NCBI GenBank assembly: GCA_937930555.1
Contig: CALHCH010000001.1
Span: 1 to 54,877 of the forward strand
Length of the DNA: 54,877 nt
Origin: Candidatus Absconditabacterales bacterium
GTDB taxonomy: Bacteria; Patescibacteriota; Gracilibacteria; Absconditabacterales; Absconditicoccaceae
Direction of reading: 5' to 3'
Within the stretch, counting starts at the first letter, position 1. Every line of letters begins with the position of its first letter. The notes beneath the pieces were generated by a model. It was not told where the DNA came from. It made no database searches and saw only the letters and a program-made list of their open reading frames with translations. The position numbers were made by a program, and so were the translations under genes. Shown piece after piece: positions 1 through 54,877 of the stretch.

Positions 1-1764
1 AACGACTCTCTCCTCACCTCAGAGCTGAGGAAATATATCCTAGATTTTGAAAAAGAATATGTGACCACACTCAGTGACTACAAAGAACACATCGCCCCAT
101 CCTACCGAGAGGTCAGAGGTGGAGACTTCAATATCTCATGAGTACTAGGCAAGACCTACTATACGCATAGCTATCCATCATATATAGATTTCTTGTGGAC
201 CAGGGATATGATGTGATTATATGCCAAACGAGACATGAGCCGATATATCTACCCAGCAGATGATAGCTCTATCAAATCAGTACTCAAAAGAAGATCTACT
301 ATGCTCAAGGCAGAGATCTCCTCAGCAGCTGAAAAAGGTATCACTATGGATACCGATGTCTCTGTAGAATACCAAGACGTAGAAAACATCAGACAAAAAC
401 TAGCCACCAGAGAAGAAAGATACTTCCAAACCAGTATGTACACGACCATATACGAACACGATACAGAAAAACTCAGAGAAGAAGCAAAAAAGTTTGAGCA
501 AAAAATCGCGGGATACGGTATCAGAGTCAAGCCTGCATCCCAAAGAATGGATGAGTGACTCACGGTCACACTACCGCTATGTATCGATGATCTAGATATA
601 CCTAGAAGCACAGTCACTACCTCACTCGCTGGGAGTTTTCCATTTATCTCCAATGATCTCATCGAAAATCAAGGAATCCTATACGGGATCAATCTCCATT
701 CGTGATCCTTGGTTATTTTTGATAGATTTGCCAAAAGACTACCAAATGCAAATGCACTCATACTCGCTACCTCTGGTGCTGGTAAATCATTTGCGGTCAA
801 GCTAGAGATACTGAGATACCTCCTGCTATGAGTAGATGTGATCGTGATAGATCCAGAAAACGAATACAGATCTCTCGCTGAAAAAGTGTGAGGCACCTAT
901 GTAAATATCTCGGTAAACTCTGCACAGTATATCAATCCATTTGATCTGCCGCCCAAGATACAAGACATAGACTACAAGCCTGGAGATCTCCTAAGAGGAC
1001 AGATCATGAATCTCATCTCACTGATATGAGTGCTCATCTGAGGACTCTCACCAGCAGAAGAAGCGCTGCTAGACAATGCTCTCCAAGCCACCTATGCACT
1101 CAAAGAAATCACTCTCACCGATGATGATCTCACCGATAGGACTGTCCCGATGATGGAAGACCTCCTGCATGTCCTGGATGGGATGAAGTGATGAGACCTG
1201 ATGTGACTCAAGCTCAGCAAGTATGTGACTGGTACTTTTGGCAAATTGTTTAATAACAAGACAAATGTAGATCTCAACAATCAACTCACGGTGTTTTCTA
1301 TCAGAGATCTAGAAGACGCACTCAAAACCCCAGCAATGTTTAATATATTGAACTATATCTGGACCAAAGTAAGATCACAAAAGAAAAAGAGACTCCTAGT
1401 GATAGATGAAGCCTGGATCATGATGCAGCAAGAAGTATCTGCACAATTTCTCTACCAATTGATCAAGAGAGCAAGAAAATATGGTCTATGAGTGACCACA
1501 ATCACGCAGGATGTAGAAGATTTTATCTCATCCAAATACGGTAAACCAATCGTATCCAACTCCTCACTCCAGCTACTCCTCAAACAATCCACCTCTTCGA
1601 TCAAATCCCTAGAAGACGCGTTTGGGCTCTCAGAAGCAGAAAAACAACAACTCGTGGCTTCTAACATATGAGAGGGACTTTTGTTTGCTGGCAATCAGCA
1701 CGTAGCAGTCAAGATACTCGCCTCTCCCGAAGAAGCAGAGTTTATCACCACAGACGTAACATAG
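1..1764 (+). CDS. VirB4/TraC-family conjugation ATPase, C-terminal part (5' end outside window)
   Basis: Frame 1 is open from the window edge to TAG at 1762 if TGA is read as glycine, giving 587 residues of a truncated protein. A Walker A motif (SGAGKSF) lies near fragment residue 258 and a Walker B (LLVIDEAW) near residue 467, followed by a family-like region (LIKRARKYG, then TTITQDVEDF). This is the layout of VirB4-type AAA ATPases that energise type IV secretion or conjugative pilus assembly at the inner membrane face. The next gene encodes a VirB2-like membrane protein 53 bp downstream, supporting a T4SS-related role. The upstream N-terminal domain is not in the window. The ORF track shows only 235-558 and 1225-1491 because TGA glycine codons split it. 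Confidence 0.85.
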
Positions 1765-1817
1765 AGAGCAGAAAATATAAAGAGATAGTAGCTATAATTT
1801 TAATCACTATCGTTTCA

Positions 1818-2846
1818 ATGAAAAAAATATGTCTTGCATTAGTTGCTATGTTTCTGGGACTTACTTGTGTGAGTAGTGTTGTGCATGCTGGGAGATTTCA
1901 GTGAGTATTGGAGGATTCGCTCAGTGGCGGTGAGTGAGAGCTGCCAGGTGGCAATACCCTCCTAGACTACCAAGAGACATCACTCGTGAGTGAGGTATGA
2001 TGAGCAGAAGGTATTAGAGATTTATTGATCACCATAGCAGTGACCATCTTGATACCTGTATTTGTGTTTGCTGGGATTATCATAGCGATATTATGATTTT
2101 ATAAGTTGATGACGTCTGAGGCAGAAGACGAGACATCCAAAGCCTGGAACTATATCATCTATGGGGTCATATGAGTGATGATCATGATCTCAGCCTGATA
2201 CATCACCAACCTCCTGGTGGGTGCAGATGGGAGCGGATCAGCTAGCAGTGTGTTTGATTTTGAGGGACGATCGGAGCTGGATGGACCTGCTCTAGCAGCA
2301 CAGATCTATGAGATGATAGCCTACCCGCTTCTCAAGATATTTTTAAATCTTGCTATGGGGATACTATTTATCATCGTGATGGTCAATGCATTTAAGATGA
2401 TATTTAGTCCTGATGACAATATCGTGAGCAAAGCATGATCTATACTGGTATACTCTATCATATGAGTCCTAGCAATACTGCTCTCCAAAAACATCGTAGA
2501 ACTCGTGTACGGAAATTATGAACAAGTCATCGTCAAACTCAACCCAGGTGAAGAATGAGAATTAGGAGAAGTATGATTGTTGTTTGGTGGATTGGGTGGA
2601 GACTGATGAGTGACGATCAGAGCTAGCGCACTAGAGAGGATCCGATGAGTCATCAATCGAGTCCTGTGATTGGCGACGTTTATAGTGACGGTGATCATCA
2701 TCTATCTAGGATATATGATGCTCATCAAGCCCAACGACGAAGACAGCACCAAAAAAATCAAAAGCTATTTGATCTATATGATTATTGGGATATTTATCAT
2801 AGGGTTTAGTTATCTCCTGAGTAGGATGCTGATTGTGACGTGATAA
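1818..2846 (+). CDS. Secreted multi-span membrane protein of three VirB2/TrbC-like repeat units
   Basis: ATG at 1818 opens a 342-residue protein (TGA = Gly) ending TGA-TAA. The N-terminus is a signal peptide (MKKICLALVAMFLGL...HAG). Three related segments follow at about residues 69-133, 164-235 and 272-342. Each has a hydrophobic helix, a short charged loop (YKLMTSEAEDETSKAW, FKMIFSPDDNIVSKA, YMMLIKPNDEDSTKKI) and a second helix beginning Y-x-IYG/I-IG. Two helices with a short polar loop is the VirB2/TrbC pilin-like plan, here seemingly triplicated in one chain. Being next to the VirB4-like ATPase, it probably forms a channel or pilus-base component. Similarity to VirB2 is by topology and short motifs only; VirB6-like is an alternative. 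Confidence 0.7.
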
Positions 2847-2890
2847 GTTGGATGAATGAGATTAGAGTTGGAGATAAGAATAAGAATCAG

Positions 2891-2929
2891 TATCTTATTT
2901 CTATTTTCTATTTTCTATTTTCTATTTTG
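2891..2929. repeat. 7-bp period tandem repeat (CTATTTT)n before murC
   Basis: About four copies of CTATTTT run up to the probable murC start. Similar 7- to 8-bp period A/T tracts occur in other spacers of the window (near 12,390, 21,890 and 41,370). Confidence 0.8.
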
Positions 2930-4474
2930 AATAATATCGTCCTAGTTTGAGTCTGATGAGCTGGTGTCTCTGCCCTTGCGAGACTGTTTTTGCAGTTGTG
3001 ATGTACGGATATTGTAGGTATAGACAGCGTAGAGTCAGAGATTACGCAAAATCTAAAATCTCAAGGTATTGCGATCACTATCTGAACTGGTATATACGAA
3101 GTCCAGCCAGATGATTTTGTGATATACTCTAGCGCAGCCATTGACTCTATCGAAGTACAAACATCACTCTCCTATATAGGTCAAAATCACAAAAAAGTCT
3201 TCCCTCCACTAAGTTATTTTCAATTTTTGGGAGAGATATCCAAGTATCTCGAGACGATTGCGATCGCTGGGACGCACGGCAAGAGTACCACCACTGCCCT
3301 CACAGCACATACCCTCTCACAGCACTATCCGATGTTTGGGATCGGGATAGTGTGAGCTGGAGTAGCTGATCGATGATGAGACAATGTCAGAGTCAGCACG
3401 ACCCATATATCAGACATCAAAGACATCATCCATCATATCATAGATCCCAAATGACCAAGCATAGAACACCTGATGAAAAAATATCTGTTTGTGATCGAAG
3501 CATGTGAGTACAACTACCAGTTTCTCTCACTAGATGTAGACTACGCTGCCCTGACCAATATAGAACTAGATCACGCTGATGTATACGGTACGTTTGCAAA
3601 TTATTTGGATACCTTCGTACAGTTTTGTAATAAGGTAAAAAAATGAATCTTTAGTTTTGGTGATACGCAGTGACTTGAGACTATACAGGACCATAGTGAT
3701 GCACCGCTACATATGGTACAGCAACAGCATTTTGAATTTGCTCATATGCTATGAGCGCACAATCATCTCAATGCGAGTCTTGCACTAGATGTGTGTAAAC
3801 ACCTCACACAGCAGGCGCAAAAAGACAAACAATCTGAGTTACCCCTTGATAAGGGGGTCGAGCTGGGTGAAGCCAGCGAGGGGGGTTTGAAAACTACTAT
3901 ACAATGATTTACCTCTCTACGAAGAAGATGAGAACTCCTATGACACAATACTCACTGAGTACCAGTCATCACAGACTACGCACATCATCCTACAGAGCTT
4001 GCTAGCATCCTCCAAGCCATATCAGAAAAATATTCTCCCTCTCCTAGCGAAGCGGTTGGGACAAGGTGAATGACGGAGTCAGAGATGGTGCCCTGGGGTG
4101 GAGGGTCGGAGTGAGGGAAAATTCACCTCATCTTCCAGCCTCACCAAGCACGTCGTGTGGTGGAGTTTTGGGATGAGTTTGTGGATACGCTCCAGACAGT
4201 AAATGACCCAATAATATATAACATATATACCGCTAGAGAAAACATAGCAGATCTCGCAGACTACACTATCTCCTCATCGCAGCTCCAGTCTGAGGTCTGA
4301 GGTCTGAGGTCTTTTGATGAGCTAGGAGAGTTGTTTGTAGATCAGTGTAGTGGGACATATATCACCGACTATACACAGATACAACACATCATCTCACAGC
4401 AGACTGAGTGAGTGATACTTGTATGCACAGCAGGAGATTTGGATTGGGAAGTGAGGAAGTTTATTGCAAGCTAA
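2927..4474 (+). CDS. murC: UDP-N-acetylmuramate--L-alanine ligase
   Basis: Cytoplasmic Mur ligase adding L-alanine to UDP-MurNAc with ATP in peptidoglycan synthesis. Frame 2 with TGA = Gly gives 515 residues. Visible are the N-terminal nucleotide motif (VGVGGAG, three of its glycines being TGA), the ATP loop AGTHGKSTTT, a central EACEYNYQF segment and the C-terminal DYAHHPTEL motif. The start is uncertain: TTG at 2927 puts Met directly before NNIVLVGVGGAG as in relatives, whereas ATG at 2852 would translate a CTATTTT tandem tract, so I prefer TTG. Two GC-rich palindromic elements are inserted in frame (about 3842-3886 and 4034-4120), adding non-homologous peptides, and a 7-bp triplet repeat (TGAGGTC x3) lies near 4298. 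The downstream gene is convergent (sufS). Confidence 0.92.
3842..3886. repeat. GC-rich palindromic element inside murC (type A)
   Basis: CCCCTTGATAAGGGGG followed by a G-rich arm. It resembles intergenic copies at 17852-17890 and 24616-24670. It is read in frame and adds a short low-conservation peptide between the MurC substrate domain and RRRGE segment. Confidence 0.7.
4034..4120. repeat. GC-rich palindromic element inside murC (type B)
   Basis: Begins CTCCCTCTCCTAGCGAAGCG and ends in a GGGGTGGAGGG / GAGTGAGGG arm. The first arm matches the element in rsmA at 52781-52830. It is longer than that copy and looks diverged in the middle. The frame is kept. Confidence 0.65.
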
Positions 4475-4563
4475 TATCCTTTATCTATAAAAAAATCAAG
4501 GCATCTCAAATGCTACATTCCGCATTATCTGACAGTTCACGCTGGATCCTTTGGTCGTGCCCC

Positions 4564-5799
4564 CTAATGACTCCTCAATACCTCAAAAAACCTCTCCACA
4601 TCCCTCATCTCCGTATATGCCCAGAGCGATATCCTACACGTCACTCATAGATCACACTGCTGGTGATAGATATGTGTACAATGCGTCCCTGTCCTAAGCG
4701 CTATACCGGCACGATCCATCTGCTGCTCTAGCTCATGCACAGATCATCTACTAAGGACAAAAGAAAACACCCCCACTCTCCCCTCATCGGTCTGGAGTCA
4801 CAACAACTGTATCACTCCCTCCTGCTCCAAGAGCACAAACTGCTCCAAACAATACTGCATCAACGGTCTTTCCAACTGATCTATGGTATCATATCAGATA
4901 CTATCTATATAGCGTATCGCCTCCGCCAGACTCAGTGCTCATACGATATTGGGCGTGCCTGGCTCGAGACTATCTGGAGCTCATATATAGGTCATCCCAT
5001 CCTGCGTCACACGCTCCACAGCTCCACCTCACACTCTGCCTGGGGTGAGTTTTTTTAGATGTTGTTTTTTTCACCATAGTACACCGATACCTGTCAGCGC
5101 ACCGAGTTTGTGTCCAGTAAAAAAACAAAAATCACATCCCAAATCGGACACATCCACAGCAAAGTGAGCGATAGCCTGACTCGCATCTACCACGATATAT
5201 GGAGACACTCCCCCCTCATAGAGGGGGGCTAGGGGGGAGTCTACATACGTAGAGAGAGTCTTGATCTCCTGCTCCCATATACTCCCCGTGACATTACTAC
5301 ACAGCGAGAGGGCTATGATTTTTGTGTTTGTATCTACAAGTGAAATCACTTCATCAGTATCTAGCACTCCATCTACTCAGATATGTACTCGGCGTAGCTG
5401 GGCACCAGTATGCTCAGCCAGCATCTGTCGTGGGAGGAGATTGGCGTGATGCTCGAGGTCGCTGAGGATGATATTGTGCTCGGGTCCGATCTGTCCTGAT
5501 CTGATCAGAGATCGCACGAGGAGATTGGCACTATCGGTGCTACTTGAGGTCCATACCACCTCCGACTCATCATATGCTCAGACAAACTCTGCTACCGTAC
5601 TCCTAGCTTGCTCGTATAGTGCTTCAGATCTGCGTGATAGATCGTATTTGCCTCTATGGATATTGGCATAGTCAGTGCTGAGATATGACGATACCGCATC
5701 TATGACCACCTGTGGCTTGTGGAGCGTAGACGCACTATCCAGATAGATCATCTCTGGATGTGAGGCGAAGATTGGGAAATCGTTTTTGATTGAATTCAT
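4564..5799 (-). CDS. sufS: Cysteine desulfurase, SufS/Csd type
   Basis: PLP enzyme that removes sulfur from L-cysteine for Fe-S cluster assembly and thio-modification. Three ORF-track pieces (5578-5799, 5377-5559, 5071-5367) and the following TGA-containing stretch join in one frame, 411 residues, stop TAG. Family signs are YLDSASTLHKP at the start, DLEHHANLLP, VVDASQA, the PLP lysine in FFTGHKLGALTG, and the C-terminal RTGTHCTH loop with the expected catalytic Cys. A palindromic element (5207-5240) is inserted in frame, giving SPLAPLYEGG just before the PLP-binding strand. No SufBCD or IscU gene is nearby. It is convergent with murC (89 bp between stops). Confidence 0.92.
5207..5240. repeat. 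GC-rich palindrome inside sufS
   Basis: ACTCCCCCCTCATAGAGGGG with its G-rich complement forms a near-perfect hairpin. It is read in frame as SPLAPLYEGG. Confidence 0.75.
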
Positions 5800-5957
5800 G
5801 AGCCATATAATACAAAATATAATCTACAAAACTATAGTATATCATATAAAAAAATGGTAATAACATATCTCTACTAATTGTTACTACCATCTATAACTCG
5901 TAAAAATCGTGATACACTAAGCAACAAATAGTAAATTCCAAAAAATAATTTGCTGTA

Positions 5958-5993
5958 CCAAAAAATCGACCAGTCCGTTGGTCGATTTTTTGG
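5958..5993. terminator. Bidirectional intrinsic terminator
   Basis: CCAAAAAATCGACCA and TGGTCGATTTTTTGG form a strong hairpin with A and T tracts on both sides. It terminates the 6019-6645 gene on the minus strand. The rest of the 5800-6018 spacer is AT-rich without a recognisable gene. Confidence 0.85.
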
Positions 5994-6018
5994 TAGTAGT
6001 ATCATATATCAATTGTGT

Positions 6019-6645
6019 CTATGCGTCTATCGTTGCTTGGATAGTCTCTCTGATACCTTCAAGAAGATCCAATACTGTCTCATCCTCTACTCTATCGATT
6101 CTTGCATTTATTTTTTCTATTGCTCTTTCTAGTCTATCTACATCTACAGTTTCGATGATCTTTTTTACCATAGTTGCGTGATCTGCTTTGAAATGTTTTC
6201 CAGGACCTCTTTTTTTGTATGATTTCTTCATCTTTACTTCACCGTTTTCTACATAGTATGCACGAGCTTTATCAAAACTTTCTTGCACTTTTTCTAGCAT
6301 GTCTTCACTATCATGACTATCGTCACATTTTTTTGCATCTGAATTGTTTGCACAGTACTCAGCTTTTGCAGCTTCTTTTTCTGCTGTTTGTGCTTGTATC
6401 TCAGCACTATATGCAGCAAAATCATTGTTCATCACTGCTGCACTGAGAGCTTCTTGGCGAGCTGCGTACGCTGCCACATCCTTGTCGCTTTTTTTAGCTC
6501 TATGTGACATATTGTATCTCATCTCTCATCTGTCTCCTCTCTCTCCATGATCTCATCATCTAGGATGATCTGCACTTGCGATACCTCATGTGAGCATCAT
6601 AGCGAGTACACCATATAGCATTACTTTGTTGATAGTTGTTTTCAT
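6019..6645 (-). CDS. Secreted charged helical protein of unknown function
   Basis: The ORF track starts at 6522, but with TGA = Gly the frame extends upstream to ATG at 6645, which gives a convincing signal peptide (MKTTINKVMLYGVLAMMLTG, cleavage after IASA). The mature part is about 185 residues, rich in Ala, Glu and Lys, and predicted mostly helical (EIQAQTAEKEAAKAEY, DRLERAIEKINARIDRVED), with two Cys in one segment. This suggests a small periplasmic or surface coiled-coil protein. No family recognised. It stands alone with its own terminator downstream. Confidence 0.8.
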
Positions 6646-6768
6646 AGTTGTGATATCAAAAGAATAAAACACACCAAAAGTGTATGATCATATAATACAA
6701 ATCAACCTTAAAGTATTCTTAAGCATCTTATATGGTAGAGATAAGGTTAGAATAGTATGTTGGTATAC

Positions 6769-6803
6769 AAAAAGCCCAACCATATAACGGGGTTGGGCTT
6801 TTT
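6769..6803. terminator. Intrinsic terminator
   Basis: AAAAAGCCCAAC, a 10-nt loop, GTTGGGCTTTTT. It lies about 20 bp past the apparent end of the 6824 gene on the minus strand. Confidence 0.85.
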
Positions 6804-6823
6804 AGAAACTTAGAACGAGGAAA

Positions 6824-7177
6824 TCACTCGAGCTCATGATTGTAATTACCTTTCATATGTCCATAAAGAAATCTCATAGTGGTATGTTGTGGATTACCAT
6901 CCCAAACCTCTACATAAATCTGAGTTGCCTTAGTATCAGCTGTAGCATCAATAGGCACCTCAACTGCAAGTGAAGCTCTATATCCATCAGTAGTCTGGCA
7001 GATAGGAAATCTTTCAAACTTTCCTGGTATTTCTGTATATGTCCTATTGCGATCTTCATAAAGAATGTCCTCGTAGGGGCCGTTGAAATCTTTTAGAAAT
7101 CGTGCCTCATCAGATCTAGATGAATCGGTAACTTGTAAAACAATAGCAATGTAATTATCAATATCTGCTTTTCTCAT
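6824..7177 (-). CDS. Orphan protein of unknown function, apparent end at TGA
   Basis: A 117-codon ORF with no internal TGA although it has about seven glycines. It is preceded by the 7212-7898 gene (34 bp apart) and probably shares its transcript. I recognise no family; it looks like a small beta-rich soluble domain (YRASLAVEVPIDATADTKAT, IYVEVWDG). The last codon before the terminator hairpin is TGA. With TGA = Gly the frame would run on through the terminator to TAA at 6728, adding about 33 unlikely-looking residues. Either a readthrough tail exists or the gene came from a source where TGA stops. Coordinates here stop at the TGA. Confidence 0.6.
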   Translation of the reverse strand: MRKADIDNYIAIVLQVTDSSRSDEARFLKDFNGPYEDILYEDRNRTYTEIPGKFERFPICQTTDGYRASLAVEVPIDATADTKATQIYVEVWDGNPQHTTMRFLYGHMKGNYNHELE

Positions 7178-7211
7178 TTCTATATTTTATTGGTTAATAA
7201 TTAATTTCAAT

Positions 7212-7898
7212 TTATACTCTACCAGCAAGCTTTATTACTGTTTTTAGTACATCTTTCATAATCTCTTGATTCTTCTTAGTATGAGTTATTTCATACCAAG
7301 ATTTTAGTCTACTCTCTGATTCAGCAGTGATATCTATAGCGTCCCAACTACCAGTGAATAGCTCAAGAGAGCCTCCTTTTTGCAAGAAGTTATCTCTATA
7401 TGCAAGAATCTTTCTAGGGCCAGTATTTGTTTTAACTTTAGGTAAATCTACAGTTTTTTGTCGAAACAATAAAGTAAACTCTTTGCCATTAGAGCCAATA
7501 TCTGTTACTCTATTTACTATCCCTAATAATGTGTAGCCAGCTCCAATAACTGTTCTGATATTCTTTCTAGGATCAAACTGAACTCTCTTAGTTGTCTTTG
7601 ATCTTTTCCTATAGATTTTAGAAATCTCTTTCAAAAAATTATTTAATTCTTTGCCAGTAATCTCTCCTAAATTGTCAGGGTGAATATATTCTTGGTGAGC
7701 CAATGGTGCAAGCATAGATCTATTATTCCCGCCAGGATCTCTCTTGTGTAAAATCACCTGTAATGGGTTAGATCTTTTTCTACTAGCACTCAATCCCTGA
7801 TCTGCTCTATCTTTGTATTGGATAGCAGAAAAACCCAATGGATCAATCAGGTGATTATAAATACTACCACCTGATAACTTATTTAATTTACTACTCAT
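7212..7898 (-). CDS. Orphan protein of unknown function (228 aa)
   Basis: An uninterrupted ORF with about 22 glycines and no TGA codon, ending in TAA. That contrasts with neighbouring genes, where TGA is common. The sequence is basic in the middle (KIYRKRSKTTKRVQFDPRKN) and soluble, with no signal peptide or membrane segment; I recognise no family. It is driven by a near-consensus promoter at 7996-8023 and carries a leader motif shared with the 28118 gene. Codon use and gene-specific regulation suggest recent acquisition, probably as a two-gene unit with 6824-7177. Confidence 0.75.
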   Translation of the reverse strand: MSSKLNKLSGGSIYNHLIDPLGFSAIQYKDRADQGLSASRKRSNPLQVILHKRDPGGNNRSMLAPLAHQEYIHPDNLGEITGKELNNFLKEISKIYRKRSKTTKRVQFDPRKNIRTVIGAGYTLLGIVNRVTDIGSNGKEFTLLFRQKTVDLPKVKTNTGPRKILAYRDNFLQKGGSLELFTGSWDAIDITAESESRLKSWYEITHTKKNQEIMKDVLKTVIKLAGRV

Positions 7899-7963
7899 TT
7901 TTATCTTTTATTAAATTAGTGAATCAATATTAAAATCTACATTGTCATTGCGACATCATCTCT

Positions 7964-8023
7964 TGTTCCGTACTTTTAAAGAACTCAAGCAATCTACTAT
8001 ATCAATATAATATATAAAGTCAA
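7964..8023 (-). promoter_or_regulatory. Promoter and leader motif of the 7898 orphan gene
   Basis: On the minus strand TTGACT (8018-8023), 16-bp spacer, TATAGT (7996-8001). About 17 bp further the transcript carries TTAAAAGTACGGAACA (7964-7979), which recurs with one change before the orphan gene starting at 28118. Confidence 0.7.
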
Positions 8024-8091
8024 TAAAAAATCGCCCCTCCCGAGACGATCCCAACTTGTCTAATTCACCTAATTTCATCAACTCGTTTAAA

Positions 8092-9093
8092 CTACTCCAC
8101 TTCTACCTTCTTGCTACCCCCACTCAGCAGATATGCCAGCGGCGCAGCTACAAATATCGAACTATAGGTACCAGCGATCACACCCATACCTAGCGTAAAC
8201 GCAAACATCTTGAGTATACCTGTACCAAATACATACATCGCAGCGATCACAAGCAGTGTAGAGATCGATGTGGCCAATGATCTCCTCATGGTCTGTCGCA
8301 AGCTCCTATCAAAAACTTCCGCACGGTCAAAAGCCGCTTTTGCGACTTTTTTGTCCTTCTTCTTTTTCTTTTTGCCGTCTTCTTGTTCATCCTCCTTGAG
8401 ATAGTCTAGCGTGTTTTCACGTATTCTATCAAAAATCACAATCGTATCATTGATACTATATCACATCACCGTGAGCAGCGCAATGATAAAGATCGTATCT
8501 ACCTGGATGGTTTCATTCATCGACATTATCAGCCCATATACCCCACTAGCAAAACTCACATCAAAAATCATCGTAAAAATCGTCACGATAGCCAACAAGA
8601 GTGGTGAGATCACCTTACGCATCCCCGCAAATGAAAACAGGATATAGATCGCCATCAGTATAGTACCCCATATCAGCGCTTGTCTAGCAGACTTGGTGAT
8701 ATAGTCACCGATACTTGGTCAGATCACGGACTGCTCGAGGATATTGTCTCTAGATGCTATGATACCATTGTCTACCATAGTACTCTGGATGAGCTCAGTG
8801 ATAGCTGATACCTCGTCATTTCAACTAAATCTCTGTTGTAGCAATACACTACCGTACCCATCCTTATTGCCTTTGGTGATCGCAAAGTCAGTGTATCACG
8901 CATCAGTCATCGATGTCTCCAGGATTCAGATCTGCTCATCACTGATGCTTTGATCAGTCACCACCTCCATACCACCAGTAAACTGGATACTCGGACGCAA
9001 ATTGGAAAAGAATAGTCGCAATGCTGTAGCTATTACGACTCCAGCGATACCGAGTCGTAGCATTGTCTTATTGATGATTGAGAATTGTTTCAT
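8092..9093 (-). CDS. secF: Protein translocase subunit SecF
   Basis: Three ORF-track pieces (8092-8439, 8461-8655, 8926-9141) share one frame; start ATG 9093, stop TAG, 333 residues. SecF uses the proton-motive force to help SecYEG complete export. Visible are the first membrane helix near residue 15, a periplasmic domain (SIQFTGGMEVV), and a helix cluster containing the family motif SINDTIVIFDRIRE followed by the MRRSLATS segment. An unusual cytoplasmic insertion (EDGKKKKKKDKK) lies between the two. No secD is present next to it, which is unusual as secD and secF are normally adjacent. Confidence 0.93.
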
Positions 9094-9152
9094 ATATGGT
9101 AGATAATAAATCAAAAATAATATCACTCTCGATACGATCACGTAGAAGCACG

Positions 9153-9186
9153 GTCATTGCGAGGAGCGTAGCGAGGTGGCAATCTC
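9153..9186. repeat. GTCATTGCGAG-type repeat, left copy beside the GIY-YIG gene
   Basis: GTCATTGCGAGGAGCGTAGC continuing to GGCAATCTC. It is in inverted orientation to the copy at 9500-9527, and together they bracket the GIY-YIG gene. Confidence 0.8.
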
Positions 9187-9191
9187 GTTTT

Positions 9192-9476
9192 TTACAGCTG
9201 ATCTGCTAGGTCAATCCATTCAGGATTTGCTTCCTCTATCAATCTCACTTTTCTAGCTCTATTTCATTTTTTCAATTGTTTTTCTCTTTGTATAGCATCT
9301 GCTGTATGGTCATATTGTTCGTAGTATACAAGCATATCTAGATTGTATCTACTCGAAAAAGAGTTGTTTGCTTTATCTTTGTGTTCTTGTATTCTTCTCG
9401 TCAAGTTATTTGTGACTCATATATACAAGGTTCAGTTTTTCTTATTACTTAAGATGTATATTCGTCAATTGTTCAT
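9192..9476 (-). CDS. GIY-YIG domain endonuclease-like protein (UPF0213 type)
   Basis: Absent from the ORF track because of TGA codons. With TGA = Gly, ATG at 9476 gives 94 residues ending TAA. The N-terminus RIYILSNKKNGTLYIGVTNN is the classic GIY-YIG signature (GIY form altered to IYIL; YIG intact with TGA for the Gly), followed by LTRRIQEHK and a C-terminal AIQREKQLKKGNRARKVRLI, as in short stand-alone GIY-YIG proteins. These are putative nucleases whose role is unsettled. The gene is framed by inverted GTCATTGCGAG-type repeats, and a partial copy of its 5' end lies at 11,385, suggesting a small mobile unit. Confidence 0.92.
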
Positions 9477-9499
9477 CTTAGGTTGGTTGGTAAATTCAT

Positions 9500-9527
9500 G
9501 AGATTGCCACGCTACGCTCGCAATGAC
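9500..9527. repeat. GTCATTGCGAG-type repeat, right copy beside the GIY-YIG gene
   Basis: GAGATTGCCACGCTACGCTC GCAATGAC, inverted relative to 9153-9186. Nearly identical copies lie at 11422-11449 and 53122-53149, and a diverged one at 17792-17823. Confidence 0.85.
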
Positions 9528-9599
9528 GAATTGCTACCACTCTACGACTCTCTCATCCAAAATCAATAAGAGCAAAAATGATTTTCTTGGAAGTTTAGC

Positions 9600-9627
9600 T
9601 TGACATTCACTGATATATATATATAAG
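9600..9627 (+). promoter_or_regulatory. Sigma70-type promoter of the 9671 orphan gene
   Basis: TTGACA, 16-bp AT-rich spacer, TATAAG, 43 bp upstream of the start codon. A short hairpin (CCTGGGTTCCAGG) lies in the leader. Confidence 0.75.
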
Positions 9628-9670
9628 ATGTTTTCGCTCCTGGGTTCCAGGAAATACAAAAAATATAATC

Positions 9671-9952
9671 ATGGAAATTATTGAATATACTCTTGTTTTT
9701 TCAGCTTCAGCGTTCGGTATCGGCTATGTTATGAATAGGTGGAAATTAATTGCGTTAACTTGGTTTGTGGTCTTCATTATTATCCCATTTTTCAAAAAAG
9801 ATTTACACCTACTAGAAGCAATAAAGAAAACTTCTAGTATATCGCAACAGGGCAATACGCCACTGATATTAACATCTATTCTTGTCCTAATTGCAGCAAT
9901 GTTCTTTGGTATGTACACGGCAGACCAACACAAGAAACTCCTAAACAAGTAA
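9671..9952 (+). CDS. Orphan small membrane protein (93 aa)
   Basis: Continuous ORF with no TGA, stop TAA, opposite in strand to its neighbours. Three hydrophobic segments (TLVFSASAFGIGYVM, IALTWFVVFIIIPFF, PLILTSILVLIAAMFFGMYT) with short polar links suggest a three-helix membrane protein. No family recognised. It has its own promoter (9600-9627) and terminator (9975-10003), so it is a self-contained cassette inserted between the GIY-YIG repeat unit and rnc. Confidence 0.75.
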   Translation: MEIIEYTLVFSASAFGIGYVMNRWKLIALTWFVVFIIIPFFKKDLHLLEAIKKTSSISQQGNTPLILTSILVLIAAMFFGMYTADQHKKLLNK

Positions 9953-9974
9953 GATGAAATCATTCCATTTCTCC

Positions 9975-10003
9975 AAAGTCAATCCATATGGGTTGGCTTT
10001 TTT
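9975..10003 (+). terminator. Intrinsic terminator of the 9671 gene
   Basis: AAAGTCAATCC ATAT GGGTTGGCTTTTTT forms a hairpin with G-T pairs followed by a T run. Confidence 0.75.
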
Positions 10004-10024
10004 CTTACCTCTATTTTCTACCTA

Positions 10025-10747
10025 CTATCCTCTAACTCTCACCTCACCATTCACCACTGTCAGCTTCTCCATCGCCTGCTCCGCCCCATCCTCTTGGGCT
10101 TTCTTTTTGTTGGTGCCTGTACCGCGACAGACTAGCTGATCCAGCACATATACATCCGCACCAAACAAGGTCACATCTCCACTCGAGGCAAACTCCAATT
10201 CTACCATATCGTATCTGGGCGTTTCGTTATGATATTTTTGTATCAGCTCTTGGAGGAGATTTTTTCGACTTTTGGTCGGCATAGCTGGCTCGTCTCATAG
10301 GAGCGTATATATATACCTGGTGATAAACTGCTCTACCTCGTCCCATCCATACTGCATATAGATATATGCTATCAGCGCCTCCAATCCATCACTCAATACC
10401 GAATCCTTGTCTGCTCATCCACTCCTCGTCTCTCCCACACCTATCCTGATCACCTCTCCTAGGCCGATATTTCTCGCAACCTTGGCCAGCGTGGACTCCT
10501 TGACTAGGAAGATCTTGGACAAGGTCAGCTGCGACTCTGTGATATCGGGAAAGTGATCATATAGCAATCTCGCCACCACAGCACCCAACACAGAATCACC
10601 CAAAAATTCTAACCTCTCGTTGTGAGCTACTGTCCCGATCGGATAGTCCATCGCGTATGACTTGTGTGTCAACGCCTGTCACAAAAGCTCCTCATCTAGT
10701 GATGAGGTAGGCAGTCAGAGTGAGTTGAGAAAGTCGATGTTGTTCAT
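10025..10747 (-). CDS. rnc: Ribonuclease III
   Basis: Double-strand-specific RNase for rRNA maturation and RNA turnover. ORF-track pieces 10025-10282 and 10415-10672 are in one frame; ATG 10747 and TAG give 240 residues. The catalytic signature HNERLEFLGDSVLGAVVA is intact near residue 46, and a C-terminal dsRNA-binding domain ends in the KKKAQEDGAEQAMEKL helix typical of dsRBDs. Length matches the family. The membrane-protein gene upstream on the same strand ends 5 bp before the rnc start codon, so the two may be cotranscribed. Confidence 0.95.
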
Positions 10748-10752
10748 AAGTT

Positions 10753-11337
10753 TTACTTAGTATTGCTAATATAAAACAGATAATTTAAAATACAGAAGTT
10801 AATCAAAATCAAAGCATATATCAACATAATAACAAATCACATACTATCTCATCAATACTGAATAACCTCAACTGATATTGTTATAAATTGAAATAAGCTC
10901 AACAATATCGAAAAGAATACAAAAAGAATAAATCAGAGCCATTGATTATTTTTCCTTAGTTTTCTATAGAATCATAATCACACTATTCCAAATAAGATGC
11001 ATATAGATTTTACTACATCCACAATAGGGAAAGGACATCTATTTCGCTCCGTTCAAATTAGATTTATTTCTTCAGTTCATCAACTTGATAGTAATGCAGA
11101 TCATGTTCCAATACCAAGCTGAGCGTTTGCTGTATTGAAATAAGTATATATTCAAATAAGCGTCAAAAGAATAAATAGAATATTTAATCGTATATATATC
11201 TTTCTTGGTAATGATTTTGGTAAGTTATTGGCAACAACAAAGAATGAATACAGAAAAAGTGTGCCCAAAAGAATCACATATAGCAATTCAAGTCAAAGAT
11301 CTAAAGGACAATTCCAAGCAAGAAAAAGAAAAGACAT
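10753..11337 (-). CDS. Hidden integral membrane protein (194 aa), unknown function
   Basis: Not in the ORF track. On the minus strand one frame is free of TAA/TAG for about 226 codons and holds several TGA codons. ATG at 11337 gives 194 residues ending TAA 5 bp upstream of rnc. Hydrophobic segments are clear: LLYVILLGTLFLYSFFV, LNILFILLTLIGIYTYF, SICILFGIVGLGFY, FILFVFFSILLSLFQFI and FVIMLIYALILINFCIL, so about five helices. The loop between helices 2 and 3 is Gly/Ser-rich and presumably external. No family recognised. Composition is AT-rich relative to rnc. Confidence 0.75.
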
Positions 11338-11384
11338 GGTAGTGCATAAATTAAAGATCTTGTTTGTGCATAAGAAGACACACT

Positions 11385-11449
11385 CGTCAATTGTTCATCA
11401 TAGGTTGGTTAGTGATTTTACGAGATTGCCACGCTACGCTCGCAATGAC
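11385..11449 (-). pseudogene. Relic of the GIY-YIG unit: gene 5' end plus GTCATTGCGAG repeat
   Basis: The 65 bp here match the region around 9463-9527 closely: the first codons of the GIY-YIG gene (ATG AAC AAT TGA CGA), its upstream sequence (AGGTTGGTTAGTGATTTT vs AGGTTGGTTGGTAAATTC) and the repeat (11422-11449). The reading frame then diverges and ends quickly, so only a truncated copy remains. Confidence 0.75.
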
Positions 11450-11498
11450 GATTGTTTATCAAATTCTTTTGCATTAAAGCAAACAGCAGTACCTACTA

Positions 11499-12044
11499 CT
11501 ATTTTTCAAGTCCCTCAAATATTTTATGTCCTATACCATTCAGTAGTTTTGGACTACTCTCATCTCCATATCTCTTGGCCAGCTCTACCATTTCATTGAG
11601 CACTACCTCCTTGGGGGTGTCGAGATGGGTATATTCTACATATCATAAGATAAACAATACTCTATCCATTAGATCCATACTATCATAGCCAAATGTAGCA
11701 GCATATATATCTACCAACTTACGTACAGGATCTATACTTTCACTAAATCTTGGACCTAGCTCTTTGATATATTCAAAATCTATCTCGCTCGTCTCAAATT
11801 TTTCAAAATAGTTTTCTATAATATATACTATCTCTCTATCAAAATCACCATAGTATCCATCTTTGAATACTTGAGCAAGATCAACATTTTCTTCTAGATC
11901 ATCACCAGGATTGGCTACGATCTTCCTGATCTTGTCGATATCCGTGATAGCGGCCTGATTTTTTCCTGCCATCAAGAAAAAATACTGTTCGTAATAATAT
12001 ACGAGCAGTATTTTTCTAGCATTTATTCTAGCTTTGATATTCAT
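11499..12044 (-). CDS. nusB: Transcription antitermination factor NusB
   Basis: Helical RNA-binding factor that, with uS10, forms the antitermination complex on rRNA operons. ORF-track 11643-12044 extends through a TGA glycine to TAG at 11499, 181 residues. The N-terminal RINARKILLVYYYEQ and the C-terminal segment with VVLNEMVELAKRYG and LLNGIGHKI match the NusB ends, with a longer acidic middle than usual. It is followed by bL32 upstream in the same direction, and its partner uS10 is encoded at 42 kb with an HhH tail. Confidence 0.9.
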
Positions 12045-12149
12045 AATCAGCGAAGCGATAAAATGTTGAACTGTTGAAACGTACTATATGCAGTTCACAT
12101 TCCAACATTTTCTACTTTTAGCTTTTTACTTTTTACTTTCGCGTAGCGC

Positions 12150-12374
12150 TTATGCTTCTATCACATCAGCACCCTTTGATTTTACAGAAACCACCTGCTG
12201 ACCTTTGTAGAATCCAGATTCAGGACATACTCTATGATTGAGTTTTCGACATTGACCCTCATCGGACCATCTGGTCTGGATCTTGTCATTCCAAAACTTC
12301 ATCTTCACTCTTTTCCAAGCGCTATGTCTCTGTTTTTTCTTGGATATAGGTCTTTTCTTTCTTGGTCAGATCAT
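12150..12374 (-). CDS. rpmF: Large ribosomal subunit protein bL32
   Basis: Missed by the ORF track (one TGA at codon 3). 74 residues beginning MIGPRKKRPISKKKQRHSAW, the family start, with HRVCPESGFYKGQQVV at the C-terminal half. Only part of the Cys set of zinc-type L32 is present (two Cys), so zinc binding is doubtful. It lies between bL27 and nusB on the same strand. The spacer toward bL27 carries a 7-bp tandem repeat. Confidence 0.93.
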
Positions 12375-12382
12375 TTTTTTTA

Positions 12383-12413
12383 AATTAAGAATTAAGAATT
12401 AAGAATTAAGAAT
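12383..12413. repeat. 7-bp tandem repeat (AATTAAG)n
   Basis: Four copies of AATTAAG between bL27 and bL32. Same 7-bp period as the tract before murC. Confidence 0.85.
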
Positions 12414-12463
12414 ACACATTACAAGAGTCTTGTTTCTTGTTTCTGTATTCTTGTTTCTTTATA

Positions 12464-13108
12464 TTATTTACCTCCGTCTAGCTCGTCTTGAAGTGTTTTG
12501 AGTTCATCCCACTTATCGTTTTTTGCAAGTGTTGCTTGTTTTTTCCAGGTTTTTGGGTCATGTTGTGAGAGACCATTGTCTGCTAGGATGGTTCTGAGAT
12601 TAGCTACTTTACTAGCACTTAGATCTTCAAAACTCTTGATACCGTTGTCTGCAAATACAGATGCGATCTTAGGACCAATACCTTCGATCTTAGTCAGATC
12701 GTCAGCACCAGTATCTTTCGCAGCTGTTTTAGTGGTTTTAGCATCCTTAGATGCTGTTTTAGCTTCCTTTTTCGCTGCTTTTGGCGCAGCTTTCTTTTCA
12801 GCTTTTGGTTTTGGAGTTGCAGCTATATCGCCAGCTGGCAATACTTCTACCACTGTTCTCTCGTATTTTCTCCCATCAAATCTCACAAACGCTTTTTTGC
12901 GGAAAGAAACGATACCATCGATGCGAGCATGGATAGTGAAGTCCTTGGATGTGTATGCTCCAGCACCTGCTTTGTATTTTCATCATTGTTGTCTGATGAT
13001 GATATTACCAGCACGCGCAGCCTGTCCACCATTGAGCTTAAGCCCATGATAATTTGCATTGGAGTCTCTGAGGTTCTTTGCCGATCCGGCAGCTTTCTTA
13101 TGAGCCAT
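12464..13108 (-). CDS. rpmA: Large ribosomal subunit protein bL27 with C-terminal HhH domain
   Basis: ATG 13108 to TAA 12464, 214 residues against the usual 85-95. Residues 1 to about 91 are bL27 ([31 protein letters not shown] with TGA-encoded GG). A low-complexity Ala/Lys linker follows (about 92-135). Residues about 136-190 form a helix-hairpin-helix domain of the DUF4332/Rad51-N type ([20 protein letters not shown]), ending in [17 protein letters not shown]. The same tail is on uS10 at 42 kb. bL27 reaches the peptidyl-transferase centre with its N-terminus; the extra domain would sit on the ribosome surface and may bind rRNA. No bL21 gene is adjacent, although bL21 is the usual partner. 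Unusual fusion; bL27 assignment is firm. Confidence 0.93.
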
Positions 13109-13205
13109 TTTTTTTAGTAAACTAAATTTGGTGTTTTCCGCAGAAAACGGTTATCAAGATACTGTTTTTGTCAATCATTGCAAGCTTGAATTGTGATCAA
13201 ATTCT

Positions 13206-17105
<3,900 letters not shown>

Positions 17106-17228
17106 GAGACGAAGAAGTTAGTAGTAAATGACAGATAGTGATTGGCTTTTAGTCATTAGTTATTGGTATATGATTGGTAGGTATGTTGTATGGTAACAAA
17201 TTCTTGATATATGGTAGCTGCTCACACT

Positions 17229-17380
17229 GTCATCTCGACTGTAGCGAAGAACGCAGTAATGAGCGAAGTGGAGAGATCTAGCAGTAGTTGGTATATGGTA
17301 CAAGCTCACGCTATATGGTCAGCAATATGATAGATCGTCATTCTGAATTTCATATGTCATCCTGAGCTTGTCGAAGGATA
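17229..17380. repeat. GTCAT-type intergenic repeats between rpoB and rpoC
   Basis: Two units: TGTCATCTCGACTGTAGCGA ... GAGCGAAGTGGAGAGATCT (17229-17279) and GTCATCCTGAGCTTGTCGAA GGAT (17356-17380). The remaining 17106-17460 spacer holds word-like AT repeats (TTGGTATATGGTA twice) and no supported gene. Confidence 0.65.
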
Positions 17381-17468
17381 GACGTATGTAATGAAGAATG
17401 TCATGAATCTACAATCGGGACTCACTCTCTATCAAATATCAGCATAATGACTATATGTAATAAAAGAT

Positions 17469-17496
17469 TTGACAAATTGATATATATATGTAGTAT
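17469..17496 (+). promoter_or_regulatory. Sigma70-type promoter of the 17543 orphan gene
   Basis: TTGACA, 16-bp spacer of alternating AT, TAGTAT. Same layout as the 9600-9627 promoter. Confidence 0.7.
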
Positions 17497-17542
17497 GTTA
17501 GTGTCTGAGCTACTTAGACTAAATAGTTAAAATACAAAGATT

Positions 17543-17743
17543 ATGAATTCATTATTATCACGATTTTTATCATGCTTTGCTGGAGGGGTTGTTGCGTACT
17601 TCATACCCATTCCACCACCTGAATGTCTGAATATTGATAATCACACTTACAGTCTTGGTGTATCAGCTATATCTGCAATAAGTGTATTTATTTACTTCAC
17701 ATTAAAGAGTGATCCAGACAAATTAGGAGATGATCAAAGTTAG
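17543..17743 (+). CDS. Orphan small protein (66 aa) inside the rpoB-rpoC gap
   Basis: Plus-strand ORF with no TGA, stop TAG, opposite to rpoB and rpoC. Two hydrophobic segments (LLSRFLSCFAGGVVAYFIP and LGVSAISAISVFIYF) with a CLNIDNHTY link suggest a small two-helix membrane protein. Its strong promoter supports expression. No family recognised. A weak terminator-like sequence (GCC...GGGTGAGGCTTTTTTT) follows at about 17753-17784. Its presence breaks what is normally a continuous operon. Confidence 0.65.
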   Translation: MNSLLSRFLSCFAGGVVAYFIPIPPPECLNIDNHTYSLGVSAISAISVFIYFTLKSDPDKLGDDQS

Positions 17744-17791
17744 TCTATTTTGCCAATATTCCCAATGGGTGAGGCTTTTTTTTATTCTCAA

Positions 17792-17823
17792 GAGATTGCC
17801 GCGTCGTACCTCCTCGCAATGAC
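17792..17823. repeat. GTCATTGCGAG-type repeat
   Basis: GAGATTGCCGCGTCGTACCT CCTCGCAATGAC, a diverged copy of the repeat flanking the GIY-YIG gene. Confidence 0.7.
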
Positions 17824-17851
17824 ACTACTATGTGCGATAGCCACTGCTGTT

Positions 17852-17890
17852 CCTCCCTTGATAAAGGGAGCTAGGGGGATTTGCACTAGC
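17852..17890. repeat. GC-rich palindromic element (type A), intergenic
   Basis: CCTCCCTTGATAAAGGGAGC TAGGGGGATTTGCACTAGC. A second copy with the same TTTGCACTAGC end lies at 24616-24670. Related elements sit inside murC and sufS. From 17895 to the rpoB end, imperfect direct repeats of CTCATCTGATTCTTCTG follow. Confidence 0.7.
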
Positions 17891-17976
17891 CACTCCCCAC
17901 GTCTCATCTGACTCTTCTGACTCTCATCTGATTCTTCTGCTTATTCCTCTGACCCTCATCTGATTCATCTGTCATA

Positions 17977-21531
<3,555 letters not shown>

Positions 21532-21555
21532 AAGTAGTGTCAGAAAAGAAACAAA

Positions 21556-21577
21556 AAATCTTCTCGAGTTCTCGAGA
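21556..21577 (-). terminator. Possible attenuator hairpin upstream of rpoB
   Basis: On the minus strand TCTCGAG AA CTCGAGA is followed by AGATTTTTT, 25 bp before the rpoB start. It could terminate part of the upstream transcription. The loop is short, so confidence is moderate. Confidence 0.45.
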
Positions 21578-21675
21578 CTGTTTTAGTACGTATATAATGA
21601 GACCTGTATGAACATCTTAGATAAGAAGCGAAATAAATCTGCTTAGTGATGAATATCTATCCATCAATAACAAAA

Positions 21676-21837
21676 TTATTTCTTGCTTCTGGTGGGTGTA
21701 AGACTATGTCTTCCCTTTGCTCTTCTTCTAGCAAGCACATTTCTTCATGCTTTGGTCTGCATTCTTTTCATAAACCCATGTTTTCTTGTTCTTTTTCTCC
21801 ATTGATATTTTCTGATTCTATTTAGTTTTCCTGGCAT
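21676..21837 (-). CDS. rpmH: Large ribosomal subunit protein bL34
   Basis: Missed by the ORF track (one internal TGA). 53 residues, start MPGKLNRIRKYQWRKRTRKH, then GFMKRMQTKAGRNVLARRRA, the invariant bL34 core with TGA for the glycine. Normally bL34 is encoded with rnpA near the origin; here it sits between bS18 and rpoB. The spacer to bS18 has an inverted AT-rich repeat (AAAGTAGAAA / TTTCTACTTT). Confidence 0.95.
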
Positions 21838-21897
21838 GTGAATTAAAGTAAAAAATAAAAATTGGAAAGTAGAAATAATATGTAGATTGAAAAAGTA

Positions 21898-22139
<242 letters not shown>

Positions 22140-22205
22140 CTGAATGATATAAAGTGATAAATGAAGGCATAGTTGGTATATGGTAGCTAGATGGCTAACA
22201 AATAC

Positions 22206-22607
22206 TTATTCTTGAGATTCTTCCTCTTCGCTTTCTTCCTGCTCCTCTTCTTGTTCTTCCTCTACTTTTGGTGAGAGTTCTTCTCGTCTTTTGGTCAATT
22301 CTCACATTTTCAAGAATGATTCGTTGGTACCCATACCAAAAATGGTAAATTTAGCAATTCATTTGATCAATCTCAATTCGGATTTGAGTTCGTCGATCTG
22401 ATCTCCATCCATCTCTGTATGGTATGAGACATAGTATGCCTGGTCCTGACCAGCTATAGGATATGCTGTAGGCATCAATCCTATCTCATCAGTATCCAAG
22501 ATCTTTCCATACTTGTTTAGCAACTGCTGTGCTGATTCGCTTGCAGCTTTGATGTCTGGACCTGATAGATTGGTATCTATCACTGTCACGAGTTCATAAG
22601 TTTTCAT
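22206..22607 (-). CDS. rpsF: Small ribosomal subunit protein bS6 with acidic tail
   Basis: The family start MKTYELVTVIDTNLS sits at ATG 22607 (the ORF track starts 13 codons earlier). The frame runs through TGA glycines to TAA 22206, 133 residues. The bS6 fold is recognisable (DQAYYVSYHTEMDGDQIDEL). The last 20 or so residues are almost all Glu/Gln/Ser, recalling the glutamate tail of E. coli S6 but encoded here. Partner bS18 is next. Confidence 0.93.
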
Positions 22608-22777
22608 AAGAATATAAGTTGAAAAATAAAGTATCTGGCTTCCCAAATTGGTCGGGAAAGACGAGTCAGGTCTCTCACTGTCGTCCCTACTTCTGGTATG
22701 GTATTTTTGTATTTAATATTTTGTTGCTTCCGCCGCTAAGTTACATCTGTATTGCAAACTCTCTATTCTGTATTCTG

Positions 22778-23566
22778 CTATATAGCATATCTCACATATC
22801 CACTCACTGTCGTGTCTCCTAGTGCGTCTTTTACTTTTTTGCTATCGTCAAATATGGATACCTGCTCTAATAGCACAAACTCGCTATATCTCTTATTCAT
22901 CTTTCCTTTGATGATGTTTTCTAGGATGTCTGCTGGCTTACCGCTATCTTTCATCTCTTCTTCAAACTCAGTTTTCATATCTGCTGTCTCCTGAGCTGGC
23001 ACATCGTCTACACTGAGGTAGCTAGGATTCATAGCTGCTATCTGGAGAGCCACTTGTTTTGCTGCTTCTGCATCACCGTCATAATATACTACTGCAGCTA
23101 CCTTGTCACCTGGATGAGTATAGATATATCCAGTATCTGATGAGGTAAACACATCAGCTATCTGCATATTTTCACCAATAGTCACAAAGTTGTCTTGTAG
23201 CACTTTATTTAGCTCGTCTTTTTTGTCTTGATCGAGTGATTCAAAACTCTCTACCGCACCGTATCCAGCCACAAGATCTACTATCTGACTAGCAAGATCT
23301 TTAAATGTATCATTTTTGGCTACAAAGTCGGTTTCACACGCTAGCTTGAGTCCTACGATGAGATCTCATACCTGCTTGATCATCACGATACCTTCGTGAG
23401 TCTCTCTATCAGCGTTTTTTGCTGCTTTGAGTGCTCCTCTCTCTCTGAGCCAGTCCTGAGCACCATTCATATCTCATTCTGATGCTTCGAGTGCTCTTTT
23501 GCAGTCATTTAGTGGAGCGTGAGTCAATGCTCTAAGCTCTTTGAGTAGTTTCATATCTACAGCCAT
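22778..23566 (-). CDS. tsf: Elongation factor Ts
   Basis: Guanine-nucleotide exchange factor for EF-Tu. ATG 23566 to TAG 22778, 262 residues. N-terminal UBA-like part MAVDMKLLKELRALTHAPLN DCKRALEA; the LKLACETDFVAKND motif that contacts EF-Tu is present. The C-terminal core is shorter than in E. coli. uS2, its usual operon partner, is 1.1 kb upstream, with two membrane-protein genes between them. Confidence 0.95.
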
Positions 23567-23590
23567 AGTGTTTGGTAATGGTTAAAAAAA

Positions 23591-24040
23591 TTAATTTACA
23601 AATATCTTATTCTGAGTAATTTGAATAAATCACGCTGCGATGACATAAGTCAATCCAATTATTAATTTTAAATGATCATATCAAGTCTCTGCAATAAACA
23701 TAAATTGATTGATTGCTAAAATGAAAATTAAAATCACTGCAAATTTATATCAGAATTGATAATATTTCGAAGTAAAATAAAGATGAATTAGTCATACAAT
23801 TATCTTAACAGATTCGAAGATGTATGCTATACTTGAAGCCTCATTTGAAATTCAAGACTTAACAAGCATATATAGAAGAGGAGCAATAACCAATGTTCGA
23901 TATAAAAATATCAAAAGCAATGATATTATATGCATCCATTTATATGAAATTAGCGATTCTTTTAATGTTATTCATTTCAGCTTCTCTTTTGAAAAAAGTT
24001 TGAGCATAAATAATCATCAAAAAGATAAAAATGAAATCAT
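23591..24040 (-). CDS. Hidden membrane protein (149 aa), unknown function
   Basis: Not in the ORF track; the plus-strand ORF 23820-24314 is its shadow. One minus frame is open from 24046 to TAA 23591 with TGA codons at likely glycines. ATG 24040 lies 6 bp after the stop of the upstream membrane gene, so the two are coupled, and it ends 25 bp before tsf. Hydrophobic helices include MHIISLLLIFLYRTLVIAPL, FAVILIFILAINQFMFI and LIIGLTYVIAAGFIQI, so about four spans. No family recognised. Confidence 0.7.
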
Positions 24041-24046
24041 TGATCA

Positions 24047-24463
24047 CTATTCCTCATCCTCTGCATCCACATCCAACTCAAATATACTCACCATCCATCC
24101 TCACAATCCTGCAAATATCGGCATCAGTATCTTATCTTCATTGATGACATATCTTCACTCTCGAGCTTGTTTGGCAAATATCACTCGTATGACCAAAAAA
24201 CACAAGAACACAAACACAGGCAGTATCCACAAATATGGGATAAAGATAAACACCACTCACAATACCAATACGATAAAGAATGACATCCATCGACCCATAG
24301 CTTGTTTGAGGTGAAACATCTCATAGATACTGACTTCGTCCTGAGACAATGCAGCCACTATACCCACAAAAAAGTACATCAACAATGCTTTTTTTCTTTC
24401 GATACTGCTAGGCACATAACGATCATCTATCAATCCGTCTAATTCTCTGGTTTCTTTGACCAT
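24047..24463 (-). CDS. Small integral membrane protein (Tic20/DUF4870-like by topology)
   Basis: ORF-track 24257-24463 continues through TGA glycines to TAG 24047, 138 residues. Pattern: polar start, ERKKALLMYFFVGIVAAL helix, EMFHLKQAMGRWMSFFIVLV, IFIPYLWILPVFVFLCFLV, then KQAREGRYVI and an acidic C-terminus. The F-H-x-K-Q-A-x-G-x-W motif between helices is typical of small Tic20/DUF4870-like membrane proteins common in CPR genomes. Function unknown. It starts the run leading into tsf. Confidence 0.75.
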
Positions 24464-24489
24464 CAGAACAAAAATGATAAAAAAGTCGC

Positions 24490-24700
24490 TTGTGATTGCT
24501 GTCTCATCTCGCTTATATCTTCACGGGATTCCACGTCGCAATCGACCTTTATTCGCTATGCTCATAAGGTCTCATCCGACTCTGAATGACATTATCTATT
24601 GCTTTAGCCGACCTGCCTCCCCCTTGATTATCATCCTCTCACTGTTGAGGAAAAGGGGGATTTGCACTAGCTACTCATTCTCCCCTTACTCTTTTTTCCT
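24490..24700. repeat. Diverged GTCAT-type and type A palindromic repeats before the membrane gene
   Basis: The 24464-24715 spacer holds a degenerate GTC...CTGAATGAC unit (about 24501-24591) and a type A GC-rich element (24616-24670, CCTCCCCCTTGATT ... GGGGGATTTGCACTAG). No gene seen. Confidence 0.6.
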
Positions 24701-24715
24701 CACTCCTTCTTCCGT

Positions 24716-25369
24716 TTATCCAAATATATACTTCAAGATATAATCTATACTACTAAAGCTGTTGGTATTGCACATGATCACCTGCTGAGTCAAGAATTTG
24801 TCAAAATCCGATGAAGCAAGTACTACCGCTTCTGCGTTCAATTTTTGTATCTCTTTAACAAATTTGCCCATATACTGACCATCTACGATCACTACGAGAT
24901 CTGGCTTTTTTCTGAGGTTTACAACACCTTTGTATACTTGTTCTACCTTTTTGAGCTCTCTCTTTTTCATAGATTGCTCTTTTTTGGTCAATGTATCAAA
25001 AGACGGTCCGTCTACAAACGATCTAAGATCCTTGAGACTTCTAATCCTACTCAAAAGCGTATCAAAATTGGTGAGGACACCAGATGGTACCTTATGATTG
25101 AGAAAATGGAAATTTGCCTTATCAGCAAGTGCTTCCAATTCTTCTTTGTAAAGTGTTTTTTCACACAATACAAGTATTTCTTTTTTGGATTTTTTTGCAT
25201 CCGCAATCAATTCTTTTGCAGCCTTGAGCTGCTCCTCAATGATCGCTGGATCAAAAATCACCAACCCGTTGTGTACTCACATCCAAGCATCGCTTGTCTT
25301 TGGGTTTGATTTATTTTTGGGTTGTCATATGTAGGCCTTTGCCTTGACGATATCTGTTGCTACAGTCAT
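24716..25369 (-). CDS. rpsB: Small ribosomal subunit protein uS2
   Basis: ATG 25369 to TAA 24716, 217 residues, extending the ORF-track start upstream through TGA codons. Features of uS2: a KAYIGQPKNKSNP region in place of GHxxxRWNP, the helix AAKELIADAKKSKKEILVLCEK, and PDLVVIVDGQYMGKFVKEIQ near the C-terminal sugar-phosphate-like fold. Shorter than the E. coli protein (241). Downstream of bL12 in the same direction. Confidence 0.9.
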
Positions 25370-25423
25370 ATGTAATATATCAAAATAAAATTGTTAGTAA
25401 TTAGTTTCTAATCACTAATGACT

Positions 25424-25867
25424 TTATTTGAGTGAGATTGTAGCCCCTTCTGCTTCTAGTTTTTCTTTCAATGCAGCCGCTTCATCAGCAGGGATCTTTT
25501 CTTTGATCATTACTGGAGCCTGTCCTACCATATCTTTAGCCTCCTTGAGACCTAGTCCTAGGACTTCTTTCACAGCCTTGATCACAGCGATCTTAGATTG
25601 ACCTACTTCTGTAAGCTCTACAGATACTGAGTCATCTCCTCCATCGTCTCCTCCAGCTCATCCTCATCCTCCTCACATCATTACTGGAGCTGCTGCAGAT
25701 ACACCAAACTCTTCTTCGAGAGCTTTTACAAGATCATTTAGCTCGATAGCTGATAGACCTTTTACCATACCCATGATCTTTTTTGCGTCACCCTTTAGTT
25801 CGATAGTAGGTGCTGCGTTTTCTGTTGTTTCTGTAGTTGCTTCTGTTGTTGTAGCTTCATCAGTCAT
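25424..25867 (-). CDS. rplL: Large ribosomal subunit protein bL12 (L7/L12)
   Basis: ATG 25867 ([13 protein letters not shown]) to TAA 25424, 147 residues. N-terminal dimerisation region, then a hinge rich in Gly and Asp ([15 protein letters not shown], several TGA), then the conserved C-terminal domain [23 protein letters not shown] that recruits GTPase factors. An acidic Thr/Glu N-terminal extension precedes the usual start. Directly downstream of uL10, the classic rplJL order. Confidence 0.96.
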
Positions 25868-25928
25868 TGTAATAATTGTATATAATATAAAAGAATAATT
25901 GTACAAAAATAATTTCAAATCGTTTTGG

Positions 25929-26612
25929 TTACTCTGCTGCTGGCTCAGCTGGAGCCTCAGGAGCTACTTCTTCTGTCGCTGGCGCTTCCTCTGCTGGAGC
26001 ATCAGATCACTCTGATGCCTCAGGAGCTGGAGCTTCATCGCTTGCTGCTTCGCTCGTCTCTTCTGCTACAGGAGCTGCTGGAGTCTCCTCCTCTGGAGCT
26101 GCCTGATCATCAGCGATAGCCTTGAGCACTCTAGCAAATGATGATACAGGGTGATTCAACATAAACAAGAACTTCCCGATCAATTCTTCCTTGCTTGGAA
26201 GATTTGCCAATGAAGTCACATATTCACCGTCTTTCCACTCTGCTCACTCATACCATCATCCTATATAGGAGATACTATATTCTGCTTTTTCTTTCTTTCG
26301 TTTTTTGAGTTCTTTTTGGAGTGATTTGAGTGGTGCGTGTTCATCTTCTTCGTTGCTAGAGAGCAACAATGCCACACTACCGTCTAGATCATCCAATGAT
26401 ACTCAGTCATACTTTCACTCAAGTCATTTGAGCAATACTCTTTTTTTGACCACTTGGAGAGATCACTGCTGATCAGCGAGTCACATCCTGAGTGCGTTGA
26501 TCTCATTTACTGGTATACCCTCGTGCTGGAGCAGCACAATGTTTTTTGCTCCCTCCATCGTCTGGATATACTCCTGAGCCAACTTCTTTTTGTCTTTTTT
26601 CAACAATGGCAT
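25929..26612 (-). CDS. rplJ: Large ribosomal subunit protein uL10 with acidic Ala-rich tail
   Basis: ATG 26612 ([20 protein letters not shown]) to TAA 25929, 227 residues from two in-frame ORF pieces. The N-terminal rRNA/L11-binding domain and the bL12-binding helix ([16 protein letters not shown]) are present. The last about 55 residues are Ala/Glu/Pro repeats ([20 protein letters not shown]) beyond the normal end. The upstream region contains a probable L10 autoregulatory leader. Confidence 0.93.
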
Positions 26613-26654
26613 CAATACTGAGTATGAAATAAAAAGTCGTACTATATAAGATTG

Positions 26655-26765
26655 TATTTTTCCAAAAAAAAATCTTCTCACAAAGAAGAAGTATCTACCA
26701 TATATGGTAGATGAGCACTGTCTTCCTCGGTAGGTGTTATGATAACTACATCAGATGAGGATATA
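26655..26765 (-). ncRNA. Probable L10 leader with attenuator
   Basis: On the transcript: a CACCUACCGAGGAAGACAGU segment resembling the conserved L10-leader core (CCUxCCGAGG), a perfect palindrome AUCUACCAUAUAUGGUAGAU (26693-26712), then CUUCU-loop-AGAAG followed by nine U (26663-26691), which is terminator-like, ending about 50 nt before rplJ. Such leaders let L10(L12)4 repress its own mRNA. The 26770-26972 remainder holds a small GTCCCGAAGTGTCGGGA hairpin and nothing else recognised. Confidence 0.6.
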
Positions 26766-26974
26766 CATGATATAGATATACTACCGAGATACACAACAAT
26801 ACGATAAAGTAATTGTTATCATATCATCCCGACACTTCGGGACCTCCCAGTCCACATACCATAGTACACATACACTCACATCGTGAAGTTATTGCCCTAC
26901 TTTCTTTGGATAGCGAGTATATAGGGAAGTTGTGAGTAGAGTCAAGGGATTGTGATACGGAAAATGAGATGAAA

Positions 26975-27005
26975 AAAAGCTATGCTGGATAAACAACATA
27001 GCTTT
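26975..27005 (-). terminator. Intrinsic terminator of the 27033 orphan gene
   Basis: AAAGCTATG and CATAGCTTT arms around an 11-nt loop, with A run on the plus strand (T run on the transcript). It lies about 28 bp beyond the TGA that ends the apparent reading frame. Confidence 0.75.
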
Positions 27006-27032
27006 AAGAATTGCAATAAATTTTGTCTGAAA

Positions 27033-28118
27033 TCAAAAGAACTTAGGAAATATGCCTTCTTGACCCTCGAATAATTCGAGCCAATTTTCACTATAAAACC
27101 AATCTGGTACATATGCCTTATCAAGCTCATCTTCTTTGGTAAGTACATCATATGTCCACATACAGTGCTTTTCACTACCTCTAGGCTCTTTTTTTGGCAA
27201 TTTTCTTCCTGTACGACCCGCTATATTTTGAGGGAAATCATATGTAGGATAAAATCCTCCACTAACTCCAACATAACAACCCTTAGGATGATTGCCAAGC
27301 GCAGCAAGTATTAGCTCAACAGCATCATCAACCAGCTCTTTTGTAGAATGATAGAATCCGCGAAGAGTGAACTGAAAAGACTTACCAATAGCTTTGTAAG
27401 GATGTTTCATGTAATTCCAGCTTGAACCTGAATGGCCTTCTTTTTCTTGGCGAGCCTCGATAGGAGCATAGACAGAAGATATTGCAGTTGATCTTATAAG
27501 TGCATCAGTAGCACCATTGATAAGAGGTCCAAAAGAATTACCTCCCTGTGACGGACTTGAAGGATGATAGTCAGGAACAATATGCAGATCAAGTCCTTGA
27601 CCTCTTCTTTCTGGCCAATTGTTACTGTTTCAAAAACTAAAATTGTTCTCTGATTCTTCCTTAAATGATACGGTGTAGATACTTCTTTCAAGAATATTGC
27701 CACCATCAGACACGTCTATGGAAATCAAGACTTTGGAAGAGTCCTCTACCTTCTTCACAATATCAGCGATTGCTTGATCTGAAGAAGCATAAGTATTCTG
27801 AATAAATCGTCCATGAGAGTTATTAAAATAAAACTCATTTACCAATTCTTTTTCAGAGTCTACTTGGTATTCATCAAATGATTCTTGAAAAATACTCAGT
27901 ATGTGATCTCGAGTATCTGTCGAGCCTCTTTTATCAACTTTCTCGGCATAAGAATAAGCGATTTTTTTTAACAGATCAGCTTCATTGGTAGTGGCAATAT
28001 CACTAACCAATACAGTATTTATAGTACCATTCCAGGAATTAAATAGAAGCACAGCGATTGAAACCTCTGATGTTCTACCAATAACTATACTCTCTGAATT
28101 TTTTTGTATAATAATCAT
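27033..28118 (-). CDS. Orphan protein of unknown function (361 aa), one internal TGA and TGA at apparent end
   Basis: ORF-track pieces 27630-28118 and 27033-27410 are in the same frame and join through one TGA at 27630 (FSF-Gly-NSNNW), giving 361 residues. N-terminal part looks like a compact alpha/beta domain (IVIGRTSEVSIAVLLF); the C-terminal part is aromatic and basic (NHPKGCYVGVSGGFYPTYD). No family recognised. The frame reaches TGA at 27033 next to a terminator; with TGA = Gly it runs through the hairpin to TAA at 26889 (about 48 more residues of poor quality). It has its own promoter, and a leader motif shared with the 7898 gene. Few TGA codons despite many glycines suggest acquisition. 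Confidence 0.7.
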
Positions 28119-28163
28119 CGTATATGTTTTTTGTTTTAACGAAAAATGTATTCATATTTAGTG

Positions 28164-28221
28164 TGTTCCCTACTTTTAAGGATCCGCAACAAATATATAC
28201 TTATTATAAATATAAAGTCAA
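28164..28221 (-). promoter_or_regulatory. Promoter and shared leader motif of the 28118 orphan gene
   Basis: Minus strand TTGACT (28216-28221), 16-bp spacer, TATATA (28194-28199), then TTAAAAGTAGGGAACA (28164-28179), 15 of 16 bases identical to the motif before the 7898 gene. The rest of 28119-28393 has a long-loop inverted pair (TTTTTTTGCCCC / GGGGCGCAAAAAA) and no gene. Confidence 0.75.
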
Positions 28222-28393
28222 TAGCAATCCATCCGATTCTCCCCTTATCTTTTGTTTTGTCTTTTTTTGCCCCTAGATAATTGCGAAAGATATCTAGACT
28301 CTCCAAACAAAATCACACCCAAAGTAGATTGAATTTTGGGGCGCAAAAAATATACTGATAAAAATACTTATTAGACATATATCACCTTACTAT

Positions 28394-29554
28394 ATGCTCC
28401 TCTCAATCACAAAAAAGATATTATTGATATTCTTGCTGGTCGTGATGCCAGTCGTTTTTTTGTTTGGTGTATTGGGCAATGTACTAGAGGTGCAAGCCCA
28501 AAAACAGCTCGTAGACATACAAAACTGAGATATCTGGATAGACAAACATCTCGTAGAGCACATCATAGCTACAGACACATCTCCACGTCGCACACTCAGA
28601 AAGATCGTGATGCAACAACTTATGGATAGTTGATTTGATAGATTTGTGACTCAGCCATACACAAACAATGATACAGACAAGTACATCACAACCAGTGATG
28701 GAACCATGTCGGGTGATCTTGTAGTAGAAGATCTAGGTGATGTGTCAGATGCGTTGGATGACTATATCAGTATGATCATATCTAGATCAGATGCCGAGCA
28801 AACACTCAAAGACATCAACAAAACTTCAGTACACATCACGAGTGCTGTGTATGATCAGCGATCTGCATTATACTTGTTTCAGGATGCGCAAGACCTGGTA
28901 GAGCAATGATACACTATCGTCTCTCATAGAGCGAGAACCAATACCGACCCAGGATACAGAAGACATAATATCTCTACCGCATTTGCTGAGTTTGGCCATG
29001 TAAGAGTATTGGCTCCTGGAGAAAAGGTTAAGTTTTTGGACGAGATCGGTTATGATCCAGTAGAATGAGAGAAATATATGGAATGATATGTCATCGTGCA
29101 AGACGAAGAACAGCCTGAGTATGGAGGCGGACTATGTGGTGCTAGCACGGCATTGTACCAATGAGTCCTCACCAATACCGCCCTCGCACCTACCGAGTGG
29201 AGAGCTCACACCAAACGATATGGAGACCTATACAATGCAAAAATAAATGACGAGTACGTCAGTGTCCCAGGCATCGATAGTACTATATACGACGGACATA
29301 TTGATTTTGAACTCACCAACACCGCACCTTACCCTATCGTACTAGTACTAAACTATGACTGATCATACGGTGGTATAGAAGAAGTGTTTTCGTTGGCTAA
29401 ATCACAAGACATCTGATCATACAATCTCAAGACCCAACGAAAAAACTCCAGTACCATATACGTAGACGGCAAACCAAAAAACGTAAAATGAGGATGCTAT
29501 GTCTGGGAAGTGAATGGAGAAGAGAGGCAGAGCTGTTACAAGGAGGTGCATTAG
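28394..29554 (+). CDS. VanW-like protein with N-terminal membrane anchor
   Basis: ATG 28394 to TAG 29552, 386 residues across several TGA glycines. A single N-terminal helix (ILLIFLLVVMPVVFLFGVLG) anchors it to the membrane. The second half carries the VanW signature YGGGLCGASTALYQGVLTNT, then a beta segment (DGHIDFELTNTAPYPIVLVL). VanW-domain proteins are frequent in CPR and firmicutes, and are thought to act at the cell wall; the reaction is not known. Transcribed divergently from the 28118 orphan gene and convergent with the GNAT gene. Confidence 0.88.
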
Positions 29555-29560
29555 AAAATA

Positions 29561-30034
29561 CTATTCGTCAATAGTATCATCTGATAAAACTTTGAAGATA
29601 TCATATCTTTGATTCACAATATTGTACTCATAATCATATCATTGCTTTTTTGCTAACGCTAATCATAACTCATTTCAAAAACGAATAATAGATTGCACAA
29701 TCCTACATCATTGATCTCTAGCAATAGACTCTTGGTGCTTTTTCAACTCTGTTCAATATCCTCTCTCTCTAAGATGTGGAACAATATATGCACCAGACGA
29801 CCAATATGTTGCTTCTCTATCAGGACGTTTTTCTCATCTATGAAGTCAGATAATAGTACCTTTGCTATCCACCATCACATATACATCTCATCAACGATTT
29901 AGAAGTCCTGAAAGGTCTTCGTGTGAATCATAACCGCGTTCAATAACTCTTTTGTCTCATTCCAAAAAATACTGCTCCATCATTGGAGCAACAATTTCTT
30001 CGTCTAAAGTCGGGTCATATTTTCTTATTTCCAT
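29561..30034 (-). CDS. GNAT family N-acetyltransferase
   Basis: Absent from the ORF track. ATG 30034 to TAG 29561, 157 residues with TGA = Gly. Acetyl-CoA fold motifs: a beta strand VYVMVDSKGTIIG, then the motif A segment IVPHLRERGYGTELKKH (Q/R-x-x-G-x-G type with TGA for one Gly), followed by motif B FGNELGLALAKKQGYDY. Acceptor unknown. Only 6 bp separate its stop from that of the VanW-like gene (convergent). Confidence 0.88.
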
Positions 30035-30079
30035 ACATAAATTGTAATCATAATGAGAAGAAAAATCAATTAACCAAAA

Positions 30080-30103
30080 AACCCTCTCAACGAGAGGGTC
30101 AGT
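30080..30103 (-). terminator. Terminator at the end of the ribosomal-protein/secY operon
   Basis: CCCTCTCGTTGAGAGGGTTTTTTGG on the minus strand, 23 bp after the secY stop. Confidence 0.85.
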
Positions 30104-30125
30104 ATTTTGAGATTATTATATGGTC

Positions 30126-31445
30126 TTATATTCTATCATATCTTTCCATCAGTAGCTCTGAGTTGATTTTATTGACGAGTTCTTGTACTACTCACACGAT
30201 AATAATCACTCACGCACCCTGTACTACCACTGGGATAGATCAGATACTCTGCGCTGCCTGCTGGACAAATGGTATATAGCTCAATACATAGGTATATACT
30301 CAGATAAATGCAAGTCACAATCCTCATCGAAATGAAAGATGCATCAATACGCTATTGAGATATTTAGCTGTTTCCTCACCAGGTCTGATACCTGGGACAA
30401 ATCATCCTCTTTTTTGGATAGTGTCGGCCATCTTCTCAGGATTGAAGGTGATCATCGCGTAGAAGAACGTAAATAATACAATCAAGATGAAATATGCTAT
30501 AATCACAAACCATCCAGGCTGTTGGGTATAGATGTTGAAGTTGAGTTCTATCCACTGCCCTACAGATTGCATAGTAGGATTTTGTGATCCTAGATTGTTT
30601 ACGAGTTGGGATATGAGATATGGAAATGTCACAAACGCTACAGCAAAGATGATCGGGATCATCCCTACAGGATTGAGTGGTATAGGCAAGCTTGCTGTCT
30701 CTTGCATCGCTCACTGTCTAGCATAGACCACTGGTATATCCTTGATGGTCTTGATCAGCAATACAGACAATACCACCAATACCAATATAATCAAAAACAT
30801 AAACAAAACTACATTGAGCAAATCGCTACCCGATGCTCCCAAGAATGAGTATGTCTGAGACGTGATACCTGCTACGATAGAAGCAAAGATCAAGATGGAG
30901 ATACCGTTGGAGATACCTTTTTCTGTGATCATCTCACCTATCCATACAAGCAGGATTGATCATACACTCAAGGTAAATGCCGTGAGAAGTATCGTCCCTA
31001 TATCAGTAGCTATCACACTACCTCACAAGAGATAATTGATAAAAAATACCATACCTATAGACTGCAAAAATGCGAGTGGGAACGTCAATCGTCTTGTATA
31101 TTGTTGTATTTTTTGTGTTCCTTGTTGTCCTTGTTCTTGGAGCTCTTCGAGTTTTGGTACTACTGCAGTGAGTAGCTGAAGTATAATAGATGCATTGATA
31201 TATGGTATCAGACCTACAGCAATCAGAGAAAACTGTTCCAATGTACCTCACAGCAACATCGCAAAGTACTCGAGTCCACCACCAGCTCATACAGTAGCGT
31301 TTCTCATCGCATCTATATTTACAAATGGTACCGGGATATATACCAGAAATCTATACAACGCCAGAAAAGCAAGTGTTCGTAAGAGCTTTTGTCTCACGTT
31401 TTTGTTGCCCAACATATCCTTGATGTACTGAAAGAATTTTTCCAT
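30126..31445 (-). CDS. secY: Protein translocase subunit SecY
   Basis: Channel-forming subunit of the Sec translocon. Three ORF-track pieces plus TGA-linked segments give 439 residues, ATG 31445 to TAA 30126. Ten membrane helices can be followed: the plug region after [20 protein letters not shown], the [17 protein letters not shown] segment, and the C-terminal [15 protein letters not shown] loop that contacts the ribosome and SecA. It is the last gene of the spc cluster, after uL15; no adk or map gene follows. Confidence 0.97.
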
Positions 31446-31488
31446 AATGAACAATGTGTATATAAATAATTCTTAGTGAAAAATTATA

Positions 31489-31995
31489 TTATGCCTCTCC
31501 TTGTCGCTCTTTTTTGGTATGTACTTCTACCACTACTTGATTGTCAAAAGATCCACCAGCTGCCTCTACCTGTGCGAGTGCACTAGCAGAGATTGCATCC
31601 ATAGCATCAAAGGTTAGTTTCTTTTTGAGTTCTCACTTTCCAAGAATTTTTACAAAAGATGATGGTTTGCGGATATATCCGTGCTGAGCGAGAAGTTCTT
31701 TGGTGATCGTAGTGCCACTTGCGATTCTGTCATCAGCTTCTAGAAGACCTACATTTACCGGTTCGTGATTTTTGAGTAACTTAAAATATCTCTTAAAACC
31801 TCTGAGTTTTGGGAGTCTTCTATACAATGGAGTCTGCCCTCATTCAAACCAAGGCGCAACACCTCCTCCAGATCTAGATTTTTGACCTTTCATACCTTTA
31901 CCTGAGTAGTTACCTGCCCCAGATCCATCTCATCTACCTTTTCTTTTTCCTGGTTTGCTACGACCTGGTGATTTTGTAAGTTCGTGTAATTGCAT
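31489..31995 (-). CDS. rplO: Large ribosomal subunit protein uL15
   Basis: ATG 31995 to TAA 31489, 168 residues. The N-terminal Gly/Arg/Lys-rich arm (GRSKPGKRKGRGDGSGAGNY) contains two TGA glycines; the core PLYRRLPKLRGFKRYF is diagnostic. No rpmD (uL30) gene lies between rpsE and rplO; uL30 loss is known in CPR. Confidence 0.95.
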
Positions 31996-32053
31996 AAGTA
32001 AGAATTATGAAGTAGAAGTATCGATTTTTTCTAATAGTTCGTTGTCTGACATA

Positions 32054-32872
32054 TTACGCTGCAGCAACTTCTTTTGTTGCTTCTTCTTTTTTGTCAGTCT
32101 TTTTATCATTTTTTTTCTCAGCTTTATCTTCACTTGGCTTGGAGTCTTTGATGTCCTTTGTCTTTTGCTTTGGTGGAGTTTTTCCTACCTTGTATTTTGC
32201 AAGTGCTTGGATAGCAGCTATAGCATTGTTTAGTTTGTTGTTGGTACCGATGATCTTGGAGAGGATATTGTTGTATCCTGCAAGCTCCAATACCGTACGC
32301 ACACTAGAACCAGCCTTCATACCGGTACCCACTGTAGCAGGCATCAATTTGATAATCGCTGATTTGTACTTGTGTGTCATACCATATGGCACGGTAAGTT
32401 CATCAGTGATTGGTGCTGTGACGATATTTTTGTATGCTTCGTGAGTTGCTTTTCTTACAGCTATCTGCACATCATTACCTTTCGCTACTCATAGACCGAT
32501 CTTACCTTTTCCGTTTCCTATCACGATGATAGCACGAAACGCAAGCTGTCTACCACCAGTAGTCACTCTCGTCACCCTTCTTACTTCAAGCAGGATTTCT
32601 TGAAACTCTTTTTGTGGTTTACCTCCTCTCCCTCATTTTCCTCATTTACCACCTCTTCTTTTTCTTTCTAGTGGTTTGTCTGAGAGAGGATTTTCGTTAG
32701 AGATTGATCTTGCATTATTCCCGCCTCTACCTCTTCCGCCACCTTGTTTTTCTGCTGTAGCTTGAGCTGCAGTGTCCGCAGCAGTATCGGTAGTCTCAGC
32801 TGCAGGAGTAGGAGTTGTATCTGGAGTTGCAGTCTCTACTGCTTCCTCTGGAGTCTTGTTTTCGTCTGACAT
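32054..32872 (-). CDS. rpsE: Small ribosomal subunit protein uS5, extended at both ends
   Basis: ATG 32872 to TAA 32054, 272 residues versus about 165 in E. coli. The S5 core is in the middle (EFQEILLEVRRVTRVTTGGR read across TGA, then MPATVGTGMKAGSSVRTVLE). An Ala/Thr-rich N-terminal arm of about 60 residues (TPTPAAETTDTAADTAAQAT) and a Lys/Glu-rich C-terminal tail (EDKAEKKNDKKTDKKEEAT) are additions. Preceded by an 87-bp repeat element separating it from rplR. Confidence 0.95.
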
Positions 32873-32904
32873 AATGAATAATTAATTCTAAAATTTAGAA
32901 TGCT

Positions 32905-32991
32905 GTCATCCTGAATGGAACAAAGGATCTCGAGAAGTTATAATCGATAGATCTATAAACTCTCGAGATGCTTCACTGCGTTCAGAATGAC
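32905..32991. repeat. 87-bp inverted-repeat element inside the spc operon
   Basis: GTCATCCTGAATGGAAC... to ...GTTCAGAATGAC, with internal CTCGAGAAGTT / AACTCTCGAG arms. The termini are inverted copies of each other, resembling a MITE-like or REP-like unit. Placed between rpsE and rplR, so it must be cotranscribed as a hairpin. Confidence 0.8.
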
Positions 32992-33001
32992 TGTTGCATG
33001 A

Positions 33002-33370
33002 CTAGAAATCTAATCCTCAAGCTCTTGCTCACTCTGCAAGCTGTTTTACTCTACCGTGATAGAGATTTCCATTTCTATCAAACACTACTTGCGTCACACC
33101 ATTTTTGGTAGCTACTTTTGCTACTTCTTCACCTACAGCAAAGGCTTTTTCACTACCAGTTCATTTTGTGATCTTAAATGAATTGGCAAAAGCTAACACC
33201 TTACCATCTGTATCCACAATCTGTGCTTGCATATGAGCATTTGATTTGTTGATGATCAGTCTAGGTCTTGCAGGATCTGCAGTATTTTTGATCGTCACAT
33301 TAGTTCTATGCTTTCTTCTAGCATATCTATTGAGTTTATCTTGTGACTTCTTGATAAGTTTCTTTGACAT
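33002..33370 (-). CDS. rplR: Large ribosomal subunit protein uL18
   Basis: 5S rRNA-binding protein. ATG 33370, frame through TGA glycines to TAG 33002, 122 residues. [19 protein letters not shown] and the C-terminal [20 protein letters not shown] match the family. Normal length. Confidence 0.96.
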
Positions 33371-33412
33371 GGTTGTCAGGTATGAAGAGTAAATAATATT
33401 GTAATAGGTATA

Positions 33413-33955
33413 CTACACTGCTGTCTTACCAGCTTTCATCTGGATAAATTCTCCAAGATATCTCACTCATTTTCCTTTGTATGGTTCTGGTTTTCTATAT
33501 GATCTGATTTTTGCTGCTTGTTCTCCTACAAGTTGCTTGTCTATACCACTTATCACTACCACTGTTTCACCTTTTGGATCTTGTTCGATCTCAGCAGTGA
33601 TACCATCTGGGAGTGGATGATTGATAGGATGTGAGTATCCTAGCTTGAGTTCAAGGTTTTTGCCTTGTACCTTAGCAGCATATCACACTCATAGTACAAG
33701 TAGTTTTTTCACAAATCCATTCGTTACTCACTCTATCATATTTGATATAAGGGTTCTCGTGAGTCATCGAAAATTTTTGTGACTATCTGAGTCGACAGTA
33801 ACCACTATCTCAGTACCTTCTACCGCTACATGCACACCATCCACATGTGTATACGAAAGCTCACCCTTTGGTCATTTGACCGTGATTAGTGCATCCTTGA
33901 TATCCACAGTGACACCATCTATGATAGGTACTGGTAGTTTTCATATTCTAGACAT
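33413..33955 (-). CDS. rplF: Large ribosomal subunit protein uL6
   Basis: No ORF of this gene appears in the track because of TGA codons. ATG 33955 to TAG 33413, 180 residues. Start [19 protein letters not shown], linker [18 protein letters not shown], and the C-terminal EPYKGKGVRYLGEF with GKG containing TGA. Two beta-rich domains of normal length. Confidence 0.96.
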
Positions 33956-33995
33956 TTGATAATGTTTAAGTTTTAAAGTGTATATATTCTATGCT

Positions 33996-34394
33996 TTAGT
34001 ATATCTCAGCTATAAGTTCTCCTCAGATTTTTTTCTTTTTTGCTTCGTGACTTGCCATCAGTCCTTGGCTTGTAGAAAGTATACCTATACCTCTACCACC
34101 AGCTACTGGTCTGATATCCTGTCGTCCGATATACCATCTTCTACTTGGCTTGGAGTACATCTTCACTACTGGTACGTCTTCTACCATATTGCCAGTCACA
34201 TGGAGCTGGATAGTAAATGTCTTTTTTGCTCACTCACCTATTACATCAAAACCATCGATGAATTTGAATTTTTTGAGCAATTCCAAAACTTGATGCTTGA
34301 ATTTTGAGTACTGCACTCATTCTACAAGTTTTTTTCTAGCCATATATGCATTTTTTAGTCTGATCAATAGATCGTGTATAGGAGCGTTTACCAT
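33996..34394 (-). CDS. rpsH: Small ribosomal subunit protein uS8
   Basis: Missed by the track. ATG 34394 to TAA 33996, 132 residues. HDLLIRLKNAYMARKKLVEG at the start and GGRGIGILSTSQGLMASHEA at the C-terminal rRNA-binding site are diagnostic. Confidence 0.96.
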
Positions 34395-34479
34395 TGTGTA
34401 TAGATTAAATAAATTATTAGATTTTAGATTTTTAGATATACTCTCAAAATCTTATCATCCATATTTCAAAATTCTATTC

Positions 34480-34740
34480 TTACCAAGATGCTTTTTTGAG
34501 ACCCATAATGATACCTTCTCTCGCATACCTTCTAAAAGCCTGTCTACTGACACCAAAATCTCTCATGTATGCTCTGGTTTTACCAGTTGCCTGACATCTA
34601 TTATAAAATTTGGTTGGTTGTCGGCTTTTTGGTGGAGTGTATTCTCTCCCCTCTGCTTTTGCTTTTTTCATCTCTTCGTAGATACGTTGTCTACGTCTCA
34701 TGAGTTTGTTATGTTTTGCAATAAGTGCTTTTCTAGCCAT
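34480..34740 (-). CDS. rpsN: Small ribosomal subunit protein uS14 (zinc-independent type)
   Basis: 86 residues without TGA. C-terminal NRCQATGKTRAYMRDFGVSR with a single Cys replaces the zinc-type CxxC pairs, so this is the C-minus class, though shorter than the 101-residue E. coli form. Sits in its usual spc position between uL5 and uS8. Confidence 0.96.
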   Translation of the reverse strand: MARKALIAKHNKLMRRRQRIYEEMKKAKAEGREYTPPKSRQPTKFYNRCQATGKTRAYMRDFGVSRQAFRRYAREGIIMGLKKASW

Positions 34741-34778
34741 TGTTGGTATATAATAAGTAAAGTAACATCTAGTCTAAT

Positions 34779-35324
34779 TTAAGCCTTTTTTTGAAAGATA
34801 ATGCCAAGTGATTCCAATAGTGCCTTACTGTCTGCATCATTATCTGCAGTAGTACATATATTGATCTGTAGTCACATAGCAGTTTTTACATCTTCAGGTG
34901 TGAGTTCTGCAAATACCGCTTGAGATGGAAGTCAAAGATTGTAGTTACCTCTTCCATCAAATTTTCTATCTGAAAGACCGTTGAAGTCTCTCACTCTAGG
35001 AAGCACAAATCACACCAATCTTTCTATAAAATCATATGCTCTTTGACCTCTCAGGGTCACTCTTAGCATAGATGGCATATCCTCTCTTAGCTTAAAATTG
35101 GAAATAGATTGCTTGGATAGGATCATCTGAGGATGCTGTCCAGTGATTGTTCTCAAGTTTTCCTCAAGATCAGAAAAATCTTTTACTCATTTTCTGGTAG
35201 CTAGTGAACCAACTCACATAGCAACAATTACCTTATCAAGTACAGGTACTTGATTGATATTTTTCTTACCAAGTTTTTCTTGGAGTGCTGATTTATTCTT
35301 AATTGCTGTTTCGTACAATGACAT
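34779..35324 (-). CDS. rplE: Large ribosomal subunit protein uL5
   Basis: 5S rRNA-binding protein. ATG 35324 to TAA 34779, 181 residues, hidden from the track by TGA. MILSKQSISNFKLREDMPSM, LRVTLRGQRAYDFIERLVGF and the VRDFNGLSDRKFDGRGNYNL loop are the uL5 landmarks. Confidence 0.96.
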
Positions 35325-35372
35325 TGTATGATATAAGGTGTAAAGTTTGGAGGCATATAATTACTTATTGTA

Positions 35373-35684
35373 TTATGCTGCAACTGCTTTTCAGCTTTTT
35401 TTATAAAATCTTTCTTTTCCATTTTTTCATTCTCTGATACCAATTCTAGATCCAGCATTGGATGCTTCATCCCAGAGCATAATATTTGAACTATGAATTG
35501 GTGCTTCAAATTCTTTGTATCATTCTCATTTCTTAGCGCTTTTTACAATATTCACTCATTTGACGATCACTCGAAGTCACCTTCTCGCATCTTTCTTTTC
35601 TACCAATCACAAAACCGTTGATGTGGTTCATTTCCACTTTCCAGCTGTAACTATAACCGTATCTCCTATGTGTATTTTTTTCAT
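35373..35684 (-). CDS. rplX: Large ribosomal subunit protein uL24
   Basis: Missed by the track (about eight TGA codons). ATG 35684 to TAA 35373, 103 residues. KOW motif IHIGDTVIVTAGKWKGTTST and VKGVNIVKSAKK, then EAPIHSSNIMLWD, give a clear identification. Confidence 0.95.
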
Positions 35685-35723
35685 AATATAACTAATTAAT
35701 AAGTAAGAAAACAATATCCTATA

Positions 35724-36092
35724 TTACACAACCTCTTCTGCCATAGTTGCCAATTTCTTAAATCAGACTTCTCTAAGCTCTCCAGCCACAGGACCAAAAA
35801 TTCTTTTGCCCAATGGGGTGAGAGATTTGTCTATCAAGGCAACAGCATTGTCAGCAAAACGGACATATGTACCATCCTTTCTACCTACCTCTTTCCTTAC
35901 TCTCACAACGACTCATCGTTGTACTGATCATTTTTCGATAGCACCATTTGGCATAGCAGTTTTTACTGCCAATACCACCTTGTCTCACACACTAGCAGTT
36001 TTTGATTTAGTACCCTTGAGTACTCTGATCACCTTACCTGTCTTTGCTCAGGAATTATCTGCTATGATGACTCTAGATTCTTGTTGTATCAT
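35724..36092 (-). CDS. rplN: Large ribosomal subunit protein uL14
   Basis: ATG 36092 to TAA 35724, 122 residues, hidden by [43 protein letters not shown] and [20 protein letters not shown] are the canonical segments; glycines in NSGA and EKG are TGA. Confidence 0.97.
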
Positions 36093-36145
36093 TGGAATAT
36101 GTAAACGAAATAATAAGCACTTATATGTGGCACAAAATGGATGAT

Positions 36146-36412
36146 TTATACAGCTGCAACTTGTGTGATATCTACTAGTATCCATCTCTTGAGCTTACTT
36201 CTAGGTCTATCTGCTCTGATTTTTACCATATCACCTTCTTTTGCAGATTCTGCCTCATCGTGGACATAGTACTTCTTGTGTCTCGTGTATCTTTTGTTGT
36301 ACAAAGGATGCACCTTCACTGTTGGTACACTTACCACGATAGTTTGCGTCATTTTATCGCTAACCACCTTGCCGATAAGCTCTTTAATATTTTTTTCTCC
36401 GATTACTGTCAT
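36146..36412 (-). CDS. rpsQ: Small ribosomal subunit protein uS17
   Basis: 88 residues without TGA. KVVSDKMTQTIVVSVPTVKV and the KKYYVHDEAESAKEGDMVKI strand pair match uS17. Normal length and position between uL29 and uL14. Confidence 0.96.
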   Translation of the reverse strand: MTVIGEKNIKELIGKVVSDKMTQTIVVSVPTVKVHPLYNKRYTRHKKYYVHDEAESAKEGDMVKIRADRPRSKLKRWILVDITQVAAV

Positions 36413-36463
36413 TTGCTAATGGGTATATAAATGAAATATTTGAAGTACTATGAAAAACAAAAA

Positions 36464-36673
36464 TTATGCTGCGATTTCTTTGGACTTGATAGTCATGGCT
36501 GTATTGATCCTTGCGATATTTCTCTTGCCCAATGAGATAGAGTGAGTTCATTTCAAAGCTCTCATTTTGTTTTTGAGCTTATCATCAAACACCTCTCTTC
36601 TGATTTTGTTTCTTAGAGCAGCAAGATCTTTCAATGATTTTTTTGTTAGATCTTTTACAAATAACTTTTTCAT
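36464..36673 (-). CDS. rpmC: Large ribosomal subunit protein uL29
   Basis: Missed by the track (one TGA). ATG 36673 to TAA 36464, 69 residues, two long helices: KDLTKKSLKDLAALRNKIRR and GKRNIARINTAMTIKSKEI. The family motif ...RRxIARIxTxL is kept. Confidence 0.93.
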
Positions 36674-36703
36674 TATAATGTAGATGAGGTAGTTAAAAAA
36701 ATA

Positions 36704-37126
36704 TTATCTAATTTCATTTCTTCAAATCATTGTAGTTTTGAGCGGGAGCTTGTAGGTTGCTTGCTTAAATACTTCTTGAGCAGTTTCTCTATCAATACCT
36801 GATACTTCAAATATCACTTTGCCAGGCTTGATTCTTACTCTATACATATCTACGTCACCCTTACCCTTACCCATCGGCATTTCCAATCACTTTTTGGTAT
36901 ATGGTAGATCGGTAAATACTCTAAACCAAATTTTACCTACCTTTCTCGTTTTTCTTACGATTACCTTTCTGGCAGCTTCTAGCTGTCTGTTGGTCAGATA
37001 TCCATGAGTGGTAGCCTTGAGGCCTCGATCACCAAATGCTACTTTGGTTCATCTACCAGCTTTTCATTTAGTTCTTCATCTAAATTGCTTTCTATGTTTC
37101 CATCTATTTGGTGAGAGTAGGGACAT
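36704..37126 (-). CDS. rplP: Large ribosomal subunit protein uL16
   Basis: ATG 37126 to TAA 36704, 140 residues, hidden by [23 protein letters not shown] start, the [20 protein letters not shown] segment and the basic [17 protein letters not shown] stretch followed by [17 protein letters not shown] are diagnostic for this tRNA-site protein. Confidence 0.96.
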
Positions 37127-37232
37127 TATTTGATAATTAAGAAGTAAGAGATATCTAACGGAAAGAAGAAGTGTATTCTAACCTAGTAAATTGATAGCAA
37201 CGATTTGCTAATATTTTTGATGGTACAATAAT

Positions 37233-37907
37233 CTATAGTTTTGCCATAGCATCAGCTTTTTTGGTCTTTTTTTCTGCTAGGATATTTTCTGCGACACAGA
37301 TCCAGACCTTGACTCACAATATTCCATATTTGGTCTTTGCAGTTGTATAATGATAGTCGATATCTGCTCTAAGCGTCTGAAGTGGTATTCTACCTTCTGT
37401 GAATTTTTCGTTTCTAGACATATCAGCACCATTGAGTCTACCAGCGATCTGAACCTTGACTCCGATAGCTCCTTTTTCCATAGTTTTTTGGAGTACGGAC
37501 TTAGCTACTCTTCTATACGACATACGGTTTTCCATCTGGATAGCAGCAAACTCGGCCATTATTTTAGCTGACAATTCTGGCACTTTCACCTCTTTGATGG
37601 ATGCCTTGTAAGGTCTAAGTGTAAGCTTGTTGAGTTTTGCCTCAAATTTCTTGAGCTTTTCACCATCCTTACCAAGTACAGATGCAGGTTTTGCGGTAAA
37701 TATCATTACCTCACCTTCTGATTCGGTTTTTCTGATAACCACTTTTGCTATCGCTGTACGATAATAAAAATCTTCAATCAACTCTCTAATCTTGATATCC
37801 TCCACAAAAAACGTAGCTGATTGATTAGTATTGTCAGAAAACCATTCACAAGGTCGATTCTTCATCACACCTACTCTATGTCCTCTTGGATCTATTTTTG
37901 ATCACAT
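37233..37907 (-). CDS. rpsC: Small ribosomal subunit protein uS3
   Basis: ATG 37907 (MGSKIDPRGHRVGVMKNR, first Gly TGA) to TAG 37233, 224 residues. KH domain and C-terminal rRNA/mRNA-entry region (VQIAGRLNGADMSRNEKFTE, then GRIPLQTLRADIDYHY) are clear. Normal length. Confidence 0.97.
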
Positions 37908-37951
37908 ATCTAAAATTTAAAATTTAAAGTGTAAACAATGTATGTTCTGAT

Positions 37952-38290
37952 TTATTTTGCACCCAATGTTACTTTGCAGTATGATCTGTGATGCTCATAT
38001 TTGTGCATTCTACCTCTACCTACCGCTCTCACTCTCTTGAGCTTAGGACCCTTACCTACATCTATTGATTGGATATAGAGATTCTCTACCTTGAGATCGA
38101 GATTATTTTCTGCATTTGCTGTAGCAGAGTTTACTACCTTGAGCAATGTATGTCCCGCCTTCTTTGGCAAAAACTGCAAAAATCTTCTCGCCTCTAGTAC
38201 AGATTTGCCTCTGATCATAGATGCTACCAAGTTCAGCTTTTTGCTAGACATGAGTGCATATTTGAGTGTTGCTGTCATACTTCTATTCAT
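37952..38290 (-). CDS. rplV: Large ribosomal subunit protein uL22
   Basis: 112 residues. MTATLKYALMSSKKLNLVAS start, then the tunnel-lining beta-hairpin region with RVRAVGRGRMHKYEHHRSYC. The track start (MNRSMTATL) is acceptable; internal ATG four codons later is an alternative. The spacer to rpsS contains a long imperfect AT inverted repeat (38300-38380). Confidence 0.95.
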   Translation of the reverse strand: MNRSMTATLKYALMSSKKLNLVASMIRGKSVLEARRFLQFLPKKAGHTLLKVVNSATANAENNLDLKVENLYIQSIDVGKGPKLKRVRAVGRGRMHKYEHHRSYCKVTLGAK

Positions 38291-38379
38291 CTTTTTTGAT
38301 TAATAATTAATAAATAATAAGTGAGAATTAATGATGAAGATAATTAAATTATTAATTATTCTCCATTCATTATTACTTA

Positions 38380-38637
38380 TTAAAATGGATGCCCTCTAAA
38401 TGTCCTAGTAGGAGCAAATTCTCCGAGTCTATGACCAATCATTTCTTCATTGATATACACTGAGACAAACTGTCTACCATTGTGTACAGCGATAGTAAAT
38501 CCTACCATCTCTGGGAGGATCTGAGATGCTCTATCCCATACCTTGATTACTTTCTTCTCTCCTGACTCTGTCATCTTCTTGATCTTTTTCATCAATTTAG
38601 GATGAACTCGAAATCATTTTTTCAGTGATCTTGCCAT
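38380..38637 (-). CDS. rpsS: Small ribosomal subunit protein uS19
   Basis: ATG 38637 (MARSLKKGFRVHP, Gly by TGA) to TAA 38380, 85 residues. [20 protein letters not shown] and [16 protein letters not shown] are the invariant motifs. Confidence 0.97.
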
Positions 38638-38692
38638 ACTTTCGTATAATTATTTAAAAGCTAACAGCTAGTAGCTAAAGGCTAGTAGCTTT

Positions 38693-39541
38693 TTATTTAA
38701 ATCTCGTCTTTCTCTTCTGCACAATAAACCTATCTGACCATTTCTTTTTCTTTCTTGTTTTGCGTCCTGGAGCTACAGATCTTCAAGTAAATGATTTTGG
38801 ATTCATAGCCAAGTCAGTCGCTCACTCTCATCATCCGTGTGGATGATCCACTGGATTCATCACCTTACCTCTTACTTCTGGTCTTTTTCACATCCATCTT
38901 GCTCTTCATGCTTTTCCTATCACGATATTTTTATGTTCGTCATTACCTACGATACCGATAGTTGCTCGACATTTTTCGTTAAACAATCTAATCTCTCCAG
39001 ACTGTAGCTTGATATATACGAGACCGTTTTCCTCGTCTTTACCTGTTACGGTAGCATATGATCCAGCGCTTCTTACGAGCTTGCCTTTGGTCTGAGGTGT
39101 TACCTCTAGATTGTAAACCGTAAAACCGTCTGGTATATCCTTGAGTTGTTTTCTGTTTCCTGGCTTGAGCAATGCCTCATCACCCGTTTTGATTTCATCT
39201 CCTACTGAGATGTTTTTCCAAGCGAGTGTGTATCTTTTTTCTCCATCCGCATAGTTGAGCAATGCGATTCTACAAGTTCTGTATGGATCATACTCGATAG
39301 TAGCTACTTTTGCTGGTATATTGAGTTTGTCATATCTACGAAAATCAATTATTCTGTATAACCTCTTGTGACCTCATCATCTATGTCTGGTAGTAATTCT
39401 ACCTCTATTGTTTCTACCAGCCTTTGATTTGATAAACTTGGTAAGTGGCTTGTGTGGACTATCTGTGGTTAGATCAGAAAAGTCATATCAGGTCATATAC
39501 CTTCTAGATGGTGTAAACGGCTTGTATGTCTTGATTGCCAT
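38693..39541 (-). CDS. rplB: Large ribosomal subunit protein uL2
   Basis: ATG 39541 to TAA 38693, 282 residues across TGA codons. [20 protein letters not shown] start, [20 protein letters not shown] and the GGGGHPHGG-type active-site loop (read through TGA near 38830) are present; C-terminus [17 protein letters not shown]. Essential for peptidyl transfer and subunit joining. Confidence 0.97.
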
Positions 39542-39650
39542 AGGTAAAGTGTAAGTTTTAAATATGTGTAGGGTGTAAAGTCTAAGGTATAAAGCCAGTA
39601 ACTTATTGATATCAACTTTATACTTTAGACCTTAGACCTCTTGCTCTAAA

Positions 39651-39995
39651 TTATGCTGCTAGCTCAATACTATCTCCTTCGTGCAATGCTACCATTGCTT
39701 TTTTAAATGCTCTTCTTACCAGTTTCCTTTGCATTCTTCCTTTGTATGGCACATTCATGATGCGGATAGATTTTGGTGTGACATCGTACATCTTCTGTAT
39801 CGATAGCTTCACATCATTCTTATTTGCATTTTTATGCACCTTAAATGTATATGTATTGTGATCGTTTGCAGTTTTGTATACCTTCTCTGTCATCATCGGC
39901 TCTCCTATGATCTGAAAAGGAGTCAACTTACCAAACATCTTTGGAGATATTGCAGTGAGTGCTCTTTTTTTCTTGATGATATCTCGTCTTTTCAT
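39651..39995 (-). CDS. rplW: Large ribosomal subunit protein uL23
   Basis: The family-like start is ATG 39995 (MKRRDIIKKKRAL); track start is seven codons upstream. 114 residues, no TGA. IIGEPMMTEKVYKTANDHNT YTF and the NVPYKGRMQRKL loop identify it. It sits at the tunnel exit and docks trigger factor and SRP. N-terminal extension of about 20 basic residues. Confidence 0.94.
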   Translation of the reverse strand: MKRRDIIKKKRALTAISPKMFGKLTPFQIIGEPMMTEKVYKTANDHNTYTFKVHKNANKNDVKLSIQKMYDVTPKSIRIMNVPYKGRMQRKLVRRAFKKAMVALHEGDSIELAA

Positions 39996-40043
39996 TTGTT
40001 GTGAGTAATAGAACAAAAATAACTAATGCGATCTATGATGATA

Positions 40044-40679
40044 CTATCAAAGTCTGGTCTCTACCTTTTCAAAAGCGTCTCATACAAACAAGATATTTTT
40101 GTGAGACATAAGATCATATGGGTTGAGCTTAGCACTTGTAGTAAATGTTGCTTTTTCTATGTTTCTGATTGATTTAGTTGCGGTTTCTGATGTTTCTGGG
40201 AGCACAAACAATGTTTTTTTCTCATGGAGATTGAGATTTTTCAATCCATCTGCCACTGTCTTCGTTTTGATCTCAGATAGAGCAAGATCACTAAGTCCAA
40301 ACAGAGTTTCTGATTTTGCCTTGAGACTCAATGCGCTTCTAAGAGCTTTATGCTTCATCTTGCTATTCATATTTTTGGTCCAGTTTCTCGTATTTCTTGG
40401 TCCTCGTACTACTCATCATTTTCTTCTGATTGGAGATCCTGCATCACCTACTCTGGCACTACCAGTACCTTTTTGTCTGTAGAGTTTTCTACCTGATCTT
40501 TGGATTTCTCCTCTTGTCTTTGTATGTGCAGTAGATTGACGTTGATTGGAGAGATACATTACTACGTATTCGTGTACCAGTCCTTCATTGATCGCTTCAT
40601 CAGAAAATAGGTCTTTGGACATCTTTTGATCTCCTACCTTTTTTCCTGACATATCTAGTATTTTGTATGAGTAGCTCAT
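40044..40679 (-). CDS. rplD: Large ribosomal subunit protein uL4
   Basis: Two track pieces (40416-40679, 40080-40370) in one frame, 211 residues. The tunnel-loop signature TRGEIQRSGRKLYRQKGTGS and AGSPIRRKGG are clear. The end is ...VETRL followed by TGA then TAG: TGA is read as a final Gly and TAG stops. Confidence 0.95.
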
Positions 40680-40760
40680 TGAGTATAATAATGATTTAAA
40701 GAGTTAGAGGTGAGAATTAGAGTCAAGATGTCTCGTCTCTAATTCTAAATTCTAATTCTA

Positions 40761-41345
40761 TTAGTCTGTAATAATAATTTCCAAGTATGTATGATATGCG
40801 CCAGGCACAGAGCCCTTGAGCATCAAGATATTATCTCCATCTAGATTAGCTACTTCTACCACAGGGACAGTCTTGAGTGTGATTCTTGCATCACCCATAT
40901 GTCCTGCCATCTTTTGACCTCTGATTGTTCTTCTTGGTTTTCTGTTACCAGTAGATCACAATGCTCTATGAAACTTAGAACCATGTGTAGCAGGTCATCC
41001 ACCAAAATTATGTCTCTTCATACCTCACTGAAATCCCTTACCTTTGCTGATACCTACTACTCTCACAGTAGCTACATCGGTGAGTATATCACCTGTAAGC
41101 TCTGTCCCTACTGGATATGTAGCAAGCAGATCTTCTGATACCTTAAATTCTATTTTCTTAGCATATTTTCCTTTTTTCTCATCTGCTCATATCACAAGTG
41201 CGGTATATCCGTCTTTTTCTTGTGTCTTATGCTGGAGCACTTTTTGTGGTGAGATTTTTAGGAGTGTTACTGGGATCATCTTGTCTCCATCCCATATTCT
41301 TGTCATTTCTTGTTTTTTGACGAGTAGTCATCATTTAGTGATCAT
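40761..41345 (-). CDS. rplC: Large ribosomal subunit protein uL3
   Basis: Missed by the track. ATG 41345 to TAA 40761, 194 residues. GISKGKGFQGGMKRHNFGGG, ATHGSKFHRALGSTGNRKPR and GQKMAGHMGDARITLKTV are diagnostic of uL3; many glycines are TGA. Confidence 0.96.
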
Positions 41346-41504
41346 TGCTTCTTTGGGTTTAGATATAAAGATTTTTAGATTTTTAGATTTTTAGATAGAG
41401 ATATACGACATTGAGTCTTATGATCTACTGTTCTATCCATCTAATAATCTAACTATACAGAGCCTCAAAGCGAAGGGTGTATGATTATACTATAATATGG
41501 TCAA

Positions 41505-42230
41505 TTATTTAACCTTTCCTCCATCCAATTCGTCTTGTCGAGCTTTGAGTTCATCCCATTTGTCATCTGCAGCCATTGCTGACTGATCAGCTCGAGTAGA
41601 TGGATCATGACTTGCGTATCTACTACCTGCGTCTGACAATATTCACTTGAGTGTGTCTATATCAGCTTTTGCTAGATCAGCATATGTAGTCATACCAGCA
41701 TCATGCAATAAACCATTAATTTTTGGACCTATTCCCTCGATTTTGGTAAAATCATCTCATGCTGCGTCTTTTTTGGCTGGTTTTTTCTTTTCAGACTTAG
41801 TCTCTTTTTTATCGTCTTTCTTTTTGGTATCGACTATATCAGCCTTTATTGAAGCTTTTGCAGCAGTAGCTGTCGATTTTTTAGCTGCTTTTGCTGCTTC
41901 GTCTTTTTCTGTAAAGATTCTCACCTCTACTGATACACCTGCAGGCAAAGTCATATTTTGTAGGTATTCAACCGTCTTTGCTCATGTTTCTACTACATCC
42001 AACAATCTGGTATAAGTAATTCTCTCATACTGATCTCTGGAGTCTTTGTATACAAAGTGAGATTTGATGACCGTATACTTCTTGTTTTTTCTAGGAAGTG
42101 GGATTGGTCATTTTACATCTGCACCTGATTTGATCAACAATCCAAGTACTTTGGTTACAGAACTCTCGAGCATCTTGAGATCAAAACTCTTGAGTTTGAT
42201 TCTAAGTTTTGGAGTAGCTTTTGATGACAT
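41505..42230 (-). CDS. rpsJ: Small ribosomal subunit protein uS10 with C-terminal HhH domain
   Basis: ATG 42230 to TAA 41505, 241 residues versus about 102 usual. The first about 108 residues are uS10 ([52 protein letters not shown]). An Ala/Lys-rich linker runs to about 157, then an HhH domain ([19 protein letters not shown]) and the ending [18 protein letters not shown], nearly the same tail as on bL27. uS10 is also NusE in antitermination, so the tail could act in the transcription complex or on the ribosome. First r-protein gene after tuf, as in S10 operons. Confidence 0.94.
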
Positions 42231-42368
42231 AATACAAACATGAAAAAAGATAAATCTTGTGAATACTACTATTCTTTGTTGCTATTAATGATCTAGAGTC
42301 ACTATAGTATACAGAACAAAAGAGACAGCCGATATCGACCGTCACTTTTGTGTATACGATATAGTTGA

Positions 42369-43544
42369 TTACTCAATAATCTTAGTAATTACACCAGCAC
42401 CTACTGTTCTACCACCCTCACGGATAGCAAATCTTAGACCTTCGTCCATAGCGACCTTGTAGATAAGTTCTACTTCGATCTGTGCGTTGTCTCCAGGCAT
42501 AATCATTTCTGTACCTGCAGGTAGGTTTACTGTACCTGTTACGTCAGTTGTTCTAATAAAGAACTGTGGTTTGTAACCAGACATAAATGGTGTATGTCTA
42601 CCTCCTTCTTCTTTTTTCAATACATAGATCTCAGCACCAAACTTTTTGTGAGGAGTAGTTGTACCAGGAGCAGCCAATACTTGACCTCTCTGGATATCAT
42701 CTTTGTCGATACCTCTTAGGAGAAGTCCACAGTTCATACCTGCTTCACCTTGATCAAACTGTTTGTGGAACATTTCCACACCTGTTACTGTAGTAGGTAC
42801 AGCTTCATCAGCCAATCCTACGATCTCGATGTCATCATTTACTTTAATGATACCTGATTCGATTCTACCTGTTACTACAGTACCTCTACCCTTGATAGAG
42901 AATACATCTTCTACTGGCATCAAGAATGGTTTACTTGTTTCTCTTTCTGGAATTGGTACGTATGTATCCAATTGTTCCATAAGATCCCAAATACATTTTG
43001 CGTGACCTTCTTTGTCTGCTGGGTTTTCTCCAGCCTTGAGAGCAGATCCTCTAATAATAGGAGTATCATCTCCTGGGAATTCGTATTGGTTGAGAAGATC
43101 TCTTATTTCTTCTTCTACCAATTCTAGCATATCTTCATCATCTACCATATCACATTTGTTCAAGAATACGACCAATTTTGGTACGTTTACTTGTTTTGCA
43201 AGAAGGATATGTTCTCTGGTCTGAGGCATAGGTCCATCTGCAGCAGATACTACCAAAATACCACCGTCCATCTGAGCAGCACCTACGATCATGTTTTTTA
43301 CATAATCAGCATGTCCAGGACAATCGATATGAGCGTAATGTCTGTCAGCTGTTTCATACTCTACGTGAGCAGTATTGATCGTAATACCTCTTTCTCTCTC
43401 TTCTGGAGCCTTATCGATATTACCAAATCCAAGATCCTTAGCGAATCCTTCTGTAGCTAGTACTGCACAAATTGCAGCTGTAGTAGTTGTTTTACCATGA
43501 TCTACGTGACCAATAGTACCTACATTAACGTGTGGTTTAGACAT
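42369..43544 (-). CDS. tuf: Elongation factor Tu
   Basis: GTPase delivering aminoacyl-tRNA. The conserved start [20 protein letters not shown] is ATG 43544 (the track begins 16 codons earlier). 391 residues, complete: G1 [10 protein letters not shown]3 [14 protein letters not shown]4 NKCDMVDD, effector [14 protein letters not shown]. Unlike most neighbours it contains no TGA codon at any of its roughly 40 glycines; all are GGN. This suggests selection against UGA-Gly decoding in a very highly expressed gene. Confidence 0.99.
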
Positions 43545-43796
43545 AATAATATATGAATAATAAATTAAAGACAAATATAATGTAGCTCTCATTCATTTTT
43601 TCTAAAAAAAAGAATGTTGTTTTGCTTCTCGCAAATCAACTAGAGAGACTATAGGTTAGTGCAGTATCTCACTGGAGTTTTGGGCTATAACTAGATCAAA
43701 AAGAGCCAGACTTTTGGGTTGAGACTTTCACCAAACAGAGTCTGTTATAACATTTTTAGAAATGATTGCAAGTGTTTTTAGAGTTTTTTTGAGCAC
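43545..43796. other. Spacer upstream of tuf, no gene seen
   Basis: About 250 bp AT-rich. A possible minus-strand promoter (TTTAGA then TATATT about 43575-43605) lies shortly before tuf, but the match is weak. No open frame of interest was found. Confidence 0.4.
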
Positions 43797-43825
43797 AAAA
43801 AAACAACTCTTGCGAGTTGTTTTTT
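43797..43825 (-). terminator. Terminator after the tRNA cluster
   Basis: AAAACAACTCGCAAGAGTTG TTTTTTT on the minus strand, 32 bp after tRNA-Phe. It separates the tRNA transcript from tuf. Confidence 0.85.
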
Positions 43826-43856
43826 ATTATGTGTATTATCAATGATAGTTTTATGG

Positions 43857-43928
43857 TGCCGGTGGGCGGATTTGAACCACCGACACAAGGATTTTCAATC
43901 CTCTGCTCTACCCCTGAGCTACACCGGC
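43857..43928 (-). tRNA. tRNA-Phe (GAA)
   Basis: Full cloverleaf: acceptor GCCGGTG / CACCGGC, D-stem GCTC/GAGC, anticodon loop TTGAAAA with GAA, T-loop TTCAAAT. 3' CCA not encoded. Confidence 0.93.
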
Positions 43929-44029
43929 ATATATTAGGCACCTATTACATTGATTTATCTGTTTGTATTATATATAAGATTAATTTCTACTTTCTATTTT
44001 TTACTTCAACTTTACTTTAAGTGGTATGG

Positions 44030-44103
44030 TAGGCACGGGTGGACTCGAACCACCGACCTCATCCTTATCAGAGATGCGCTCTAACCGCCTGAGCTACGCG
44101 CCT
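44030..44103 (-). tRNA. tRNA-Ile (GAT)
   Basis: Acceptor AGGCGCG / CGTGCCT, D-stem GCTC/GAGC, anticodon loop CTGATAA with GAT, T-arm GGTGG TTCGAGT CCACC. CCA not encoded. Confidence 0.93.
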
Positions 44104-44145
44104 ATACAAATTACACAAATACGGTTACTTCAAAAAAATTTAATC

Positions 44146-44219
44146 TCGGGAACGCGGGACTCGAACTCGCGACCTCCTGGTCCCAAACCAGGCGCTCTAG
44201 CCATCTGAGCTAGTTCCCG
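44146..44219 (-). tRNA. tRNA-Pro (TGG)
   Basis: Acceptor CGGGAAC / GTTCCCG, anticodon stem CCTGG/CCAGG, loop TTTGGGA with TGG. The T-stem GCGAG/CCCGC has one A-C mismatch. CCA not encoded. Confidence 0.9.
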
Positions 44220-44250
44220 AAATATCACTCTCTTGCGAGAAGTACACGGA

Positions 44251-44278
44251 TGTATATGCATCTAGGTCCTGATTGCAA
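44251..44278 (-). promoter_or_regulatory. Probable promoter of the tRNA cluster
   Basis: Minus strand TTGCAA, 16-bp spacer, TATACA, about 31 bp upstream of tRNA-Pro. Confidence 0.5.
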
Positions 44279-44324
44279 GAGGATGTAAAGAGAAATATCT
44301 GTATATGCTTTGTAATTAAAATTT

Positions 44325-44353
44325 TTGACAGATGATATATGTATAGATATACT
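44325..44353 (+). promoter_or_regulatory. Consensus promoter of the HExxH gene pair
   Basis: TTGACA, 17-bp spacer, TATACT, 34 bp before ATG 44387. It faces the divergent tRNA cluster. Confidence 0.75.
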
Positions 44354-44386
44354 TACATATAGTAATTTTATTTACATATAAACAAA

Positions 44387-45403
44387 ATGAATAACAAAAA
44401 TATACTGTATATTATACCAATATGAATCATTGTTTTGATATGAATACTTATTTTTAGATCAGAATTTAAAACTACATCTCATACCAATACTGCTCAAGTA
44501 CAAAGCGTCCAAGAAGATGGGCGTAGATTTGATGATCGTGAATGGGAGGTGCCTGCGTTTCGTGTGATGTCTGATCTAGATACCACTGAGGTAGACAAAC
44601 GTATCGCCAAATACTATACCAATATACTAGAAAATTCAAGCACCTATACCAGGCTTACAGATCGTGAGTTTTGATTTAGACTAAAAAATATGTGCAAATA
44701 CTATGACGATATATGTGACAAGATGAAACTTGAATCAACATTTAGTCTCAAAGAGGTTTATAACTTTACGGTATTTACTATCTATCTCACTACGCAGATA
44801 GACAACAATACCATACTGGAATGAATATGAACTCTCCGTGACACGCTAGCCTCTATCACATTTGTCAAAGATGGTGTGGATATCACCAGAGGCAAAGCTG
44901 GGCATAGAAATGTATTGATCAATACATACGATATGAGAGATTCGGTAGAGTTGTTTGAGATTATCACCCATGAGATCGGACATATTATGTGACTCTGAGT
45001 TATCCATGATGACGACAATCCCGTCAAAAACACAAAATTTTTGGAGTTTGATGAGCCTGCATTTGGGGCTGACGATCGGTCACTCAAGTTTTATAACATC
45101 TCTTGGGAGACTGATCAACAAAAAAGGAATTCTGCAACAAACAAAGAGTTTATAAGTGGGTATGGTCACACAAACACCTATGAAGAGTTTGCTGAGTTTT
45201 TTAATGCCTGGATCAATCATCAGACGCCGCTTCTGCAATTGGCAAAAACCGATGACAATACTCGTGCCAAATACTTTTTGTTTAAGGAGCTGTTTGGGCG
45301 GCGATACCTCAATGCAGATATCGAGACCTATAGATCGCTAGATACATCCACCAGACCATATGATACCACCAGGCGACACGATGCAGCTATACATGTAGAC
45401 TAG
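44387..45403 (+). CDS. Membrane-anchored putative zinc metallopeptidase (HExxH)
   Basis: ATG 44387 to TAG 45401, 338 residues across TGA glycines. N-terminal signal anchor (YIIPIGIIVLIGILIF). The motif ITHEIGHIMGLGVIHDDD, with HEIGH as the zinc-ligand pair and two further His/Asp residues downstream, is metallopeptidase-like; EEFAEFFNAWINHQTPL downstream could provide a third ligand. No exact family recognised. A consensus promoter precedes it. The next gene is a paralogue 22 bp downstream, so a tandem duplication is likely. Activity outside the cytoplasm is inferred from the anchor. Confidence 0.72.
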
Positions 45404-45424
45404 TTTTTATCAAGTGCCACATCT

Positions 45425-46471
45425 ATGTATACATATACAAAAATACTATCTCTCTCGCTTGCCTTGCTTATCACAGGGTGAGTGTTTTTGGCGATGAGGA
45501 CTTATATGCACGATACACAACATAGGCATGATCATCCGTGAGAGCATTGACACATATTTGATGATACGGATATGCCAGTCCCAGAGTTTCAGGTGATGAG
45601 CGATATCGATACGAGCAAGATCGACCCTGTGATACACAAGATATTTTTGTTGAGTATGGATGATGCTGTGGTGAGTCAGATCAGCGAGGCTATGTCTGCT
45701 AAGATCTCAGATCTACTATGCGACTACTATCCAGACATCTGCTACAGGATACATCACGAGCTACCTGTTACGCAAAATCAAAAATTTATACATATTCTAT
45801 ACAGCATCTATCTCATTTCACAGATAGATGATCATTCTTTGTTGGATCAGTTTGCTGGACTGCGTAGTAGTGTACACTCGATTAGATTTTATGACAATCC
45901 TGATGAGTGAAGATGAAAAGCAGGAAAACACAATGTCTATATCAATCTCCCCAAAATCAAAACAAATAAGATACTGCGAGAAGTGATGACACATGAGATA
46001 GCTGGGCATATGTATGATCTATGAGTGATGCAAGACACAGAATCTCCACCAGACAAAAATTTTACAGAATTTGGTCAAGGAAATTTTGGAGTCCAAGACC
46101 CATCATTGGAGTATTATAGGATCTCACGAGCATCCGAACAAAAAAAACTGTCTGGACAGTGATCGTCAGAGTTTACTACGATATATTCCCAAGTAAATGC
46201 TTTTGAGGATATAGCAGAGGTCATCAATCTCTGGATAAATCACAATGCCGCACTAAAAAAACTATGAGAGCTCGATCCCGCTATCCAGCAAAGAGTAGAT
46301 TTTATGCAAAATATATTTGGTGATCGATATGTGTTTGATGATATCCAGGCTAGCGAGGAGCTGCAAGATGATCTTAGATTTTGTGACTCAACCACCACCA
46401 ATCAAAACATCATCTCCATCCAAAATCTCAATAATCTAGATGAGGCATATGTAAGATGTAGATTTGAGTAA
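45425..46471 (+). CDS. Paralogue of the metallopeptidase-like gene with altered HExxH motif
   Basis: ATG 45425 to TAA 46469, 348 residues. N-terminal signal/anchor (LSLSLALLITGGVFLAM) then a similar layout: VPEFQVMSDIDTSKIDP matches VPAFRVMSDLDTTEVDK of the upstream protein; IHILYSIYLISQID; EDIAEVINLWINHNAAL. At the catalytic position it has THEIAGHMYDLGVMQD, i.e. HExxxH with an extra residue, and lacks the following His. It may be an inactive homologue or use different ligands. Same transcript as the upstream gene. Confidence 0.72.
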
Positions 46472-46527
46472 AACCTAATGATTGACCTAATGATTGATTT
46501 GCGATCTCACAATCATACAACATATCT

Positions 46528-47412
46528 ATGCACTCGACGCACGCCACACATATCCACTCCCATCACTCCCCAAATCACCAGGTCGCACTGGTTACTTTTC
46601 AGGTGGAGGAAGTATTTGATTTTGCAGAGTGACAGTTTGTGATGATAGAAGCTGAGATGCCTGTACAACGCTCTTCTGATTCTTTGCACATCAGTCAGCA
46701 GACTTCTTCTGATGCTGACAGCAATGCAATACATCTCGAAGGTGGTCAAAACACCCGTAGAACAATAAAAAAACCATACAGCATCGCGAGCACCTCTCGC
46801 CAGATGCAAGAATCCAAGCAGATCAGCTTCGTGGTAAAAAAAGCATCCGAAGATGGTATGTCTCACTATCTGACACAGATTATACAACCAGGCAATCAAA
46901 TAACTGTAAAATGACCAGTCTGACACTATACAGATAGTCTAACACATCCCAACTATCTCCTCATCTCCACAGGGAGTGGGTTATCACCCAATGTAGGATT
47001 ATTTGATCATCTGGTATATGGATGATGAACATACAACCATATCATAAATATCTATGGCGAAAGAACGCACGCAGATATCGTACCAGAAATATTTGACCTA
47101 TTTACCCAACATGGACAGGACAATATAGACAACTTTTTTCACCTCTCTCGTGAACAAGACGCAACGATTTTTTCAAACAATTCTGTTGTCCCCTGACAAG
47201 GGGAAGGGGTCCCCTTTGGGGTAGGGGTTTGAGCAACATGAGCAGTATTTCTCCCCTGACGCATCCAATCCTCCATCCCAGCAGCTATACAAAAACTCGG
47301 CACCAACACCTCATGTTTCTTGTGCGGAAAACCTGAGATGGTAGATGAAGTGAGACAGATATTGATGGAATTATGATTAGAGTGAGAGGATATTACTTTT
47401 GAGAAGTATTAA
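46528..47412 (+). CDS. Ferredoxin-NADP(+) reductase-like flavoprotein
   Basis: ATG 46528 to TAA 47410, 294 residues. FAD-binding barrel with KKPYSIAST (RxYSxxS motif, Arg replaced by Lys), QITVKGPVGHYT, then the nicotinamide domain LLISTGSGLSPNVGLFDHLV and the C-terminal CFLCGKPEMVDEVRQILMEL. The latter is the FNR-superfamily CG-x(2)-x-M end. A low-complexity Ser/Asp/Gln insertion of about 30 residues lies in the barrel, and a GC-rich element is inserted in frame at 47190-47229. It likely transfers electrons between NAD(P)H and a small electron carrier. The neighbour on the opposite strand is an iron-dependent hydroxylase-like gene, a possible partner. Confidence 0.85.
47190..47229. repeat. 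GC-rich palindromic element inside the flavoprotein gene
   Basis: CCCCTGACAAGGGGAAGGGG and CCCCTTTGGGGTAGGGG arms; read in frame as PGQGEGVPFGVGV, between the nucleotide fold strands. Confidence 0.7.
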
Positions 47413-48109
47413 ATTTCTTATTACATACAGTTCCACATACTTGATCCCAAAACTTAAAGTACAATGCATAATTTCAAGCATTATGCTCGTGGTGATTGTC
47501 ATGCCACTCACTCCAGGCTATATGTTTTCATCGCCAACTTTTTCTCATGGCTTCAGAATTTACGTGGCTTCAAGAATGAATATAGGTATTCCAAAAGTTA
47601 AAGATCAAAATATATATAGACACTGAAATAAAGTGTATATCTCAAGTAAGCATAATCATTAATAAACTATACCATACCAAGAATGAAAAATTAACAATTA
47701 CTTCCCAAACATCAAAACTAAGACTCGTATGAGCAGTAGGCGTTAAGCTTGCATGATGCACAGCATGTATCTTTCCGTATACAGCTTTTCCATGCATGGC
47801 TCTGTGAGTTCGGTAAAAATAAGTATCCGATAAAACAATTAGAAAGAGTATATTTAAAACTATACGAACAACATCAAAACTACTGTTTACCTCATACAAT
47901 CAGTACTTATACAACAAATAGATAACTGGTGCACTCACCAGAGGTATGAGTAAAAGATTTCTCCATATATATTTTCTTTCAAATTTATGTTGTCTTTCTG
48001 GGGCTTCCTTATCTTGAATCTTCTTTTGTTCAAGATATTCAGAAAATGATGGATATATAGATCCTGTAAAAATAAATATAAAAAAGAGAATTTGGAGAAC
48101 GGATTTCAT
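47393..48109 (-). CDS. Fatty-acid hydroxylase / sterol desaturase superfamily membrane protein
   Basis: Track pieces 47900-48109 and 47642-47899 join through TGA and extend to TAA 47393, 238 residues. Three histidine boxes of the di-iron membrane hydroxylase superfamily (PF04116): HRAMHGK, KIHAVHHAS and WHDNHHEHNAGNYALYF, followed by FWDQVCGT. Helices: LQILFFIFIFTGSIY, LLLIPLVSAPVIYLL, IVLNILFLIVLSDTYF, VIVNFSFLVWYSLLMI. The family oxidises lipids and needs an electron donor. Its 3' end overlaps the convergent flavoprotein gene by 20 bp. Substrate unknown. Confidence 0.88.
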
Positions 48110-48202
48110 CTCAAAAAATAAAACAAACTCTCGAAGTGAATTTCACATCAACCAATCAATGAAAGTTTCCATATTACATATTTGAAAAATAAAAGAACAG
48201 TT

Positions 48203-48886
48203 CTAATTCTCCCTCCACTTCCTAATCTCCTCATGATGCCCACTCAATAACACCTCTGGTACATCAAATCACTCCACCTGCTGAGGTCTAGTATATTGGG
48301 GGTATTCGATATTGGTCATATTATGTTCTGGTCTATAGCTCTCGTCTTGTCGGGAGATCTCTTCCTTGATCACGCCCGGGACGAGTCTGGCTGTGGACTC
48401 TATCATCACCATAGCTGGCGTCTCTCCACCCAGCGTCACATATGGTCACAACGATACTACCGCAAAATCATCTCCATACTCCTGCTCACATCGGAGCTTG
48501 ACCCTCTCATCTATCCCCTCATATCTCCCACAGATCAGTACGATATCCGCATACTCATCTACCAGCGTATGAGCCATCTGCTGATCATATATCACCTCAC
48601 TCGGATTGAGTAGCACAACCTTTGTTTTCTTGTTTCTAGATTCTGGATTCTGGATTCTATTGACGACATCTTTGATGGAGTCAATAACTGGCTGCGCTTT
48701 CATCAGCATCCCAGCACCTCCACCATATGGCTCGTCGTCGATCTGTCTATTTTTGTCTGTACAATACTCTCTAGGATTGATAAGATCTACAAAAATCTTC
48801 TCGTCTTCTCTCGCTCTAGCTATCAGCGATGTGGACAAAAAAGAATCGAATATCTCAGGAAAAATAGTTATGATATGATAATGCAT
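48203..48886 (-). CDS. trmD: tRNA (guanine-N1-)-methyltransferase TrmD
   Basis: Methylates G37 next to the anticodon using SAM. ATG 48886 to TAG 48203, 227 residues, extending track 48446-48886 through TGA. IITIFPEIFDSFLSTSLIAR, DDEPYGGGAGMLMKAQPV and LICGRYEGIDERV are the trefoil-knot SAM motifs; C-terminus VPEVLLSGHHEEIRKWR. Normal size. tmk lies 42 bp upstream on the same strand. Confidence 0.97.
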
Positions 48887-48928
48887 AGCGATAATATAAA
48901 ATGAATAATTGATAATTGATGATGCGTA

Positions 48929-49567
48929 TTATCCATTTTCACTCATCAATCATCAATTTTGTATAACACTCAAGACATTGCTAAACACCTCCTCCACACT
49001 CCCACTCGCATCTACTCTCCTTATCAGATCTGCCGTAGGTCAGAACCCAAACAACATCTCATATCACTCATATATCTTGTGACTAAATGCCGCCTTTCTT
49101 TTTTCAAACTTATCGCCATCTCCATCAAAAGTCCTCGCAAGTCACTCATCTACATCCAGATCCATAAACAAGATCACATCCGGCATAGTATCTCTCACGG
49201 CTTGTTGATTGATCTCTCGGACTCTATCCATACCCATACCCTGGGCTACTCACTGTATAGCCAGCGAACTACAAAAACACCTATCAGATATCACGATCGC
49301 TCATCTCTCTAGAGCTGGTCTCACCAGCGACTCGAGGAGCTGTGCTCTGGCACTAGCATACAGGTATATATCAGTCAGCGGACTCATCTCTTCTCAGAAT
49401 TCCGTCCCCTGCACCAATACCCTAATCGCCTCAGCGATCTCTGTCCCACCTGGTTCTCTGATCTCTATCACCTCCCTCTCAGGATACTGATCACGAAACC
49501 ACTCCGCAAGCTTCTTGCTCTGAGTAGATTTTCATGTTCAGACGACTCATTCTAGGACGATGTACAT
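48929..49567 (-). CDS. tmk: Thymidylate kinase
   Basis: Phosphorylates dTMP to dTDP. Not in the track; ATG 49567 to TAA 48929, 212 residues. P-loop GVVGTGKSTQSKKLAEW, the DRY-like motif SDRCFCSSLAIQG, the LFMDLDVDEGLARTF segment and EPGGTEIAEAIR are the usual landmarks. TGA supplies several P-loop-side glycines. Coupled to trmD. Confidence 0.94.
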
Positions 49568-49604
49568 AGGGTGTTTTTATGGATATGTGATTTTTTAGCA
49601 AAAG

Positions 49605-49635
49605 AAAAAGGGGATTGAAAATTCAATCCCCTTTT
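49605..49635. terminator. Intrinsic terminator, bidirectional
   Basis: AAAAGGGGATTG AAAATT CAATCCCCTTTT. It ends the 49662-50228 gene on the minus strand. Confidence 0.85.
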
Positions 49636-49661
49636 AAGCTGTTTCTAAATAGCATTACTAC

Positions 49662-50228
49662 CTAGATTATTGACAATACGATGACGCAAACCACCTCTTC
49701 GTCATTAATGAAATATTGATTTCCAATTGTTTCAAGATTCTTAAGATCAAAGTAATCTAGACGATTCTCCCTATATTTTACATGATCAAGATTTATCCAT
49801 TCATAATCAATAAAAGATTTCTCAGTTATGATAATAAAAGACAGCCTCTCAAAATCATTCTCAAGGTAATTTAAAATAACCTTACCGTTTTCATCAAAAG
49901 TGAGATTAGATATCTGCATAGACTCAAAGACTATCGGTTTGGATGTTAGATTTTTAATGTCTAAAGATTCTTTAGTTAATATAACATCAGAATTTTTAAT
50001 AGGCTTATCATCTCCACTCATGACAACACGAACAGGGGTATGTCCGGTATTCCAAGATTTGTTATTAGGAAGCTTATTCGCCTCTACTGATGCTTTATTT
50101 AAGATAAGATCAACCCTCTGACCTACCAAATGATCTCCATTATAATTAGCTGAGATTAGCACCTCAAAAGATTGAGCTGAAGAGAAAAGCACAAAAAGGG
50201 AAAAAACAATTACAAGCATTTTTTTCAT
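49662..50228 (-). CDS. Orphan secreted protein of unknown function (188 aa)
   Basis: Continuous ORF, no TGA, stop TAG. Signal peptide MKKMLVIVFSLFVLFSSAQS, then a mostly beta-strand-like mature part of about 168 residues (VRVVMSGDDKPIKNSDVILT, LTFDENGKVILNYLEND). One Cys near the end. No family recognised. Own promoter (50273-50300) and terminator; divergent from tyrS. Same cassette style as the other orphan genes. Confidence 0.78.
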   Translation of the reverse strand: MKKMLVIVFSLFVLFSSAQSFEVLISANYNGDHLVGQRVDLILNKASVEANKLPNNKSWNTGHTPVRVVMSGDDKPIKNSDVILTKESLDIKNLTSKPIVFESMQISNLTFDENGKVILNYLENDFERLSFIIITEKSFIDYEWINLDHVKYRENRLDYFDLKNLETIGNQYFINDEEVVCVIVLSII

Positions 50229-50272
50229 TTTTATTGATTTAGATTAATAATGTAGGAATTTAACTCATAAAG

Positions 50273-50300
50273 TTTATATGAATATAAAGTTATTTGTCAA
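50273..50300 (-). promoter_or_regulatory. Promoter of the 50228 orphan gene
   Basis: Minus strand TTGACA, 16-bp spacer, TATAAA. Confidence 0.7.
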
Positions 50301-50381
50301 TACTAACCTCTCCATTGAAAATCCTGCGCACATACCTACCATACAACCAATAACTATTTACTAATAACTAATCACCATACT

Positions 50382-51677
50382 ATGAACCTACAAGAAGAAA
50401 TAACAGCCCGTGGACTACTAAAACAAGCCACGGATGAAAAACTTTTTGAGCTCTACGACAAGGGTGGACAGACGCTATATGTCGGGATGGATCCAACCGC
50501 TGACTCACTTCATCTTTGAAATTTTGTCTGATTTATGCACGCCTTGCAGTATATGAAGAGGTGAAATAAATTGATATTTATCGTGTGAGGAGCGACAGGG
50601 ATGATCGGTGATCCAGGAGGTAAAAATAGTGAAAGAAATTTTTTGGATGAAGACATCCTCGCACATAATGTGGGTAGGATATACAAACAGGTGGAGGCAA
50701 TTCTAGCAAACATCACAGAGATCTCTGGTGAGACCTTTGAGTTTGAGATCAAAAATAATCTGGACTTTTTCAAAGACATGAACTATCTAGAATTTCTCAG
50801 AAAAGTAGGAAAATACATCACAGTAAACAATATGATGCACAAAGAAACCGTGAAAAGAAGATTGGAGACGGATGATCAGTCGATTTCGTATACGGAGTTT
50901 AGTTATATGCTAATCCAGGGATATGATTTTGTGAGATTGCACGATGATCACGACTGCAAGCTCCAGATAGCTGGGTCCGATCAGCGAGGCAATGTCGTAA
51001 CAGGTATAGAACTCATCAATAAAATAAGCGAAAAAGAAAATAAAGACGCCTATGGTGCGACTACTCCTCTCATCTTGGATAGTACGGGCAAGAAGTTTGG
51101 GAAATCTGAGGGCAATGCGCTCTGGCTCTCTCCAGAAAAAAACAGCCCATATACGGTATATAATTATTTTATGAATGTGAGTGACGAGGATGTGGAGAGA
51201 TATCTCAAGATATTCTCAGTCAAGTCACTGAGTGAGATACAGGATATAGTGACACAACACAACACATCTCCAGAACTCAGACAATGACAAAAATCACTGG
51301 CACATCTCGTGACACAGATAATCTTCGGGACGCAGGCTGCGGACAATTGTGTATTGGTCCAGGAGACGCTATATGGTGGATGAGATATGATCAGCAAGAT
51401 AGCATGACTAGATAGTGATCAAATCATATCACTAAATAATTCTACCTGATGAACCAATTGAGACTGATGAAGACTTGTAGAGGTACTCGTCCAGACATGA
51501 TTGTGTGAGTCCAACGGTGAAGCAAAAAAAGCTATCAAAAATAATGCTATCTCACTCAACGAAAACAAGATCACGGACATCTGATACGAAATATCAGATC
51601 AAGATCGAATAAATGACAAAATTATCTTGCTCAAAAAGGGAAAGAAAACATACAAGACACTACTCAAAGCATCCTAA
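50382..51677 (+). CDS. tyrS: Tyrosyl-tRNA synthetase
   Basis: ATG 50382 to TAA 51675, 431 residues. Class I signatures: HLGN (HIGH-like, Gly encoded by TGA) within TADSLHLGNFVGFMHALQYM, and KKFGKSEGNA for KMSKS. Tyr-binding LYVGMDPTADS, QIAGSDQRGN and YDFVRLHDDHDCKLQ are intact. The C-terminal S4-like domain ends the protein. Followed by a strong terminator. Confidence 0.97.
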
Positions 51678-51706
51678 GTGCGAAAATTGAAAATAACTCT
51701 AGAGAG

Positions 51707-51730
51707 ATAAGCCAATTTGGCTTATTTTTT
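51707..51730 (+). terminator. Intrinsic terminator of tyrS
   Basis: ATAAGCCAATTTGGCTTATTTTTT, 30 bp after the stop. Confidence 0.85.
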
Positions 51731-51734
51731 GTAT

Positions 51735-51766
51735 AAAAAAAGAGCAGACTGGATCAGCCTGCTCTT
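51735..51766 (-). terminator. Intrinsic terminator of the 51785 gene
   Basis: AAAAAAAGAGCAG and CTGCTCTT around an 11-nt loop, T run on the minus transcript. Confidence 0.8.
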
Positions 51767-51784
51767 CAAAAGATCATGTTCGAT

Positions 51785-52207
51785 TTAATCATGCATAAAT
51801 TTCAATCTCTCCCAGAATATCAAAAATATTGCAAATATGAGAGATAGAACAAATACAGCCTTCATCCAGCTATGATTGGTTGGTGCTATATTTGAAAATA
51901 GTAGCATTCCCATAACTATGGCTGTCATTGTATATGCTAAACCAGCAAAATAATAATAAGCAGATAGTTTATACGCAGTTCGCTCAATAAGCACAAGCAG
52001 TATGCTTGCAGAAAATAAACCACTAAGTGCTGATACTAGAATGCCCAAACACATTTCGCCATCATATCCTTTCTGTCCTATACTATTGAATGCAATAACA
52101 ATCAATGCTAAAAATACAAAAAGATATGTAATTGATAATGAAAAAGAAAGTGCAAATAATTGTTGATCTTTTCTTTCTGTTAAAATACTAGATACATCAG
52201 TGTTCAT
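51785..52207 (-). CDS. Orphan membrane protein (140 aa)
   Basis: Best start ATG 52207 (MNTDVSSILTERKDQQ); stop TAA; no TGA. Four helices: ALSFSLSITYLFVFLALIVI, LGILVSALSGLFSASILLVL, YYYFAGLAYTMTAIVMGMLL and AVFVLSLIFAIFLIFW. No family recognised. A promoter with weak -35 (TTTACT-16-TATCTT, 52231-52258) precedes it, and a terminator follows. It separates tyrS from rsmA. Confidence 0.75.
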   Translation of the reverse strand: MNTDVSSILTERKDQQLFALSFSLSITYLFVFLALIVIAFNSIGQKGYDGEMCLGILVSALSGLFSASILLVLIERTAYKLSAYYYFAGLAYTMTAIVMGMLLFSNIAPTNHSWMKAVFVLSLIFAIFLIFWERLKFMHD

Positions 52208-52230
52208 AATTTTGATTTTAGTTTGTATAT

Positions 52231-52258
52231 AAGATAGCAAAGAAACATCTAAAGTAAA
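52231..52258 (-). promoter_or_regulatory. Possible promoter of the 52207 orphan gene
   Basis: Minus strand TTTACT, 16-bp spacer, TATCTT. Weaker than those of the other orphan genes. Confidence 0.4.
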
Positions 52259-52268
52259 GTAAATACCA

Positions 52269-53099
52269 TTACCTGTTAAGTATCATTCTCATTTCCTCTC
52301 GAGTAAGCTCCTGCACTCTCTTCATCTCCAGCTCATCTGGCAACACAAAACTCTCCAGATCATCTTTTCTCATCTTTCGGATTTTTCTCATCGTCTTCCT
52401 CGTATACTGAGATACGATGTCTAGAAACTCCACCATACGATCAAAATCTATATTCGAACACTCTCCCTCTCCTTTTGGGAGAGGGCCGGGGTGAGGGTTT
52501 TTCTTTTTGCGAAACGAGACGACCGCACTTTGTACTTTGGGTGGTGGATCAAATGCAGTAGCTGAGACCAAGAAATTATATTCTATATCATATCCATAAT
52601 TCAACAGCCATCGGAGATAGGATTTTTGTTTAGTATCGGTTGCTATTTTTTGTGCCACTTCTTTTTGGATCAAAAACACTCCTCCAGGCACATCAGAATC
52701 CACAAAGAATTTTCTAAAAATAGGGCTCGTGATATAGTATGGGAGATTGCCTACTACCAACGTCTCGCTGTATTCCAAACTTTCTCCCTCTCCTAGCGGA
52801 GCGGTTGGGAGAGGGCTGGGGTGAGGGTGGTTTTGCTGCAACACATCTCACCATACGATCTGCAGATCTGGATGAGATACCTCAAAAGGTGTAAGGTATG
52901 ATTCTAGCGTAGTATCTATCTCCATCAATCTCACTGTACGGAAACTATCCACTATCAGTCTAGTCAGCACTCACTGCCCTGGTCCTATCTCTACCAGCTG
53001 ATCACATCACAGCTCCTGGCCCAATCACAAAACAGTATCAGCTATACGAGCCAATACCGTCTGGTCAGACAAAAAATGTTGTCAAAATTTCCTTCACAT
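52269..53099 (-). CDS. rsmA: 16S rRNA dimethyladenosine transferase RsmA (KsgA)
   Basis: Dimethylates two adenosines near the 3' end of 16S rRNA. ATG 53099 to TAA 52269, 276 residues, extending the track ORF upstream through TGA. RKFGQHFLSDQTVLARIADT, SAM motif I VEIGPGQGVLTRL and catalytic NLPYYITSPIFRKFF are present. Two palindromic elements are inserted in frame: PHPSPLPTAPLGEGE just before the NLPYY motif and NPHPGPLPKGEGE near residue 195. Both are read in the same frame and give similar peptides. LRR lipoproteins lie upstream. Confidence 0.95.
52459..52500. repeat. GC-rich palindromic element inside rsmA (second)
   Basis: CTCTCCCTCTCCTTTTGGGA GAGGGCCGGGGTGAGGG. Same family as 52781-52830; encodes NPHPGPLPKGEGE. 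Confidence 0.8.
52781..52830. repeat. GC-rich palindromic element inside rsmA (first)
   Basis: TCTCCCTCTCCTAGCGGAGC GGTTGGGAGAGGGCTGGGGT GAGGG; encodes PHPSPLPTAPLGEGES. Confidence 0.8.
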
Positions 53100-53121
53100 A
53101 ATGCACTATATCTAAACAATC

Positions 53122-53149
53122 GTCATTGCGAGCGAAGCGTGGCAATCTC
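53122..53149. repeat. GTCATTGCGAG-type repeat
   Basis: GTCATTGCGAGCGAAGCGTG GCAATCTC, between rsmA and the LRR gene, close to the copies around the GIY-YIG gene. Confidence 0.85.
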
Positions 53150-53154
53150 ATGAT

Positions 53155-53802
53155 CTACAAACTTAATCCCGGTATCTTATCCAACAAATCCTGCGCTCAT
53201 TGCTTAAACTCATTGTATGTTACATTCACTTCTTTTAGTTTATCGAGATATTGCAGTAGATCTAGATCTTTGAGCTTGTTTCGCTCTAGTCACAATTTTT
53301 GTAAATCCTTGAGATATTGCAATCACTCAAGATTTTCTAGATAGTTTTCTCACAACTGGAGCTCAATCACACCTACCAGCAACTCCACACCCGATAGATC
53401 TTTGAGGTTATTGCGAGCTAGATTGAGCCTCTCTAGATTTGCCATCAGTGGAAATCACACCAGAGAATCTATATCATTATTTGAGAGATCAAGATCTTTG
53501 AGATTTGGCAAGCAATCCAATCATTGTGGTGAAGAGATACGATTATTGCTTAGATCTAGAGAAGTAATTTTGCTGAGATCAGCTTGATTGAGAAGACTAC
53601 AAATATCAGGCACAGCTGGCAAATCCAGACCTGACAAATCAAGATGTCAGGTAGTAGAAATCCTGCTAGCAAGCGCATAGGTATCATCAGCCTGCTCTAG
53701 GCTATGCTGTTTATCTCATTCTACTACTTTATGTATGCCACTTTGGATGGTAGATGCACAACCACTAAGGATTAACAAAACTCACAATAGCAATAACTTC
53801 AT
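53155..53802 (-). CDS. Leucine-rich-repeat lipoprotein 1
   Basis: Not in the track. ATG 53802 to TAG 53155, 215 residues. Signal with lipobox LLILSGCAS, so probably lipid-anchored. LRR array of the LxxLxLxxNxI type: ITSLDLSNNRISSPQGLDCL, LKDLDLSNNDIDSLVGF, LERLNLARNNLKDLSGVEL, VIELQLGENYLENLEGL, LQKLGLERNKLKDLDLL. Surface recognition or adhesion is inferred from the class. A related protein is directly upstream on the same strand. Confidence 0.88.
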
Positions 53803-53820
53803 CGTAGTATAAATGTAAAA

Positions 53821-54579
53821 TTAGTTGGCTTGTTTAGTAGTTATGTAAGACTTGGTTTTTTCTTCCCAAGCGACGAGAGTATCAGGATCTATATTATTGT
53901 ATTTTGCAGTCACAAATCAAAGATTTGGAAGTGAGTCCAAAAGACTCAATGAAGTGAGTTGATTAAACTCCAATTTAATTTTTTCGAGATCTTGTAACTG
54001 CTCCACTCATTCTAGGGAAACTAAATTATTACGGTACACTTCAAGATTAACTAGTTGTGGGTATGCTCAGATTCACTGTAAGGTGGTCAACTGATTGTGG
54101 GGAATCACCAAAGACTCCATCTGTGATGTATCAATAGCGATGTCTTTGAGAGAACTGATATTATTGTTGTTCAAGAATATTTTTTTTAGTGGTGTGCCTA
54201 CACGCTCCACACTAGTTACCTTGTTGAATGATAAATCAATCTCTGTAAGAAGTGGTAAACATGAAAGATCTACATCAACTATCTCTACATCATTACCTTG
54301 GAGATCTAGACTCTTTACTTGGCTTTTTTGCTCTTCGGTTAGGAGTCAGCACACATCAGGCATCTCGGTAAGTCATAGATTTGCCAATGAAAGAATTTGA
54401 TTTTCTCTAGCAAATATACCTCAAAACTCCTCAATTGGAGACTGGGCAGTACTTGGCTCGGCATCCAAAACAACTCAAGATCACACTCACTCTACCGATG
54501 CGTGAGGCACCAATACCTCATCTCTAGAACACCCAATCAAGACACATCCTATTAACAATAAAGATAGTATACTTTTCAT
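53821..54579 (-). CDS. Leucine-rich-repeat lipoprotein 2
   Basis: Not in the track. ATG 54579 to TAA 53821, 252 residues, stop 18 bp before the start of the first LRR gene. N-terminus MKSILSLLLIGCVLIGCSRD carries a lipobox (LIGC). LRR units: VKSLDLQGNDVEIVDVDLSC, LTEIDLSFNKVTSVERV, LKKIFLNNNNISSLKDIAID, LVNLEVYRNNLVSLEGVEQL, LEKIKLEFNQLTSLSLLDSL. The same MPDVC-LL cap precedes the array as in LRR 1, so the pair arose by duplication. Confidence 0.88.
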
Positions 54580-54637
54580 TCCCGTAGATTACAAAAAAAC
54601 AAAAATAGATGATACTCACTCTGTATTTGTTTGCAAC

Positions 54638-54670
54638 AAAAAAACCAGACTCACGAGGAGTCTGGTTTTT
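54638..54670 (-). terminator. Intrinsic terminator
   Basis: AAAAAAACCAGACT, CACGAGG, AGTCTGGTTTTT. It closes the gene entering from the right edge. Confidence 0.85.
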
Positions 54671-54714
54671 GGACTTAATTCACTAAGTAGGTAACTTTGT
54701 GTGATTGACTATGA

Positions 54715-54877
54715 TTAGTCTACTACAGCAGAGTTACTTACTACAGTGTATCCAAGATTAGGATCCGTAATTGGAGCAAATCCAGGAATAGCAGAATCAT
54801 CAGCTTCAAATGTGATAGCTCCGATTGAGAGATCATCTATCTGAAGTCTAACTGAATCATCACCAGAGTTTACTCAG
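54715..54877 (-). CDS. C-terminal end of an unidentified protein (5' end outside window)
   Basis: The minus frame is open from the window edge to TAA 54715 with TGA = Gly: GVNSGDDSVRLQIDDLSIGA, then AITFEADDSAIPGFAPITDP and ...NSAVVD. It looks like the last strands of a secreted or surface beta-rich protein. Too short to assign. Confidence 0.6.

Follow-up and report, generated by a model that had tools for sequence, protein, structure and literature searches.

In-frame palindromic insertions in rsmA of an Absconditabacterales bacterium and the possible spread of their repeat family by a DUF559 nuclease

The first palindromes recognized as coding for protein were described from Rickettsia in 2000 (PMC10969869). 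The Rickettsia palindromic elements (RPEs; Ogata 2000, 2002) are ∼150 bp long, lie in frame in many unrelated conserved genes, are predicted to be translated, and are non-autonomous (PMC10969869). REPs are mostly intergenic, with some located in tRNA synthetase and DNA repair genes, and CGTC REPs are said to have no dedicated transposase (PMC3733652). Introns can carry homing endonucleases of the EDxHD family (PMC3943268, PMC6083498).

The repeat family described here, from the genome of a Candidatus Absconditabacterales bacterium, resembles the RPEs in that palindromic repeats stand in frame in unrelated open reading frames, a likeness drawn without sequence alignment to RPEs. It differs from them in the length of the repeats (35 to 83 nt), in their occurrence in both orientations, the reverse one by means of TGA read as glycine, and in the existence of a nuclease-bearing unit with the same ends. 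With the GTAG and CGTC REPs and the REPtrons of RAYTs, the family shares small hairpin repeats, some of them in genes, and a nuclease gene flanked by repeats. In contrast to REPs, nearly all copies in the source genome are intragenic, and in contrast to REPtrons, the nuclease between the repeats is a DUF559 domain and not a Y1 transposase, and genes contain the whole unit in frame. DUF559 is comparable to the EDxHD homing endonucleases as a small nuclease carried within conserved genes, but it comes without intron or intein, within an open frame, and bounded by palindromes.

The window analyzed, the whole stretch of 54,877 nucleotides, contains the rsmA gene for 16S rRNA adenine dimethyltransferase at 52269 to 53099 on the minus strand. 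The open reading frame of 276 amino acids is complete only under translation table 25, in which TGA encodes glycine, and includes six recoded codons. Its identity is supported by Pfam (RrnaAD, 2.1e-31) and by RsmA/KsgA relatives in the PDB, and the GPGQG and NLPYY motifs are undamaged. A preceding sequence-only reading had proposed two palindromic elements in this conserved rRNA methylase, in frame and in the same orientation, and was correct in both the host and the elements. Copy 1 (52784 to 52827, minus strand, 44 nt) is translated as PHPSPLPTAPLGEG; copy 2 (52463 to 52497, minus strand, 35 nt) is translated as PHPGPLPKGEG in the same frame. Both show the architecture CCCTCACCCC-RG-CCCTCTCCC-loop-GGAGAGGGAG, with hairpin folding on either strand. 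CCCTCACCCC with one mismatch allowed has 4 matches in the window compared to 0.8 expected, and an Rfam search of the rsmA region gave no match. Copy 1 ends ∼12 residues ahead of the catalytic NLPYY motif, just before which one element had indeed been placed. According to the alignment, this copy forms the loop immediately ahead of the NLPYY-bearing strand, and copy 2 lies in the linker that joins the methyltransferase domain to the C-terminal helices. These placements depend on the alignment alone, since a single-sequence AlphaFold model reached a pLDDT of 34.5 and is not usable.

The proposal would have fallen if relatives carried the same peptides as ancestral RsmA sequence or if the elements were assembly artifacts, and neither is the case. 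In the RsmA alignment, site 1 is filled only in the source genome and is empty in all relatives aligned. Site 2 is filled in the source genome and in the congener G003, whose copy has a different, partly tandem sequence, and in no other relative aligned. Apart from site 2 of G003, both sites are empty in the congeners G002 and G004 and in the other family members aligned. RsmA of G033 carries another, unrelated-looking insert close to site 1. Because the sites of the relatives are empty, the elements are not ancestral and, as judged from this alignment, are insertions into a conserved gene. The recurrence of the insertions at rsmA site 2 and at site A of the leucyl-tRNA synthetase LeuRS in the separate assembly of G003 argues against an assembly artifact.

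A 20-mer of the element with at most one mismatch matches 11 places in the 1.2-Mb assembly, compared to 0 for a reversed-pattern control, and laxer matching yields a few further copies for a genome total of ∼17. About 16 of these, some forward and some reverse, occupy in-frame positions in conserved genes: two in rsmA, three in leuS, and one each in murC, alaS, pheT, hemW, dnaA, msrAB, dtd, argS, and the genes for an ABC exporter, a DUF58 protein, and a family 2 glycosyltransferase (GT2). In most of these hosts the insert is spanned by a Pfam domain or has domains on either side, with Pfam support on one side only for hemW, the glycosyltransferase, and msrAB. The remaining copy (L007), located 5′ of the conserved domain of nusA, is perhaps not within that gene. 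A pattern match with two mismatches (L012 in G000) was set aside as probably due to chance. The recurrence in frame in many unrelated genes, the hairpins, and the status as insertions relative to other genomes bear out the parallel with RPEs that had been drawn for rsmA.

The frames used by the element read PHPSPLP.GEG, PSPQPSPN..RRGS, and LTPQPPLP and, in reverse, PSPS..GAVGRG.GGG. In murC, dnaA, and leuS, each reverse copy contains an intra-element TGA and is open because this codon is read as glycine; under the standard code, the frame is closed. The palindromes are retained in frame in 16 of 16 in-gene copies (p of ∼2e-8 if chance keeps the frame one time in three), which points to selection for an open frame and hence to translation.

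The murC copy, a long one (4035 to 4117, minus strand), is placed in reverse to the gene and is in frame through the TGA of the element; the host is identified by Pfam. The same gene (2840 to 4474 of the window) contains a palindromic insert from each of two repeat families, the other being a palindrome-like insert at 3841 to 3886 on the plus strand, translated as LPLDKGVELGEASEGG and assigned by eye to a second family. This second family (ACTCCCCCCTAGCCCCCCTCTATGAGGGGGGAGT) is found in frame in the gene for a SufS-like cysteine desulfurase (5207 to 5240, minus strand), where it is translated as SPLAPLYEGGV and spanned by Pfam Aminotran_5. A palindrome similar in type flanks a DUF559 domain in Elp3 of G007.

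The only DUF559 match found in the source genome lies between two inverted copies of the palindrome in leuS. The inverted arms of 28 nt are 86% complementary, and the two halves of LeuRS, the palindrome, DUF559, and the inverted palindrome form a single frame of 1317 codons. The DUF559 domain (PF04480) is complete (6.9e-27; 93.9 bits versus a curated cutoff of 20.6), and its putative catalytic residues D, ExDG, and H are invariant in 12 DUF559 domains. The LeuRS frame (L094, 1463 to 5416; 1317 amino acids) also contains in-frame nucleotidyltransferase-like and α/β-hydrolase domains. No Pfam match to an intein Hint domain was found in 14 DUF559 host frames (leuS and 13 others), and no Rfam match to a catalytic intron RNA was found in nine DUF559 loci; the flanks of the units are also too short for an intron. 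The unit is neither an intron nor an intein; it lies in an open frame, and no splicing device was found. The inserts might still escape translation through ribosome bypass, as in T4 gene 60 and the mitochondrial byps, or be spliced out. Short GC-rich hairpins within coding genes, such as those described here, are reminiscent of bypassed elements. Neither bypass nor splicing would need the open frames that all 16 in-gene copies and the DUF559 units keep, and with neither a Hint domain nor an Rfam intron in these searches, this explanation is very hard to sustain.

DUF559 occurs in 28 of the 49 genomes of the order. Loci from the order and class contain in-frame units in LeuRS (G000, G033, and G064), MnmA (G048, G019, G006, and G021), Elp3 (G041 and G007), Fmt (G017), LepA (G070), PrmC (G019), Tgt (G032), MurC (G061), and RimO or a relative of it (G059 and G033); the host was checked with Pfam for nine frames, and the others were named from sequence. 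Palindromic peptides flank most of the units on both sides, some of them eroded. The unit in LeuRS of G064 shows 83% DNA identity over ∼500 bp with the unit in RimO of G059, and the units in Fmt of G017 and LepA of G070 likewise show 83% DNA identity. In both pairs the host genes are unrelated, and the homology ends at the palindrome ends or some bases beyond, the ends being of the type TTTCCTCA..C and its inverse GGGTGAGGAAA. The LepA sites are empty in six congeners, and Fmt is continuous without a gap in four. Units with 83% identity in unrelated genes, with borders at the palindromes, indicate a mobile unit, and comparison of the DNA thereby shows whole DUF559 units to have moved between unrelated genes. 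In G070, two LepA copies (L144 and L151) on separate contigs share ∼90% of their DNA sequence and each contain a DUF559 unit, one of them with an additional palindrome; they represent two strains or a duplication.

The loops of LeuRS receive several kinds of insert. Site A is empty in many genomes, contains a short palindrome in G000 and G003 and a second-family palindrome in G033, and contains a DUF559 unit in G064 and a Prevotellaceae genome. NUDIX, hydrolase, and other domains are found in these loops as well, and permissiveness of the loops may partly explain why insertion sites are shared. Individual examples are the NUDIX domain of G064 LeuRS and what appear to be a hydrolase and a GxxExxY-like domain in G006 LeuRS. 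Local repeat expansion in fast-evolving permissive loops, without any mobility, would agree with these LeuRS loops and with the resemblance of the insertion sites to loops and linkers. It is contradicted by the DNA sequence shared between genes: copy 1 of rsmA is identical to the left leuS element flanking DUF559 at 42 of 44 bases, copy 2 is identical to the alaS copy at 34 of 35 bases, and units with 83% identity occur in unrelated genes. Such an origin can practically be dismissed.

When 84,980 species genomes were scanned with an alignment of DUF559, 80 loci from many phyla were recovered. Hairpins with a stem of at least 9 occur in 49% of the 220-bp flanks of DUF559, compared to 7% of windows farther out (p = 2e-23). 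Left and right flanks match at 50 of 77 cross-phyla loci (65%), compared to 1.8% of controls (p = 2e-14); within the order, the values are 35% and 3.8%. The CCCCTCTCC-GGAGAGGGG type recurs in many of the cross-phyla palindromes. DUF559 is strongly linked to flanking palindromes across phyla. Under the standard code, 13 of the 77 loci lie in frames open on both sides, with hosts including MmeI-like and type ISP enzymes, HsdR, and LeuRS; a few of the 13 may be repeat sequence that is open by chance. On a tree of 129 DUF559 domains, which is rough and based on few columns, the in-gene state requires 13 to 16 changes, at least 6 of them on well-supported branches. The HsdR-like restriction subunits L193, L214, and L258, from Bacteroidota, Chloroflexota, and an archaeon of the Methanophagales, contain related DUF559 inserts, which group together on the tree, with an identical insertion site in L214 and L258.

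A linkage of this kind could also arise if DUF559 were a site-seeking passenger that homes into existing palindromes, which would then spread by other means such as replication slippage or hairpin recombination. G014 contains free-standing palindromes, six copies of the motif without a DUF559 match, and tandemly duplicated palindromes occur both there and in rsmA of G003. This origin is nevertheless unlikely, though it retains more weight than the other alternatives: the best cases have a complete hairpin on each side of DUF559 rather than split halves, and units including both palindromes have moved whole between unrelated genes.

It is less likely still that the repeat is of the REP type and is moved, like the GTAG REPs, by a Y1 tyrosine transposase (RAYT), with the linkage to DUF559 being coincidental. 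Movement of REPs by RAYTs is established, including some inside genes such as those for tRNA synthetases (PMC3733652), and the source genome contains two weak partial Y1 matches. No palindrome of the family is found near the Y1 match in L094, the one of the two that was examined, and a Y1 transposase is therefore not supported as the partner. The repeat has neither a GTAG nor a CGTC tag at the base of the stem; its ends are CCCTCACCCC and GGAGAGGGAG, with CGT a few bases further on in several copies. DUF559 and not Y1 lies between the inverted copies, with the same linkage across phyla.

The reading preferred here, with a probability of roughly 0.68, is that a DUF559 nuclease spreads a palindromic repeat family of which the rsmA inserts are non-autonomous members that are translated. 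Insertion and in-frame retention are observed, whereas mobilization by DUF559, cutting, copying, and the persistence of the insert in the mature protein are inferred. The short palindrome would insert in frame and be translated as an extra loop of ∼12 to 16 residues, representing the non-autonomous form of a larger palindrome-DUF559-inverted palindrome element that also inserts in frame. A Vsr-like fold occurs in a known family of homing endonucleases, and the Vsr-like DUF559 most likely cuts DNA at or for its palindrome. Repair would then copy the unit into a new site by homing or transposition, with solitary palindromes presumably mobilized in trans. Most insertions would be lost, and those kept by selection would be in permissive loops, with a length divisible by three and an open frame, and translated. 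Reading TGA as glycine would loosen the open-frame filter for the reverse orientation. The insert is predicted to remain in the finished protein. Against a role of DUF559, the domain could be hitchhiking between repeats, and there is no experimental evidence that it moves the repeat. The six motif copies of G014 without a DUF559 match and the many loci in the order without matching flanks also count against it, and a target-site duplication has not been established for the insertions.

The insertions in rsmA are themselves a new case of an already known kind, in-frame palindromes. What is surprising is that they are connected with a nuclease unit that is bounded by palindromes and lies in frame in many phyla, a partner that appears undescribed: no description of DUF559 bounded by palindromes and no match to the peptides of the element were found in the literature, where related work concerned only RPEs and REPs, a search restricted to open-license papers and therefore weak evidence. 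The evidence leaves evenly balanced whether there is a widespread mobile class, present in bacteria and in one or more archaeal genomes, of single-domain DUF559 units bounded by inverted palindromes that home or transpose in frame into conserved genes, persist as translated domains without splicing, and shed short palindromes into housekeeping proteins, with at least some in-frame RPE- or REP-type palindromes as their non-autonomous derivatives. A specific nuclease family between inverted palindromes, in frames and in many phyla, provides a testable candidate for the spread of such repeats and suggests a role for DUF559, a large domain of unknown function. It would account for the extra domains and odd short peptides present in restriction enzymes, aminoacyl-tRNA synthetases, and tRNA-modification enzymes. 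The case also shows how a recoded stop codon increases the number of frames available to such DNA.

The window contains a further arrangement of nuclease and repeats. A GIY-YIG nuclease gene (9192 to 9476, minus strand), within 9152 to 9528, is flanked by inverted CGTC-type REPs of the sequence CGTCATTGCGAG..GGCAATC at 9152 (plus strand) and near 9503 to 9528 (minus strand). A truncated second copy near 11380 to 11470 consists of the REP, the same upstream sequence, and the start of the gene. Among 25 GIY-YIG loci in the order, the motif is present on both sides in 3, and the flanks match in 8, compared to 1 of 25 controls. Since CGTC REPs reportedly have no transposase of their own (PMC3733652), GIY-YIG may represent a second nuclease-palindrome pair. 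A solitary CGTC-type REP (CGTCATTGCGAGCGAAGCGTGGCAATC) lies at 53121 to 53147, between rsmA and the adjoining leucine-rich-repeat gene.
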